DNA from: Okeania sp. SIO2C9
Lineage (GTDB): Bacteria; Cyanobacteriota; Cyanobacteriia; Cyanobacteriales; Microcoleaceae
Length of the DNA stretch: 64,000 nt
Direction of reading: 5' to 3'
NCBI RefSeq assembly: GCF_010672455.1
Contig: NZ_JAAHGO010000033.1
Span: forward strand, 1-64,000
The notes under the pieces were generated by a model, which saw only the letters and a list, made by a program, of their open reading frames with translations, made no database searches and was not told the DNA's origin. Made by a program: the position numbers and the translations under genes. Position 1 is the stretch's first letter. Each line of letters begins with the position of its first letter. Shown here piece by piece: positions 1-64,000 of the stretch.

Positions 1-125
1 CCGTTAATGCCTGTGGATGAGTAACCGCCGACGGCCTCACAAGAAGCAGGTAGGGACGTTGCATGCAACGTCCGTACACATCAATTTGTCACGTTATGTG
101 ACGCTTTGTATCAGTTTTATGAAGC
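1..125 (+). repeat. Interspersed repeat with perfect palindrome, copy 1
   Basis: This stretch is nearly identical to 27066-27190. Both contain a perfect 20-bp palindrome centred on TTGCATGCAA (here about 57-76), a smaller inverted repeat around CACGTTATGTG, and the same right end. The palindromic cassette sits at a different place relative to a GCAGG segment in the two copies, so it may have inserted independently. No coding potential was seen. The left end may lie outside the window. Confidence 0.85.
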
Positions 126-249
126 AGTAATAGCAAGTCTACATCACTACCTCTAAACCCTAAAGATTAAAAATTAAATAAAGTTCAGAAAATTATTTAA
201 CAACTAATATTATAGGGAACTGAGGCAATTCAACTTGTATAGGTAAATT

Positions 250-440
250 CAATTATCAGTTAGCCTCCTTTGGAGGAACTGCGTTAACAGTTCCTTCTGC
301 AATAGGGAGGCGAGAAGATACAGAATTTTCTTTCTCTTAGTGATTGGATATGGCTAGGTTTCCTCGCCATCCCACCTTACGGGAAGCTGCGCTAAGGACC
401 ACTTTTTATTCCCTAAAAAGGGTAAGCTTGAGACCTGATT
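250..440 (+). repeat. Family A interspersed repeat, partial copy
   Basis: The segment contains the pieces that recur in the window: GATTGGATATGGC, a GCCATCCCACC/GGGAAGC block and a CCCT(A)nGGG-like hairpin. Related copies lie at about 3195-3385, 9675-9790, 13245-13470, 18500-18660, 31855-32056 and 52310-52440, in both orientations. Its first part (GTTCCTTCTGCAATAGGGA) also recurs near 46655. It is noncoding; an apparent 78-codon reading frame across it has no gene-like features. Confidence 0.7.
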
Positions 441-462
441 TTTTTTGTCATAAAATCTTCAT

Positions 463-750
463 TCTTGACATCCTCCCGACGCTGCACTTGCGTGACAGCG
501 CGGGATTCCTAACCATCGCGCTATTAGGCTTTTCTGCTTCAATGCACCAGCCTCCAAGGTCGAGCCTCTTTTCGGTCTAAAAGCGCGCTCCACAGACTGA
601 CACTGCTAGCCCAGCAGCCAATTTTTAAGTCTAACACACTATTGAAAAAACCGCAAAATTGATTGGTTTTTCCTGCGGAATGCGCTCGCATTCATGCCCT
701 AGCTCCCCTTCGGGAGAGCGCGGGTCTTCAACCAACGTTGAGATAAACAT
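463..750 (-). mobile_element. Orphan IS200/IS605-type right end (possible reRNA/omegaRNA locus), reverse orientation
   Basis: Read on the minus strand, this is a close homologue of 41195-41480. Both start with TCTCAACGTTGG, carry a CTCCCGAAGGGGAG hairpin and a GCTGCTGGGCTAGCAG stretch, and finish with GGGAGGATGTCAAG. That ending is typical of the 3' ends of cyanobacterial tnpB elements, where the end region doubles as the TnpB guide RNA scaffold. No tnpA or tnpB lies next to it. Compared with 41195-41480 it carries a roughly 22-bp insertion (about 671-693) containing CATTCCGCAGG. Function as RNA is inference. Confidence 0.6.
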
Positions 751-809
751 CTAAGAATAGAAATACATTGCTAATAGCTAACTAATAATTTTAATTTGCA
801 TGATATTTC

Positions 810-910
810 GGCGTTGCTGAATGGTAATGATTTTTAAATTAAGTATCAACGCAAAACATAAGTTTTTCAATTTTACCTTCAGCTACTTACCATTACATTT
901 AAGCAACGCC
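810..910. mobile_element. MITE with IS1-like terminal inverted repeats
   Basis: The ends are GGCGTTGCTGAAT and, inverted, TAAGCAACGCC. They match the ends of the IS1-family elements at 24801-26638 and 25009-25781 and of the MITEs at 27222-27333 and 55975-56117. The interior has no reading frame. No convincing target duplication was seen, so this copy is probably old. Confidence 0.65.
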
Positions 911-1217
911 AAAGAGTAAACTTTCTGCTATACCTGATTTTGCAACACGTTTACAACCTACATTCCGCACAACAAAATGTAGTATAAAAAAAAGGAGACA
1001 GGAGACAGTTATAGTGGTCAATAAGAGTAAGTAATTGAGTATTTATACTTAATATTTTCCTGAGAATCTGACTGCTGAGAAAGGTCAAATGTAGGAGCTA
1101 TATAGTATAAATACTTACCAAGTTACGGATTTTTCTACTACTTTTAATGTTACAAATTGAAGCGCGGAATGTGAGTTACAAGCAAACCTCAAAAATAAAA
1201 TTTTTTCTTTAATGCCG
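911..1217. other. Spacer without recognised gene
   Basis: This is AT-rich spacer between the MITE and the peroxiredoxin promoter. It contains one short purine-rich heptamer-like stretch (GGAGACAGGAGACAG, about 992-1006). No other structure was recognised. Confidence 0.5.
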
Positions 1218-1246
1218 TTGACAAATTCTTATTTAAGAATTATTCT
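1218..1246 (+). promoter_or_regulatory. Sigma70-type promoter with inverted repeat in the spacer
   Basis: TTGACA (1218-1223), a 17-bp spacer and TATTCT (1241-1246) form a near-consensus promoter upstream of the peroxiredoxin gene. The spacer holds an inverted repeat, AATTCTTA-TT-TAAGAATT (1224-1241). A regulator bound there would block polymerase. A peroxide-responsive Fur/PerR-type repressor is a reasonable guess for this gene but is only inference. Confidence 0.6.
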
Positions 1247-1313
1247 GATTTACAGCAGTAAAAGCTGATACAGATTGAATTGCTAAGTTACTAAATCATT
1301 CTGAGGTTAAGTT

Positions 1314-1883
1314 ATGGTTATTGAGCGTGTTCCTGATGTAGTATTCAAAACCCGTGTCCGTGATGAATCTGTTGAAGGACCTAACCCTTATCGTTGGCAA
1401 GACAAAACTACCCAAGAAATTTTTGGTGGCAAGCGTGTAGTATTATTTGCATTACCTGGAGCCTTTACACCAACTTGCTCATCTACTCACTTACCTCGCT
1501 ATGAAGAACTATACGATGAATTCAAAGGACAAGGAATAGACGAAATTATTTGTCTATCAGTAAACGATGCCTTCGTAATGTTCCAATGGGGTAAACAGCA
1601 AAATGCCAAAAATGTATTCCTATTACCAGATGGCAATGGAGAATTTTCTCGTAAAATGGGAATGTTAGTAGATAAGTCCAATATTGGTTTTGGTATGCGC
1701 TCCTGGCGCTATGCAATGGTTGTCAATGACTGTAAAATCGAAAAGATATTCGTTGAAGAAGGTTTTAGTGACAACTATGGTGACGATCCATTTGAGACAT
1801 CTGACGCAGATACAGTATTAGCTTATCTAAAAGGTACAGAAGCACCAGCAGAAAAACCAGCTCGATTAGAGTTTGTTGGTTAG
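1314..1883 (+). CDS. Type II (Prx5-like) peroxiredoxin
   Basis: This is a thiol peroxidase of 189 residues that reduces H2O2 and alkyl hydroperoxides in the cytoplasm, using thioredoxin or glutaredoxin as electron donor. The peroxidatic cysteine is Cys55 in the motif PGAFTPTCSSTHLP. Cys80 (DEIICLSVND) sits 25 residues later, where the resolving cysteine of type II enzymes lies. Length is usual for cyanobacterial PrxII without a glutaredoxin fusion. The ATG is preceded by a GAGG at about 1301-1304 and a strong promoter at 1218-1246. It appears monocistronic; murI starts 351 bp further on. The family assignment is secure, the exact physiological donor is not visible. Confidence 0.95.
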   Translation: MVIERVPDVVFKTRVRDESVEGPNPYRWQDKTTQEIFGGKRVVLFALPGAFTPTCSSTHLPRYEELYDEFKGQGIDEIICLSVNDAFVMFQWGKQQNAKNVFLLPDGNGEFSRKMGMLVDKSNIGFGMRSWRYAMVVNDCKIEKIFVEEGFSDNYGDDPFETSDADTVLAYLKGTEAPAEKPARLEFVG

Positions 1884-2234
1884 TTTAGCTCCCTACAACG
1901 AAGCTGAAACTTACAAGAATAATACTATATGTAGCAATTAAATGTGATTTTTGAATTGTAGTGCCTAAAGTTTAACCTTAATAATAAATAATAAATTTTT
2001 TGCACTACAAGAATATTTTTACATTACACTGCTATATATAGTGTTAACCTATCTTATTCAGTAACGAGCGCCAAAATATATTCGGCAACTACGATTTTTT
2101 TTACTTCAGTGGATCAATAATTATGAAATTTTTCTCTATTTAAACTAAAAAAATAGAAAAAATTAGATTTTCAACCGATACATTATAGTTGTTATATCTA
2201 TATTGATTAGAATAGTATTTTCATACTCTCAAGA
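1884..2234. other. Spacer without recognised feature
   Basis: This is 351 bp of AT-rich sequence between the peroxiredoxin gene and murI. No hairpin-plus-T-run terminator and no reading frame of note were seen. Confidence 0.5.
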
Positions 2235-3065
2235 ATGGTTGTTGAAACTAGACAAAAAAGAATAGGTATTTTTGATAGTGGCATAGGAGGTCTAACTGTT
2301 CTGAGAGAGTTATATAGACAGTTACCTAGTGAATCTATTCTTTACTTTGGAGATACAGCAAGATTACCCTATGGCACAAGAACGAGCAAAGAAATTGTGC
2401 AGTTTGTAGATGAAATTATAGAGTGGCTAATCAAAAGTGGAGTGAAAATGGTGTTGATGGCCTGTAATACCAGTTCAGCTCTTGCTTTAGAAGAAATTAA
2501 ATCTAAATTTGATATTCCGGTCTTAGGATTAATTTTACCAGGGGCTAATGCTGCAGTAGAATTAGGAACAAGAATAGGTGTAATTGCTACCCCTGCAACT
2601 GCTGCTAGTAATGCCTATCGTAGTGCTATTCTAGAGGCAAATGCTTCTGCTAAAGTGTGGCAAGTAGGCTGTCCCTATTTCGTACCTTTAATAGAGCAAA
2701 ATCAGCTACATAACCCTTATACATATCAGATAGCAGAAGAATATTTGATGCCATTAATACAGCAAAAAATTGACACATTGGTTTATGGTTGTACTCACTA
2801 TCCCTATTTAGAACCAATATTGCGTTCTTTTCTACCTAGAAATGTTAATTTTGTAGACCCTGCTGTATCTCTAGTGAAAGTAGCTGCTAAAAAGCTAGAA
2901 ATTATGAATTTGCAAAATTATGAGAAAGCAAAACCAACAAAATTCGTAGTTAGCGGTTCTCCTCAAAAATTTGCTGAATTATCATTACAATGGCTTGGTT
3001 ATAAACCAATTGTACAATCAGTTTCTTTCTCTACGGTTTTAGACAAACCTATTTCTATGGCATAG
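2235..3065 (+). CDS. murI: Glutamate racemase
   Basis: The enzyme interconverts L- and D-glutamate and so supplies D-Glu for peptidoglycan; it is cytoplasmic and cofactor-independent. At 276 residues it has normal length. The N-terminus carries IGIFDSGIGGLTVLREL, followed by YFGDTARLPYG. The two catalytic cysteines are Cys77 (ACNTSSA) and Cys186 (YGCTHYPYL). In many cyanobacteria murI is directly followed by the solanesyl diphosphate synthase gene. Here that order is kept (next gene at 5537) but a 2.5 kb noncoding stretch separates them. Assignment is secure. Confidence 0.97.
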   Translation: MVVETRQKRIGIFDSGIGGLTVLRELYRQLPSESILYFGDTARLPYGTRTSKEIVQFVDEIIEWLIKSGVKMVLMACNTSSALALEEIKSKFDIPVLGLILPGANAAVELGTRIGVIATPATAASNAYRSAILEANASAKVWQVGCPYFVPLIEQNQLHNPYTYQIAEEYLMPLIQQKIDTLVYGCTHYPYLEPILRSFLPRNVNFVDPAVSLVKVAAKKLEIMNLQNYEKAKPTKFVVSGSPQKFAELSLQWLGYKPIVQSVSFSTVLDKPISMA

Positions 3066-3194
3066 AATTTATGTTGGGGATATAAACAGAAAATTAAATG
3101 CTTAATAGAATCAGGACTTACGCAAAATACTCTTTTATACGCTAGTTTTGGTGTAAGGTGCGTTGCAACACAGGCTACAGGTAGATTTGCTCCT

Positions 3195-3390
3195 TCATTA
3201 ATGGATAATTGATAATTACCTCTCCCTTTTAGGGAGAGGATTGACAAAGAAGGAAAAAATTTATTCTCTTGGTCGATTGGATATGGCGAGGAAACCTAGG
3301 CATCCCTCGACCGCTTTTTCCCCTTGAAAGGGGAGGCGGAATTAGCCGAATTGTTTAATTATTTAATTATTTAATTATTAATTATTCGGT
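3195..3390 (+). repeat. Family A interspersed repeat
   Basis: The copy contains CTCTCCCTTTTAGGGAGAG, TTGGTCGATTGGATATGG, ATCCCTCGACCGC and CCCCTTGAAAGGGG hairpins, then an AT-only tail made of short TTAATTA-like repeats (about 3355-3388). It is in the same orientation as the copy at 250-440 and inverted relative to those at 18500, 13245 and 31855. It is noncoding. Confidence 0.75.
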
Positions 3391-4118
3391 AAGTCCGGTA
3401 AGTCCTAAGAATAAGGATTCGCGAAAAGTTTTATAGAGTTTTTGTGATTCAATAAAAGTGCCGATCTAGTTTGATAACTTCTCGTAAACTTTATAGATAG
3501 ATTATGGCAGTCTTATATCCGAATTGTGAAATATTTTAGGGTTATAGACAATAGGAAACAGTAGAATTTTTATTAATGTTTTAGATCTATAGCAGTCGCC
3601 AAAGTGATTATGGCATAAAAGGGAAACATAGGGTTGGCGGAGCAAGTGCGGCAGCTATATCCCCTCTATGAGATGGTCTAATAATTTTATACTTTTCTCT
3701 GTGCTAACCGCTGTGACAGTTGCTATACTGTTGAATAATTATAAACTTACTTAAAACTGATATCAAATTTATCTAGAAAAATGTCTGAGAGAAAATTTTA
3801 GCTTTTTATAGAAATACAATCCTATGATGAGTTAAAAATTATTTCTAACTTATACCAATTTTATGTAAGGCTGCACAGAATTATGAAATTTATTAACTTG
3901 TCTGTCTCGATCTATAGTCACCTCTAATTAAAATATTATTCTACGCAACTTTAATATTAATTTGGCATTACCACACTTGCACAAATGTAAAATATTTTAT
4001 TAGTTATTTGGTAGCAGAAGCAAGAATAAAAAATCTTGCGTTGTCTGAGTTTTAAGCTTTTTATCCTTCCTGACTTTTATTCGACTACTATAATATTTAG
4101 TACTCAAATTAATCTTAA
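3391..4118. other. Spacer; possible small RNA region upstream of an orphan terminator
   Basis: No reading frame with gene-like features was recognised. The only strong signal is the plus-strand terminator at 4120-4179, which would end any transcript crossing this region. That transcript could be a long murI message or an unannotated small RNA. Confidence 0.4.
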
Positions 4119-4119
4119 T

Positions 4120-4179
4120 AGCAGATAATTGATAGTATATATATAACTATAGTATTATCTGCTGTTTTTTATTTTTTTT
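4120..4179 (+). terminator. Strong Rho-independent-type terminator, plus strand
   Basis: A 10-bp perfect stem, AGCAGATAAT (4120-4129) with ATTATCTGCT (4154-4163), encloses a second inner hairpin (ATAGT/ACTAT). It is followed by G and a run of 14 T interrupted by one A (4165-4179). It lies 1.05 kb past murI, far from any recognised plus-strand gene. It ends right at the stop codon of the minus-strand small frame at 4181-4339. Confidence 0.75.
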
Positions 4180-4180
4180 A

Positions 4181-4339
4181 TTAATGCAAATTAGTTCTTG
4201 AGTTAGCAATACCTTGTTGCCAAGATTTATTTCTTGTGATTTTTGTACCTCTTTGGGCTAATGTTAATAGTAAATATACAGTAAATACATAACCAGTTGC
4301 TAGAATGGGAATAATTACAGGAATGTGATTGTAGTTCAT
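4181..4339 (-). CDS. Possible 52-aa single-span membrane peptide
   Basis: The minus strand encodes MNYNHIPVIIPILATG and onward: an ATG start, one hydrophobic segment at about residues 6-28, then a basic hydrophilic tail with RGTK and RNKSW, and a TAA stop. That arrangement is typical of the small one-helix proteins of thylakoid complexes, but I do not recognise the family. No clear Shine-Dalgarno sequence precedes the ATG. It converges on the strong plus-strand terminator at 4120-4179. It might be a real small gene or a chance frame; conservation in relatives would decide. Confidence 0.4.
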   Translation of the reverse strand: MNYNHIPVIIPILATGYVFTVYLLLTLAQRGTKITRNKSWQQGIANSRTNLH

Positions 4340-5536
4340 GGTTTTATTAGATGGTGAGGAGTATTTAGATGTAAGTATTTCCTAGCTTAAAAGCTAAGGA
4401 ACTCAAAGACTAACTGAGTATTCTTTACTTAGTAATTAATGGAAATCAATACTAAGAAAAATAATCATCCTTTAATTGATTTTTAGAGCAAAAGAAATTT
4501 ATAGACAAAGTCTTGAACTCTTTGTATTCATAAGGTTGTAGCATTAAATAGTAATGCAAAGTAGCAGATATTTTGATTTTTCAGTTCACATATTTGAACT
4601 TTTTTTTTAGTTACCTTCTGCTGAAGTAATCTCTAAATTTATATCCTAGATGTACTTTTAGAGAAGAGGTTATTCAGATTTTAAATTGTTGATAATTACT
4701 GAGTACGATTGGTAAGCTGGAATACTATCAATTTATCGCAATTATATTACTTAATTAAATCATCGATCTATCTGAAATTTTAGCCTGGAGCTATGTTTTA
4801 GTAACTAATAACACATAGATTTTTAGAAGGTTAAGTTAACTCAATTTCTGCACTTCAGTCATTGGTAAATAGATCTCAGACAAACTATGCAGCTATTAAG
4901 TTATCTTCATTATCATTAATTAGTTAGATAGAGTACCTGATAGCTTAATTTATATAACCTACATAGTAAAAACTTTCAGGTTAATTTGGATCAAATATGA
5001 TGATGACTAAATTATATGTATTCCAGCTCAGAAGTTTTTGACTATTCTCTTCACCAATAGGTAACTTTTAACTATTGAGAAATTTTTGGTCTATTTGCTT
5101 TTTTAATTCAAAATGTAACTATTATCTCTTTTTACTCTAAATAGTTATAGTAGATTGAGTCAACCTTGTAATGGTGAAAAATTATTCTCTACTATTCCTA
5201 GCCAATCTTGATAATTAGGTAAATTGAGAGATAAATCTATAATAAGTCTAGTTCCTTACAGGATTACCTAGCATTAACCTATTATAGTTAACAACTTTGA
5301 ATACTTAAATTATTACAGTTCTTACTATTAAACTAACACAGTTAATACTATTTGTATATAGTATTTTGAGAGTTACTTAACAATTAGATACAATCTACTG
5401 TATAAACCGGCTTTAATTATCAAAAAGCAAAAAATAATTTCTAAAATTTCAACTTTACCTATATGAAGGATGGTTGACTTAGAATAAGAATATAATATGT
5501 AAAATTTTGTTAACTTGTAGCTTTATTGGCTAATCC
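4340..5536. other. 1.2 kb AT-rich spacer
   Basis: The sequence lies between the small frame and the prenyl diphosphate synthase gene. It is very AT-rich with many stops in all frames. No member of the repeat families found elsewhere in the window was recognised. Confidence 0.5.
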
Positions 5537-6508
5537 ATGACCACTTCAACTCTCCTATTTTCACCAGTAGAAGCAGACCTAAAACTGCTAACAGATAACT
5601 TAAAACAATTGGTAGGTGCTCGTCACCCAATCCTGTACGCAGCAGCAGAACATCTATTCCGCGTACAGGGAAAGCGAGTGAGACCAGCTATCGTCTTTTT
5701 AATTTCACGGACTACCATGCCAAATCAGGAAATTAGTCCTAAACATCGTCGTTTAGCAGAAATCACAGAAATGATCCACACTGCTAGCTTAGTTCACGAC
5801 GATGTAGTAGACGAATCAGAAATTCGCCGAGGTGTCCCCACTGTTCATAGTTTATTTACCAATCGTGTTGCGGTACTGGCCGGAGATTTTCTCTTTGCTC
5901 AATCATCTTGGTATTTGGCCAATTTAGATAATCTAGAGGTAGTTAAACTACTTTCAGAAGTAATTATGGATCTTGCGGAAGGAGAAATTCAGCAAGGACT
6001 ACATAAATTTGATACTGATTTATCCATAGATGCTTACTTAGAGAAGAGCTACTATAAAACAGCTTCTCTAATTGCTAATAGCTCTAAAGCTGCGGCTACT
6101 CTTAGTGGTGTTTCACCAGAACTAGCTCAGGATATGTACTACTATGGCCGATATGTAGGTTTGGCATTTCAGATAGTAGATGACATACTAGATTTTACCA
6201 GTGTAACAGAATCTCTAGGAAAACCTGCTTGTTCAGATCTGAAAAGTGGCCACTTGACAGCACCTACATTATATGCATTAGCAGAAAAGCCAACTTTAGA
6301 AAAACTAATCGAAAGAGAATTAGCCCAAGATGGTGATTTAGAAGAGGCAATCCAATTAATTAAAGATAGTCATGGTATTGAAAAATCTCAGGAATTAGCT
6401 ACTAAATACGCGAAAATGGGTGTAGAACATTTAAAATCCTTGCCAGATTGTGATTCTCGTCAAGCTCTGATTAATCTTACTGACTATGTTTTAAGTCGGC
6501 TGTATTAA
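5537..6508 (+). CDS. sds: Long-chain trans-prenyl (solanesyl-type) diphosphate synthase
   Basis: This enzyme condenses isopentenyl diphosphate onto an allylic primer to make the long polyprenyl diphosphate used for the plastoquinone side chain. It is 323 residues. The first aspartate-rich motif is DDVVD at 88-92 (LVHDDVVDESEIRRG) and the second is DDILD at 215-219 (FQIVDDILDFTS). The substrate-binding QGKRVRP near residue 44 and the KT pair near 174 are also present. Length and sequence fit the cyanobacterial solanesyl synthase group rather than the CrtE (GGPP) group, and the murI neighbour supports that. Product chain length is inferred, not visible. Confidence 0.92.
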   Translation: MTTSTLLFSPVEADLKLLTDNLKQLVGARHPILYAAAEHLFRVQGKRVRPAIVFLISRTTMPNQEISPKHRRLAEITEMIHTASLVHDDVVDESEIRRGVPTVHSLFTNRVAVLAGDFLFAQSSWYLANLDNLEVVKLLSEVIMDLAEGEIQQGLHKFDTDLSIDAYLEKSYYKTASLIANSSKAAATLSGVSPELAQDMYYYGRYVGLAFQIVDDILDFTSVTESLGKPACSDLKSGHLTAPTLYALAEKPTLEKLIERELAQDGDLEEAIQLIKDSHGIEKSQELATKYAKMGVEHLKSLPDCDSRQALINLTDYVLSRLY

Positions 6509-6735
6509 CTTTTAGTATTTTTCAATAAGTTAGTAAGAGTTAATTAATACTAGCAGTGGGATTAAACTTAACAAAGGCAATTAATTGATGTATACCTATT
6601 TATCTTTAATAAAAGCAATATAATCTGTCTTCAGATGAGTTTAACTTTGTTATACCAAATTCGATTTTCTCTATTTACTTGAGGTAATTGAACTATTAAT
6701 TAATATCAAATCAACTTTGAGAAGTTCTCAACATC

Positions 6736-7215
6736 TTAAGCAATATCTGGAGGAATTTTGCTAGAGTGAGAATTAGAGGATGCCTGATACTGTTGGAGAT
6801 ATATGTTTATCAGCTTTTGGACATCCTCTCTCTTGACTTCTGTAGCCGTTGTCAAATTACCAGGTTTTTCAAAAAATACAAGGCTATCTAAAGGTTCAAT
6901 TGCGATCATTTGGAAAAGTATATAAACAACTGGCACAGGTTTAGCAACGACATTATCCTCTACAATAGAAGATGAAGCATCTTTTTGAGTAGGAAAAGCA
7001 TAAATAACACGTTTTTCTAATTCAGATTTATTACGATGACCAAGAGTAGTCAAAACCCAATTTTGCGTGTCAGTTTGCAAAATATAATACTCTAAATGTT
7101 GTAATTGTTGAGCTAAAAGTTTCAAGGCAGGTGTAACTGCTTCAACAACTTCTGCTGTATTGCCATTTTGAGGTGAATTTTTAATGAGTGTTTGGATTTG
7201 TTGATCTAAGTCCAT
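6736..7215 (-). CDS. Conserved-looking protein of unknown function, divergent from hetZ-like gene
   Basis: The product is 159 residues and I do not recognise it. It has a helical N-terminal half with several Gln/Leu-rich stretches (LKLLAQQLQHLEYYIL), then a more compact segment ending in a helix (EDVQKLINIYLQQYQ). It has no signal peptide, membrane span or cysteine pair. The ATG lies 93 bp from the start of the hetZ-like gene on the opposite strand, so the two share a divergent control region. A link with hetZ/patU is possible from position alone. Confidence 0.7.
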   Translation of the reverse strand: MDLDQQIQTLIKNSPQNGNTAEVVEAVTPALKLLAQQLQHLEYYILQTDTQNWVLTTLGHRNKSELEKRVIYAFPTQKDASSSIVEDNVVAKPVPVVYILFQMIAIEPLDSLVFFEKPGNLTTATEVKREDVQKLINIYLQQYQASSNSHSSKIPPDIA

Positions 7216-7308
7216 AATTTATTATTTAGTCTTTTCAGAAATTGTATGAAATCAGGGTGTATGTGTAATGAATAGAAAAAAATTATTAGTAGTTAATTTA
7301 TTAATACA

Positions 7309-8478
7309 ATGATGGTGGAAATCTGCCAAGTTAGCGAAGAAAATTTAAAGCTCTTGCTAGATGAATTTCAGCAATCTACTCGTGCATCAAAGCAAAATTG
7401 CCAATCAGTAGCAGAGCGTATTAAACAAGAAGTAGAAAGAATTTGCATAGAAAGCAAAAGAATTCAAGCTTCGGGGGAAATAAGTAAATGGGCAAAGAAC
7501 CTAGCTCAACATCGTCTGAGACAATGCCTACATTACTACAAGCTTGGTTCTAGAGAAGGAAGAATACATTTACATAGTAGTCTAAGTGCGATTGTTTATA
7601 GGTATATCACTCCTCCTCAAATACAATCAAGTTATCAGGCAAGACTAAATCTGATCGAAGATTTTTTACAACAATTTTATCTGGAGGCTTTGAATGCCTT
7701 TCGGCGAGAAACCGAGCTGCCAATAATCTACACTCCCCATACATTATTAGAACTCGCAGAGTACATGGCCTTTACAGAGCGTTATGGCAAAAGACGCATA
7801 CCTTTGTCTGGTGGCCGTAGTCAACAATTAATCATTCTGCGTGCTCAAACATTTTCCCATCAACAACCAAAGGAAACATCTGTAGATCTTGACCAAGCAG
7901 CGGAGGGAACAACTACTGACTCAGATAAGACATGGAATGATGGATCTATCCAACAAGTGCGAGAAGCAATGGCCGCACAACAGGATACAGGTGATGATAT
8001 AGGTTCTCTGCGCCAGGTGGTCATAGAAGAACTTATGGCCTATCTGGAGGAACGTGGGCAGCAAGACTGTGCAGACTACTTTGCACTGCGTTTACAAGAC
8101 TTATCAACTGGGGAAATAGAGTCTATCTTAGGTCTTACTCCCAGACAAAGGGATTATTTACAGCAGCGCTTTAAGTACCATTTGCTCAAATTTGCTATGG
8201 GACATAGGTGGGAATTAGTTCATCAATGGTTAGAAGCAGACTTAGAGCATAATTTAGGCTTAACCCCCACAGAATGGACAGCTTTGCATGAGCAAATTGA
8301 CGCAGAACAAAAAAGTTTGCTAGATTTGAAGCATCAAGGTCTTTCTGACGAAGCGATTGCCAAGACTTTAGGTCGTAAAATCAACCAGGTTAAGAAGAAG
8401 TGGCATAAGTTACTCGAACTTGCCTGGGAATTACGAAATCATTCAAATTCCGGAGCGAGTGCGTCAACTGATGAATAA
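7309..8478 (+). CDS. hetZ: HetZ-like regulator of cell differentiation
   Basis: The 389-residue protein resembles HetZ, a DNA-binding regulator needed early in Anabaena heterocyst formation and conserved in filamentous cyanobacteria, including ones without heterocysts. Matching landmarks as I recall the family are ERICIESKRIQASGE, LARHRLRQC-like LAQHRLRQC, EALNAFRRE, and AEYMAFTERYGKRRIPL. The C-terminal third has a sigma-region-4-like helix-turn-helix segment (GEIESILGLTPRQRDYLQQR) and a second one near LSDEAIAKTLGRK. Two ATG codons stand together at 7309 and 7312. Its last codons overlap the start of the next gene, as expected for the hetZ-patU order. Recognition is from memory of the family. 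Confidence 0.75.
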   Translation: MMVEICQVSEENLKLLLDEFQQSTRASKQNCQSVAERIKQEVERICIESKRIQASGEISKWAKNLAQHRLRQCLHYYKLGSREGRIHLHSSLSAIVYRYITPPQIQSSYQARLNLIEDFLQQFYLEALNAFRRETELPIIYTPHTLLELAEYMAFTERYGKRRIPLSGGRSQQLIILRAQTFSHQQPKETSVDLDQAAEGTTTDSDKTWNDGSIQQVREAMAAQQDTGDDIGSLRQVVIEELMAYLEERGQQDCADYFALRLQDLSTGEIESILGLTPRQRDYLQQRFKYHLLKFAMGHRWELVHQWLEADLEHNLGLTPTEWTALHEQIDAEQKSLLDLKHQGLSDEAIAKTLGRKINQVKKKWHKLLELAWELRNHSNSGASASTDE

Positions 8479-9508
8479 CGAAACGAATAAACAGGTGGAA
8501 ACTTTCGAGGATAATTTCTTTGACTGGTTATTAAGGCCAAATTTTAAAGAAGTATCAAACGTAGGGAAAAATCAAAAACCTATTAAGAATGGAAAAAAAG
8601 AACTCAGGGTGGAAGGGTTAGAGTGGGAAGAATTAGACCCACTTGATTCTGAAGAAATTGACTACCCCTACGGACACGAAAGTCAGCCACTTACATCCGG
8701 AGAAGTATCAACCGTGTATAATCGTTTCGAGACTGTATTACAAAAACAACTGAGAACCAAGATTGAATCTAAACCCCCACGATTTCCTTGGGAAAATAAT
8801 CTGGTAAATTACGATGCTGAATATCCAGATGTAGAGGTAAATAACTGGTTTTCCCCTATTAATTTGTGGGCATCACAGATGAAAAATATTAAGTGGGGCA
8901 AGTTAAATATACCCTTAACGGAGACTGTCTTTGCTCAACTTTTACAATCTTGTCAGGATTTAGTACCATCTGATTTACTCCCCGGCAGTAAATTGGTTAG
9001 AGCAGTGGATAGTTTGTTCCCAAACCAATCTCAATCTTTAAATGACCTAGCTGGTTTAGTGCTTGTAGGTGGAACCCGCGATGGAGAATTGATTTCCAAT
9101 TATATTACTGCTTATAACACTGCAACTCAAAAACAACAGATGTTGTTGTCTTTGCTCGCTGCCCAAGAAATTATCTCATCTTTAAGTTTGACTTGTCATT
9201 TAAATCAGTCGGTAACAAAAAGAGAATGGCAAACTGCTCTAGGGTGTCTGACTATCGAAGCTGAATATTATATTCCTGAAGATCGTTCTTCTGCGTGTTT
9301 GAGGATTAAAGGTCAACTACCTGAAGCAGCAAGTTTCCAACTTCAAGGAAGAGAAGTTCAAGCGACTACTCAACGTTCAGATCCAGGTACTCTATGTGTA
9401 GAGTTATTTGACCCACAACCAGAGCAAACATATCAGCTAATTATTAAATTCCTCAACTGGGAGCAATCTTTAAAATTTGTTGTTCGCCTTCAAGAATTAA
9501 GAATTTAG
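8471..9508 (+). CDS. PatU/PatU3-like protein
   Basis: This 345-residue protein starts at ATG 8471, overlapping the hetZ-like stop by 8 bp. An in-frame upstream codon at 8420 would add 17 residues from inside hetZ and is less likely. Position right after hetZ and overall size fit PatU3/PatU, which in Anabaena counteracts or modulates HetZ and affects heterocyst pattern. The first 120 residues are acidic and low in structure (ELDPLDSEEIDYPYG). The C-terminal two thirds are compact. No catalytic motif was seen. Translational coupling to hetZ is likely. The name rests mainly on context. Confidence 0.65.
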   Translation: MNNETNKQVETFEDNFFDWLLRPNFKEVSNVGKNQKPIKNGKKELRVEGLEWEELDPLDSEEIDYPYGHESQPLTSGEVSTVYNRFETVLQKQLRTKIESKPPRFPWENNLVNYDAEYPDVEVNNWFSPINLWASQMKNIKWGKLNIPLTETVFAQLLQSCQDLVPSDLLPGSKLVRAVDSLFPNQSQSLNDLAGLVLVGGTRDGELISNYITAYNTATQKQQMLLSLLAAQEIISSLSLTCHLNQSVTKREWQTALGCLTIEAEYYIPEDRSSACLRIKGQLPEAASFQLQGREVQATTQRSDPGTLCVELFDPQPEQTYQLIIKFLNWEQSLKFVVRLQELRI

Positions 9509-9808
9509 AATTAAGAATTTAGAATTGCTTCTTCTTATAAATAAATAAGAGGATTAATGTCACTTTTAACTTTTGAATTCTAAATTTTCTTGTAAGTCAT
9601 CACTTTTGACTTTTGACTTCTAAACGTGCCTATGCTTTCAAAGTTTTACGATTTTTATGACCGAAAAATTGTGGTTTAAAGCCTCCCCTTTTAAAGAGAT
9701 AATAAAGAAAAAATTTCCCTGTTCGTCAATCCTATCCTTTGAAAAAAGAGGCAATTATTAATTATTAGTTATTAATTATTAATTATTGAAAAGCATCTAC
9801 CAAAATTT
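9509..9808. repeat. Spacer with partial family A repeat and heptamer AT repeats
   Basis: Just past the stop are GAATTTAGAATTAA-type direct repeats. From about 9675 comes a partial family A copy (GCCTCCCCTTTTAAAG, GTCAATCCTATCC), then a TTAATTA tract with 7-bp period (about 9757-9788). No gene was seen. Confidence 0.65.
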
Positions 9809-12199
9809 ATGTCTAATTTTTCTGGTTGGAAAGTGCGAAACCTTCCTATATTAGGACCTCTTTGGCGACAGATAGAAGCAGCACCTAAACCTGTTCCTGA
9901 AGATTCTATTCTATTGCGAGTTATGGTACAGGCGTTAGTTATAGTAGGCATTATTGCGGTTGATGTAGCTGCCGGGGTAGCAACAGATGAACTTCCTTTA
10001 ACTGTTTGGGCCGCTCCACTAAGTATTATAGGGGCAATTTGGAGTTGGTATAACCGCTACAAACGAAACATACCAGCTAAATTTTGTTTGGCGATTGGAA
10101 TGTTATTGGCGTTAGCTGCTTTTTTGGGTAGGTTAGTGACTGAGTTGAGCGATACGCGACTGGTATTGGCGGAATTATTGATTCAACTTCAGGTATTACA
10201 TAGCTTTGACTTGCCCAGACGGAAAGATTTGGGTTATTCCATGACTATTGGGCTAATTTTGTTAGGAGTCGCAGGTACTATCAGTCAAACTTTATCTTAT
10301 GGCCCGGTGTTGTTGTTATTTATCGCGATCGCTATTCCTTGCTTGATTTTAGATTATAGGTCTAGGTTAGGTTTACAATCGAGAATTTTAGGCAAAACAT
10401 CAGAAGTTAAGAAAAAGCAGAAGAAAATATCTTTATTCAATGCTACTTTATCTCCCAAGCGATTAACAATATTATTATTAGTAATTATTGGATTAGGTCT
10501 AGGAATTTTTGCTCTTTTACCTAGATTACCTGGTTATCAAGTACGAACTTTTCCTGTTAGTGCCCCAATTAATTTTGATGTAGAAAATTTTGATGGACGG
10601 ACAATTACAAACCCTGGTTATATTAGTCAAGGTAGAGGGGATGGAGATGATTCTGGTGGAGGAAGTGGAACTAATCAAGAATCAGGTCCAGGAACTTTAG
10701 ATAATACTTATTATTATGGATTTAATACTAAAATAAACCAAAATTTGCGCGGACAATTAGTTCCTCAAGTTGTTATGCGGGTTAGGTCGCAAGCTGAAGG
10801 TTTTTGGCGAGTTTTGGCTTTTGATAAGTATACAGGTGAAGGTTGGGAAATTTCTCGGAATGAGAATGCGTTGACTTTGGATCGTCCTCGTTGGTCTTAC
10901 CAATTTGATGTTAATTGGCCGAGGAATAGGTATGAAAATGAAACTAGGGAAGTAATTCAAAGCTACACAATTGTTTCTCAGTTACCAAATTTAATTCCAG
11001 CTTTATATCAAGCAAGTGAAGTATATTTTCCTACTGAAAAAATTGCTATAGATCCTGATGGTAATTTGCGTTCTCCTCTTGAACTTAGGGAAGGTTTAAC
11101 TTATACAGTAATTTCTGATGTTCCTTATCGAGACCGTACTGTTTTAAATCAAGCAGGTACAAATTACCCAGAAAGTATCAGCAAGTATTATTTACAAATT
11201 CCTCCAGAAATAGCAGAAAAAGTCAGACAAAAAGCAGAGGAGATATTAGCAAACAAAAATAAAGTTGCTCAAGAGAGTCAACCGATTACTTCGTCTTATG
11301 AAAAAGCACTTTATTTAGCCCAATATCTGAAACAAAATCCTAATTATAAACTTCAAAAAGAACCTCCATTTTTTGCTGAAGATGAAGATTTAGTATCAGC
11401 ATTTTTATTCGGTTATCAAAATAGCCCTGAAGGGGAGAAAATTATCGGTGGTTATGGCGACCACTTTTCTACTGTCTTGACGATAATGTTACGTTCTATT
11501 GGAATTCCGGCAAGATTAGTAGCGGGTTATTCTCCAGGAGAATTTAATCCTTTTACTGGTTTATATGTGGTTAAAAATACAGATGCTTATATGATGACGG
11601 AGGTATATTTTCCTGGGTATGGATGGTTTGCTTTTAATCCTATTCCGGGAATGCCTTTAACTCCTCCTTCTATTGAAAAGAATCAAACTTTTAGTGCATT
11701 AATGACTTTTTGGAAGTGGGTAGCTGGTTGGTTGCCTTCTCCTGTAACTGGTTTTTTAGAGAGATTTATTGGTGGAATATTCCGTTGGGTATTGGGAATT
11801 ATTAGTTGGTTTTTTGCTCTGTTTTCTCAAGGTTGGCAAGGGATATTTACTGGTTTGATTTTAGCTACTTCTTTGGCTTTCTTGGGATGGTTATTGTATA
11901 TATTTTGGCGAGGATGGCGTTACGGTCGATGGTTAGCTAAGTTATCTCCAGTGGAGAGTATATATCAACAAATGTTGAGTTTGATGGCAAGTAAGGGATT
12001 AGTTAAACATCGTTTTCAGACACCTTTTGAATATACTAAAGCTATTCAGGAATATCATTCTATAAATGAAGTAGAAATAATTGAAGAAATATCTCAAGCT
12101 TATGTGGGATGGCGTTATGGTAGTAAGGAAGTTAATTTAACTAGATTAAAAAATTTACTCCGAAGTTTAAAGCGAAGTATTAGACGTAGGTTAAATTAA
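9809..12199 (+). CDS. Membrane-bound transglutaminase-fold protein (TgpA/DUF3488-DUF4129 type) without the usual catalytic triad
   Basis: The product is 796 residues. About five hydrophobic spans lie at residues 35-245, then a periplasmic part with a Gly/Ser/Asp-rich loop near 270-295, a transglutaminase-like domain at about 490-620, one or two spans at about 640-715, and a cytoplasmic DUF4129-like tail. The fold is clear from LRSIGIPARLVAGYSPGEFNPFTG and VYFPGYGWFAFNP. At the places where Cys, His and Asp normally act the sequence has Gly550 (GGYGDHFS), Tyr594 (NTDAYMM) and Asn610 (FNPIPG). The protein is therefore probably not a working cysteine transglutaminase or protease. Whether cyanobacterial relatives share this needs comparison. 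It stands alone, flanked by repeats. Confidence 0.85.
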   Translation: MSNFSGWKVRNLPILGPLWRQIEAAPKPVPEDSILLRVMVQALVIVGIIAVDVAAGVATDELPLTVWAAPLSIIGAIWSWYNRYKRNIPAKFCLAIGMLLALAAFLGRLVTELSDTRLVLAELLIQLQVLHSFDLPRRKDLGYSMTIGLILLGVAGTISQTLSYGPVLLLFIAIAIPCLILDYRSRLGLQSRILGKTSEVKKKQKKISLFNATLSPKRLTILLLVIIGLGLGIFALLPRLPGYQVRTFPVSAPINFDVENFDGRTITNPGYISQGRGDGDDSGGGSGTNQESGPGTLDNTYYYGFNTKINQNLRGQLVPQVVMRVRSQAEGFWRVLAFDKYTGEGWEISRNENALTLDRPRWSYQFDVNWPRNRYENETREVIQSYTIVSQLPNLIPALYQASEVYFPTEKIAIDPDGNLRSPLELREGLTYTVISDVPYRDRTVLNQAGTNYPESISKYYLQIPPEIAEKVRQKAEEILANKNKVAQESQPITSSYEKALYLAQYLKQNPNYKLQKEPPFFAEDEDLVSAFLFGYQNSPEGEKIIGGYGDHFSTVLTIMLRSIGIPARLVAGYSPGEFNPFTGLYVVKNTDAYMMTEVYFPGYGWFAFNPIPGMPLTPPSIEKNQTFSALMTFWKWVAGWLPSPVTGFLERFIGGIFRWVLGIISWFFALFSQGWQGIFTGLILATSLAFLGWLLYIFWRGWRYGRWLAKLSPVESIYQQMLSLMASKGLVKHRFQTPFEYTKAIQEYHSINEVEIIEEISQAYVGWRYGSKEVNLTRLKNLLRSLKRSIRRRLN

Positions 12200-12255
12200 G
12201 GCAATCACAAGAAGATGATTTAATACGAAAAAACTACGCTTGCTCATATATATAG

Positions 12256-13241
12256 GAAAGAATGAGCTGGTTAGGAATTATGTTGATGATGAAGCAAATA
12301 AGGGAAAATTTTTTCCTACAGGTGAGCTGTTCCCTAATATTACTTTAGGGAAAGAACTTAGGGATTTTTTCGACAAAAACACTATATATGCCATAGTGCT
12401 ATAGTTTTTATCTACTATATGTAGTTCCTTACCGTAAGTCCTGATGGAGTAGGGGAAGGAATGAACTGGTTAAGACTGATGCTGGCGATCGAGTAGCTCA
12501 GGGAAAATTTTTTCCTACAGGTGAGCTGTTCCCTAATATTACTTTAGGCAAAGGACTTAGGGATTTTTTCAACAAAAACACTATATATGCCATAGTGCTA
12601 TAGTTTTTATCTACTATATGTAGTTCCTTACCGTAAGTCCTGATGGAGTAGGGGAAGGAATGAACTGGTTAAGACTGATGCTGGCGATCGAGTAGCTCAG
12701 GGAAAATTTTTTCCTACAGATGAGCTGTTCCCTAATATTACTTTAGGGAAAGGACTTAGGGATTTTTTCAACAAAAACACTATATATGCCATGGTGCTAT
12801 AGTTTTTATCTACTATATGTAGTTCCTTACCGTAAGTCCTGATGGAGTAGGGGAAGGAATGAGTTGGTTAAGACTATGCTGATGATCAACCAAATCAGGT
12901 AAAATGTTTTTGCTATAGATGAGCTGTTCCCTAATATTACTTGATTTTAGGGACAAGACTTAGAGAATTTTTTGACAAAAACACTATATATGCCATAGTG
13001 CTATAGTTTTTATCTACTATAGAACCCATTTGAGATCTATATAATTATGGTAGCCAAGTCTTTTCGCGCATCAATGAGTGAGGAAAAATCTGAAAAGGAG
13101 TGTTGAATTTTTTGTATTATTTCTCCCCACATCTTCCCTCTTCCCTCCTGTCTCCAGTATAGCTGTCTCCTGTCTCCTAGCTAAAAAAATTTAATATTTA
13201 TGAAGATACGCTTAGGGGTTCTATATGTAGTTCCTTGCCGA
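12256..13241 (+). repeat. Four-unit 199-bp tandem repeat, last unit split by a MITE
   Basis: Landmark AATGA(A/G)(C/T)TGG starts at 12261, 12460, 12659 and 12858, giving exactly 199 bp each time. Each unit has GGGAAAA-TTTTTTCC-type and GAGCTGTTCCC segments, then the imperfect palindrome ACTATATATGCCATAGTGCTATAGT and CTACTATATGTAG. The fourth unit is interrupted at 13021 by the MITE at 13022-13221 and finishes at about 13241. Two diverged partial units recur at 18060-18275. It is noncoding; an RNA or DNA hairpin role is only a guess. Confidence 0.9.
13022..13221. mobile_element. 200-bp MITE (GAACCC family), copy 1
   Basis: The ends are GAACCC and GGGTTC, flanked by a TATA target duplication (13018-13021 and 13222-13225). 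Removing the element restores the 199-bp repeat exactly (CTACTATATGTAG), which proves insertion. The body (ATTATGGTAGCCAAGTCTTT...) is almost identical to the copy at 24996-25997. It includes a short CTTCCCT/CTGTCTC pyrimidine tract. No reading frame of note. Confidence 0.9.
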
Positions 13242-13244
13242 ATA

Positions 13245-13470
13245 ATTAAAGTTTAAAGCCTCTCCTTTAAAGCAGAAAAAAGCGGTCGATCTTCGGAGCT
13301 TCCCGTAGGGTGGGATGGCGCAATTCGGAGCGGCTCTGTCAAGAGCTGGTCTCCTCGCTGGCCGACCATCGACCAAGAGAAGAAAAAATTTTCACGCTCC
13401 GGGTCAATACTCTTCTTTTCAAGGAGAGGTAATTATTAATTATTGATTATTAATTATTAATTGTTGAACG
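13245..13470 (-). repeat. Family A interspersed repeat carrying an inserted module
   Basis: The copy runs from GCCTCTCCTTTAAAG through CGGTCGATCTTCGGAGC, GGGATGGCG and CGACCAAGAGAAG to a TTAATTA heptamer tract (about 13432-13463). Around 13318-13365 it holds extra GC-rich sequence (GGAGCGGCTCTGTCAAGAG) absent from other copies. It is noncoding. Confidence 0.7.
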
Positions 13471-14296
13471 TAAGTTCTGATGGAGTAGGAAGTAAAAAAG
13501 AAGAAAAACAACTGTAGCTCATATTCTCCCTGCTCTCCTAATATCCCATGTCTAGGAATAAGGAAGAGGGAAAAGGTAGGAAGGCTTAAGAGCAAGAGAA
13601 AAACTTAAATTTCCTGTATATATTCACCCTTAGCTTGACACAAACGCGCCACAACGGACATGATATCATACTAATTTTGATCGCAATTTTATTCCAGATA
13701 TTATTATTTTATTCAACTTCTTTGTTTGCAGAAATAATTAATTATTTTTACCAAATTTACGGTTTTGTTTTTAGCTTTTTCCTAAATTATAATTAACGAT
13801 AATTTAGAGTTGACATAGGTTAACAGACTGTTGTTTTTAGAACTAGGCGCTCGCCATTGTTAGGTTCAAGTAAGATCGAGCTTTAGGATGCTGCAACCGC
13901 AATCTTTGTGAGAAATCCGCGTCAATTGTTTTTGGTATTATGCCAGGTGGGATAAACGCGATAAATGTTTGCTAAAAATAATATAAATTTTTGATGATAA
14001 TTTATCCATTTTTATCAAAACTTATTTATCTAATTGAGCAATAAAATATATCATGATTATTGATTTTTTTCTTAGTTATTCTAACTCATATAAAAATCAC
14101 GAACTTTGTACCTCACGCTTCTTGGGAATTGCTATATCTAAAATTTGTAATATTATCTTTTCTGTAGCGGGTTTAATACCATTTTGAAATACGAATCTCC
14201 CCATCTCCTTATCAATTTTTCTCTAGTGATAATAAATTGACCCTGGGGGATAGGGGAGGGGGGATGCCTTCTGCCTTCTTCAATGTATCGACCCTA
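13471..14296. other. Spacer without recognised gene
   Basis: 826 bp between repeats and the ion channel gene. It includes the small recurring motif CGGACATGATAT (about 13656), also seen near 28038 and 35791. No reading frame, terminator or known repeat family was recognised otherwise. Confidence 0.5.
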
Positions 14297-15142
14297 TTAT
14301 TTTCTTTCATTGACATTATTGATTTGATAAATGCCTAATTCTGTACCACATATTTTACAGAATTTGGCATCTATATCGTGGGTAGAAAAACCACAACCAC
14401 TGCATAATTTTTCTCTTTTTTTAGCTGTTTTTATAAGGTGTTTAATAAAATCTCCCAGTTGAGAAGGAATTAAACTAATACCTGTTAAGATCATTAAAAC
14501 AGTTAATAAACGACCACTTTCTGAGGTGGGAATTACGTCACCAAATCCAACAGTTGTCATTGTGACAACCGAAAAATATACAGCATCTAAAAAAGTATTA
14601 AATGATTCAGGATTTACGCGGTGTTCTACTTGATAAATCAAGCCAGAAAAAATAAAAATAATTGTAAATAAAGTAAATAATATTCTCGCCAAAATCACTC
14701 CATCTTCTGTGCTAATCCGAAAAATATAAATTTTGAATTTGAGAAATCTAATTAGCCTGAGAATTCGGAACCATCTGATAAGTCTAATAAAACTCAGCTC
14801 TAAAAATTCTGGAAAAATAGGTAAAATTGCTAGTAAATCAACAATAGAAAAAAAGCTGAAAACAAACTTTATTTTTTTTTCTGCACACCAAAATCTCAGT
14901 ATATATTCAACTGCAAAACATACTAAAATAGCATCATCTATTAATTCTAGGTTGATAAAAAGTTGTTCTGGAATTGGATAAGTCTCGGCAACAAAGATAG
15001 CTGAATAAAATAAAATCAAAAATAGCAGAATAAAATTAATAGCTTTACCGATAGGAGTTTCAATATCTTCTAAATACAATGCTATAGTTTTTTTGTTAGT
15101 TTCAGTAACATAATTTCTAATCTTCTGCTTTAGAGCAGTCAT
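14297..15142 (-). CDS. Six-helix voltage-gated-type potassium channel with C-terminal zinc ribbon
   Basis: The protein is 281 residues and sits in the inner membrane. Six predicted spans can be followed: two near residues 33-53 and 65-85, S3 near VDLLAILPIF, an S4 with spaced arginines (FIRLIRWFRILRLIRF), S5 near 150-170, a pore loop with the selectivity filter TVGFGD, and S6. The tail has a CSGC...CKIC zinc-ribbon (about 247-267), an uncommon addition that may sense redox or metal state. The TVGFGD filter fits potassium selectivity. It has no obvious operon partner. Ion preference and gating are inferred from the family. Confidence 0.9.
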   Translation of the reverse strand: MTALKQKIRNYVTETNKKTIALYLEDIETPIGKAINFILLFLILFYSAIFVAETYPIPEQLFINLELIDDAILVCFAVEYILRFWCAEKKIKFVFSFFSIVDLLAILPIFPEFLELSFIRLIRWFRILRLIRFLKFKIYIFRISTEDGVILARILFTLFTIIFIFSGLIYQVEHRVNPESFNTFLDAVYFSVVTMTTVGFGDVIPTSESGRLLTVLMILTGISLIPSQLGDFIKHLIKTAKKREKLCSGCGFSTHDIDAKFCKICGTELGIYQINNVNERK

Positions 15143-15457
15143 TTCAGTTATCAGTTATCAGTACCTCCGACTAAAGCTGGAGGCTTGAAATACTAAACTG
15201 AATATTTATCCCCTTAAAAGGGGAGGCTTTGGACCTCATTTTTTGGTAACTATCAAGCTAAATTGTTATTATAATGGTAAGCATTCCGCAGGAAATGCTT
15301 ACTTATAATGTTTTACAATGAGCGTGCCAATGTCTCTACAAGTTACAGGACTTTTGAGGAAGCGTGAGGTACAGTTATAAGACTATTTATTCCTATATTC
15401 CCTGTTACCTAGAACAATAAAACTTTGTACCTCATCCACTAGAAAACTGCTGTAATT
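15143..15457. repeat. Spacer with family A fragments and one short GC-rich module
   Basis: It contains an AGTTATCAGTTATCAGTA heptamer stretch (15147-15164), a CCCCTTAAAAGGGG hairpin, and the hairpin AAGCATTCCGCAGGAAATGCTT (15283-15304; written without further context). No gene was seen. Confidence 0.55.
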
Positions 15458-17833
15458 ATGTCTGACTTAGAATCAAATTTATCTGCTCTAGCAGCCAAGG
15501 TTTCACAATTGGAAAAACAACAAATTACTCTCAAAAAATATGTTGTTAAACTGAAACATATTTTAGACGAGCAAATAGAAAATTTCAATCATCGACCAGA
15601 AGCACAATACATCGAAAATTTACAGGAAAATTTTGTTGCTTTAACTCTACGTTTAGATGAATTATTAGCTTGAAATAATCCCATAAAATCGACTACGGAA
15701 ACTCAAGATAAATCTCCGGACAATAGGCAAAAAACTGAAGAAGATCAAAATAAATTAGTGTTTGACTGTACTGATAGTCGTGGTGTATTAATCGAAGGAT
15801 TAGAAACAGTTCAAGAACGATTAATTATTGTTTTTCCTTGGTTAAATTGTAATAGTATTGATGAACATTTACTGAAGAAATTAAAAGATTGTTTAAACCG
15901 CAATTGTCAGATAGATATTGGTTGGGGATATTTAGATGATCGCTCGAATATTGGCAAAGGTTGGAAATATAATGCTTTGGGATATTTACAAGAATTGGAA
16001 GAAAGTTATCCTGGTGTATTTCGCTTGAAGTTGTTAGGAACTCACGAAAATTTTCTGGTGTGTGATGAGAAGTTTGCTTTTGTGGGGAGTCATAATTTTT
16101 TAGCTTCTGGCAATCAAAGTTTGGAAAGAGAAGTGGGAGTTTTGACGAGTTATTCAGAAATTATTCAGGGATTAATTAACCGTTTTGATAATGCTGAAGT
16201 TTTGGAGGAAGCATAAATTAATCGTAGATTTGCAGCAAGTGTGAAAAGTTTGGATGAGGTGGAATATTTGCCTGGAGTTATTGATGAAAGTGAAATGGAG
16301 TTTAGAGATTTTTCGATGGTGGTAGATGAGGATGAGGATGAGGAAGAAGGAGTGGAATATTTGCCTGGAGTTGTTGATGAGAATGAAATGGAGTTTAGAG
16401 ATTTTTCGATGATGGTAGATGAGGATGAGGAGGAGGAAAAAGAGGAAGAAGAAAGTCTAGAACCTGTGGTTAGTGCTGAGGCATTTTTGCGTAGATATAG
16501 TGAAGGAGAAAGAGATTTTACTGGGATTAATTTGTCTGGTGTTGATTTGAGTGGAAAGTCTTTTAATAATTCAAAATTAAATTTGAGTAATGCTAATTTT
16601 AATGGTGTAAATTTGAGTGGTGCAGATTTAAGAGATTTTAACTTTACAGGAGCAACACTTAAAAGTGCTAACCTCTCTGAGATTAAGTTGTATTCAGCCA
16701 ATTTAAGTCACACTAAGTTTATTAATACGAATTTGAATAAAGCGCAAATCAATTCTGTGAAACTAGAAAAGGCAAAGTTCAGAAATGTGAATCTCAGTGA
16801 AGCTAATTTAGAGTCTGCAAATTTTACTGAAGCTAACTTAAGGGGAGTTAATTTAAGTAATTCTCAACTTTCAAATAATGTAAACTTCAGTAATGCAAAT
16901 CTCACAAAAGCGAATTTGAGTAGATTAAATTTGAGAAATGCGAATTTTACTAATGCAGATTTGAGTCAAGCTAATTTGAGTAAAGTGAATTTATTAAATG
17001 CAAAATTTGAAAGAGCAAACCTGCAAATGGTTAAAATGAATCAAGCACTTTGTAGCGAAGCAACTGTTTTTCCAAAAAGTTTTAATTACACTAAATTAGG
17101 TGTTTATTTGATTGCTCCTGGTGCTTCATTATCAGAAGTAAATCTCGCTGGTAGTGACTTGAGTAATGTACACTTAAGAGGAGCAAACTTAGAAGGATAA
17201 AATTTGAATTCAACTAATCTAAATAACTCCGATTTAAGTGATGCAAATTTAAGTAATGCTCAGTTAATGAAAGCAAATTTAGTTAATACAAAATTTGTTG
17301 AGGCAAATCTTAAGAAAGCTAATTTGAGTGAAGCATCTATAAAAGGTGCAGAACTAAAATTAGCAGACTTTAATCAAACAAACTTTGCTCATGCTAGCTT
17401 ACATGATGTTAATTTAACAGCAGCAGACCTTAGTCAAACAAATTTTGCTCATGCGAGTTTACATAACGTTAATTTAACAGCAGCAAATCTTAGTCAAGCT
17501 GACCTGAAAAATGTGCGTAATTTTAGTGCAATTAACCTTAATGGTGCTAACTTAACTAGGGAAAATTTAGTAGGTTTATATTTAAATTACAATCAAAAAC
17601 TTAGAGGTGTTAATTTAAGCAAGGCAAAACTTTGTGGCACAGATTTAAGTAAAAGTAACTTGAGCAACGCCAACTTAACTTTAGCAGACTTGCGTGGGGC
17701 AAATTTAAGTAGTATTAACCTAGAAAATGCAAACCTAAAAGAAGCAAATATAACTGGTACAAACTTTGGTGAAGGCAATAATAAAGCTAACTTGAAAGGT
17801 GCAACAATGCCAGACGGTTCAACTCACGAATAA
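15458..17833 (+). pseudogene. PLD-like / pentapeptide-repeat gene interrupted by three in-frame stops
   Basis: One reading frame of 792 codons runs from ATG 15458 to TAA 17831. It is cut only by TGA (15671-15673), TAA (16214-16216) and TAA (17198-17200), with no frameshift. Domains in order: a coiled coil (1-71); a PLD-like domain with a degenerate HKD motif (HENFLVCD...GSHN, the Lys replaced by Asn); an acidic region with a 93-bp (31-codon) tandem duplication starting at 16259 and 16352 (EYLPGV, MEFRDFSM); then about 40 pentapeptide repeats (A[N/D]Lxx) forming a right-handed beta-helix. The third stop falls inside the pentapeptide helix, so the parts were clearly one protein. It is most simply a pseudogene made by nonsense mutations. 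Translation as separate fragments or readthrough remains possible. Confidence 0.85.
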
Positions 17834-18694
17834 TTATAGATAGTAGGTTGGGTTGACGTAATGGAAACCCAACTAAAAAATTTGATAGACCTCCATAGTA
17901 ATGTTATATCAAATCCGGTAGCATCAGTGTAATTAGATAAAGAGGGTGTGGAGTTTGGAGAGATGGGAAGATAAAGTAAAGATGTAGCAATGGCGCGAGG
18001 ATGGAAAATTTTTTTATACCGAACCCGAGCGGACTTGATATTAGAAATATTTATAGATAGATAGAACTTACATATTTTTCCAACAAAAACACTATATATA
18101 CCATAGTGCTATAGTTTTTTTCTACTATATGTAGTGCTTTTGCTTAATTCCTGATAGAAGTATTATAGACAGAACTTATGCATTTTTCCAACAAAAATAC
18201 TACATATACCATAGTGCTATAGTTTTTTTATACTATATATAGCGTCTTTGCTTAAGTCCTGATAGAAATACTACAGCAGTCGCCATTATTATTAGGACAT
18301 TCTCGCTCCTCTCAAATTGACAAATTTATTTCGTACTGCAAGTTTAACTTTAGACTTCAGATAGATGAGAATGCTCAACTTAAGGGAGCAAGATCCTCCC
18401 ACTCTCATGCTCCATAACCAAAATAATTACAATACACTACTACCAAAAATGTATCTATATACTTTTTTCTCTTCTCCTGACTCCTGACCAAAAAGTAAGG
18501 TAAATAGCTTCCCCTTTTAAGGGGATGAAAAAGCGGTCGTTTGCGGAGCATTCCGTAGGATGGGATGGCTCCGAAACCTGCGCCATATCCAATCGACCAA
18601 GAGAAAATAAACTTCAGTATTTTCGTAGCCTCCCTATTCCATGAGGTACTGATAACTGATAACTAATAACTGATAACTGAAATGACCTCTGACT
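17834..18694. repeat. Spacer with 199-bp-repeat relatives and a family A copy
   Basis: Two diverged units of the tandem repeat at 12256-13241 lie at 18060-18275. They start CAACAAAAA at 18081 and 18189 (108-bp spacing) and keep the ACCATAGTGCTATAGT palindrome. A family A copy is at about 18500-18625 with the module TTTGCGGAGCATTCCGTAGG. It is followed by a GATAACT heptamer tract (18652-18680). No gene was seen. Confidence 0.7.
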
Positions 18695-20311
18695 TCATAA
18701 CAACCCTCCTCGCTGAATTCTCTGCTGTTGTATAGTCTCCTTCTTAGCAAAAGCAGCATCTAGTTGATCCAATAACTTCCCAATCTTTTCCTTTGCCTCC
18801 TTGCTAGTCTGAGGTTGCCTGTTTAACCACGACGTTGCCCTTCTTCGCCCCTTTTGACTTGCCACAATTAAAGCACCCCAAGCAATAGCATTAGTTTCAG
18901 CTTGATTTACCCTTAAAGCAGCATCAACTCGGTTGCGCAGACGACCAGTATCATTTTGCAGTAATTTACCAATCTCATAAGTGCTGCTCAAATTATTTTC
19001 AAACACACTTAGACTTTCTTGCCAACGACCATCAATTAAACCAGCCAAAACTTTTTGACTTGGACTTGCCCAAGAAGCGATCGCCTGAGCTTCTGTAATT
19101 TTGGCATGAAATTTAATTAAATCAAATTGAGCTTGTGCTTTTTCAGGCCATTGAGATTCATCCATTAAATTCTTTCGCAAAGGTTGAATTAAAGCAAAAG
19201 CACCAGACCATAAACCATTACGAGCTAATCTCAAGGTATCTTTATAATAGCTATCTGCAATAGGAATTTCCTCTAGAGAAATTTTCTCTAACTCAATCGG
19301 ATTAAGTATAAACTTTCGTGGCTGAATCCAATAAATATCAAAATCAGGATCTAATCCCACAGTTTGCTCAACCACTAACTCTGGATCTCCTCCTCCAGTC
19401 ATTTCCTGCCAAATGGGAGCTTGACCAGCAGCACTTTTCCATTCCAACATCGAACTCAAGTAATTTTTTTTGGGGTTGTAATTGACAATTTGTCCATAAG
19501 GAATAGTCTTATTATTTTGTAATCTTTGACCACTGACAGTAAACCAAACTCCAGCAGTGGGAACTTTGCCTTGAAAACGACGTACTGTTGTTACAGGTAA
19601 AGGTTGATTTGAGCCTTGAGGAGCAGAGGTAGACTCAATAGTAGATGAAATCACAAAAGATTCAGCAGGACCTTGGAGTGGTAAAGTATTAACTAATCGA
19701 AAATATGGTTTACTGCCTTCTCTTTGGTTAACAGATAAAACTGACTGATAGACTCGCAACTCTACTAATTCCCGACAAGGAGTTTCACAGGGTAAAGAAG
19801 CTCTTGAATCAATTTGCTTCATTACTGGCACTAATACATCTGAACCAGAATCTGCTGTTGTACTGGGAAGAGAAAAAGTTTCTCCGGTACTAAATCCTCC
19901 CTCTTTGATACTACCTTTAATTTGTTCAAGAGTTTGCAAAGATTTATTCCCGGATATATAAAATTGAGTCCACTGTGGTAATGATTGATTAAACCAGACT
20001 ATAGCATTCGGATCGGAAATTAACTTGACACTAATCCATGCTCCCATTGCCATCAAACCAGAGCCACCAAATAATAAACTTACCCCTGCCCATTCAAGCA
20101 TCCATTTTTTCCAAGGTAAGGATGTTAAAGAAAACTTTTGAGATTTAGATAATCTCCTCTTATGCCTAGATTTAGAGGCAGTAGTTATCCGGCTAATTTG
20201 TGGAGTTTTCTTAGTTCTAGGATAATCAGATTTCTGAGCTGTTTTAGCAACTGTGAGAAACTTAGCTTGATTGTCACTGGCTTTGGAGTCGTGAATCTTC
20301 TTTTTCATCAT
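18695..20311 (-). CDS. Membrane-anchored protein of unknown function in operon with GT4
   Basis: The product is 538 residues and I do not recognise the family. The first 70 residues are very basic (SKSRHKRRLSKSQK) and lead into one membrane span at about 74-98 (VSLLFGGSGLMAMGAWISV). The rest is expected outside the cytoplasmic membrane or in the lumen, and ends in helices. One CETPC pair is present near residue 176. The ATG at 20311 overlaps the stop of the upstream glycosyltransferase by 4 bp (ATGA), which implies translational coupling and a shared role, perhaps in envelope polysaccharide. That role is inference. Confidence 0.8.
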   Translation of the reverse strand: MMKKKIHDSKASDNQAKFLTVAKTAQKSDYPRTKKTPQISRITTASKSRHKRRLSKSQKFSLTSLPWKKWMLEWAGVSLLFGGSGLMAMGAWISVKLISDPNAIVWFNQSLPQWTQFYISGNKSLQTLEQIKGSIKEGGFSTGETFSLPSTTADSGSDVLVPVMKQIDSRASLPCETPCRELVELRVYQSVLSVNQREGSKPYFRLVNTLPLQGPAESFVISSTIESTSAPQGSNQPLPVTTVRRFQGKVPTAGVWFTVSGQRLQNNKTIPYGQIVNYNPKKNYLSSMLEWKSAAGQAPIWQEMTGGGDPELVVEQTVGLDPDFDIYWIQPRKFILNPIELEKISLEEIPIADSYYKDTLRLARNGLWSGAFALIQPLRKNLMDESQWPEKAQAQFDLIKFHAKITEAQAIASWASPSQKVLAGLIDGRWQESLSVFENNLSSTYEIGKLLQNDTGRLRNRVDAALRVNQAETNAIAWGALIVASQKGRRRATSWLNRQPQTSKEAKEKIGKLLDQLDAAFAKKETIQQQRIQRGGLL

Positions 20312-21516
20312 CCTAGCAATACCTGCTCATAGCGCTGACCTTGAACTTCCCAAGTATACTCCGTTTCTATGAGCGATCGCCCATTTTCTGACAAGGTTTG
20401 TCTCAACTGCCCATCCTCAAATAAGCGACTAATGGCCTCTACATACTCTGCTACTTGATTTGCTCTTAATGCTTTTAGTGGTGTATTTGCACCATCAACT
20501 GCTAGACCTTCTAAACCACGATCACTGGCCACAACAGGCGTGCCTGCTGCCATTGCTTCTAAAGTTTTATTTTTAATTCCAAAACCAGTACGCATTGGAA
20601 TCACACAAACGGTCGCTTGATGTAAATATTCTGCCATGGAAGGTACGCGACCTGTAACTTTTACTCCTGGGCGAGTTGAAAGTTCCTGCACTTCTGGCAC
20701 TGGTCTCGCCCCTACCAGAGCTAAAGTTGTATCAGGATAACGCTCTTGTACCTTGGGTAATATTTCCAAAGTCAGAAAGCGAACCGCATCAATATTAGGA
20801 AAATTATCCATAGCTCCCACAAAAATTAATTTATGTCCCCCTGGGTCGTTACTTCGATAGGGAAACTGAGTAAAATCTACCCCATTAGGAATAACAGAAA
20901 TTTGACTATTGGGGTTAAACTCTTGCAGTTGTTTACCATCTTCCTCAGTTGTTGCGACTATACAGGAAAATTTTGAACAGTAGCGTTTTTCATAACGAAG
21001 CAGTAAGGGAAGATTCAGTCTATCTCGCAATGGTTTTTCTGCTGTACCAGTTTCTAACTGTTGCTTACAAGTACCATAAACCGAACTATGGACATTAACT
21101 AGAGTTTTGAGTTGTTGTTGCCATTGAGGGCGAATATAAATTTCATTCACACAATGTTCGCAAGTAATGGCCTCACATTTACCTGCTGCGACAAACTCAT
21201 CCACCCAATTTTGCATGAGGGGCGAATATATTGAAAGAACACTTGGTGGAGTACCTTCAATCAGAAAATTACTAAAACGTCTTAGTTTTACTAATGTTCC
21301 TTTTGTTGGTTCTTGGGGGCGCGGAAATACGGCCAACTCTTCTACATAAGACCGCAATGAATCTATTTCTGAATCATTGACATCTGGAGACCGTTGTGTT
21401 AGCAAAGTAACAGAGTGTTTTTGACTCAGATATTTGAGTAGATTAAAAGTTCTAACTTGAGTACCACCCCGGCTAGGAGGATAGGGAAAAGTGGAGGAAA
21501 GCATTAGGATTTGCAT
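20308..21516 (-). CDS. Glycosyltransferase family 4 (GT-B fold)
   Basis: At 402 residues it matches retaining GT4 enzymes that transfer a sugar from a nucleotide donor in polysaccharide or glycolipid synthesis. The N-terminus has the acceptor-side loop FPYPPSRGGTQVR. Mid-protein there is ISVIPNGVDFTQF, then LIFVGAMDNFPNIDAVRFL. The donor-site segment GFGIKNKTLEAMAAGTPVVAS carries the conserved EX7E-like glutamate region. It is the first gene of a two-gene operon. Donor and acceptor cannot be read from the sequence. Confidence 0.93.
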   Translation of the reverse strand: MQILMLSSTFPYPPSRGGTQVRTFNLLKYLSQKHSVTLLTQRSPDVNDSEIDSLRSYVEELAVFPRPQEPTKGTLVKLRRFSNFLIEGTPPSVLSIYSPLMQNWVDEFVAAGKCEAITCEHCVNEIYIRPQWQQQLKTLVNVHSSVYGTCKQQLETGTAEKPLRDRLNLPLLLRYEKRYCSKFSCIVATTEEDGKQLQEFNPNSQISVIPNGVDFTQFPYRSNDPGGHKLIFVGAMDNFPNIDAVRFLTLEILPKVQERYPDTTLALVGARPVPEVQELSTRPGVKVTGRVPSMAEYLHQATVCVIPMRTGFGIKNKTLEAMAAGTPVVASDRGLEGLAVDGANTPLKALRANQVAEYVEAISRLFEDGQLRQTLSENGRSLIETEYTWEVQGQRYEQVLLG

Positions 21517-21741
21517 ACAGTTGGTAAGTTCCCCTAGATTTTTCTTTATAGACAGGTAATTTATTATATTTAATGACAGTATTATACTATTAATTTTAGT
21601 TAGGAGCCATGTAAGAATAAGTTGTACAAATTTTATCTAGGATAAACTGTGAAATATAGCTTCCATCAAAAAAACTGTTCAAGTTATTTTTACACGGCTA
21701 CTTATACTCTGAATATTTTAATTTTACAAATAGATTTTATG

Positions 21742-22716
21742 ATGGAAAAATCACAGATAGTTAAAGCATTAAAAAAACCTCATTTAGCCTTGAAAAAAGG
21801 TAAGGGTTTTTTAGTACATAATGTTGAAGATTTTATCAGGATTATTACCCAGCAACACAAACTCTCAGAAATAGTTAATCAAAAGGAAATTCGGGTATTA
21901 GGTATGAGGCGCTGCGGGAATCATGCAATTATTAACTGGATTAAAAGTCAGCAAACTGGTAAATGTCAATTCATAAATGATATCCCGAAAACAAATCCCT
22001 ATTGCTATAAGTATGAAAATCTCCGAGAAAGATTTCCACAATATAAAAAGGAAATAGAGGGTTATCGTCAACAAGCTCAGGGAAATTTTGTAAAAAAAGA
22101 CTGTTTGATTTACAGTTATGAAGATTATGTTGTGCAGCAGGTAACAAATGATTTGATATTTAATGTCAAACATGACTTATATTTTGGAAAAAGTGCTATT
22201 AGGTATGATGTAATTATTATTAGAGATCTTTTTAACCTTTTGGCAAGTAGATTACAGAGGCATAAAAAGTTTTTAGAAGACCCCAATCATCAAGAAAACT
22301 ATTTATCTGTTTCTCGAAGAAACTATTTATTAGCAAGGTATTCCAATAAAACAATAGTTGATTTATGGATTGATTATGCCAAAGAATATTTAGGAGAAAC
22401 AAATTATCTCAAGCACAACAAAGTTTGTGTAAATTATAATCAATGGTTTGCTGATGTTGAATATCGGCGAAACATTGCTGATAAACTGCAAATAGAATTT
22501 TCTGATGCAGGAATAGACCGGGTAACAAGTTTTGGTGGTGGTAGTTCATTTGAAGGAAAACAATTTAAGAGCAAAGCAACATCAATGGATGTCTTAAACC
22601 GATGGCAAAAAGTAGCCGATGACCCTAAATACAAGAAGTTTTTTAGCAAGGAAATCTCTGAATATTCAGAGCGAATATTTGGTCATATTCCTGGTACAGA
22701 ATCTTTAATTAATTAA
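21742..22716 (+). CDS. Sulfotransferase-like P-loop protein, paralogue 1
   Basis: The start is chosen at ATG 21742 (or 21739) because MEKSQIVKALKKPHLA aligns with the start of the next gene; an in-frame GTG at 21649 would add 31 unrelated residues. The 324-residue protein has a phosphate-binding-type loop near the N-terminus (LGMRRCGNHAIINW, about 53-66) and a later IIIRDLFNLLASR segment. These resemble the 5'- and 3'-phosphosulfate binding regions of sulfotransferases. I infer a sulfotransferase-like enzyme acting on a surface glycan, consistent with the flanking glycosyltransferases. The last 110 codons are almost identical to those of the next gene. Confidence 0.7.
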   Translation: MEKSQIVKALKKPHLALKKGKGFLVHNVEDFIRIITQQHKLSEIVNQKEIRVLGMRRCGNHAIINWIKSQQTGKCQFINDIPKTNPYCYKYENLRERFPQYKKEIEGYRQQAQGNFVKKDCLIYSYEDYVVQQVTNDLIFNVKHDLYFGKSAIRYDVIIIRDLFNLLASRLQRHKKFLEDPNHQENYLSVSRRNYLLARYSNKTIVDLWIDYAKEYLGETNYLKHNKVCVNYNQWFADVEYRRNIADKLQIEFSDAGIDRVTSFGGGSSFEGKQFKSKATSMDVLNRWQKVADDPKYKKFFSKEISEYSERIFGHIPGTESLIN

Positions 22717-22757
22717 GTAATAACGTTGTTCTTATAACTCTTAGGATTATAGATATT

Positions 22758-23690
22758 ATGGTGCAAAAATCACTGATAGTTAAAGCATTAAAAAAACCTC
22801 ATTTAGCCTGGAAGAAAGGCAAGGATTTTTTAGTACATAATGTTGAAGATTTTATCAGACTTATTACCCAGCAACACAAACTTTCAGAAATAGTTAATCG
22901 AAAGGAAATTCGAGTGGCAGGTATGAAGCGCACTGGTAATCATGCCATTATTAACTGGGTTAAAAGTCAACAGAATGGTAATGTAGGATTTATTAATAAT
23001 GTTGTAGCTAATCAAAACCCCTATCGGTACAAGTATGAAAATCTACGAGATAAATTTCCAAAAAATAAATGGGCAATAGAAAATAACCGTAAACAAGCTA
23101 GGGGAAATTTGATTAAAAGAGATTGTTTGATTTACAGCTATGAAGATTTTCCCTTGGAGCAGATAGCAAGTGATAAATTTGAACGTAACCACGATCTATA
23201 CTTAGGAAAAAGTGCTACTAGGTACGATTTACTTATTATTAGAGATCCTTTTAATCTGTTTGCAAGTAGACTAAAGATATCTTCTAAGGCGACACATTTT
23301 TTATCAGTAAATTCTCCGAATAAAACTATGATTGATTTATGGATTGATTATGCCAAAGAATATTTAGGAGAAACAAATTATCTCAAGCACAACAAAATTT
23401 GTATAAATTATAATCAATGGTTTGCTGATGTTGAATATCGGCGAAACATTGCTGATAAACTGCAAATAGAATTTTCTGATGCAGGAATAGACCGGGTAAC
23501 GAGTTTTGGTGGAGGTAGCTCGTTTGAAGGAAAACAATTTAATAACAAAGCAACATCAATGGATGTCTTAAACCGATGGCGAAAAGTAGCCGATAATCCT
23601 CAATACAAGAAGTTTTTCAATCGGGAAGTATTGGAGTATTCAGAGCGAATATTTGGTCATATTCCCGGCACAGAATCTTTAATTAATTAA
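22758..23690 (+). CDS. Sulfotransferase-like P-loop protein, paralogue 2
   Basis: This 310-residue tandem copy of the preceding gene starts 41 bp after it. It has the corresponding GMKRTGNHAIINW loop and IIRDPFNLFASR motif; the latter, with Pro, is closer to the family consensus than paralogue 1. It lacks the roughly 15-residue stretch that paralogue 1 carries around residues 183-198. The two genes diverge in the first two thirds but match almost base for base from about 23321 to the stop, which suggests gene conversion. Function is inferred as for paralogue 1. Confidence 0.7.
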   Translation: MVQKSLIVKALKKPHLAWKKGKDFLVHNVEDFIRLITQQHKLSEIVNRKEIRVAGMKRTGNHAIINWVKSQQNGNVGFINNVVANQNPYRYKYENLRDKFPKNKWAIENNRKQARGNLIKRDCLIYSYEDFPLEQIASDKFERNHDLYLGKSATRYDLLIIRDPFNLFASRLKISSKATHFLSVNSPNKTMIDLWIDYAKEYLGETNYLKHNKICINYNQWFADVEYRRNIADKLQIEFSDAGIDRVTSFGGGSSFEGKQFNNKATSMDVLNRWRKVADNPQYKKFFNREVLEYSERIFGHIPGTESLIN

Positions 23691-23780
23691 GTAAAAATCA
23701 GCAAAAATTTTACCATTAGTTATCATTCAAGAGCGGGTTAATTATCTATTAAAATTATTTCATCAAATATGTAATTTATT

Positions 23781-24770
23781 ATGACAAAAGTTAGCGTTTG
23801 TATTCCCACTTATAACCGAGCGAATTTACTGCCTTATGCAGTAAATAGTGTTTTGAATCAAACTTATGATAATTTTGAATTAATCATAACTGATGATGGT
23901 TCAAAAGATAACACTGCTGAAGTAGTTAGTCAGTGGAATGATTCCAGAATTCACTATATTCAGCATCCTCAAAATATTGGACGCAGTAAAAATATGCGTT
24001 CTGGTTTTGATGCTGCTACAGGGGATTATTTCATCAAATTTGATGATGATGATGCCTTGACTCCAGAGTTTTTAGAGAAAACTGTGGCAGTATTAGATGA
24101 GATGCAAAATGTAGATTTTGTCTGTACAAGTCATTGGGTTATTAATGAAAAAAGTGAACGGGAGGAAGTTGCCACGAAAGAGAATGCAGCTAAGTGGGGA
24201 AAGAATAAGTTGGAGCAAGGAATTATCCCTAACTTACTTAAAGAAACATTTCAATACCAAAGTTTGCAGGTGGGTTCAACTTTGTTTCGTCGTTCTTGCC
24301 TACAAGAAGTTGATTATATGCGGCCTGAAGCAGATGGATGTGAAGATTTTGATTTGCTAGTCAGATTAGCAGTAATCGGAAAAGTTGGATATTTTATTCC
24401 AGAATATCTCATGGAATATCGTTTTCATAATCGTCAAACCAGTTTAAAACAAGATATTCACTTTTTATCTGCTAAAACTTTCTGTATTAATAGTTATAAA
24501 TTTGACGATCAGAAATTGGAAAAATCACGTTTATTTAAGTTAGCAGATACGAAACAGAATCTAGGAATTAGATTAATTGAAAAGGGTGAAAGTATTAAAG
24601 GGAGAGAATTATTACAAGAATCAAGCCAAATACTTGGAACTTCATTCAAGACTAAATTTGCTTTAGTATTATCTTACCTACCCCTAAATTTACGACAATT
24701 TGCTTTGCAAAGTTTTAGGAAAATTCGTCCTCAAGACTATGCCGATCGAGTTAGAAAAGCAACTACTTAA
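23781..24770 (+). CDS. Glycosyltransferase family 2 (GT-A fold)
   Basis: The 329-residue protein begins with the typical VSVCIPTYNRANLLPYAVNS. The nucleotide-sugar region is IITDDGSKDNT and the metal-binding DXD site lies in KFDDDDALTP (about 92-101). The catalytic-base region EDFDLLVRLA follows near residue 190. It transfers a sugar in an inverting reaction, at the cytoplasmic face, in polysaccharide or glycoprotein assembly. It follows the two sulfotransferase-like genes on the same strand after a 90-bp gap, so a shared transcript is plausible. Confidence 0.92.
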   Translation: MTKVSVCIPTYNRANLLPYAVNSVLNQTYDNFELIITDDGSKDNTAEVVSQWNDSRIHYIQHPQNIGRSKNMRSGFDAATGDYFIKFDDDDALTPEFLEKTVAVLDEMQNVDFVCTSHWVINEKSEREEVATKENAAKWGKNKLEQGIIPNLLKETFQYQSLQVGSTLFRRSCLQEVDYMRPEADGCEDFDLLVRLAVIGKVGYFIPEYLMEYRFHNRQTSLKQDIHFLSAKTFCINSYKFDDQKLEKSRLFKLADTKQNLGIRLIEKGESIKGRELLQESSQILGTSFKTKFALVLSYLPLNLRQFALQSFRKIRPQDYADRVRKATT

Positions 24771-25008
24771 GTTGGAAATAACTAGGTATAATTTTTTAGC
24801 GGCGTTGGTAAATAGAAAGATGAACTGAGTAATTTACTCATAGGATGGGTAGGGCAAAATGGAATATGTAGATAGTGCTGGAGCTAAAGTTAGCCTATGC
24901 AATGTCCAGAGTGTGCTAGTAAACATATCCGCAAAAATTGTCATCGAGGAGAGAAGCAAAATTATCTATTGTTTAAATGTGGTCGCCAGTTTATAGAACC
25001 CATTTGAT

Positions 25009-25781
25009 GGTGTTGCACAATATAGAATGATATTCTAGAATTTTATTGAGAGATGGATTGTCCTTATTGTCAAAGCCATAAAGTAGTGAAAAATGGTCAT
25101 CGTCAGGGAAAACAGAGTTATCTTTGCCGTGACTGTGGCCGTCAATTTCGAGATAGCCCCTGTCCTGCGGGTTATAGTTCTGATGTTAAAGAGCTTTGTG
25201 TAAAAATGTCCCTTAATGGCATGGGATTCCGAGCCATTGAGAGAGTGAGTGGTATTTCCCATAATACGGTCCTTAATTGGGTACGACTTGCACAAGCACA
25301 GATTTGTGATGATAACTATGAAATTCCTGAGACTGCTCAAATTGATGAACTGCAAACTTTAGAAAGCTCAAAAAAAACAAAATTTGGGTCTGGACAGTTG
25401 TAAATAGCCAAATGCCAGGAATTTTAAAGTTTGTGATAGGCGATCGCTGCGCCGCTACCTTTACAGTATTATGGCAGATGATTCACGGTTGGGCTTGTTT
25501 TCTCTATATTACAGATGGTTACAAGGTGTATCCTTGCTTAATTGATGATTGCGTTCGCGTTAGCGGTGCGGAGCACTATCACCTAGTAAGCAAAACAGCA
25601 ATGACCAGAGTAGAAGGAGAAAACTGCCGTCTGAGACACTATCTAGCTAGGTTACATCGCAAAACCTTGTGCTACTCCAAGTCCATTGATATGTTGTACA
25701 GATCAATTCACTTGTTGATCTATTATTTGAAACATCAACAAATTCCTCAATTCTCCTAATCATTCGTCACTGTGCAACGCC
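25009..25781 (+). mobile_element. IS1-family element A (innermost, near-intact)
   Basis: This 773-bp element has ends GGTGTTGCACA and TGTGCAACGCC and an 8-bp target duplication CATTTGAT (25001-25008 and 25782-25789). It is inserted in the MITE at 24996-25997. It encodes a frameshifted transposase (25053-25759). The intact frames and clean duplications suggest the most recent of the three nested insertions. Confidence 0.92.
25053..25759 (+). CDS. IS1-family transposase InsA/InsB', joined by -1 frameshift
   Basis: The first frame (25053-25403) has an InsA-type zinc finger (CPYC...CRDCGRQF) and a helix-turn-helix (GMGFRAIERVSGISHNTVLNWV). The second frame, shifted by -1, ends at 25759. Slippage would occur on the run of eight A at 25370-25377 and gives AQIDELQT then KNKIWVWTVV, the normal IS1 order. 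Catalytic residues can be followed as Asp in IDEL, Asp in YITDGYK and Glu in RVEGEN, then the IS1 signature HYLARLHRKTL. A GC-rich segment at about 25551-25577 adds nine extra in-frame codons (VRVSGAEHY) between the last Asp and Glu. Whether that inactivates the enzyme is unknown. Confidence 0.85.
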
Positions 25782-27065
25782 CATTTGATAGCTATATAAT
25801 TATGGTAGCCAAGTCTTTTCGCGCATCAATGAGTGAGGAAAAATCTGAAAAGGAGTGTTGAATTTTTTGTATTATTTCTCCCCACATCTTCCCTCTTCCC
25901 TCTTCCCTCTTCCCTCTTCCCTCTTCCCTCCTGTCTCCAGTATAGCTGTCTCCTAGCTAGAAAAATTTAATATTTATGAAGATACGCTTAGGGGTTCTAT
26001 AGAAGTCTATAACAAACCTGGATATAGCCTGGATACCAAAGCTTTATGAAGAGAAATGTATGTCAATGGTATGGGGTTCCAGGGGATTAGCTGAGTTACT
26101 GGGGTTGCCCATAGCACAATTATTAATTGGGTCAGACAGGTAGGAAAACTTTTACCTGATACTTATGACTCAGAAGTAATCCCAGAAGTTGGAGAATTGG
26201 ATGAGTTACAAACTTTTGTCTCAAAAAAAAATCAAGTTTGGATTTGGACAGTGATAGACCACTTTCGGCCAGGGATTGTCGGTTGGGTCATCGGAAACCG
26301 TAGTGCTGAAACTTTTTATTTGGCTCTGGCAAGCGATTGCTAACGCAAAACTCCGCTAACGCTTGTTAACAATGCTATTTCTGGGTCAGTGATGGGAATC
26401 CTGTTTATAAAGTCTTGATTCCTGAGCAAGACCAAATTATCAGTAAAACCTACATGAGAAGGGTGAAAGGAGAAAATACTCGTTTACGGCACTAACCCTG
26501 CTCGACTGCACCAGAAAACATTGTGCTACTCCTTGATCTGTAGAGATGCTGAAGCATTCCATAAGACTTTTAATTCATTATTTCAAGTTTGGAGATGTAA
26601 CTGTTCGTGCCTGATTTGTCTTTGAATTTACCAACGCCTTTTTAGCGATCGCCACTCGATCAATTTTCCTACAAGATGATGATTACTCAATATTGGCTTG
26701 GCAATGATACAGGCCATTTTTTAGCCCAAGTCCTGTTATATCAAATCCGGTTGAATACTTATCATATATTTGGGGGTGGGGAGTAGGGGAGTAGGGGAGT
26801 TTCGACTTAGTTAACAATTTGCGCAATTTATCGACATAATACGCTAGTTCTCACAGGCAAGTAGTAACGAGGGTGACGCTTTGTATCTTCTGCACTAATC
26901 CCTGCTATTCGCATTTCTAGCAGTCTATCTATATAGACGTAGACCTTTCCAGAAATACCGCTCCCTACTAGGAACGGCGTAGTAAAGGTTTGAGAACTTT
27001 TTTAGTTATATTAATTGACAAAGACTTAAATGTAAGTATAGAGTATAGAGATGCGGTTGGCTTGA

Positions 27066-27190
27066 CCGTTAATACCTGTGGATGAGTAACCGCCGACGGC
27101 CTTAGGGACGTTGCATGCAACGTCCGTACAGCAGGAAGTAAACATCAATTTGTCACGTTATGTGACGCTTTGTATCAGTTTTATGAAGCA
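27066..27190 (+). repeat. Interspersed repeat with perfect palindrome, copy 2
   Basis: It matches 1-125 and carries the same palindrome centred on TTGCATGCAA (27113-27124 region) and the same CACGTTATGTG inverted repeat. In this copy GCAGGAAGTAAA follows the palindrome, while in copy 1 GCAGG precedes it. Confidence 0.88.
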
Positions 27191-27221
27191 GATTGAACTA
27201 ATTATACAATTATAAACATAT

Positions 27222-27333
27222 GGCGTTGCTGAATCAAGGGATGAATCCTTTTGGAACAGGTACATTTGATCTTTAATACTTCTAACTTCTTTTTTCTCCA
27301 AGACTACAATTCATCCCACAAATATGCAACGCC
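27222..27333. mobile_element. 112-bp IS1-type MITE
   Basis: The inverted ends GGCGTTGC and GCAACGCC are flanked by the direct repeat AACATAT (27215-27221 and 27334-27340). It has no coding capacity. Its ends match the IS1-family elements at 24801 and 25009, whose transposase could move it. Confidence 0.85.
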
Positions 27334-27486
27334 AACATATATTAGACTTGTCGCTTTATAAACTAAAAAATTGTAGAAACCCCCGCTATGTAAAGCTTGT
27401 AGTTATTTATCGATCAAAAGAATCGAAATAATTACCCTGTCTAGGTTTTGGAGATTTTTTCTATCTATTTAGCGACAACTCTATTA

Positions 27487-27624
27487 GAGTTGTTGGGAAA
27501 TAAAAATTCAAAAGCCTCAAAAGCTTACTATATAAGATTTTCTGCATTGAAGGCTTAAAAAACACTATAAACTTTGACTAATAAGGGTTTTAGCCATTTT
27601 TTTTAGCTTAATTCCCAACAACTC
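27487..27624. mobile_element. 138-bp MITE with TA target (Tc1/mariner-IS630-like), copy 1
   Basis: The ends are GAGTTGTTGGGAA and TTCCCAACAACTC, flanked by TA on each side. It is homologous, in reverse orientation, to 31635-31770. The TA target and long perfect ends suggest an IS630/Tc1-mariner type mover; no such transposase is in the window. Confidence 0.88.
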
Positions 27625-27648
27625 TATTATATAACCGGATTCTATAAT

Positions 27649-27750
27649 TACAGCGGTTTTCATATTGATAAACCACATCCTTACAATCAAAACCCTGTAG
27701 GGAAGTTCCAGAAGTCCTTACTGTGGTATACTTAAATGAAAAGCGCTGTA
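27649..27750. mobile_element. 102-bp MITE with ACAGCGGTTTTCAT-type ends, copy 1
   Basis: The inverted ends TACAGCGGTTTTCAT and ATGAAAAGCGCTGTA begin and end with TA. A relative with the same type of ends lies at 63446-63564. It is noncoding. Confidence 0.8.
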
Positions 27751-28244
27751 AACCCGCCACAGAAAAGATAAATATCAATGTATAGCAGTCGAAGGAAAGC
27801 TTAGGAAAGATCAAAAGCTTAAAACTCAGGCAACATAAGATTTTTCCTTCTTCCTTCTTCCTTGTGCTATATTATATCATGTCCGAAGGCAATCGTTTGT
27901 GTAAACCCAAGCATGAATATATGAGTAAATTTAAGTTTTTTCTTGCTCTTAACTTTAGCCTTCCTGCCTCTTCCCTCTTCCTTCTTCCCTCTTCCTTCTT
28001 CCTTACCTTAGCTATACAATACAATACCGATGCTACCGGACATGATATTAGTCATAGCAATATAGTCAAAAGTTACTCTTCGTCCCTTTAACAGATGTTC
28101 AAAACGGTGATTTAAATTCTCCGTAAATTTAACAATTATATTAGGAGGCAGTGCCTATTGTGATGAGCAACTTTTGACTGAATTTTTGACGCAGGCTAAC
28201 TGCCTGCGCTATGTTACGCGACTGATACTCGGATTAAACTCATC

Positions 28245-29372
28245 CTAACTAGCAGCAGCGTCAGCTTCTCGGAGAGCTTTGAGAATTTCAGGACGTTTCA
28301 TACGCGCATAGCCACGAAGTTTCCGCTCTTGGGCAATTTTCTTCAGTTGTCTGAGTGATTTGGTATCATAATCATCAATGGGAACTTCTGGCTCTACAGG
28401 AGCTGCTTGGACTTTAGTCTTTCTAGTAGTAGTTTTTGTTGTACTCGCCTTAGACCTTGATGATGCTGTAGAACTTGGTTTACTCTTGGTTGTTGTCTTA
28501 CGTGGTGTCTCAGTTTTAGCTGCAACTTCTTCGGTAGAATCCACTTCTGGTATTGTCTGTAATTGACGCCGAACAGCTGATACTTGAGTTTTTAAGTCAT
28601 CTTCAATATCTTGAACTGATTGGGAGAACTGATTAATTGTTTTGACAATTCCTTCCAGTTTTTTCTCTATTTGTTTATCGAGATCGTCAAGTTGTTTTGA
28701 TAATAAGTCCACATTCACTCCTGATAAAGAATTAGAGGTTGTTTTTTTTGTTGTTGAACTTGTGATTTTTCTTGCCAATTTTTCTACCTTATCGTTAACT
28801 GAATTTTCTAGATTTGTAATCAAATTTTTGAGCTGTTCAATTTGAACAACATCCGTCCCTCGATCCTGCAAAGATTTTACTTGTTTTTTGAGTACCTCCT
28901 CATTTTTCTTGATAGATTGATCGATTTTTTTTGTGAGAGAATCTACTTTTTTATCGAATGATACCTCAAGTTGTTGCATTAGATGCTCAAAGTCTGGTGT
29001 TTCTATAACAGGTGGTTGAGTTAACTGCTCTATCTCTGCCACAGCTATCTTTGCTTGTTCATCTGTCATCTCATAAATCCAGGCCCATAGTTCCTTGATT
29101 TCAGCTTCTTTTGCAACTTGATACCAATCAGCACCACGAACGATTTCGTACTGCTGCTCGGAATCGTCATTATCTGTCAATCTGACAATTAATGGGATTA
29201 AGTTACTGCCTTGTTCAGAAAGACTCTTAACTAAAGCCTCATGTCTTTCAGCAGGAATATCTCTCATCTGAGAGTCTGGTACAGTAATTTTGGATATGGG
29301 AGTCAATTCCAAACTTACTGGTTGTACTGGTAAATCTTCTTGTCGATTTTTTCGCTTCGTTGATGAAACCAT
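28245..29372 (-). CDS. ParB-like N-domain / coiled-coil / Rho_N-like C-domain protein
   Basis: The 375-residue protein starts with a ParB/sulfiredoxin-fold segment (about 22-125: ISKITVPDSQMRDIPAERH, QYEIVRGADWYQVAKEAEI). A long coiled coil follows (about 130-270, many Lys/Glu heptads, DLDKQIEKKLEGI). Next is a basic Ser/Thr/Lys linker (KTTTKSKPSSTASSRSK), then a C-terminal helix-extended-helix like the Rho N-domain or SAP fold (TKSLRQLKKIAQERKLRG). That C-domain and the basic linker suggest nucleic acid binding. The ParB-plus-coil order is shared with the interrupted gene at 35986-36909, which sits with a ParA gene. A role in DNA positioning or segregation is inference. Confidence 0.8.
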   Translation of the reverse strand: MVSSTKRKNRQEDLPVQPVSLELTPISKITVPDSQMRDIPAERHEALVKSLSEQGSNLIPLIVRLTDNDDSEQQYEIVRGADWYQVAKEAEIKELWAWIYEMTDEQAKIAVAEIEQLTQPPVIETPDFEHLMQQLEVSFDKKVDSLTKKIDQSIKKNEEVLKKQVKSLQDRGTDVVQIEQLKNLITNLENSVNDKVEKLARKITSSTTKKTTSNSLSGVNVDLLSKQLDDLDKQIEKKLEGIVKTINQFSQSVQDIEDDLKTQVSAVRRQLQTIPEVDSTEEVAAKTETPRKTTTKSKPSSTASSRSKASTTKTTTRKTKVQAAPVEPEVPIDDYDTKSLRQLKKIAQERKLRGYARMKRPEILKALREADAAAS

Positions 29373-30109
29373 TTGCTTTCAAATTTCCTTGGTTCCTAAA
29401 ATCAAATAAAGGTTTTGGGCTAATATTGCCTAGATAGAATTCTCCCGGTGACATTTTCTTTGTGACCCCTCTTTATCACTTTTGAGAAATTCAAGCAAGA
29501 TTTTCAGCTATTGGGAAAATCATAATTTCATCACAGTTTGATAAATATATAATTAGGTGTTAGGAGTCCGCAAACTGCTTAGTGCTGCCAAACAGGATTT
29601 ATGATTATTGCATAATCTGGGAAATTATAATTAATTTTCAGGCTAGAAATTCATACAGCTATAAGTAAGTACGATATCCTTTAACTTGTTGGTTTTTACT
29701 TTGCCTTAGTATATTTTTTTATTACCCAGATTTTACTTTCACAAAATCACTTTAGCATACTTTCATTTACTATGGAAGACAATTAATTACGATCTTAGTA
29801 GCAATTGATTTTTTGCTATGAACTCAGCGAACACTTGCTTCCTTTTGTTGTAGTTATTACTTTAATACTACAATTTAACTAGGTGTTACCCAGTTAGGAC
29901 TGTAGGAATGGCGCTCTGCTTCAATTGCTCTGAACTGAATTAACTGATGGCAGTATATTTTTTGGCCATGTCAGGGAGCGATCGCGTGAATCTATTCAAG
30001 TGTCTGAAGTTATTTTTTAACTTTTTTGCGCAAAATAGTCAAGGGGCACCTATCTGATTCATAATAATATTAATGGGCTGATTTTTGCAAGTGAGGAAAA
30101 GACGATCGC
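29373..30109. other. Spacer without recognised gene
   Basis: 737 bp between the divergent ParB-like and winged-helix-like genes, so promoters for both should lie here. One GCGATCGC octamer is present (about 29979). GAGG at 30092 is a likely ribosome site for the gene at 30110. No repeat family was recognised. Confidence 0.5.
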
Positions 30110-30931
30110 ATGGATGTTAAAGATTTAAAATTTCTGTTAAAATTACTGAGCTATCAAAATTATCAAGTATCTTTTAAGAAAATCAACCTAGAGTCTGAAA
30201 TGAAGGTCTCTGAGAAAAATAAAATTTGCTTCAGACTTGGTGATCGAGGGTTGGTAAAATTTACAAGAGAAGTTACAAAAATTAATATAGAACCTCAAGG
30301 AAAATCACTGTTAAATAATAAAAAAGCTGTTAATTCACTCACCACCGAAGAATTGAAAGTGCTCAAAGCTACTGCTAAAGGTACTATTTCTCCAGCGGAG
30401 ACTGGTCTTGATACTAGCTATAGGAATGCTGTTATCACAGACTTACTAGAACAAGGTTTGATTAAAGTTATCGATCAAAAAATCAAAGATGTCTGGTTAA
30501 CAGAAAAAGGAAAGCAATTTTTGTGCCAAGAATATTCTTCTCGCAGTACTGCAAAAGAGATATCCTTAAAAATGTTAAGCGACTATCTTGATTTAATGCG
30601 TACTAACTGTTCGCTTTACTTCCCTAAACAAGAAAAACAGCAGTTTTCCAAGATGCCTGATCAACCCACTGACTCTGAGATTTTAGCTGTGATTCGAGAT
30701 TTAGACCAAAATATAGGCACAAATAACTATCTACCCATTTTTCATCTGCGACACAAATTACAACCTCTTTTATCTAGAGAAGAACTAGACCTAGCACTTT
30801 ACCGTCTAGAAAAAAGTGACCAGATAGAATTAAGTTCCTTACAAGAAGTCAGCTCCTACACTCCAGAACAATTTGAAGCAGGTATACCTCAAGATATTGG
30901 TGGCAGTTTATTTTTTATCATTCCCTACTAA
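30110..30931 (+). CDS. Probable winged-helix protein of unknown function
   Basis: The product is 273 residues. It looks like two or three small winged-helix units: residues 75-145 read as LTTEELKVLKATAKG, NAVITDLLEQGLIKVID, VWLTEKGKQFL, a classic wHTH pattern of recognition helix then wing. A second helical unit (about 190-255) has SEILAVIRDLDQ and SREELDLALYRLEKSDQIEL. It is likely cytoplasmic and may bind DNA. It is the first of three plus-strand genes with the P-loop ATPase (32069) and the Cas4-like protein (34546), but gaps of 1.1 and 0.5 kb weaken an operon claim. Family unknown to me. Confidence 0.75.
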   Translation: MDVKDLKFLLKLLSYQNYQVSFKKINLESEMKVSEKNKICFRLGDRGLVKFTREVTKINIEPQGKSLLNNKKAVNSLTTEELKVLKATAKGTISPAETGLDTSYRNAVITDLLEQGLIKVIDQKIKDVWLTEKGKQFLCQEYSSRSTAKEISLKMLSDYLDLMRTNCSLYFPKQEKQQFSKMPDQPTDSEILAVIRDLDQNIGTNNYLPIFHLRHKLQPLLSREELDLALYRLEKSDQIELSSLQEVSSYTPEQFEAGIPQDIGGSLFFIIPY

Positions 30932-31107
30932 ATTTTCCGGCGTTGGTGATTTGAGGTATAATGTCCTGTGTCCCCTCCGGGGGAGCTACGAATTGCGGAT
31001 AAGAGCGCGAACAAAAAACCTTCTCCTTCTACTACTCTTTCTTCTTCTTTCTTCCCTCCTGAGTCACACTCCTGGCTACCCTCCTGGGAGGGGTTAGGGG
31101 CTTACAA

Positions 31108-31320
31108 GGGTAAGTTTTTAAGATTTGACACACCAGACGCGGTGACACGGGGACAGGGAGATTAGATAATTGAGTAATTAATTCAATCTACTCGTTCTAT
31201 TCATTAAAGAAAACCCCCGCGTCCATCTATCTGCGCCTCTTCCTCTCTCCGCGTCTGGTGTGTCTCCCCCAGACCGCGTCCTCTCCACTCAAATTGGAAA
31301 AAACTTATCCTTGTAAGGGG
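31108..31320. repeat. Long imperfect inverted repeat
   Basis: CTTACAAGGGTAAGTTTTT and GACACACCAGACGCGG (about 31108-31143) recur inverted as CCGCGTCTGGTGTGTC (about 31247-31262) and AAAAACTTATCCTTGTAAG (about 31300-31318). The arms could fold into one large hairpin. It lies within the 1.14 kb gap 30932-32068, which holds no gene. Confidence 0.7.
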
Positions 31321-31346
31321 GTTAGGGGTGGGTTGACTCCTAAATA

Positions 31347-31627
31347 GGGCTTGCTGATTAAATCTAAAAGCATTGACATATAAAGACAAGTGCCTTTTTG
31401 GGGTAGAATTGCAGTGCGCCTGTTTTAGTCTAAAACGCTCAAAAAGGAGCGTATTTTAGGCGCATAGTTGGGCAGAACAATCTTGGGACAAATATACCCG
31501 ACTACCTCCTCGCTCCCGATCCATTTCTCCTGTCTTCCCCTCCTGGGAGGGGGAGGGGCGAGGGGTGGGTTGTCTCCTGTCTACTTTCTCCTACCTCTAC
31601 TAAAAGACTAGTGAAGCGCAAACCCTA
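31347..31627 (+). mobile_element. Family C MITE-like element, copy 1
   Basis: The left end is TAGGGCTTGCTGATTAAATC and the right end GCGCAAACCCTA, an imperfect inverted pair. The body has CTAAAACGCTC..GAGCGTATTTTAGG, itself an inverted repeat, and CTACCTCCTCGCTCCCGATC. Copies lie at 63054-63340 (same orientation) and about 35500-35700 (inverted). It is noncoding. Confidence 0.78.
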
Positions 31628-31634
31628 AATAATA

Positions 31635-31770
31635 GAGTTGTTGGGAATTAAGCTAAAAAAATGGCTAAAACCCTTATTAGTCAACGTTTATAGTGTTTTT
31701 AACCCTCCAATCCTGAAAATCTTATATAGTAAGCTTTTGAGGCTTTTGAATTTTTATTTCCTAGCAACTC
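31635..31770. mobile_element. 136-bp MITE with TA target, copy 2
   Basis: This is the inverted homologue of 27487-27624, flanked by TA (31633-31634 and 31771-31772). The right end has a few substitutions (CTAGCAACTC). A reading frame that crosses it and the next repeat is fortuitous. Confidence 0.88.
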
Positions 31771-31854
31771 TAATTAAGATTAATATCATACACGCGCTTC
31801 AGCAACACCAATTTTCCTATATCTGCTATCGTAATTCTCTAACCATACCAAAAA

Positions 31855-32056
31855 ATATTACCGAAAAATTGTGGGTATGCGCCTCCCCTTTTAAGGGGAT
31901 AATAAGCGGTCGTTTGCGGAGCAGTCCGTTAGGATGGGATGGCGAGGTCTCCTCGCCATATCCAATCGACTCCTGTGAAGAAAAATTTTCATGAATTTGT
32001 CAATCCTCTCCTTGAAAAGAAGAGGTAATTATTCATTATTCATTATTAATTGTTGA
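31855..32056 (-). repeat. Family A interspersed repeat
   Basis: This is the fullest copy of the family: GCCTCCCCTTTTAAGGGG, GCGGTCGTTTGCGGAGCAG, GGGATGGCGAGG..CCTCGCC hairpin, ATATCCAATCGAC, CAATCCTCTCCTTGAAAAG, and an AT heptamer tail. It ends 12 bp before the ATPase gene, so that gene's ribosome-binding and promoter region is likely inside or at the edge of the repeat. Confidence 0.78.
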
Positions 32057-32068
32057 ACAGTTTATACT

Positions 32069-34066
32069 ATGGCATCTATAGATCGGATTATTCAAAGAGA
32101 AGTTAATCCTTTTGACCCAGTCAGTCTTTATACTATTAATTTTTGGCAGGAACAACAAAATCCTACCCTAAATGTTGATTCTATCCATCAAAATATTATC
32201 TCTGATATAGAAACAGTGCTAGAGCAGGTTGCCCAGGAACATCGTCCCCGAACATTGATACTGACTGGTGACTCTGGTTCTGGTAAAAGTTATCTTTTAG
32301 GGAGAATCAAAAAATTATTCAACACAAAAGCCTTTTTTGTTTATATCGATCCCTGGCCTGATAGTGATTACATTTGGCGTCATATTTTGCGTCAAACAGT
32401 AGATTCTCTGATGAAAACTCCGGAGGGTAAAACAGATTCTCAGTTGTTACTATGGTTAAAAGGTCTATTGGCTCTCCAAAATAGTAGTTTACTGAAAAAA
32501 ATTATTGGTGAAAGAAGAGTATTTATTAGAAATCTCAAAGGTATTTATTCTTCTGGAATTTATAATCCTAATGATTTTTTCAGCGCTCTTTATCATCTGT
32601 TAAATCCAAATTATATATCGATTGTCTGTGAGTGGTTACGGGGAGATGATTTGGACGAAGATGATTTAAAATATTTAGGGATTAAAGGTAGTATAGACTC
32701 TGAAGATTCTGCTCAGAAAATTATGACTAATTTGGGTATTATTTCTGCTGCATCTCAACCTATTGTTTTATGTTTTGATAATCTTGATAATATTCCTCGA
32801 TTATTAAATGGTTCTTTGGATTTACAAGCTTTATTTAATGTTAATTCTAGTATTAATACTCATTATCCACAAAATTTTCTGATAATTATTAGTATTATTA
32901 CGAGTACCTGGAAACAAAATTCTGAATTGATTCAACCTGCAGATAAAGCTAGAGTAAATGCTGGATATTTTCATTTAAAGCCGATTACTTTAGCACAAGG
33001 AGAATGTTTATTAGCAGCTCGTTTGAGTGGTTTACATTCTCTGGCTAACCCCCAGCCTCAATCACCTATATTTCCTTTGTCAACAGAAATATTAGCAGAA
33101 AAGTTTCCTAGGGGTAAAACTCTACCTCGCAATATCTTAGAATTGGGGCGTAAGGAATATGATCGATATAAAAATAAATTATTAGATGAGCCAGAAAATT
33201 CTCAAAAGTTAACACCAGAAACACAGTTAGCAACTTTGAAGTTGATTTGGCAAGATAAATATAGAAAGACTCAGAAAAAGATTAATAAAATTACCGCTCT
33301 CGCAGCACCAGAATTGATTAGAATGCTACAAGAAGTATTAAATGCGGTAAAATGTCAGGAGGTAACAACTAAATTATTAAGTGGGAAATATGCTAGTCAT
33401 TCTTTGAGTTATAAACAACAAAATAATGAGGAAATAATTGGTGTAATTTGGACAGAAGACCCAAATATGAATAGTTTTTATAATACAATGAGTGCTTGCC
33501 AGAAAGTGGTGGATAAAAAGTTATGTCAAAGTTTATATTTAGTGAGAGTTGCTGAGGTGGGAAATGCCAAAAATATGAGCAATAAAATATATAGAAAAAT
33601 TTTTAAAGGTAGATTGAAAAATCGTCATATTCAGCCAAATCTGGAATCTGTATATTTTTTGGCTACATACCATAGTTTGGTGAATGCTGCTCTCGCTAAT
33701 GAATTAACGATTGAAGGTAAGATTATTAGTCTCAAAGAGTTAGAAGAAATAATTTGTGAATCACAAATTTTAAACGACTGTAGCTTATTACAAGATTTAT
33801 CTGTAGTCGATTCAGCAGATAGTCAAGAACAACAAAGTGATTTAGATTTGAATGAGGTGAAGGATTTTGTGGTAAATTTAATTGAAACACAATGTTTTAT
33901 GGAGCGCCAAAACATAATTGAGGATATACTAGATAAATTTGTCAATATAGAGCAGTCAAAAATTGATTCAATTATTGAAGAGCTTGAAGGAGAACAGAAA
34001 ATAAAAAATATTACTCCTAAATCAAAATTAGACCGACAATTAGTTTGTTTTATTCCTAGTTACTAA
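32069..34066 (+). CDS. P-loop ATPase with C-terminal winged-helix-like end, function unknown
   Basis: The product is 665 residues. Walker A is GDSGSGKS (67-74) and Walker B is IVLCFDNLD (232-240), with a sensor-like stretch NFLIIISIITSTW; the layout resembles ORC/STAND-type ATPases. After about residue 400 a second domain of unknown type follows (IGVIWTEDPNMNSFYNTM, SVYFLATYHSLVNAAL). The last 65 residues look like a winged helix (NEVKDFVVNLIETQCF, IIEELEGEQKIKNI). It is cytoplasmic. ATPases of this shape next to Cas4/RecB-like proteins are seen in defence and DNA-repair clusters, but I know no named system that matches all three neighbours. Confidence 0.8.
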   Translation: MASIDRIIQREVNPFDPVSLYTINFWQEQQNPTLNVDSIHQNIISDIETVLEQVAQEHRPRTLILTGDSGSGKSYLLGRIKKLFNTKAFFVYIDPWPDSDYIWRHILRQTVDSLMKTPEGKTDSQLLLWLKGLLALQNSSLLKKIIGERRVFIRNLKGIYSSGIYNPNDFFSALYHLLNPNYISIVCEWLRGDDLDEDDLKYLGIKGSIDSEDSAQKIMTNLGIISAASQPIVLCFDNLDNIPRLLNGSLDLQALFNVNSSINTHYPQNFLIIISIITSTWKQNSELIQPADKARVNAGYFHLKPITLAQGECLLAARLSGLHSLANPQPQSPIFPLSTEILAEKFPRGKTLPRNILELGRKEYDRYKNKLLDEPENSQKLTPETQLATLKLIWQDKYRKTQKKINKITALAAPELIRMLQEVLNAVKCQEVTTKLLSGKYASHSLSYKQQNNEEIIGVIWTEDPNMNSFYNTMSACQKVVDKKLCQSLYLVRVAEVGNAKNMSNKIYRKIFKGRLKNRHIQPNLESVYFLATYHSLVNAALANELTIEGKIISLKELEEIICESQILNDCSLLQDLSVVDSADSQEQQSDLDLNEVKDFVVNLIETQCFMERQNIIEDILDKFVNIEQSKIDSIIEELEGEQKIKNITPKSKLDRQLVCFIPSY

Positions 34067-34545
34067 GTCACTAATGAACATAGAATTAAAGTTAGGAATT
34101 ATAAATAAAAATCAATATTTAGTAGATAAAATTGATAATATTTTGAAAAATTTTAGACACTGTTTGTAAAATTAAGTATTAAGGGATTATGGAAGGAGTC
34201 TAGGGATGCAAATAAGCATGACAAAATAGTGTATAGGTATTCAGACTTTATCAGTTATTCTGAAAAATTAGAAAGTATAATTGTGTCTTTAGACCTTTCC
34301 CCTATTGCCTATTGCCTATTTCCTCATACATTCAATCTTTTAGTAGACATCTCCAGAAAATAAACTTGTCCTTTATTTGCTATAAACTAGAGTGTAATAA
34401 CTCAAAAAATCATTTTCCGTATTTTTTTCCTAAAAATATTTTCCCTGTTCCCTGTTTCCTACTTGTACAAAAAGTCTATATCTTTTTAGGAGATGTCTAG
34501 TGATATTAACTGCTGAAAAACCTGGAAAATCAGGATAGTTTGTCA
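34067..34545. other. Spacer without gene
   Basis: 479 bp of AT-rich sequence with one CCTATTG heptamer repeat (34303-34322). AGGA at about 34532-34535 is the likely ribosome site of the next gene. Nothing else was recognised. Confidence 0.5.
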
Positions 34546-35451
34546 ATGCCAATAATTAATAAACCTCAACTACAGTCTCCCGCATTTAGTGTTACCAATG
34601 TTAAAGTTGCTTTTGAGTGCCCACGTTTATTTTATCTGAAACAACGTTTTGGGGGCGAGCATCTGTTTTTCTCAACAGATTATATCCAGGAAATTGATAG
34701 TGCTTTTCTTGACTTAGCTAATCAGTTGATGAATATGATTAGGCAGGAATCTAAGATTCAAGCTTTGTTTGAGGGGCAGTTTGAGGAGTTGATGGTAGAG
34801 GCGATCGCTCATCAAATACAACAATTATTTTATGAGTTGATTTTCTTTCCTTATTTAGACACAATAATTACAAAAGATTCTAGTCTAGCAGCAGGATTAT
34901 ATCAAATTTGGCAGCTATTAACTAAACTAATTTTAAATATATCTAAAATCATTGTTAAAAATCGGCGTTACTGTCATGAAAGTGTTGTAGTTCGTCGCAC
35001 GTTAATGACTAGGGAAATACTACTAGATTATACTTTTAAAATAGCAGATGGTAAAACTCAAAAGTTAACGGGAAAAGTTAATAATTTAATTTTTGATTTT
35101 GAATCTCGTCGTTTATGTGTGCTTAATTATCAGACTTATGAAACTGTGGAAGTATCGTCTCAGTTAATGGCGGTTGCTTTGTATAGTTTTCTACTGAAGC
35201 AAAAGAAAAAGGTGCCTGTTGATGGGGTTGTTTATTGGGTTTTACCTGAGTTGGGAGAGTATTATTATTCGTGGGAAAAGTTAGAGAATGTGGTAGAGAG
35301 TTTAGTTCCTGCGAAGTTACAGGAGATGCGGGAGTGGTTAAGGTGGGAGGAGTTTCAACCTGACCCACCTCCACGGACGGAGAAAGAGTATTTATGTGAT
35401 ATTTGTCCTCAGAGGGAAAAGTGTCAGAATTTTTTTGATGGGGGTGAGTAG
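34546..35451 (+). CDS. Cas4/RecB-like PD-(D/E)XK fold protein with altered active site
   Basis: Start chosen at ATG 34546, 11 bp after AGGA; a TTG two codons earlier is less likely. The 301-residue protein has the four cysteines of iron-sulfur RecB/Cas4 nucleases: Cys25 in FECPRLFYLKQRF and Cys284, Cys287, Cys293 in CDICPQREKC. The Gln motif after the core is kept (SQLMAVALYSFLL). The nuclease core should read roughly GxxD..and DYK; here it reads GKVNN (Asn179) and LNYQT (Asn194, Gln196). The cluster-binding fold appears kept and the metal site lost. A structural or DNA-binding role is inferred. The gene follows the P-loop ATPase on the same strand. Confidence 0.75.
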   Translation: MPIINKPQLQSPAFSVTNVKVAFECPRLFYLKQRFGGEHLFFSTDYIQEIDSAFLDLANQLMNMIRQESKIQALFEGQFEELMVEAIAHQIQQLFYELIFFPYLDTIITKDSSLAAGLYQIWQLLTKLILNISKIIVKNRRYCHESVVVRRTLMTREILLDYTFKIADGKTQKLTGKVNNLIFDFESRRLCVLNYQTYETVEVSSQLMAVALYSFLLKQKKKVPVDGVVYWVLPELGEYYYSWEKLENVVESLVPAKLQEMREWLRWEEFQPDPPPRTEKEYLCDICPQREKCQNFFDGGE

Positions 35452-35985
<534 letters not shown>

Positions 35986-36909
35986 CTATTCTGGTATATA
36001 TGCTATTTTTCTGAGTTTTTCGTAGGTTGTTTTCCCGAAACCAATTCCCTTTTTAGTTTGTTGTTTAAGATTTTCCCAAGTTAAGTTTTCTCCAGACTGT
36101 TTCCAGCGTTTAATTGCTTCCCATGTGGCATTTATCATTGTAGTTGTACCTTTAACTATTTCAAAAGCTTGCTGAATATCTTCTTTTGTTTCTACTGTTA
36201 ATAAATTGACTTTTTGTAGTTGATTAGATTCATTTTTTATAGCTTCAAGTTGTCTATTTAGAGCTATTTGAGTTTTTGTCAATAAAGATAAAGCTTCTTG
36301 CTTGGAAATATTGCTGATTTTTTGACGTATAATTTCTAATTGGTTGTTCAGAATTTCCTCAATTTCTGCGCTATTTGTTTTGGGAACTAATTGGTTTATT
36401 TGACTTTCGATATTATCCAGTTTTTCCTCTACTTTATTATTTCCTAGAGGCTGAGAATAAGTAGGAGATGCTATAGTTTTTTGACTTAATTTTGTGATTA
36501 TTGGTTGCAATTTTTTGTCTAGTAACTTATCTAACTCACTTAAATTTATTGTACCTTATTGTATAACTGTAGATTCTTCAGATACAGGATAAATACTACT
36601 TTTTTTCCTGAGAATTTCCACCTGTTCTTCTAACGCTTCTGCCTTATCACCTTCAATGATAAATGCTCCTATTCTTTCACCATCGCGAGGATTTATTTCC
36701 TTTGCTCTAACTGCTGCATAATACTCAAAATGTCCATCAACTACTTCGTAAGATTCCCAACCAATAGTACGCAAAACTAGAGGTTTAATTATGCCTTCAG
36801 CTTTTAAAATTAATTGAGCAGCTTGTTCTAAATCTGACTCTAAAAATTCGGAACGAGGCACATTGGAAGTAATTTCTTTGACAAGTACAAATTCTGGAGA
36901 TAATAACAT
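35986..36909 (-). pseudogene. ParB-like / coiled-coil gene split by one in-frame TAA
   Basis: One frame of 308 codons runs from ATG 36909 to the stop at 35986. It is interrupted only by TAA at 36556-36558. The first part (117 residues) is ParB-like: PLVLRTIGWESYEVVDGHF matches the ParB/Srx pattern. The second part (about 189 codons after the stop) is a coiled coil starting INLSELDKLLDKKLQ. The ParB-plus-coil order and the kind of junction match the intact protein at 28245-29372, which argues that the two parts were one protein. The ATG overlaps the ParA stop by one base (TAATG), so translation is coupled. Read as two proteins, the second would need a TTG start at 36510. Nonsense-broken is my preferred reading. 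Confidence 0.75.
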
Positions 36910-38426
36910 TATTTTAGTCCTATTTTGTTTAATACTTCGTTTGCGAGTGACTCAAATTCTTGGCAAGAAGAAGAATCTGGTGCATAGTCAAATATAGAAC
37001 TAGGTTCAGGTATGAGCAAGTCTCCAACTTGGCGAGTTTTATCAATACATCTAGCAAGTTCTTCTCTTTGAAATATAACTGTTTCCATGACACTAAGTTC
37101 GTAACGCTCTGAAACTGCTTGAATTTGTTTTGGTAATGTATATTTTACAAATCTATTATTAGGATTAATTTTACAAGGTAAGACACCTAATATTTCTATG
37201 TCTGGTTTATTCATCATTTGCCTAAAACTATTAATTTCTTCATGAAGATAATTTTTAACATTTGATAAACCTTGATTTGCAAATGGTTTTAAGTCTGAAG
37301 GAATAATCAAATAGTTAGCACTAACTAGAGGAATAAATGCATATAAATTGAAAGATGGTGGTGTGTCAAGAAGAACAACATCATATTTTCCTTCTACTGG
37401 TTTCAGTTTTTTTATTAGTGAAGTTAAACTACTTCTGAGATTATTAAATTCAGTTTCTGCTCGCATCAAACTTATGTGAGAAGGAATTACATGAACTTCA
37501 GGCTCATTAAATCTAGAAACTCTAGCTACTTCTGGAATATTAGAAGATTCATCATATCTCAAAACATGATAAATATTTGAATCTTTTATATCATCAAATT
37601 GTTCATCATTAAATTTAATTAGACTTGTAGCAAATGTTGTATTTGCCTGACTATCTAAATCAATAACAAGAACTCGATAACCTTTTTTACTAAAAGCAGC
37701 AGCTAGATTAACTACTGTTGTTGTTTTCCCTACACCGCCTTTGTTGTGATAAACAGCAATTACTTTCATGGGATTTCTCCTACTTTGATTAATTTGATTT
37801 GAATCTGTTTCAGGGTTAGCTAAAATTCTCTGATTTTCTGGCATATTGCTAACAATTTTATCTATCTCAGATTGAGTAGCGATCGCCTGATTTTTATTTT
37901 CTTCTTTTCCAGGTTTTCCTGTTTCATCAGTTAATTTAACAGTATTTTCATTAACCTGTTCGTTAGTAATTTCTGTTGTCTGATAATTCAGATTTTTCCC
38001 TAAATAATCTCGACCTATTAATGCTTTAATTTCTTCTATTTTTTCATCAATTTCAATTCCCCAGCAACTAAAAACTAACTCAATATCATTTCCTAGTCTT
38101 TGATAAATTCTAATTTCTTTAGCATTAGTTAACAACCCATATTTGACATTTATACTTGTTAAATAACGCCTCAGTTTTCGTTGATGGCGGTCTAAATTTT
38201 CTCTCGGATGTTTTGCCTCCATAACTAAACTCAATGGAGAATCTCCATCTAAACGAAAAGGTAACTTCTGGGCAGCAAATGATAAAAAGTCTAAACGGAT
38301 ACTACCCAACGTTACTTCTTGATGCCAATGTTCGATACCGTATCCTAATTTTGGCAGTAGATAACTAACAATTAGTTTACTTTCTACTTCGCTTTCATTG
38401 CGACATAAGTCTGGATTAAAACTCAA
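36909..38426 (-). CDS. HsdR-N nuclease domain fused to ParA ATPase
   Basis: The product is 505 residues. Residues 1-145 resemble the type I restriction R-subunit N-terminal domain (HSDR_N, PD-(D/E)XK fold): Asp46 in SIRLDFLSF and Glu70-Ala-Lys72 in VMEAKHPRENLDRHQ are in place, so it may cut DNA. A charged linker follows (150-218). Residues 220-505 are ParA: deviant Walker A KGGVGKTT (229-236), LVIDLDSQANTTF (A'), and Walker B VVLLDTPPSF with Asp354. ParA proteins form ATP-dependent patterns on nucleoid DNA and work with ParB partners. A ParB-like gene follows with a 1-bp overlap. Plasmid-derived partition, nuclease-armed defence or chromosomal positioning are all open. Confidence 0.88.
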   Translation of the reverse strand: MSFNPDLCRNESEVESKLIVSYLLPKLGYGIEHWHQEVTLGSIRLDFLSFAAQKLPFRLDGDSPLSLVMEAKHPRENLDRHQRKLRRYLTSINVKYGLLTNAKEIRIYQRLGNDIELVFSCWGIEIDEKIEEIKALIGRDYLGKNLNYQTTEITNEQVNENTVKLTDETGKPGKEENKNQAIATQSEIDKIVSNMPENQRILANPETDSNQINQSRRNPMKVIAVYHNKGGVGKTTTVVNLAAAFSKKGYRVLVIDLDSQANTTFATSLIKFNDEQFDDIKDSNIYHVLRYDESSNIPEVARVSRFNEPEVHVIPSHISLMRAETEFNNLRSSLTSLIKKLKPVEGKYDVVLLDTPPSFNLYAFIPLVSANYLIIPSDLKPFANQGLSNVKNYLHEEINSFRQMMNKPDIEILGVLPCKINPNNRFVKYTLPKQIQAVSERYELSVMETVIFQREELARCIDKTRQVGDLLIPEPSSIFDYAPDSSSCQEFESLANEVLNKIGLK

Positions 38427-38805
38427 GGTGATTATTCCTTAATTTTGAATTTTTTCCTTGATTAATTTATCCGATCCTATCCAACGGATTAATTGATGTC
38501 AATCTTGAGAATTTTATTCAGCTTTATTACTTTTTTTTCAGTATTGTTACAGTTTTATATCAATTTATAAAAGTGGTATTATCAATTAATTTTATTCTGC
38601 TTGGGGTTATTTTCCTAAGTGGGAGCATCTTGCTCCCGTTGAGTATCAAGATACCCTATAAAAAAAATCCGGTCAAAATGCCGGATCATATAAAAATTGA
38701 TAAATGAAAAATTAGTGGTATGTGTTAATGGGGTTTTAATCCCTATTAAAAACCTTGAGAAGCTGATAGCTAATAGCTGATAGCTGACCGCTTTCCTGAC
38801 TAAAA
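38427..38805. other. Spacer between divergent/convergent units, with terminator
   Basis: It holds the hairpin GGGAGCATCTTGCTCCC (38620-38636), the desA terminator (38658-38686) and a GCTGATA heptamer tract (about 38760-38786). The promoter of the ParA operon (minus strand) should lie near 38430-38560; none stands out. Confidence 0.55.
38658..38686 (-). terminator. Rho-independent terminator of desA
   Basis: On the minus strand the hairpin ATCCGGCATTTTGACCGGAT (38686-38667) is followed by a run of T (38666-38660 and on). It lies 120 bp past the desA stop. Confidence 0.8.
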
Positions 38806-39861
38806 TTACTGGGAAACTTTCTGAGCATCATACTCTTTAAAAGTTAGGTAAAACTTAGTCTTATCATACAGATGACACTTCTCTGTTATCTCCTTCATTA
38901 AAGACCAAGAAAACTTAGTTTCATAAAGTTTATCTCCCCATTTATCCTTCAAAAATTGATGTGCTTGCCTCAGATTATATGAAGGAATTCCTGTAGATAT
39001 ATGATGAGGAATATGCACATTAATATCATGGCAAAGAAACTCTACCCACCGGGGATAATCACAATGTACTGTACCAAATAATTGAGCCTCCGCTTCATTC
39101 CACTCTTCCGCAGGATTAAAAGAAATTTCTGGTACTGTATGGTGAACAATAGTAAATGTACTCATCCAGAAGTGGTAAACCAACCATGGCATTAACCAAA
39201 ACTTGACCAGACCCCACAGACCAACTGTAGCGATAAGCAGAGGAAAAGCGATCGCGCTAAACCCAAAAACTACCAATGTAGAAAATTTGACATCTTCACT
39301 ATCCTTACCCTCAAATTTTCTCCAATCAAAATTCACAACTGCCCAGTGAGCAACAGATCCTAACCACCAAAATTTGCCACGCATAAACCGATACACTGAC
39401 TGCATCAAGCTACCTGCATTCCCATAATCTTCTGGATACCAAGGTTGCCAAGCATTATCTTCACCCATTTTATTCGTATGTTTGTGGTGATAATTATGGC
39501 CTATTCGCCAGCCATGAAACGGATAAATTAAGGGTAAAAAGGCCAAGTGACCAACTAGGTCATTGACCCACCTACGGTTAGCAAAAGAACGATGACCGCA
39601 GTCATGGCCAATAACAAAAAACCCAGTCAATGCTGTGCCAGTGAAAACCCAAAGTAGGGGCAATAAAAACCAAGGTGTAATTGTTAGTCCCCAGTAACCT
39701 AATACGACCATAAAAATATTGACCGCTACCATTGTCCATGTTTTCCATTTATCTTTGAGAAAAACTTCACGAGGCAGGGTTTTTACAATATCTTTCAGTT
39801 GTAGTTGCTCGTTTCTAATATCAGAATTTCCATTAGTAGATTCTGCAATTGATACTGTCAT
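38806..39861 (-). CDS. desA: Delta-12 (omega-6) acyl-lipid desaturase
   Basis: This integral membrane di-iron enzyme puts the delta-12 double bond into oleoyl chains of glycerolipids, with ferredoxin as electron donor. It is 351 residues, as usual for cyanobacterial DesA. The three histidine boxes are HDCGH (86-90), HNYHH (122-126) and HIPHH (283-287). Hydrophobic spans lie near 43-82 and 196-240. In cyanobacteria desA is commonly induced at low temperature; the 335-bp upstream spacer would hold the control site but none is recognised. It is monocistronic with its own terminator. Confidence 0.96.
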
Positions 39862-40196
39862 AAATTATTTGAGTTCTCCCTATTCTTTTTTGTTGTTATG
39901 TAGTAGATTTATGATTCCGAAAAAAAACGCCAGCACAAATATTTTGCTGGCAGTTTTGACTACAAAAAGTAGTTGACAACAATTTTTAAGACATACTAGC
40001 ACTTAGTGAATCTTAGTCAATTTTGTACACAAAAGCAATGTAGCAAAACCTTTTTTGTTATATCACAGTCTTGTCATTATCAAAGTAAATTAATTGATTT
40101 GGTTACTGCTACTATTTGATTTTTTATTCGTCAAGTTTAGCAATCATTTATTTATTCACGATTTTTATTAATTGAATTATTTTTCAACCTCTGATA
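39862..40196. other. desA upstream spacer
   Basis: 335 bp, AT-rich. There is a weak AAAACGCCAGCA..TGCTGGCAGTTTT inverted repeat at about 39928-39957, which could be a hairpin at the 5' end of the desA message. No gene was seen. Confidence 0.45.
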
Positions 40197-40436
40197 CTAA
40201 TTTTCTAAGTTTCGTTCTTTTATAGTCCGCAATTCCAACAATAAAGTTTCTACTTCTACCTCAAGATGGAGCAACTTAACTTGTTGATCTGTTTGATACA
40301 AAGATTTCATTTTTTCTTGAGTGTAGTTTTGATTGCTTGATACCCCTGAAACATTTACCCTTTTAGAAGTATCTACAGAAACAGATGCACTGGACAAAGT
40401 GGATATGCTATTAGACATCAGTAACTTACTAGCCAT
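40197..40436 (-). CDS. Small protein of unknown function
   Basis: The product is 79 residues. The first half is Ser/Val/Thr-rich (SISTLSSASVSVDTSKRV) and probably disordered. The second half is a helix likely to form a coiled coil (DQQVKLLHLEVEVETLLLELRTIKE). No family was recognised. It has an ATG start and lies alone upstream of desA on the same strand, 335 bp away. It could be a real small gene; evidence is limited to codon regularity and a plausible fold. Confidence 0.5.
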   Translation of the reverse strand: MASKLLMSNSISTLSSASVSVDTSKRVNVSGVSSNQNYTQEKMKSLYQTDQQVKLLHLEVEVETLLLELRTIKERNLEN

Positions 40437-41194
40437 TTATACTTACTTCACTTAATTCTTCTATTGTAACCGGAATATTAAGATAAATTACAACAAATTA
40501 AACTATTTAACTTCCGGCATTAAAAGTTGGAGTACGATATCCAACACTAAACATTTGGATAATACAATAAGATTAGTAAGGTTTAGTATCTTTCTTAACC
40601 ATAGATTTGATTAAGTTTTCATTGTAAAAATTCGGTAAGTGGGAAAAGTGCCAGTTTGAACGGCTCGATGGAAACAACGCCACGGGTAATAAAGCGTAGT
40701 CAAAATATGCTATAATCAAGGTATCATAAACATTCAACATAAATATAGTCTTATGTAGTTAAATATAGTCTTTTGTCTCCAGAAATTAGGGCGAATATTG
40801 ACATAATCTAACAATGTCTGTAATAATAAAAGATTAAATAGCCTCAAGAGTTAACGATCTGAGTTCAATAGGGTGAAATTCCTGGACTGACACGCTACCT
40901 CTAGATACATAAGAACCTAGGTCCAAGCCTCTGTATTATGACCAAGCAGAAATTGAATCAGGGAGATAATCAAAAAAGAGGAAAAGAAAAAGTAGCTCCC
41001 TTATGCTTTTACCTATGGGATAGAGAAGCCTGTGCGCCCTTGCGAGTCCCCCGAAAGTCACGCAACTGCCGTGTTGTTGTAGTGCCTCCTTTCCTAGGTC
41101 ATGCTGCGCAAACGGAGGAGCTATGCTAACACGAGCGTCAAGGTAACACCTGCAAAATAAAATAAGGATATGTCATATTTGACTATATTTTTAT
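40437..41194. other. Spacer with possible structured RNA segment
   Basis: About 40650-40700 and 40850-40940 are more GC-rich than their surroundings. They contain GGCTCGATGGAAACAACGCC, AGGGTGAAATTCCTGG and AACCTAGGTCC, phrases reminiscent of group II intron domain I. No intron 5' boundary, reverse transcriptase or domain V was found, so this is only a hint. A 63-codon frame at 40938 has no gene-like features. Confidence 0.3.
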
Positions 41195-41480
41195 CTCAAC
41201 GTTGGTTGAAGACCCGCGCTCTCCCGAAGGGGAGCTAGGGCATGAAAACCAATCAATAAGAGCGGTTCTTACAAGGGTATGCTATCCTAAATATAGTTAG
41301 GCTGCTGGGCTAGCAGTTTCAGTCTGTGGAGCGACCGTAAAACCAGAAAGAGGTTTGGCCTCGGAGGCAGGTGCTACGTTAGCGCAGCTCCTCTGTCAAG
41401 AGGAAGCAGAAAGTCCAGCAGCCGCGAGGTTTAGGAATCCCGCGTTATCGCGTAAGCGCAACGTCGGGAGGATGTCAAGA
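41195..41480 (+). mobile_element. Orphan IS200/IS605-type right end (possible reRNA/omegaRNA locus)
   Basis: It is homologous over its full length to the minus strand of 463-750, ending GGGAGGATGTCAAG at 41480. It differs from the end of the adjacent tnpB element (42945-43054), so it belongs to another element family. It carries an extra GC-rich insertion at about 41374-41401 (ACGTTAGCGCAGC..) that the copy at 463-750 lacks. If transcribed, the bases after 41480 would be the guide. Confidence 0.6.
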
Positions 41481-41600
41481 AATATAGAGAGACAATGACC
41501 TTTGAACCATGGTGAGAACATGGTTAGCTAATGGACACTTCAGTTAAAGGGTGGTTAACCGAAAAGGAGACCCGGTGGCCAGCACTCTGTTTCCAGCCGT
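41481..41600. other. Spacer with structured-looking sequence
   Basis: It holds CCATGGTGAGAACATGG and GGTGGTTAACCGAAAAGGAG, which could fold. It may be part of the same disrupted structured RNA as 40850-40940. Unassigned. Confidence 0.3.
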
Positions 41601-43054
41601 TAGCTGAATCGCCGATTCATCTCACGCCATAATTATGCAGATTTGGCGACCAGATGAATCGGCGACAAATTGAATGGGCATCGAACCTATTAAATTTGCA
41701 TGCTATCCCAGCAGAAGCTTTCGCCCTAGTTGAAAAACTTGTATGATTATCTTGCTATAACCCCGGAAATTTTCCACCATGCGCACTGCCTACCAATATA
41801 AATTAAGGCCTAACTCAGATAAAATAGCCACAATAGAATTGTGGTTAGAATTGTTGCGTCGGCAGTACAACTATAGGTTAGGTGAGCGGTTCTCATGGTG
41901 GTCATAAAACCGTTGTCCAGTTAATGCTTGCCCCTTGGTGCATGCCAATTCCTCAACTAAGAGATAATCCAGATTATTACTCTCAAAAACGAGATTTGGT
42001 CAATACCAAAGATAAGTTTCCTGACTACAAGCTCATTCATTCTCAGGTATTACAAGATTGCATTAAACCGGTAAAACTTGCCTTTGATAGATGGTTGAAA
42101 GCAAACAAAAATGGAAATAAATTAGGGAAACCAAGGTTTAAGGGAAAAGGACGTTATCGCAGTTTTACTTATCCTCAAATCAAACTTGAGTGCATAGAAG
42201 AAAATCAAATTAATTTGCCCAAAAGAGGAAAGGTAAAATTAATTCAGCATCGTCCAATACCAGAAGGGTTTATAATTAAAACTGTGACGATTAGTCGTAA
42301 AGCAGATGGTTATTATATTACTTTATCCCTAGAAGACAAATCAGTTCCAACTTCGACAAGTGAAGAGGAACCTACATTAAAAAATACTCTGGGAATTGAC
42401 ATGGGGTTGAAGGAATTCTTAGTAACTAGTGTTGGAGAATCTGTCCCCATACCTCAATACTATAGAAAATCTCAGCAGCGATTAAAGACTCTACAAAAAG
42501 GTTTATCCCGAAAGAAAAAAGGAAGTAAAAGGTGGCTCAAAGCTGTTAAAGCTGTTGCCAAACAACATAAAAAGATAGCCGATAAACGTAAAGATTTCCA
42601 CTTTAAAACAGCCAATGAATTGTTATTAAAAGCGGATGTTATTGCCCATGTAGACGCGGAGCGGCGTGCCGGAGGCAAACTTAAATATAAAAGGGCAAGC
42701 ATTGACTCATTTGAGTAAATCAATTAACGATGCGATTTGGGAGAAAATTCCTATCTATATTTGACTGTCAAAGCCGGAAATGCTGGAGGTGAAGACTATA
42801 GCAGTAAACCCCAAAAATACCAGCCAAGATTGCTCAAACTGTGGGGAAAAAGTCCCGAAAGAATTATCCCAAAGAACTCATTCTTGTCCGCACTGCGGTA
42901 CAGTAATAGACAGCGATGTAAACGCGGCGATAAATATAAAAAATAGGGCGGCAAGGCCCAGATGTCCTTAAAGCTCGTGGAGTCCGACGAGGTAACGGGA
43001 CTGCGAAACTAGAAGCCCACACTAAGCTGAAGCTATAGTGTGGGAGTATGTCAC
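41601..43054 (+). mobile_element. IS200/IS605-type element with decayed tnpB (no tnpA)
   Basis: The left end has the hairpin GCCGATTCATCTCACGCC..GGCGACCAGATGAATCGGC (41610-41662). The tnpB pseudogene is at 41779-42971. The right end (42945-43054) reads GTCCGACGAGGTAACGGGAC and the hairpin CACACTAAGCTGAAGCTATAGTGTG, finishing GGGAGTATGTCA. The same pair of ends, inverted and without tnpB, recurs at 44665-45030. Exact boundaries are uncertain because such elements make no target duplication. Confidence 0.75.
41779..42971 (+). pseudogene. tnpB: Decayed TnpB RNA-guided nuclease
   Basis: The frame opens MRTAYQYKLRPNSDK and LLRRQYNYRLGERF and hits a stop near 41908. It resumes in another frame with PIPQLRDNPDYYSQKRDL, HSQVLQDCIK and the RuvC-I motif GIDMGLKEFLVTS. 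At 42652-42680 a GC-rich module (GCGGAGCGGCGTGCCGG) replaces the AHEDLN-type RuvC-II region, so the catalytic Glu is lost. A further shift leads to VKAGNAG. The zinc finger (CSNCGEKV..CPHCG) and RuvC-III (SDVNAAINI) are readable at 42816-42940. At least three frame breaks mean no active nuclease. Confidence 0.88.
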
Positions 43055-43380
43055 TCAGCAGGTTGTAACTCAAAGCAAGTGAATCAAACAACAACTTTAA
43101 AAGTAGTCTCAATGGTCGAATGACCGGAGAGGGTATGGCGATTGGCACCGCCTTCTGAGCTGCTGCTCTATGCGTACTATGGTACGGTACTGGCAATGTG
43201 GCCGTTACGAGCAATGTGAAAATCGCGGATTTATCCCGATAGAAAACTCCTAATCACGAATCCACGCGGATTTATCCCGTGGAGTGTCAACCTTACTAAA
43301 AATTGACCAAAAAGTTATTTATAGCTTTGGCCTAAGGTAAAAAAAATAAAACTTTACAGTAAAAAATTCAAAACTTAAAA
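43055..43380. other. thrC upstream spacer with hairpins
   Basis: It contains structured GC-richer sequence at 43110-43215 (GGTCGAATGACCGGAG, GGTATGGCGATTGGCACCGCC). Two related hairpins follow around CGCGGATTTATCCCG (43227 and 43265). The role of the hairpins in thrC control is unknown. Confidence 0.4.
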
Positions 43381-44472
43381 ATGACCTTAACACGGCCCTT
43401 TTCTCAGTCAAAATTACAAGGCTGGCCTGGTTTGATTGAAGCATATAGATCCTATCTACCAGTGACAGAAGAAACTCCTGTAATCACATTGCATGAAGGT
43501 AATACTCCTCTCATACCTGTGCCAGCGATCGCCCATCAAATAGGCAGCCAAGTAGAAGTCTTTGTCAAATATGATGGCCTTAATCCCACAGGTAGTTTCA
43601 AAGATAGGGGCATGACTTTAGCCATATCCAAAGCCAAAGAGGAAGGGGCAAAAGCAGTAATCTGCGCTAGTACAGGCAATACTTCAGCTGCCGCTGCTGC
43701 TTATGCTAGACGAGGTGGAATGCGAGCATTTGTCATAATCCCAGATGGTTATGTAGCCCTAGGAAAGTTAGCCCAGGCTTTATTGTATGGTGCAGAGGTC
43801 TTAGCCATCAAGGGAAATTTTGACCAAGCCTTAGAAATTGTCCGGGACGTGGCAGCTAAATATCCTGTCACTTTAGTTAACTCAGTTAATCCCTATCGTC
43901 TAGAAGGTCAAAAGACGGGAGCTTTTGAGGTAGTAGACACTTTGGGGGATGCCCCAGATTGGCTGTGTATTCCTGTGGGGAATGCAGGAAATATCACAGC
44001 ATATTGGATGGGATTTTGTCAATATCATCAAATCGGAAAATGCGATAACCTTCCGCAAATGATGGGTTTTCAGGCCGCAGGAGCAGCACCTATTGTTCAA
44101 GGTCATCCTGTAGTTCAACCGGAAACAGTGGCCAGCGCCATTAGAATTGGCAATCCTGCTAGTTGGGAAAAAGCTGTAGCAGCTCAACAAGCTAGTCAAG
44201 GAAGTTTTACGGCGGTTACCGATGAAGAAATATTAGAAGCTTATCGTTTATTGGCGTCCAATGAAGGAATTTTTTGTGAGCCTGCGAGTGCTGCTTCTGT
44301 TGCGGGTTTATTGAAAGTCAAAGACCAAGTTCCTAGAGGAGCAAAAGTAGTTTGTGTACTTACTGGTCATGGTCTCAAAGACCCAGATGTGGCGATTAAA
44401 CATAGCAATAATCAGTTTCGCCAGGGAATAGAGCCGAATATAGAGGCAGTAGCTGAAGTGATGGGGTTTTAA
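43381..44472 (+). CDS. thrC: Threonine synthase
   Basis: This PLP enzyme turns O-phosphohomoserine into threonine in the cytoplasm. It is 363 residues, the shorter bacterial type. The PLP lysine is Lys74 in [14 protein letters not shown]. The phosphate-binding loop of PLP is around [11 protein letters not shown] (about 199-209), and the fold-type II C-terminus has [12 protein letters not shown]. The ATG follows AAACTTAAAA directly. The gene stands alone between IS605 remnants, which do not disturb it. Confidence 0.97.
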
Positions 44473-44664
44473 AGAAGCGTTCAGCACTCAGCACTCAGCA
44501 TTCAGCAAGATTATTTTTTTGAATGTGCCAGAAGGAGATTTCAACCCCTCCTCAACAATTCGGTGCAATAGTTACCTGGGATTTGAACCAGAGCGGCTAA
44601 AAACTGTTCACGTAGTTCCTCAAGGAGGCTAGCTGTTAGCTCCGCATTCGGGTACGCAAATTGT
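44473..44664. other. Spacer with CAGCACT heptamer repeat
   Basis: A CAGCACT/CAGCATT tract (44483-44506) follows the thrC stop. Around 44582-44600 GGGATTTGAACCAG looks like a tRNA T-arm in reverse, but no tRNA fold is present. Confidence 0.55.
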
Positions 44665-45030
44665 GACATACTCCCACACTAAGCTGAAGCTATAGTGTGA
44701 GCTTCTCGTTTCGCAGTCCCGGTATTCCGTCGGACAAGCGCGTGCTTTAAGGACGGGATGCCCCGCCGCCCTTTTGGCCAATCAAAAAGCTGCTCACCTA
44801 GGGCCGCCATCAGATTTGACATTCCCAACGGATTACTAGGATTTCTGGGATCTCACCCCTAATCTTATTTGATTTTCATGGTTGATCGCTGGCGGTTGTT
44901 AACTCAAACCAGCTTAAATTTATCATCACATAAAATTTGTAAATTAATGGGACATCGAGTCCCATTAATTGACCGTCGATTCATCTCACACCAAATTTTC
45001 AATTATGGTGTGAGATGAATCGACGCTCTA
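44665..45030 (-). mobile_element. Non-autonomous IS605-derived element (both ends, no genes)
   Basis: In reverse orientation it has the right end of the tnpB element (44665-44775: ACTCCCACACTAAGCTGAAG, GTCCCGGTATTCCGTCGGAC) and a left-end hairpin at 44984-45027. That hairpin has a perfect 20-bp stem starting CGTCGATTCATCTC and a 12-base loop. Nothing between could encode a transposase. It resembles the palindrome-associated IS200/IS605 derivatives known from bacteria. It may be moved by a TnpA supplied in trans. Confidence 0.72.
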
Positions 45031-45113
45031 GCTAAAAGCTGATAGCTAGTTAAAGGGAGGCAGAAGGTAGAAGGAAGGAAAATATTTTTGGTTCTACTTT
45101 TGAGCTTTTCTCT

Positions 45114-45737
45114 CTAATCTTTACTACTGGGTAAGCGGGGCAATGGCCTTTCATTGGGTGGCAACTGAGCAGCATTGGGAGAGAAGCTTTCCTTTAGTTG
45201 GATTTGATTTTGAGCTTGAATATTGGCTTCTGCTTTTGACTGAATATCAAGAGTAATTTCCGATTTTTGTTGTTTGTTTGATTTGGCTTTGGCCAGAATA
45301 TCTACTGCATCTGCCAAAGCATTTGTTAAGCTTGTACGAGTATTTGTATGATTGACTTGCTCTTGTTGGAGGGCTTCAGTTAATTTTTGGACTTGTGCAA
45401 AAGCACGGTCGCGTTCTTGGACTACTTCAATGATTTTGGCCTTAAATTCAGCCAAAGTTTGTAAATTTTCGATTTGCTGTTCAATAGTTGTTGCACTTTC
45501 ATCTATACTCTCTTCAACAGATGGAAAACCTTGTAATTTCTGAGCTTGGGCTTTTAAAGTCTGAATAGTTTTTTGAGCTAGTTGATTTTCCGTTCGTCGT
45601 TGTTGAGCTTCAGTATTGTAGAGTTGACGCCACTTGGAGGCACTATCCTGGGCGACATTTAATTCTGTTTGAAGTTTTACTATTTTCTCTTGAAGAGCCT
45701 TAATTTCATTTAACCACGGGGTTATGTCCTGATTCAT
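45114..45737 (-). CDS. Coiled-coil protein of unknown function
   Basis: The 207-residue protein is nearly all helix. Heptads run from about residue 5 to 145 (LNEIKALQEKIVKLQTEL, AEFKAKIIEVVQERDRAF). The tail is Gln/Pro-rich and probably disordered (QLPPNERPLPRLPSSKD). It has no signal peptide or membrane span. Proteins of this form are common in cyanobacteria without assigned function. It has no operon partner. Confidence 0.78.
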   Translation of the reverse strand: MNQDITPWLNEIKALQEKIVKLQTELNVAQDSASKWRQLYNTEAQQRRTENQLAQKTIQTLKAQAQKLQGFPSVEESIDESATTIEQQIENLQTLAEFKAKIIEVVQERDRAFAQVQKLTEALQQEQVNHTNTRTSLTNALADAVDILAKAKSNKQQKSEITLDIQSKAEANIQAQNQIQLKESFSPNAAQLPPNERPLPRLPSSKD

Positions 45738-45770
45738 ATCATATTTTAGATTATAGAGTGTTCATCTCAT

Positions 45771-46002
45771 CGGGTGATTTTCCCGCGAAGGTTGTCTTGG
45801 CAATTTTAAACTATACCAAGAGAAATATAGTTTAGGATGGTAGATAATTAAAGGAAACAGGAAAATACTATAGCGCTACACAAATTCGGGTGATTTTCCC
45901 GCGAAGGTTGTCTTGGCAATTTTAGACTATACCAAGAATAGAAGTATATTTTAGGACAGTAGATACTAAAAGGGAACAGGGAAATACTATAGCGCTACAC
46001 AA
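45771..46002 (+). repeat. Two-unit 116-bp direct repeat
   Basis: The units start CGGGTGATTTTCCCGCG at 45771 and 45887 and are about 90% alike. Each contains GGTTGTCTTGGCAATTTTA, AACAGG and CTATAGCGCTACACAAAT. Each begins with a CGGG..CCCG hairpin. The repeat lies just upstream of the coiled-coil gene (minus strand), so it could affect its promoter. Confidence 0.85.
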
Positions 46003-47423
46003 ATACGCTCTTGAAATTCCTCTGTATCCTTGTTCCCTAAAACCGAGTCCGCATTCCCGCACCCCGCGGGTTCGTACCGCTATTCGCTACTGACTTATAT
46101 GAAATACTAAAATTTTTGCTACAAATAATTAGGCTGTTTCAAGAACTCGGGTAGGGGAGGTGTGGGTTGGGCGACTTACAGGAGGACCGAGTCAGTAGAA
46201 ATAGCTTATCATTTATTTATAGTCAAACCCTGTTTTTAGTCAAATCGAAATTTCTAGGTAAAGCCTTTTAAGCAGGGAAATTATTCGTAGCATTCTTTTT
46301 TATATTTCATATTACAACTAAAATTTATTGTCAAATGTCAAAAGACGTAGTGCTATAACTTTTACTTCAACTAATATGAAAATAAAATTTATTAGTGTTT
46401 TGTTTCAAAGCATAGATGATTGGTATTGGAAAACAAAATAGTGATTTAAATTAGCAATAACCCAGAGCTGTTTCATTCTAAAAAGTTCCATTTTATGTCT
46501 TGACGAAACCACATTATTTCAGGCTTTAGGAGATTTATCTTTCGCTGTCTGAAAATCAATAAATTCATTGCCAAAATCTAGAATGAAATCACCCTGGCAA
46601 TAACCGAAAGTAAATTCAGTTATCAGTTATCAGTTAGTGACAGAGGAACTACGTTATCAGTACCTTCTGCAATAGGGAAGCTTTGAATATGCAGAATTTT
46701 CTTTTTTATTTCCTTCAGAAGTTGACCTTGAGACTCAATATTTTTGGTCAAATTTATATTCGACTTTACCAGTAACAACATTGCCTTTACTCTACTCTAC
46801 TAAAATTATCATTATTAAGCAAAATATCTGAATTTTAAGCTCCTAGAGATCAATCTAGGAATATACTTTTTACTTTTACACTACATTAAAGGAGGAGTCG
46901 ATCTTATTTAAATCAAAAATACCAAATTCAAAAAAGGTAGTTACATCTTCATTTGTAATTTATTCCTACAATAAAAAAATCTAAATCCCATATAATCTAA
47001 AAATCAAACCTTTTTCCCCTCTTTTTTATTATGTTTTTCTTTCTCTATTCCCAGTTAAATTTTCCCTATTTCCTGTGTCGTAACTGTAGCAATATTTTAT
47101 GAAATTGGTATAAGTTGCTAAAAATATCTATTCCCTAGAAAAATATTTCTGTAAAATCACTTGTTCAAATTGCTATGATACCTTATGGAATTATAGATTT
47201 TCGATGCCTGGATTGGAAAAATTTTGTCTGTGTGCAACTTTCATGTTTATTTCTTTTAGCAAACTTTTTCTATAATAGATTACTATTGAATTCTGATTTT
47301 TGCCCTCAATAAAGTAATTTATTTTAGTACATTTTCCGAAATTTATAAATTTATAATTGTTGTTTTGAAGTTTTTGTTATTTGACAAATTATTCTCTCTT
47401 AAAAGTAACTCAGATAAACATTT
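46003..47423. other. 1.4 kb spacer
   Basis: There is one GC-rich module near 46045-46085 (CCGCATTCCCGCACCCCGCGG). An AGTTATCAGTTATCAGTTAG heptamer tract lies at 46618-46637, with a fragment of family A after it (46645-46712). The rest is AT-rich without recognised genes. Confidence 0.5.
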
Positions 47424-47438
47424 TTGCCTAAAAGCCCT

Positions 47439-48626
47439 ATGAGGTTTCTCCACTTTTTACGTCACTTTAATTCTGCCACATTGCGAGAGGTTTTAAACCA
47501 CTCCAATAGGCAGCGATTTTTAAACTTATTAACTCCAATTGCTAAACGTGGTTATGGCATGATATTGACGATATTAAAAATGATCGTCAAGCATATACTG
47601 AAGCGAATAGTTCGTTTTTTTCAGTTCATCCTACATCTAAATTTTAATACCATTAAACAAGTATGTATTTGTGCTGGCAAAAGCAGATTATCAGGTTTAT
47701 CAGCCGAGATGGCCTATAATGCTATGCTCGCTTTATTTCCGGGATTATTAACAATAATTGCAGCAATTGGATTATTTGAATCTTTGCGATCGCCTCTATT
47801 ACAAATGGGTAGTTTACTAACAGATATAGTACCTAATCAAGTGCGATTTTTAATTAGCAGTGCTGTTGATGAAATTCTGAAAACCCGCAACAAAGAAATA
47901 TTTTCTTTCAGTTTTATTGGCTCAATATGGATATTTTCTAGCGTACTGACTTCTGCTATGGCAGCTCTTGACGAAATTCATCAAGTTCCTCTTGAGAAAA
48001 AACGACCTTTTTGGAAAGCAAAGTTAGTTTCTTTAGGACTAACTATTGGTACTCTCATATTATTAATTATTGCCTCTGGATTAGTATTAGTTAGTGACTT
48101 AATTGTAGACATGATTGCTCGGCAAAGTTGTTTACTAGAAACTCTACCAAATTGTCCCCCTGACCAGGTTGCTAGTTGTTTATTTCAAGAACCAGTTGAT
48201 AATTGTGTGTTGAAGTCACAATTATTAGAAACTTGGGGTCAATTAAGATGGCCGATTACTTTAGGAATAGTTTCTACAGCTTTTGCTTTTGTTTATCGTT
48301 TTGGTCCAAGTAGTAGACGGAAAAGTACACCTATTATGCCTGGTGCAATTATATCAGCATTAATGTGGGCAGGAGCTTCTAATTTATTTCGTTTATACGT
48401 TTTTCATTTTGGCAACTATAACCGAACTTATGGAACTATTGGTACTTTTATTATTTTATTGTTGTGGTTATATATTAGTTCATTGGTGGTATTAATTGGG
48501 GCACAATTAAATGTAACAGTAGGGGAGGCAATGGCACGAGATAATGCTCAGCATCTACTACAGGAACGATCGGTTATAGAAGGAGGAGAAAGTATTAGAA
48601 AAAACGGCAAAAAAAGTATGAATTAA
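47439..48626 (+). CDS. YihY/BrkB family (UPF0761) inner membrane protein
   Basis: Start taken at ATG 47439 (MRFLHFLRHF); a TTG five codons upstream also keeps the frame. The product is about 395 residues with six spans. The family signature is visible as SGLSAEMAYNAMLALFPGLLTIIAAIGLF, SVLTSAMAALDEIHQV and YNRTYGTIGTFIILLLWLYIS. The N-terminal 70 residues are basic and predicted cytoplasmic. The loop near 205-240 has five cysteines, an unusual feature for the family. Function of the family is not established; older names as ribonuclease BN are wrong. Confidence 0.92.
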   Translation: MRFLHFLRHFNSATLREVLNHSNRQRFLNLLTPIAKRGYGMILTILKMIVKHILKRIVRFFQFILHLNFNTIKQVCICAGKSRLSGLSAEMAYNAMLALFPGLLTIIAAIGLFESLRSPLLQMGSLLTDIVPNQVRFLISSAVDEILKTRNKEIFSFSFIGSIWIFSSVLTSAMAALDEIHQVPLEKKRPFWKAKLVSLGLTIGTLILLIIASGLVLVSDLIVDMIARQSCLLETLPNCPPDQVASCLFQEPVDNCVLKSQLLETWGQLRWPITLGIVSTAFAFVYRFGPSSRRKSTPIMPGAIISALMWAGASNLFRLYVFHFGNYNRTYGTIGTFIILLLWLYISSLVVLIGAQLNVTVGEAMARDNAQHLLQERSVIEGGESIRKNGKKSMN

Positions 48627-48914
48627 TGGTAACATTTCCTGCAGACTGCTGCGCAAACAACTATTAGCGCTTCAGCAGTCAGCAATAAAAATCAAATAAG
48701 CTATTATTGTCAGTATTCAGCTCTTAGTTTTTTAATGAATGAAGCAAGCATTCGTTTAACTTCTATTACATTTTAATCAGATAATGAACCACAAGAAGGA
48801 TGAGTTTGAGTTCAATTCATACAATTATATGGCGGGAAATGTAGATGTTTCTCAAGAGATGATAGCTGACTGCGGAATGCTGTTTGCGCAGAATTCCGCA
48901 GGAAATACTTACAA
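48627..48914. repeat. Spacer with GC-rich short modules
   Basis: Modules of the GCGCAAACA / ATTCCGCAGGAAAT type lie at 48648-48658 and 48874-48912. Nothing else was recognised. Confidence 0.55.
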
Positions 48915-49106
48915 TTAATGTGGTCGTTGTAAGAGGCTAATTACACCAGTTGTTATGGATAAGAAAATTAGAAACAAAATCACTCCTCCTGGTAAAAATG
49001 CCAGAAATTTAAAGCCTCTGAGGAGCCATACTAATAGAGTTATAATTGTGAGAATGCCACAAATATAAGAAAATTGAGGAATTGGAAAATTGTAATTTTT
49101 ACTCAT
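48915..49106 (-). CDS. Small two-span membrane protein
   Basis: The product is 63 residues with two hydrophobic spans (about 14-30 and 35-56: GILTIITLLVWLLRG and FLAFLPGGVILFLIF). A short basic turn separates them and the end is polar. It has an ATG start. The compact hydrophobic pattern is typical of conserved small cyanobacterial membrane proteins, though I cannot name it. A cluster of short repeats lies on both sides. Confidence 0.65.
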   Translation of the reverse strand: MSKNYNFPIPQFSYICGILTIITLLVWLLRGFKFLAFLPGGVILFLIFLSITTGVISLLQRPH

Positions 49107-49159
49107 GGAGTTTGGTTCATATCTATATGTATTTAACTATCAAAAATATTGTTACTATT

Positions 49160-49335
49160 TTAGTAAGCATTTCCTCCGGAATGCCAAGCAAACAGCGATT
49201 AGTATTTCCTACGGAATGCTCCGCAAACAGCATTTCCGTTTGTCATGCTACGCAAACAGATGTATGAACGTACAAGACTTACTAAAGTTAGTTTGTTACC
49301 TTTTTCTTTCGGTGCGGAATGCTACGCAAACATAA
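49160..49335. repeat. Cluster of short interspersed GC-rich modules
   Basis: Within 175 bp at least four copies occur of a module with TTTCC(T/G)(A/C)CGGAATGC followed by CCGCAAACA, CGCAAACAG or similar. Examples are 49168-49196, 49206-49230, 49236-49260 and 49313-49331. Reading frames here are repeats only. Confidence 0.75.
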
Positions 49336-49404
49336 TTTTGAATTCTCCTTCTAAGATAATAAGTTAATAGCTGATAGCTGATAGCTGACTGCTTACCTAT
49401 TTTA

Positions 49405-49580
49405 GCTTAAGACCTATATAACGAATGATGATTTTTCCAGGTCTTAATTCTTCAGAAAAATAAAGTCACCAAGCACCAGGAGTCATGGGTAGATGACAAT
49501 TAAAAAGAAGTTTTTTACCATCAGGACATTTAATAGTTAGTTGTTGTCTAAACTGTTGAATTATTGAGTCACTTTATGGA
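49405..49580 (-). pseudogene. Relic of an unidentified gene 3' end
   Basis: Minus-strand reading after the ATPase stop, in a shifted frame, gives IIQQFRQQLTIKCPDGKK, HLPMTPGAW, a TGA, then LYFSEELRPGKIIIRYIG. The run is too protein-like for chance and is broken only by that stop. I do not recognise the family. It overlaps the last codons of the truncated ATPase, so it is probably a fused remnant of another gene. Confidence 0.45.
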
Positions 49581-50048
49581 GTTATTTTGCTGTTGTTGTA
49601 GTTGAAAATCTGACATTTGAGAAAATAAACGTGGATCTAAATGTTCAGCTTGAAGATAATGGAATTTTTGATTAAAAAGACTAAGTTTATAAGTATCAGA
49701 AGTAACAGGTTGTGAGGCAAGATTTAGAACATCCTTTTCTCGGTCGTAGGAGAAATTCCAGATTCCTTGCTTGTCATTTTGCCAAACAATTTCAAAACTA
49801 ATAAAATCATCTTTTGCTCCTTCAAATAGTGCATCTTGAGTAGTACCTATAGAAACTAATTCACCATTCAGTGCTAAACCTTGATTTTCTAAAAGTCCTT
49901 GTTGATAAGATTGACGCATTAAAAGTAGTGCTTGTAAGACAGAATATTTGTCCGTGCTATTTAGACCAGAAAGTAAAGTTAATGGTTTAAAATATAGAAA
50001 TTGATTGGCAAAAGGTTTAAAGTTTGTCAAATGTACTGAACTAATCAT
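49569..50048 (-). pseudogene. Truncated AAA/SMC-like ATPase (OLD-type N-terminal piece)
   Basis: The 159 residues match only the start of a longer ATPase family (DUF3696-type, normally 350 residues or more): ISSVHLTNFKPFANQ, then a degraded Walker A, GLNSTDKYSVLQAL, with Asp where Gly of GKS is expected. The Walker B half is absent. Its ATG overlaps the stop of the broken gene at 50041-50493 by 8 bp, so the two were once a coupled pair. It is most likely nonfunctional. Confidence 0.7.
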
Positions 50049-50493
50049 TTATAACTGCTCTGATAATTTTTTCAATAGTTTCAAAACGATCTTCTATCTT
50101 ATCTTGAGCTTGAGATATAGACTAGACAAATTCTTTGCCTTTATCTACATATTCGGTAAATTTATCTATTAAGTCTTGCTTCCTCATTTTAAGTTTTTGA
50201 AATTCTTGACTGTTAAGCTGACTAATATGAAATGACCAGGTTTAAAATAACGCTTTATTAGAAAGTAACAAGGTTTCAGATAATGTTTTATCAAGTGAAT
50301 ATCTTCTTGATTTATGAGATTGACGAATAGGTTGATTGCCAAATATTTTTTGATAGGTAATCATAGTATTTTTGAATTTATTAGCAAGTTGTTTGATTTC
50401 ATAGTCAGATAAACTATTAATTTTTTTCATGGCATTATCTAAAAATGCTTCTCTTTTATATATTGCATAATCTTTATAATTTGAAATTGACAA
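50041..50493 (-). pseudogene. Unidentified helical partner gene, cut by two in-frame stops
   Basis: One 151-codon frame runs from ATG 50493 to TAG 50041. TAA at 50242-50244 and TAG at 50122-50124 cut it, with no frameshift. Read through, it gives YEIKQLANKFKNTMI, SQEFQKLKMRKQDLIDKF and SQAQDKIEDRFETIEKII, a mostly helical protein. Its end overlaps the ATPase start, as in a two-gene system. Family unknown. Together with the truncated ATPase it looks like a decayed two-component system. Confidence 0.6.
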
Positions 50494-51002
50494 CTGTGAA
50501 AAAGAATTATAGTATCAAGTACTAATCCTTAATCTTAGCTATTTATATTTAGCTCAATTATCAACCTATAGATATTGGCGAGATATTGGCGATCGCTTCA
50601 CTAATCAATCAATTGAACCTCTCTGAAAAATTCATGTGTAAATCTCAATCAATTTCCCGAATTATTCCCCTAATCCTAATTTCAATTCTCACCAAAAATT
50701 TAGATAATTGAATCTGAAGTTTTTCAGCAAAACGCTATTTATATTTAGCTCAATTATCAATTTATAGCTGTGAGCGATCGCTTCACTAATCAACAAATGT
50801 AATATCTCTCAAAATATCATGGTTAAATCAAAATCAATTTCCCGAATTATCGCCCTAATCCTAATTTCAATTCTCACCAAAAATTTAGATAATTGAATCT
50901 GAAGTTTTTCAGCAAAACGCTATTTATATTTAGCTCAATTATCAATTTATAGCTGTGAGCGATCGCTCCATACTCAACAAATTTAATCTCTCTCAAAATA
51001 TC
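50494..51002 (+). repeat. Three tandem copies (184-185 bp) of the next gene's 5' region
   Basis: AATTTCCCGAATTAT occurs at 50651, 50836 and 51020. Each unit includes TATTTAGCTCAATTATCAA, GAGCGATCGCT, an ATG/GTG region and the first codons of the signal peptide (KSISRIIALILIS). In the first two units the leader frame ends after about 25 codons at a TGA in GATAATTGAATC. Only the third unit leads into the full gene. Confidence 0.88.
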
Positions 51003-52274
51003 ATGATTAAATCAAAATCAATTTCCCGAATTATCGCCCTAATACTAATTTCCATTTTCACAACAATTACATTAGTATTAGCCTCCAATCAAATTAGTAT
51101 AACTGCACAAAAATCAGAAATTCGTGGCGTTTGGATAACTAATATTGATAGTGATGTTTTATTTTCTAACTCAGCCACAACAGTAGCAATAAATCGTTTA
51201 GCAAAACTAAACTTCAACACACTATATCCCACGGTTTGGCAAGGCGGTTATACTCTTTATCCTAGCCAAGTAGCACAACAAATATTTGGTAAATCATTAG
51301 ACCCGACTCCTAGTTTACAAGGACGAGACATTTTACGAGAAATTATTACCGAAGGGCATGAAAAAGGCTTAACAATTATTCCTTGGTTTGAATTTGGTTT
51401 TATGGCACCAGCAGATTCAGAATTAGCAAAATTACATCCTAATTGGTTAACTAAACGTCGCGATGGAACTACTATTAAAATGGAAGGAGAAGATGCACGA
51501 GTTTGGCTGAATCCTTTTCATCCAGAAGTACAACAATTTATCTTAGATTTAATCCTTGAAATTGTTACTAAATACGATATAGATGGCATTCAATTTGATG
51601 ACCATTTTGCCTTACCTGCGGAATTTGGTTATGACGATTTTACAGTTAAATTATATGAAAAAGAACTTCCTGGATTATCACCTTCTGATGATTATCAAGA
51701 AACTTTTTGGGTCCGTTGGCGAGCGGATAAAATTAATAATTTTATGGAGCGAGTTTCTGAAGAAATAAAATCGATAAAACCAAACTGTATTATTTCTGTA
51801 TCTCCAAATCCTTTCCATTTTGCTTTACCTGCTTATTTGCAAGACTGGTTTACTTGGGAAAGAGAAAAATGGATTGATGAAATTGTTTTACAAGTTTATC
51901 GTTCAGACATTAAACGTTTTACTAAAGAATTAGAACGAACAGAAGTCGAATTAGCTAAAAATCATATTCCTTTTGCTATTGGAATTTTGACTGGTTTGAA
52001 AAATAATTCTACTCCTATAAGGACAATTGAAGAACAAGTAGAAGTAGTGCGGAAGAGAAATTTTGCGGGAGTATCGTTCTTTTTCTATGAAAGTTTATGG
52101 AAGTGGGGAAAAGAGTCAGAAAATCTCCGCAGTCAAACTTTGGATAAAATTTTTGATCGACCTATTTCAAGGCCGAAAAATTCTAGTTATAGTAGTACAT
52201 TTTTGCTGAGTAGAATAAGTTTTAGTTGTTTGCGCAGCATTCCGGTAGGAAAAGGGAATAGAGGTATTTTCTAA
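51003..52274 (+). CDS. Secreted glycoside-hydrolase-like (GHL10/DUF187) protein
   Basis: Start chosen at ATG 51003 because a signal peptide begins there (MIKSKSISRIIALILIS); a GTG at 50955 would place 16 polar residues before it. The product is 423 residues, exported. The family's TIM barrel starts at EIRGVWITNIDSDVLF. Further landmarks are LTIIPWFEFGFM, DARVWLNPFHPEVQQF, DGIQFDDHFALP (candidate catalytic Asp pair), ISVSPNPFHF and AGVSFFFYESLW. Substrate unknown, perhaps cell wall or sheath polymer. The last 15 codons (SCLRSIPVGKG) are a short interspersed module read as protein, so the natural C-terminus was replaced or extended. Confidence 0.88.
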   Translation: MIKSKSISRIIALILISIFTTITLVLASNQISITAQKSEIRGVWITNIDSDVLFSNSATTVAINRLAKLNFNTLYPTVWQGGYTLYPSQVAQQIFGKSLDPTPSLQGRDILREIITEGHEKGLTIIPWFEFGFMAPADSELAKLHPNWLTKRRDGTTIKMEGEDARVWLNPFHPEVQQFILDLILEIVTKYDIDGIQFDDHFALPAEFGYDDFTVKLYEKELPGLSPSDDYQETFWVRWRADKINNFMERVSEEIKSIKPNCIISVSPNPFHFALPAYLQDWFTWEREKWIDEIVLQVYRSDIKRFTKELERTEVELAKNHIPFAIGILTGLKNNSTPIRTIEEQVEVVRKRNFAGVSFFFYESLWKWGKESENLRSQTLDKIFDRPISRPKNSSYSSTFLLSRISFSCLRSIPVGKGNRGIF

Positions 52275-52504
52275 CCTTAATTGCTCGTGCTATAAAAGAA
52301 GGTAGGTTCAACAATTAATAATTAATAATTAATAATTAACAATTACCTATCCTTGAAAAGAAGAGGATTGACTCAAAGGATTTTTTTTTGTTTCTCCTTT
52401 AAAGGAGAGGCTTTAAACCTTAATTATTTGGTCAAAAAACCATCAGGTGAATTTTCAATCTTTACTAAAAAACAGTTAAAGAAGTTAAGAATTTTCGGGT
52501 CTGT
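52275..52504. repeat. Spacer with AATTAAT heptamer tract and partial family A repeat
   Basis: A 7-bp-period AATTAAT tract at 52309-52345 is followed by CCTTGAAAAGAAGAGGATTGAC and CTCCTTTAAAGGAGAGGC, the family A hairpins. No gene. Confidence 0.7.
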
Positions 52505-55325
52505 TTCCTGGAGCAAGAAGTCAAACAGGCAATTTTTTTCCTCTTAAGGAAATAGTAGAAGGGAAAAGCTAGAAATTTTTCCGATTTTGGTAAGGGGAAA
52601 GACTAGAAGTGGCAAATTTTTTCCTCTCTAGGAAATAGTAGAAGGGAAAAGCTAGAAAATTTTCCCTCTCAAGAAAATAGTAGAAGGGAAAAGCTAGAAA
52701 TTTTTCCGACTTTGGCAAGGGGAAAAACTATAGGTAGTATATTTTTTCCTCTCAGGTAAACGCTAGAGTCAAAAAGGTCGAAATTTTCTCTAATACCATT
52801 TCTCTGTAACAATGCGCTTAATAATTCTTACCAAAACCTGAATTTTACTAATAGCTTTTATCTTTTATTAAGCGCAACTTCATGGAGAAATGGTATAACT
52901 TTTTCCTGGAGAAAGAAGTCAAACAGGCAAACTTTTTTCTCTCAGGTAAATAGTAGAAGAGAAAAACTAGAAAATTTTCCGACTTTGGCGAGGGAAAAGA
53001 ACTAGAAGTGCTAAATTTTTCCTGATCAGATAAATAGTAGAAGGGAAAAGCTAGAAAATTTTCCGACTTTGACAAGGAGAAGAAACTAGAAGTGCTAAAT
53101 TTTTCCTGATCAGATAAATAGTAGAAGGGAAAAGCTAGAAAATTTTCCGACTTTGGCGAGGGAAAAGAACTAGAAGTGCTAAATTTTTCCTGATCAGATA
53201 AATAGTAGAAGGGAAAAGCTAGAAAATTTTCCGACTTTGGCGAGGGAAAAGAACTAGAAGTGCTAAATTTTTCCTGATCAGATAAATAGTAGAAGGGAAA
53301 AGCTAGAAAATTTTCCGACTTTGGCGAGGGAAAAGAACTAGAAGTGCTAAATTTTTCCTGATCAGATAAATAGTAGAAGGGAAAAGCTAGAAATTTTTCC
53401 GACTTTGGCGAAGAGAGAGACTAGAAGTAGTAAATTTTTCCCTCTTCAGTAAATACTAGAGGGGAAAAGATAGAAATTTTTCCCTCTCAGATAAACACTA
53501 GAGTCGAAAAAGCCTAAATTTTCTCTAAATTTTTCCTGGAGAAAGAAGTCAAACAGGCAATTTTTTTTCTCTTAAGTAAATAGTAGAGGGGAAAAGCTAG
53601 AAAATTTTCCGACTTTGGCGAGGGAAAAGAACTAGAAGTGCTAAATTTTTCCTGATCAGATAAATAGTAGAAGGGAAAAGCTAGAAATTTTTCCGACTTT
53701 GACAAGGAGAAGAAACTAGAAGTGCTAAATTTTTCCTGATCAGATAAATAGTAGAAGGGAAAAGCTAGAAATTTTTCCGACTTTGGCGAGGGAAAAGAAC
53801 TAGAAGTGCTAAATTTTTCCTGATCAGATAAATAGTAGAACAGAAAAACTAGAAAATTTTCCGACTTTGGCGAGGGAAAAGAACTAGAAGTGCTAAATTT
53901 TTCCTGATCAGATAAATAGTAGAACAGAAAAACTAGAAATTTTTCCGACTTTGGCGAGGGAAAAGAACTAGAAGTGCTAAATTTTTCCTGATCAGATAAA
54001 TAGTAGAACAGAAAAACTAGAAAATTTTCCGACTTTGGCAAGGAGAAGAAACTAGAAGTAGTAAATTTTTCCCTCTTCAGTAAATACTAGAGGGGAAAAG
54101 ATAGAAATTTTTCCCTCTCAGATAAACACTAGAGTCGAAAAAGCCTAAATTTTCTCTAAATTTTTCCTGGAGAAAGAAGTCAAACAGGCAATTTTTTTTC
54201 TCTTAAGTAAATAGTAGAGGGGAAAAACTAGAAATTTTTCCGACTTTGGCGAGGGAAAAGAACTAGAAGTGCTAAATTTTTCCTGATCAGATAAATAGTA
54301 GAAGGGAAAAGATAGAAATTTTTCCGACTTTGACAAGGAGAAGAAACTAGAAGTGCTAAATTTTTCCTGATCAGATAAATAGTAGAAGGGAAAAGCTAGA
54401 AATTTTTCCGACTTTGGCGAAGAGAAAGACTAGAAGTAGTAAATTTTTCCCTCTTCAGTAAATACTAGAGGGGAAAAGATAGAAATTTTTCCCTCTCAGA
54501 TAAACACTAGAGTCGAAAAAGCCTAAATTTTCTCTAAATTTTTCCTGGAGAAAGAAGTCAAACAGGCAATTTTTTTTCTCTTAAGTAAATAGTAGAGGGG
54601 AAAAACTAGAAAATTTTCCGACTTTGGTAAAGGGAAAAACTAGAAGTGCTAAATTTTTTCCTCTTCAGTAAATACTAGAGGGGAAAAGCTAGAAAATTTT
54701 CCGACTTTGGCAAGGAGAAGAAACTAGAAGTGCTAAATTTTTCCTGATCAGATAAATAGTAGAAGGGAAAAGATAGAAAATTTTCCGACTTTGGCAAGGA
54801 GAAGAAACTAGAAGTGGTAAATTTTTCCTGATCAGATAAATAGTAGAAGGGAAAAGATAGAAAATTTTCTGACTTTTCCTAGAAAAGGAAGTCAAACAGG
54901 CAATTTTTTCCCTCTCCAGGAAATAGTAGAAGGGAAAAGCTAGAAATTTTTCCGACTTTGGCAAGGAGAAGAAACTAGAAGTGGTAAATTTTTCCTGATC
55001 AGATAAATAGTAGAAGGGAAAAGATAGAAAATTTTCTGACTTTTCCTAGAAAAGGAAGTCAAACAGGCAATTTTTTCCCTCTCCAGGAAATAGTAGAAGG
55101 GAAAAGCTAGAAAATCTTCCGACTTTGGTAAGGGGAAAAACTAGAAGTGGTAAATTTTTTCCTCTCCAGGAAATAGTAGAAGAGAAAAACTAGAAATTTT
55201 TCTGACTTTGGTAAGGGGAAAGAGTAGAAGTGGCAAATTTTTTCCTCTCCAGGAAATAGTAGAAGAGAAAAACTAGAAATTTTTCCAACTTTGGTAAGGG
55301 GAAAGAGTAGAAGTGGCAAATTTTT
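52505..55325. repeat. 2.8 kb satellite array with 84-bp period and higher-order structure
   Basis: Landmark ACTAGAAGTG recurs at 53001, 53085, 53169, 53253 and 53337, exactly 84 bp apart. The unit is built of GGGAAAAGCTAGAAAATTTT, CCGACTTTGGCGAGGG and TTTTTCCTGATCAGATAAA. A longer variant block containing GAGTCGAAAAAGCCTAAA occurs at about 53500, 54130 and 54508, spaced 631 and 378 bp, so blocks of several units were copied together. Because 84 is a multiple of 3, the minus strand has stretches open for up to 175 codons (KSENFLVFLFYYLSDQEKF). They break repeatedly and have no start signals, so I treat it as noncoding. Confidence 0.92.
52794..52895. mobile_element. 102-bp MITE inserted in the satellite
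   Basis: The ends TACCATTTCTC and GAGAAATGGTA are inverted repeats. Neighbouring array copies read CTCTAAATTTTTCC where this one reads CTCTAA-[element]-TAACTTTTTCC, so the insertion duplicated TAA. Interior GCGCTTAATAA/TTATTAAGCGC forms a second inverted pair. Confidence 0.82.
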
Positions 55326-55348
55326 CATTGTGACAAAATAACTAATAC

Positions 55349-55855
55349 CTATTCATTTAACTCCTTAATTTCATAAACTTGAAAACCTGCTCCTCTAGGT
55401 AAAGGTCTACCATCCATACCCATTGGATAAGACTCATAAACACTCTTCGGTTGATATGGTTTACTCTCAACATATTCTCCCTTTATTTCTACTTTTTTCC
55501 CCGCATATTCGGCAAAAATTTCAAAGGTGATCGCCTCTGAAGCACGCAGAATTACACCTTCTTGATCAGAGGGTTTTTCTACCTCTAATTCCCCCATATC
55601 TAAGACATAATAATTACCACTACCTGCTATCCAAGACTCAGAAGTTTTACTCCAAGGTTTTTCTATAACTGTACCTGTTAAAGAAATCGAAGAACGATGT
55701 ACTGAAATTTGTGTTTGTGTTTGTATTTGTGGTTTTTGAGATAGTTTTAATTTTGCAAATAGATAACCACTCGTACCACTAATAATTGCTACAAACAATG
55801 ATAATACTATCGATAAAATTCTCCAAGTAGTCAATTGTACTTGTATCATTTCCAC
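55349..55855 (-). CDS. Membrane-anchored protein of unknown function
   Basis: The product is 168 residues. One N-terminal membrane span (about 11-34, ILSIVLSLFVAIISGTSGYLF) would anchor a globular domain of about 120 residues outside the cytoplasm. That domain is beta-rich and may be an OB-like barrel (SISLTGTVIEKPW, AGKKVEIKGEYVESKPY). No catalytic motif was seen. The stop lies 24 bp from the start of the satellite array, which begins right behind the gene. Family not recognised. Confidence 0.75.
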   Translation of the reverse strand: MEMIQVQLTTWRILSIVLSLFVAIISGTSGYLFAKLKLSQKPQIQTQTQISVHRSSISLTGTVIEKPWSKTSESWIAGSGNYYVLDMGELEVEKPSDQEGVILRASEAITFEIFAEYAGKKVEIKGEYVESKPYQPKSVYESYPMGMDGRPLPRGAGFQVYEIKELNE

Positions 55856-55974
55856 CTCTAAATCGAAATTTAATTTAATTGCTATTATTTTCCATCTACA
55901 TCACCCAAAACCAAAAATCCGGGAGTGAAAGCACTTATTGAAGACTCTAGATATTCATTGATGAAAAAATAAGT

Positions 55975-56117
55975 GGCGTTGCACAGTGATAAATGATTTT
56001 ATATTTTTGATTGAATAGGATTTTGGATTAATTATTCTAGCAATTGATTAATTAATAGTTTTTTTAGTCAAAGTCTAAACTAATTTTTGGCAATATCATT
56101 CCATAATGTGCAACCCC
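55975..56117. mobile_element. 143-bp IS1-type MITE with 11-bp target duplication
   Basis: The ends GGCGTTGCACA and TGTGCAACCCC match the IS1-family element at 25009-25781. The direct repeat AAAAAATAAGT (55964-55974 and 56118-56128) flanks it. No coding capacity. It lies 41 bp upstream of cobN, so it may have changed that gene's promoter. Confidence 0.88.
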
Positions 56118-56168
56118 AAAAAATAAGTTTATGGTAAAATTATGAGGATTTTTCAACAATAAAATTAT

Positions 56169-59100
56169 ATGCACCGAATAGCAGCTACTCCTGGTGGTTG
56201 GAACCCTCAAGCAGAAGGGGTAATTTTTATCGAACAAACTCCCGCACCAATAATATTTTTAACAGCAGCAGATACGGATATTCAAACATTAGCAGCAGCA
56301 GTTAATAAATTACCTTCAGATTTTCCACCAGTGAGAGTTGCTAATTTACTTCACCTGCAACAACAATTAACTATTGATACTTATGCTGATGATATTTTAT
56401 CCAAAGCTGAAGTAATTATTCTCCGACTTTTGGGTGGGCGTTCCTATTGGTCTTATGGATTAGAAGTTTTGCAAGAAGCGCTCGAAAAAAATGATGCAAA
56501 ACTAATAGTAATTCCTGGAGATGACCGCCCAGATCCAGATTTAATGAATCATTCTAATATTTCAATTTCAGCAGTTAATCAACTGTGGCGATATTTGACT
56601 GAAGCGGGAGTAGATAATTTTGTGAATGGTCTACAGTTTGTGGCTAATATTTGTCTGGATAAAAATTACCATCTTCCTCCACCTATTTCAGTGCCACGAG
56701 TAGGAATTTATCCTTGGCAAAAACAACAACAAAATACAAAGGCAAAAATCGGAATATTATTCTATCGCGCTCATTATCTCTCTGGAAATGTTGCTCCAAT
56801 AGATGCTCTTTGCCAAGCTTTAACAACAAGAAATTTAGAACCTGTTCCAGTATTTGTTTCTTCTCCTAGAGATTTAGAAATACAAGAGGAAATATTGCAG
56901 TATTTTCAACCTGAAGATTCTCAGGCAATTCAATTATTGTTAAATACAACAAGTTTTGCTGTCTCTGTTGTGAATAATCAAGATTCAGAATTAGAAAATT
57001 TGTCTTTTCCTCCCTTGTTAAGAAATGGGAAAAAATTAGATATCCCAGTTTTACAAGTAATTTTTAGTGGTGGGAATTTTGAGCAGTGGGAAAGTCAATT
57101 TCAAGGTCTTTCACCACGGGATGTGGCGATGAATGTGGCATTGCCAGAAGTAGATGGAAATATTATTAGTCGGGCGGTTTCTTTTAAGGCAGTTCAAACT
57201 TGGAATTCAGATTTAGAAACAGATGTTGTGAGTTATCTTCCTGTTGAAAATAGAATTGCATTTGTGACAGAATTAGCTGCTAATTTTATTAAGTTGCGAC
57301 AAACTCCAGTATCTCAACGTCGCATCGCATTAATATTAGCAAATTATCCTAACCGTGATGGTCGTCTTGCAAATGGAGTGGGATTAGATACTCCTGCTAG
57401 TTGTGTAGAAATTCTCCAAGCTTTACAACAAGCTGGTTATAATTTGGAAAATATTCCTGAAACAGGCGATGAGTTAATTAAATGTCTGACTTCTGGGGTA
57501 ACAAATGATTTAGAAAGTCGCGAATTACGTTCTGTTTTACAGTCTCTATCTTTGGCAGAATTTGAAACATATTTTACTAGTTTGCCAGAAGTTGTACGAG
57601 AAAAAATTATTCAGAGATGGGGAAAGAGGAATGACATAGATTTTGGTATGGCACACACGGATTTTGCCACGGATGTACGGATTAATTCCACTATAATTCC
57701 GCCATCTTTTTCCCAAGATATTTCTAGTAATTTTTCAGAATTTAAGAAAGATAATTACACAGATTTTGCCACGGATGTACGGATTAATTCCACTATAATT
57801 CCGCCATCTTTTTCCCAAGATGTTTCTAGTAATTTTTCAGAATTTAAGAAAGATAGTGAGGTAAAAGAAATTGATAATTTTCCAATTCCGGGGATTAAGT
57901 TAGGGAATATTTTTGTAGGTATTCAACCTTCGCGGGGTTACGATATTGACCCTAGTTTAAATTATCATGCTCCAGATTTAGAACCGACTCCTAATTATTT
58001 AGCTTTCTATTATTGGTTGAGAGAAAAATTTAAAATAGATGCAATTATTCATGTGGGAAAACATGGAAACTTAGAATGGTTGCCAGGCAAAAGTGTCGGT
58101 TTATCTCAAGAATGTTTTCCAGAAATAACTCTCGGTGCTTTGCCACATTTTTATCCATTTATTGTTAACGACCCAGGAGAAGGCTCCCAAGCTAAACGGA
58201 GGTCTCAAGCTGTAATTATTGACCATTTAACACCACCTATGACTCGTGCTGAAATTTATGGAGCTTTACAACAGTTAGAAACTTTAATTGATGAATATTA
58301 TGAGGCACAAAATTTAGACCCATCTCGGTTATCCGTGATTCGAGAGCGGATAATTAATCTCATAGAAAAAGAAGGTTTAGATAAAGATTTATCATTTTTA
58401 GGAAAAGACTCAGAAAACACAAATTTTGCCACGGATGTACGGATTAATTCTACTAATTTTTCAGAATTTAAAGGTGTAACTTCCGACTCCTTCGGTGCAG
58501 AAAAAGACTCAGACTTCCTCTGGTCTTCTGAGCAAAATCAGGATAAATTTGTCACAGAAATAGAAAGTTTGTCTCCCGACTCCTTCGGTGCAAAAAAAGA
58601 CTCAGACTTCCTCTCGCTCCCGGAGCAAAATCAGGATAAATTTGTCATAGAAATAGAAGGTGTAACTTCCGACTCCTTCGGTGCAGAAAAAGACTCAGAC
58701 TTCCTCTGGTCTTCTGAGCAAAATCAGGATAAATTTGTCATAGAAATAGAAGGTGTAACTTTCGAGTTCTCTGATTCCGAAAAAGACTCAGACTTCCTCT
58801 GGTCTTCTGAGCAAAATCAGGATAAATTTGCCACAGAAATAGAAAGTTTGTCTCCCGACTCCTTCGGTGCAAAAAAAGACTCAGACTTCCTCTCGCTCCC
58901 GGAGCAAAATCAGGATAAATTTGTCACAGAAATAGAAAGTTTGTCTCCCGACTCCTTCGGTGCAAAAAAAGACTCAGACTTCCTCTCGCCTTCTGAGCAA
59001 AATCAGGATAAATTTGTCATAGAAATAGAAAGTTTGTCTCCCGACTCCTTCGGTGCAAAAAAAGACTCAGACTTCCTCTCGCCTTCTGAGCAAAATCAGG

Positions 59101-61772
59101 ATAAATTTGTCATAGAAATAGAAGGTGTCACTTCCGACTCCTTCGGTGCAAAAAAAGACTCAGACTTCCTCTGGTCTTCTGAGAAAAATAGGGATAAATT
59201 TGTCGCAGAAATAGAAGGTGTCACTTTCGAGTTCTCTGATTCCGAAAAAGACTCAGACTTCCTCTCGCTCCCGGAGCAAAATCAGGATAAATTTGTCACA
59301 GAAATAGAAAGTTTGTCTCCCGACTCCTTCGGTGCAAAAAAAGACTCAGAATTCCTCTCGCCTTCTGAGCAAAATCAGGATAAATTTGTCACAGAAATAG
59401 AAGGTGTCACTTCCAACTTCTCCAGTTCCGAAAAAGACTCAGACTTCCTCTCGCTCCCGGAGCAAAATCAGGATAAATTTGTCACAGAAATAGAAGGTGT
59501 CACTTTCGAGTTCTCTGATTCCGAAAAAGACTCAGACTTCCTCTCGCTCCCGGAGCAAAATCAGGATAAATTTGTCACAGAAATAGAAAGTTTGTCTCCC
59601 GACTTCTCCAGTTCCGAAAAAGACTTAGACTTCCTATCGCCTTCTGAGCAAAATCAGGATAAATTTGTCATAGAAATAGAAAGTTTGTCTTCCGACTTCT
59701 CCAGTTCCGAAAAAGACTTAGACTTCCTATCGCCTTCTGAGCAAAATCAGGATAAATTTGTCATAGAAATAGAAAGTTTGTCTCCCGACTCCTCCAGTTC
59801 TGAAAAAGACTTAGACTTCCTATCGCCTTCTGAGCAAAATCAGGATAAATTTGTCATAGAAATAGAAAGTTTGTCTCCCGACTCCTCCAGTTCTGAAAAA
59901 GACTTAGACTTCCTCTCGCCTTCTGAAAAAAATAGAGAGAAAAAAGATTTATTTACTCCCTCGCTCCACTTCAACAGAGGAGAGAAATTTGAAAATGATG
60001 AAAATGCTAGATTTGCCAAATTAATTACTAATGTAGATGGTTATCTCTGCGAATTAAAAGAAGCACAAATTCGCGATGGTTTACATATCTTTGGGCAATG
60101 TCCTCAAGGTCAACAATTACGAGATTTAATCATAGCGATCGCTCGTCATCCTAGTACTACTCGTTTGGGTTTAACTCGTGCTTTAGCTGAAGATTTAGGT
60201 TTAGATTTTGACCCTCTCACTGACGATTTTTCTACAATTATTAATCAGAACTTATTAATAGATGGAAAATCTTGTCGTACCTTGGGTAATGCTGTTGAAG
60301 TCCTCGAAGAAAAAGCAGCTAATTTAGTCGAAAATTTAATTAACCAAAATCTGATTAACTCTCCCTTCCCACAGACAAACAAAGAATTAGAATGGATTCG
60401 CCAAAATCTTCTACCTTCTCTGCAAAAAACTAATCAAGAAATTATCAACTTATTAATAGGATTAGATGGCAAATATATCCCTAGTGGTTCCTCTGGCGCT
60501 CCGACAAGAGGTAGACCAGACGTTTTACCCACAGGTCGGAATTTTTACTCTGTAGATATTCGCGCTATTCCTACAGAAACTGCTTGGAGAGTCGGACAAT
60601 TAGCAGCAGAAAATTTAATTGAAAGATACACTCAAGAAAATGGTGAATATCCTCAAACTTTAGGGTTATCAGTATGGGGAACTTCTACCATGCGAACTGG
60701 TGGAGATGATATTGCTGAAGCACTTGCTTTATTAGGTGTAAAACCTGTTTGGGATAGACCTTCTCGAAGAGTTATCGACTTTGAAATTTTGCCAATTTCA
60801 ATATTAGGAAGACCCCGTGTAGATGTAACTTTAAGAATTTCTGGTTTCTTCAGAGATGCTTTTCCTAATATTATCGATTTATTCGACCAAGCTGTTATTG
60901 CTGTGGCTAATTTAGATGAGTCTCCAACAGAAAATCCTTTAGCTGCTCAAGTTAAAAAAGAAGTCAAATATTGGCAAGAATTAGGATTAACTGAAATTCA
61001 GGCAAAAGCACGTTCTCAATATAGAATATTCGGTTCTAAACCAGGAGCTTATGGTGCAGGTTTGCAAGGTTTAATCGAATCTCAAAATTGGCAAGATGAC
61101 CAAGATTTAGCTAGAGCTTATATTAATTGGAGTAGTTATGCTTATACAGGAATTAATAATAGTTATAACCAGGAAGCTAGGGCAATAAATTCTCCCGAAG
61201 CATTTTCCCAACGTCTCCAACAAATGCAGATAGTTCTGCATAATCAAGACAACAGAGAACATGACTTATTAGACTCCGATGATTATTATCAATTCCAAGG
61301 TGGAATGACAGTAGCAATTCGCGCTTTAACAGGCAAAAATCCTGATACTTATTTTGGAGATAATTCTATGCCAGAAAATCCCAAAGTTCGACAATTAAAA
61401 GAACAAATTACTAGAGTTTATCGTTCCAGAGTTGTTAATCCTAAATGGATAGCTGGAGTAATGCGTCATGGTTATAAAGGAGCTTTTGAAATGGCAGCCA
61501 CAATAGATTATTTATTTGCCTATGATGCTACAGCAAAATGTGTAGAAGATTTTATGTATCAAGGAGTAGCTGAAGCTTATATTTTTGATGAGAATGTACA
61601 ATCATTTATTCACGGAAAAAATCCTTGGGCATTGCGCGATATGGCAGAAAGATTATTAGAAGCAAATCAACGAGGTTTATGGCAGTCAGCTAATCAAAAA
61701 ACTTTGGAAAAATTGAGAGCGATCGCTCTAGAAGCAGAAGGGATAATTGAGAATTTAGAATTCAGAATTTAG
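56169..61772 (+). CDS. cobN: CobN-type cobaltochelatase large subunit with a 16-unit internal repeat
   Basis: CobN is the large subunit of the ATP-dependent chelatase that puts cobalt into hydrogenobyrinate diamide for cobalamin; the family also includes ChlH. The start MHRIAATPGGWNPQ and the segments LLGGRSYWSYGLE, HVGKHGNLEWLPGKS, GSKPGAYGAGL and RVVNPKWIAGVMRHGYKGA are typical. At 1867 residues it is about 570 longer than usual. Two in-frame expansions explain this: a doubled segment DFATDVRINST...NFSEFKKD at about residues 497-562, and 16 repeats of 31 residues (about 769-1259). The catalytic parts on both sides look intact, so it may still work with a large acidic loop. Cobalt versus magnesium specificity is inferred. 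Confidence 0.9.
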   Translation: MHRIAATPGGWNPQAEGVIFIEQTPAPIIFLTAADTDIQTLAAAVNKLPSDFPPVRVANLLHLQQQLTIDTYADDILSKAEVIILRLLGGRSYWSYGLEVLQEALEKNDAKLIVIPGDDRPDPDLMNHSNISISAVNQLWRYLTEAGVDNFVNGLQFVANICLDKNYHLPPPISVPRVGIYPWQKQQQNTKAKIGILFYRAHYLSGNVAPIDALCQALTTRNLEPVPVFVSSPRDLEIQEEILQYFQPEDSQAIQLLLNTTSFAVSVVNNQDSELENLSFPPLLRNGKKLDIPVLQVIFSGGNFEQWESQFQGLSPRDVAMNVALPEVDGNIISRAVSFKAVQTWNSDLETDVVSYLPVENRIAFVTELAANFIKLRQTPVSQRRIALILANYPNRDGRLANGVGLDTPASCVEILQALQQAGYNLENIPETGDELIKCLTSGVTNDLESRELRSVLQSLSLAEFETYFTSLPEVVREKIIQRWGKRNDIDFGMAHTDFATDVRINSTIIPPSFSQDISSNFSEFKKDNYTDFATDVRINSTIIPPSFSQDVSSNFSEFKKDSEVKEIDNFPIPGIKLGNIFVGIQPSRGYDIDPSLNYHAPDLEPTPNYLAFYYWLREKFKIDAIIHVGKHGNLEWLPGKSVGLSQECFPEITLGALPHFYPFIVNDPGEGSQAKRRSQAVIIDHLTPPMTRAEIYGALQQLETLIDEYYEAQNLDPSRLSVIRERIINLIEKEGLDKDLSFLGKDSENTNFATDVRINSTNFSEFKGVTSDSFGAEKDSDFLWSSEQNQDKFVTEIESLSPDSFGAKKDSDFLSLPEQNQDKFVIEIEGVTSDSFGAEKDSDFLWSSEQNQDKFVIEIEGVTFEFSDSEKDSDFLWSSEQNQDKFATEIESLSPDSFGAKKDSDFLSLPEQNQDKFVTEIESLSPDSFGAKKDSDFLSPSEQNQDKFVIEIESLSPDSFGAKKDSDFLSPSEQNQDKFVIEIEGVTSDSFGAKKDSDFLWSSEKNRDKFVAEIEGVTFEFSDSEKDSDFLSLPEQNQDKFVTEIESLSPDSFGAKKDSEFLSPSEQNQDKFVTEIEGVTSNFSSSEKDSDFLSLPEQNQDKFVTEIEGVTFEFSDSEKDSDFLSLPEQNQDKFVTEIESLSPDFSSSEKDLDFLSPSEQNQDKFVIEIESLSSDFSSSEKDLDFLSPSEQNQDKFVIEIESLSPDSSSSEKDLDFLSPSEQNQDKFVIEIESLSPDSSSSEKDLDFLSPSEKNREKKDLFTPSLHFNRGEKFENDENARFAKLITNVDGYLCELKEAQIRDGLHIFGQCPQGQQLRDLIIAIARHPSTTRLGLTRALAEDLGLDFDPLTDDFSTIINQNLLIDGKSCRTLGNAVEVLEEKAANLVENLINQNLINSPFPQTNKELEWIRQNLLPSLQKTNQEIINLLIGLDGKYIPSGSSGAPTRGRPDVLPTGRNFYSVDIRAIPTETAWRVGQLAAENLIERYTQENGEYPQTLGLSVWGTSTMRTGGDDIAEALALLGVKPVWDRPSRRVIDFEILPISILGRPRVDVTLRISGFFRDAFPNIIDLFDQAVIAVANLDESPTENPLAAQVKKEVKYWQELGLTEIQAKARSQYRIFGSKPGAYGAGLQGLIESQNWQDDQDLARAYINWSSYAYTGINNSYNQEARAINSPEAFSQRLQQMQIVLHNQDNREHDLLDSDDYYQFQGGMTVAIRALTGKNPDTYFGDNSMPENPKVRQLKEQITRVYRSRVVNPKWIAGVMRHGYKGAFEMAATIDYLFAYDATAKCVEDFMYQGVAEAYIFDENVQSFIHGKNPWALRDMAERLLEANQRGLWQSANQKTLEKLRAIALEAEGIIENLEFRI
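58474..59945 (+). repeat. Sixteen 93-bp tandem repeats inside cobN
   Basis: The landmark AGCAAAATCAGGATAAATTT recurs every 93 bp from 58532 through 59834, with variants at 59184 and 59928 (AAAAATAGGG, AAAAATAGAG). All steps measured are 93. The unit encodes 31 residues (EQNQDKFVTEIESL + SPDSFGAKKDSDFLS). Variants (GVTSDSFGAE, GVTFEFSDSE, SLSPDSSSSE) are arranged in local groups, which shows that several units were duplicated together. No indel or stop occurs. Confidence 0.95.
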
Positions 61773-62161
61773 AAGTAATTTGTACCCAGAAATAGTTAAA
61801 AATTTTATTAGAAAGTCAAGTCAGATTTTGTCATTGTTACCCAACCTTTTGATTCAAAAAATCCTTGGGCATTACGGGATATGGCAGAAAGATTATTAGA
61901 AGTAAATCAACGAAGTTTATGCCAGTCAGCTAATCAAAAAATGTTGGAAAAAATTCAGGCGATCGCTCTAGAAGCAGAAGGAATAATTGAGAATTTAGAA
62001 TTCAGAATTTAGAATTCAGAATTGAAAATTGAGAATTGAGAATTTTGAAGTAATTTGTACCCATAAATAATCGCTCAGTTATGCAAAAGGAATAACTTTA
62101 AAAGGGAATTTAAAGTGTTATTTTTAAATTATCACTTAGTATCTTTAAACTTGGAAATACT
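61773..62161 (+). pseudogene. Spacer with duplicated cobN 3'-end fragment
   Basis: About 61857-62012 repeats cobN 61616-61772 with a few changes (AATCCTTGGGCATTACGGGA, GCGATCGCTCTAGAAGCAG). It is an orphan fragment without a start. GAATTCAGAATTTAGAATT direct repeats follow (61996-62045). They mark the tail of both copies and may have driven the duplication. Confidence 0.85.
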
Positions 62162-62773
62162 ATGAAAATAGATTGGAACTTTCCTGAACCACGCTTGGGT
62201 ATTAAAGGTGGTATTGACAAATTTTGTGGCCCCGGAGCTACTCGTCTAGAGATGATTCTACAGTCAGTTGTACCGATATTTGCAGGTTTTGTTGCTGCAT
62301 ATTATGGATATTTAGGTGAATTTGAATGGTCAGTAACACAATACTTGATTTGTTTTGTCATTGGGTTTGATATCATGGGCGGAATAATCACTAACTCAAC
62401 ATCAAGTGGGAAGCGTTGGTATCACCGTGCTGGTCAAGGTTTCACAGAGCATATGTCTTTCATTTTGCTTCATTTTGTCCAAATTACTACGATCGCTTGC
62501 TTGTACATGGACTTCGATTTTATCTGGATCTTTACGGTGGGTGGCTATCTGGTTGTGGCTTCTACAGTAATTCTGATAATACCACTATATCTTCAACGTC
62601 CTGTTGCACTGACTCTGTATAGTATAGCCATTGTATTGTCGATTTATCTGTTAGAAATACCTGTAGGACTTGAATGGTTTCTTCCTTTATTCTATCTAAA
62701 ACTATTAGTTAGTCATATATTACGAGAAGAACCTTACAGACCAAATAATGAGACTAAAAGGGATAATGCTTAG
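62162..62773 (+). CDS. Integral membrane protein of unknown function
   Basis: The product is 203 residues with about five or six spans (near 34-50, 58-76, 96-114, 118-142, 145-163 and 168-186). Charged sequence at both ends is probably cytoplasmic. Motifs that could be family-specific are FCGPGATRLEMILQ and TSSGKRWYHRAGQGFTEH between the second and third spans; the two His and Arg there could bind a substrate or metal. The ATG is not preceded by a clear Shine-Dalgarno site. No family recognised. Confidence 0.8.
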   Translation: MKIDWNFPEPRLGIKGGIDKFCGPGATRLEMILQSVVPIFAGFVAAYYGYLGEFEWSVTQYLICFVIGFDIMGGIITNSTSSGKRWYHRAGQGFTEHMSFILLHFVQITTIACLYMDFDFIWIFTVGGYLVVASTVILIIPLYLQRPVALTLYSIAIVLSIYLLEIPVGLEWFLPLFYLKLLVSHILREEPYRPNNETKRDNA

Positions 62774-63053
62774 TCTTTGTAGTAAGAAATAAAGAAGAAT
62801 GAATAAAGGAAAGAAAGTAGATTAGTTATGTATATTAATACATTTAAAGATAAGTTTTAGTCTTATATGAGCTATGAGCCGTATTGATCTATAAATATTA
62901 TCTAAATAAAAATAATTGCTTTAGATGGTAGGCTATTAATTCCTGATAACTATCAAAATAATACTAGCTGTTACATTTGCTATTAACCATGAAAGTTCAT
63001 TAATTGATAATGGATAATTACCTCTTTAACAATTGATAATGAATAATGGATAA
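62774..63053. other. Spacer without recognised gene
   Basis: AT-rich sequence with GATAATGGATAATTA short direct repeats near its end. Nothing else was recognised. Confidence 0.5.
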
Positions 63054-63340
<287 letters not shown>

Positions 63341-63692
63341 TTTTGTTTTGCTGGCGCATAACTTTGTTTTTCATGTTCCGTTTGCGTAGCATTCCGTCAG
63401 GAAAGCTTTCCGCAATTATCAATTATTAATTATTAGGAGAGGCTTTACAGCGCTTTTCACTCGAGTAGACCATAAAGTCAGGCATCTATTGTGGAATTCG
63501 CAGCCCTCGTTTCGCTTACCACCTAACTTTTTAACTGTGGTTTACCCATTTAAAAACTGCTGTAAATAGAATTGATTAATTATCAATTATCCATTGGTAA
63601 GGTACTGTTTTTTTATGATTTTATGTTGCCTAAAACAAACGAATTTTACACCTTATCAGTACGAAAATTGCTATATTCAAATTAAACCAAAT
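63341..63692. repeat. Spacer with short module and a second ACAGCG-type MITE
   Basis: The module GCGTAGCATTCCGTCAGGAA lies at 63385-63404. The MITE at 63446-63564 has TACAGCGCTTTTCAC and AAAAACTGCTGTA ends, related to 27649-27750. No gene. Confidence 0.65.
63446..63564. mobile_element. 119-bp MITE related to 27649-27750, copy 2
   Basis: The ends are an inverted pair beginning and ending with TA. Its inner GTGGTTTACCCATTTAAA part corresponds to the GTGGTATACTTAAATG of copy 1. It contains a GCAGCCCTCGTTTCGCTTACC segment not seen in copy 1, likely another inserted module. Confidence 0.7.
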
Positions 63693-64000
63693 CTATAACC
63701 TTTTTAAAACAGGCATTAATTTTTCATTTAATACCTTATATCCTGCTCGATTAAGATGGATAAAATCTATACTGTATTCTCCTCTAACTTTTCCTTGTTG
63801 ATTTACTAAAATATCTCCTGTATCAAAAATTATTACGTCTTCGTTTTCCAATGAATAAATAAAATCATTTACTTCCTGAATTGCTGTGGCTACTATATCC
63901 GGTGACCAAAAAAATTTTCTCTTAAAAGGTACTTCTGACATGGGAAAAATAGTTGTCAGAATCACAACAGCACCAAGCTGACGAGACTGACTCACAATTT
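63693..64000 (-). CDS. SGNH/GDSL-type hydrolase, C-terminal part (runs off the window)
   Basis: Only about the last 102 codons are in the window; the 5' end lies beyond 64000. The catalytic Asp-His pair is seen in DFIHLNRAGYKVL near the end, and the block ahead (AVVILTTIFPMS, DVIIFDTGDIL) fits the flavodoxin-like SGNH fold. The N-terminal Ser motif (GDS) is not visible. Such enzymes cut esters, for instance O-acetyl groups on polysaccharides. An internal GTG at 63995 is probably not the true start. Confidence 0.78.
   Translation of the reverse strand, partial: IVSQSRQLGAVVILTTIFPMSEVPFKRKFFWSPDIVATAIQEVNDFIYSLENEDVIIFDTGDILVNQQGKVRGEYSIDFIHLNRAGYKVLNEKLMPVLKRL

Follow-up and report, generated by a model that had tools for sequence, protein, structure and literature searches.

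A tandem array of 31-codon repeats, variable in length between species, within the cobaltochelatase gene cobN of Okeania sp. SIO2C9

Repeat-rich inserts occur in housekeeping proteins of Plasmodium, where they are possibly functionless, and the heptads of the C-terminal domain (CTD) of RNA polymerase II are conserved. The available parts of the respective reports describe asparagine and low-complexity repeats in Plasmodium proteins (PMC3749963), the CTD as a genetically unstable but functional repeat array in an essential gene (PMC7341143), and the palindromic elements of Rickettsia as dispersed DNA captured in frame inside protein genes (PMC10969869). Within the class I chelatase family, HmuS contains a low-complexity disordered insertion (120 residues in the solved protein, with a mean of 82 and a minimum of 22); as far as the available text of that report goes, this Met-rich insertion is present in all 680 HmuS proteins and other class I chelatases lack it (PMC12583661).

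Here we describe a long tandem array inside cobN of Okeania sp. SIO2C9, located in a window of 64,000 nucleotides (the whole stretch of DNA analysed, positions 1 to 64,000 of contig NZ_JAAHGO010000033.1). Among the titles and abstract openings searched, a scope outside which most subscription papers fall, we found no report of repeats in CobN. We consider it probable that a permissive surface linker of CobN absorbs the repeats, such that selection would hold the frame and its openness, and hardly the residues.

An intact cobN with an in-frame array

The cobN gene (56169..61772, plus strand) is uninterrupted from ATG through to the stop codon in the list of open reading frames (ORFs) and encodes a predicted cobaltochelatase large subunit of 1867 amino acids, with an estimated mass of about 207 kDa. 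The product is assigned to the CobN family, with predicted cobalt chelatase activity: it scores 1656.9 bits against the equivalog model TIGR02257 (cut-off 822.05) and 1398.1 bits against Pfam PF02514, and carries the chelatase motif GKHGNLEWLPGK, which is invariant across a 37-row alignment. A second intact cobN, which according to the preliminary description would make this copy dispensable, was not found in a search of the draft genome (10.9 Mb, 317 contigs). Two other chelatase large subunits encoded in the same genome match CobN piecewise, at 27-45% identity, and look ChlH-type by reading. Within the named collection searched, the closest CobN belongs to a Trichodesmium metagenome-assembled genome (89% identity over 176 residues). 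Just downstream of cobN, positions 61851-62009 hold a partial copy of its 3' end (53 residues, 85% identical); such 3'-end fragments are also seen in relatives (five in G002, two in G001 and one in G004).

In codon register, the array occupies 58473..59945 of the plus strand, that is, 491 codons comprising 15 full 93-bp (31-codon) units and about 0.8 of a 16th. Tandem Repeats Finder (TRF) places it at 58483-59933, with 15.6 copies, 88% matches and 0% indels, as the top-scoring row of the window. The array noted in the preliminary description is real, although the count of sixteen repeats was slightly generous, and its statement that the array contains neither indel nor stop holds: no unit changes length, and the coding frame alone is stop-free. 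Across the array, the remaining forward frames are broken by 29 and 33 stops and those of the reverse strand by 14, 17 and 19; because these five frames are so rich in stops, a single frameshift in the array would soon end CobN. The copies lie head to tail within the ORF, as in intragenic tandem repeats, and only one pair among the 15 full units is identical.

The array carries a net charge of -79 over its 491 residues and is composed of 18.9% Ser, 12.4% Asp and 12.4% Glu; Met, His, Cys and Tyr are absent from all 491. When the array alone was searched against Pfam, seven weak matches were obtained, none with a single stretch passing on its own and none to an intein family. We regard these matches (Gluconate_2-dh3, DUF4058 and five others, two of which exceed the cut-off by summing) as chance, and likewise a PDB match with an E-value of 0.16. 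In a predicted structure of a 1200-residue fragment (mean pLDDT 53, residues 58-127 under 50, repeats modelled without alignment depth), the array has pLDDT values of 26-35 and almost no secondary structure, which weakly supports predicted disorder. In a model of eight units computed without an alignment, a weak strand appears in most units (pLDDT about 55), and this counts against mere tolerance of the array.

Site C, the other loops and the source of their DNA

The array lies within site C, a linker that in its entire expanded form spans 540 residues (58389..60008, plus strand), as delimited by outgroup alignments, sequence mapping to PDB and a predicted structure of modest quality. By sequence mapping, site C corresponds to junction 671-676 of the solved CobN 9uk9, and in the structure model of modest quality it is flanked by two predicted helices. 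The lengths of site C and of two further loops, sites A and B, were measured from alignments; the outgroup CobNs were taken as the 80 best matches among at least 590 candidates, and 79 of these loci were aligned. The site C linker is 3-76 residues long, with a median of 9, in 77 of the 79 outgroup CobNs measured, and 8-13 residues long in 19 of 21 loci (L139-L159) from family members other than the two genera with repeats; in the remaining two it has 74 and 76 residues, without the 31-residue unit. Judging from these alignments, site C has about nine residues in most CobNs compared, and in two genera it holds species-variable 31-codon repeats or a half-unit chimaera.

A search of 60 family genomes with a four-unit query (E-value up to 0.001) detected the unit in 10 genomes, namely, four of the five in the same genus as the Okeania genome, six of the seven in a related genus and none of the other 48; the matches listed are only in CobN and only at site C. 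In the own genus, cobN is a single open frame in all five species, and site C measures 540, 120, 463, 153 and 330 residues. In G004, the species of this genus in which the unit was not detected, a 34-residue chimaeric repeat that joins the unit's second half to the dispersed element described below occupies site C. The seventh genome of the related genus (G058), which is 81% complete, yielded neither unit nor cobN match. The insert is kept in 11 of the 12 species, G058 having given no data, and its lasting presence in 11 species exceeds what pure tolerance requires, another point against the tolerance reading. A tree built from 8 cobN core sequences, with G007 as the root, has the own species branching first and the other genus nested inside the own one, so that the two genera are related, yet not shown by this gene to be sisters. 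By eye, the gene upstream of cobN in G059 (L190) resembles the window ORF 50955-52274, and local gene order appears conserved between both genera.

Copy number varies from about 2 to 16 between species, the only level at which one genome per species allows variation to be assessed, and CobN lengths range from 1363 to 1867 residues. The own species gives 17 profile matches (15 full, 2 partial) and others give 14, 4, 3, 9, 2 and 3; G004 gives eight partial matches, and the three assemblies with breaks give no fewer than 4, 15 and 15. Unit spacings other than 31 residues are seen in relatives, always by whole codons. The frame breaks in G055, G056 and G060 fall on assembly N's, where neither a broken nor an intact gene is shown. 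The alignment of relatives proposed in the preliminary description reveals a clean insertion site and an array length that varies between species. Its strict frame constraint is borne out by the single stop-free frame and the whole-codon length changes; frame-broken relatives, which would speak against it, are not found among the 11 species, with G055, G056 and G060 uninformative at their N's.

Two other loops of CobN are expanded. Site B (57621..57875, plus strand, around residue 485) is 85 residues long, compared to 4-43 in 78 of the 79 outgroups measured; within the own genus, site B reaches 85-117 residues in four species and 78 in the remaining one. In the own species it contains a 102-bp direct duplication (57655..57855, plus strand), with a dispersed element in each copy. 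Site A (around residue 267) has 55-62 residues in G002, G003 and G004 versus 7-28 in the outgroups, and 23 in the own species.

In cobN, the dispersed element, which reads ATDVRINS, lies just 5' of the array (58417..58453, plus strand) and again in both halves of the site B duplication. All five genomes of the genus contain it, with 15, 16, 21, 36 and 66 matches, cobN copies included. None of the 10 copies outside cobN in the own genome lies inside an ORF of at least 80 amino acids when ATG starts only are considered; three of them precede the first ATG of a longer open frame. Neither of the two ATDVRINS stretches searched contains an inverted repeat of 8 bases or more, the palindrome typical of the Rickettsia elements. 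Site A of G002, G003 and G004 (L114, L115 and L116) carries heptamer-type repeats in frame, reading EEGRRKK, and the heptamer GAAGAAG is perfect in G004; three such heptamers give 274 forward and 287 reverse overlapping matches in the own genome. The loops of CobN have captured dispersed repeats in frame, ATDVRINS at sites B and C and heptamers at site A of three relatives.

The 31-codon unit itself was found nowhere else in the own genome, cobN being its sole place. In G054 and G055, the first unit adjoins the linker directly (LSFL, one residue, KDSDFL), and likewise, by offset, in G059; the linker itself may therefore be the seed of the unit. Upstream of cobN, a 2.8-kb array of 42/84-bp units (52535-55326) is mostly non-coding and contains indels, unlike the in-gene array. 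Origin of the unit from this upstream array was considered and rejected: the reverse-strand score of 19 versus 13.3 +/- 2.5 for shuffled sequences is too weak, being reached by 8 of 200 shuffles (7, 2 and 5 of 200 for three other units).

A further TRF survey of tandem repeats covered the window and 20 stretches from five contigs that earlier matches had named, 464 kb in total or 4.3% of the genome. This resulted in 138 rows with a period of at least 20, some of which overlap and describe the same array. The period is divisible by 3 in 37 of 37 rows inside ORFs of at least 200 amino acids versus 50 of 101 outside; the latter fraction is itself above one third, a point against the permissive-linker reading. 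Among the rows located in ORFs, that of cobN is the longest in this survey. Six other array-bearing ORFs that were read appear to encode HEAT, TPR, WD40-type, calcium-binding-type, OmpA-type and Glu/Pro-rich proteins, none of them a biosynthetic enzyme. One of the ChlH-type paralogues, itself an enzyme (C24, L203:9911-13966), contains a 1.9-copy 93-bp repeat (L203:12514-12693) and Lys/Ser-rich and Ser/His-rich inserts that, by eye, lie close to where sites A and B are found in CobN. Within the window, a further 93-bp in-frame duplication is located at 16259-16442, in the acidic N-terminus of an apparent pentapeptide-repeat protein.

Evolution of the units and of the CobN core

For the analysis of unit evolution, we used 60 full-length, indel-free units out of 94 profile matches; G001, G004 and G054 supply no usable unit, so that 8 species are represented in these tests. 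Third codon positions carry 0.59-0.66 of the differences in the CobN core, where dN/dS lies at 0.14-0.21 for the 16 of 28 species pairs on which these values are based, in agreement with the earlier proposal that CobN is still under selection. In the array, the third-position share is 0.28 in the own species, 0.26 in the own genus, 0.38 in the related genus and 0.34 between genera; within the seven species with at least three units it ranges from 0.22 to 0.43, and the highest value, that of G057 and G060, counts against free drift. The variable columns of the own array number 13, 10 and 8 by codon position (p 0.54), and the changes among species consensuses 22, 19 and 23 (p 0.82). All three codon positions of the array change about equally often, and the remaining CobN is under strong purifying selection. 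Pairwise dN/dS of units spans 0.40-1.06; all 7 comparisons made within species and 27 of the 28 made between species fall below 1, a point against free drift. On the unit tree, 236 amino-acid-changing and 100 silent changes correspond to an omega of 0.65-0.85, depending on the assumed transition bias.

The units recombine within the own array: 120 of 231 column pairs show four-gamete conflict, with 11 of 87 at distances up to 15 bp, 22 of 31 at 16-30 bp, 60 of 69 at 31-60 bp and 27 of 44 at 61-93 bp. Units group by species (12 label changes, against a minimum of 7 and a shuffled mean of 37.8); they are homogenised within species, and length differences are whole codons only. The preliminary description held that unit variants come in groups and that expansion went by multi-unit duplication. 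The grouping is weak in unit-order permutation (p 0.11 for neighbours and 0.085 at lag 3), and multi-unit duplication as the main route is not supported, given a non-significant order test and a four-gamete test that shows recombination among units.

In a set of hydrophobic consensus codons, F5, L6, F16, I20 and V23, which was picked after viewing the conservation table, omega is about 0.27 versus 0.97 elsewhere (permutation p 0.003 to 0.006, with event counts inflated by recombination); with F27 added, the values are 0.35 versus 0.98 (p 0.006 to 0.013). If alleles rather than events are counted at the hydrophobic codons, p becomes 0.08-0.17 over all units, 0.003-0.03 for the own genus and 0.22-0.35 for the related genus; summing the within-species alleles yields p 0.003. 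These observations are suggestive only of constraint on periodic hydrophobic residues, and they count against free drift. A functional role for the acidic loop is so far unsupported, its residues changing near-neutrally save for this suggestive conservation.

Explanations of the array and comparison with known systems

A permissive linker within a genome prone to repeats would be the simplest account. Repeat-prone DNA at site C would then expand through slippage and unequal recombination. Changes that shift the frame or create a stop would be removed because the C-terminal catalytic half is encoded downstream, whereas in-frame changes would persist because the loop projects from the surface and is probably disordered, leaving folding and catalysis undisturbed. 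The cell would then make a CobN with an acidic loop of roughly 490 residues, tolerated rather than needed.

As the main alternative, the array could be a selected module, in which periodic hydrophobic stickers on an acidic disordered spacer recruit a partner, such as ChlI/ChlD, or cluster CobN. Cyanobacteria lack cobS and cobT, and the use of chlI/chlD is suggested in the available part of a published account (PMC9227772); furthermore, the site and the 31-residue period are common to two genera, and the hydrophobic codons vary less. However, the wide range of copy number (about 2 to 16), the replacement of the unit by a chimaera in one species, the omega of about 0.97 in the other 26 codons, the lack of significance of the allele-count test over all units and the short site (8-13 residues) in 19 of the 21 family loci outside both genera make this explanation rather unlikely. 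We give still less credence to a multivalent scaffold, with a conserved sticker (F-L, F, I, V) in each unit on a drifting acidic spacer, the copy number of which would tune recruitment of the AAA+ motor and thereby balance B12 against chlorophyll synthesis; in cyanobacteria, this motor is thought to be common to Mg-chelatase and Co-chelatase.

It is also quite improbable that the array is absent from the working protein, through protein or RNA splicing, a protease cut or a CobN of two halves: although the array sits between two conserved parts of CobN, it has no intein family among its weak Pfam matches, contains no Met, and keeps a frame that would be needless if it were removed at the RNA level. 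A pseudogene or assembly product is barely credible, for although arrays of this kind disrupt draft assemblies (that of G055 stops within the array, and G056 and G060 have N runs there), such that the exact own copy number may be off, cobN is single with a core dN/dS of 0.14-0.21, the full units include only one identical pair, and the site C insert recurs in separate assemblies of 11 species.

Under the permissive-linker reading, a core biosynthetic enzyme bears a repeat loop about one third the size of the remaining protein, and this loop stays open yet drifts across two genera of Trichodesmium-related cyanobacteria. The array separates, in a bacterium, what selection sees (the frame and the absence of stops) from residues that are largely ignored, and the loops of cobN present dispersed repeats turning into coding sequence. 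The species examined are natural length variants of CobN, with which one can test how large an insert an enzyme under selection is able to bear, and great length alone does not mark a CobN of this group as misannotated.

Tandem repeats within genes are a known type of sequence, and a disordered insertion is known in the CobN relative HmuS, at another place and with another composition (PMC12583661). As described in the available part of that report, the HmuS insertion resembles the CobN array in being long, low-complexity, disordered and variable in length, in a homologue of CobN. However, it is Met-rich and is not described there as a tandem repeat, whereas the CobN array is tandem and contains no Met; it is located at HmuS 780-898, whereas HmuS 644 is the counterpart of the residue preceding site C. 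By composition and position, the CobN array is not an insertion of the HmuS type. The ATDVRINS copies in cobN are, like the Rickettsia palindromic elements as far as these are described in the part available, dispersed DNA in frame within a metabolic gene, but they contain no inverted repeat, and none of the other 10 own copies lies in an ATG-started ORF of at least 80 amino acids; the 31-codon unit, unlike those elements, is not dispersed. The Plasmodium inserts share with the CobN array a repeat-rich sequence in a housekeeping protein, the CobN case being a 31-codon unit in one linker of a bacterial enzyme. The CTD of RNA polymerase II, on the partial account available, shares with cobN an unstable array within a gene, but the residues of the CobN array mostly drift, in contrast to the conserved heptads.
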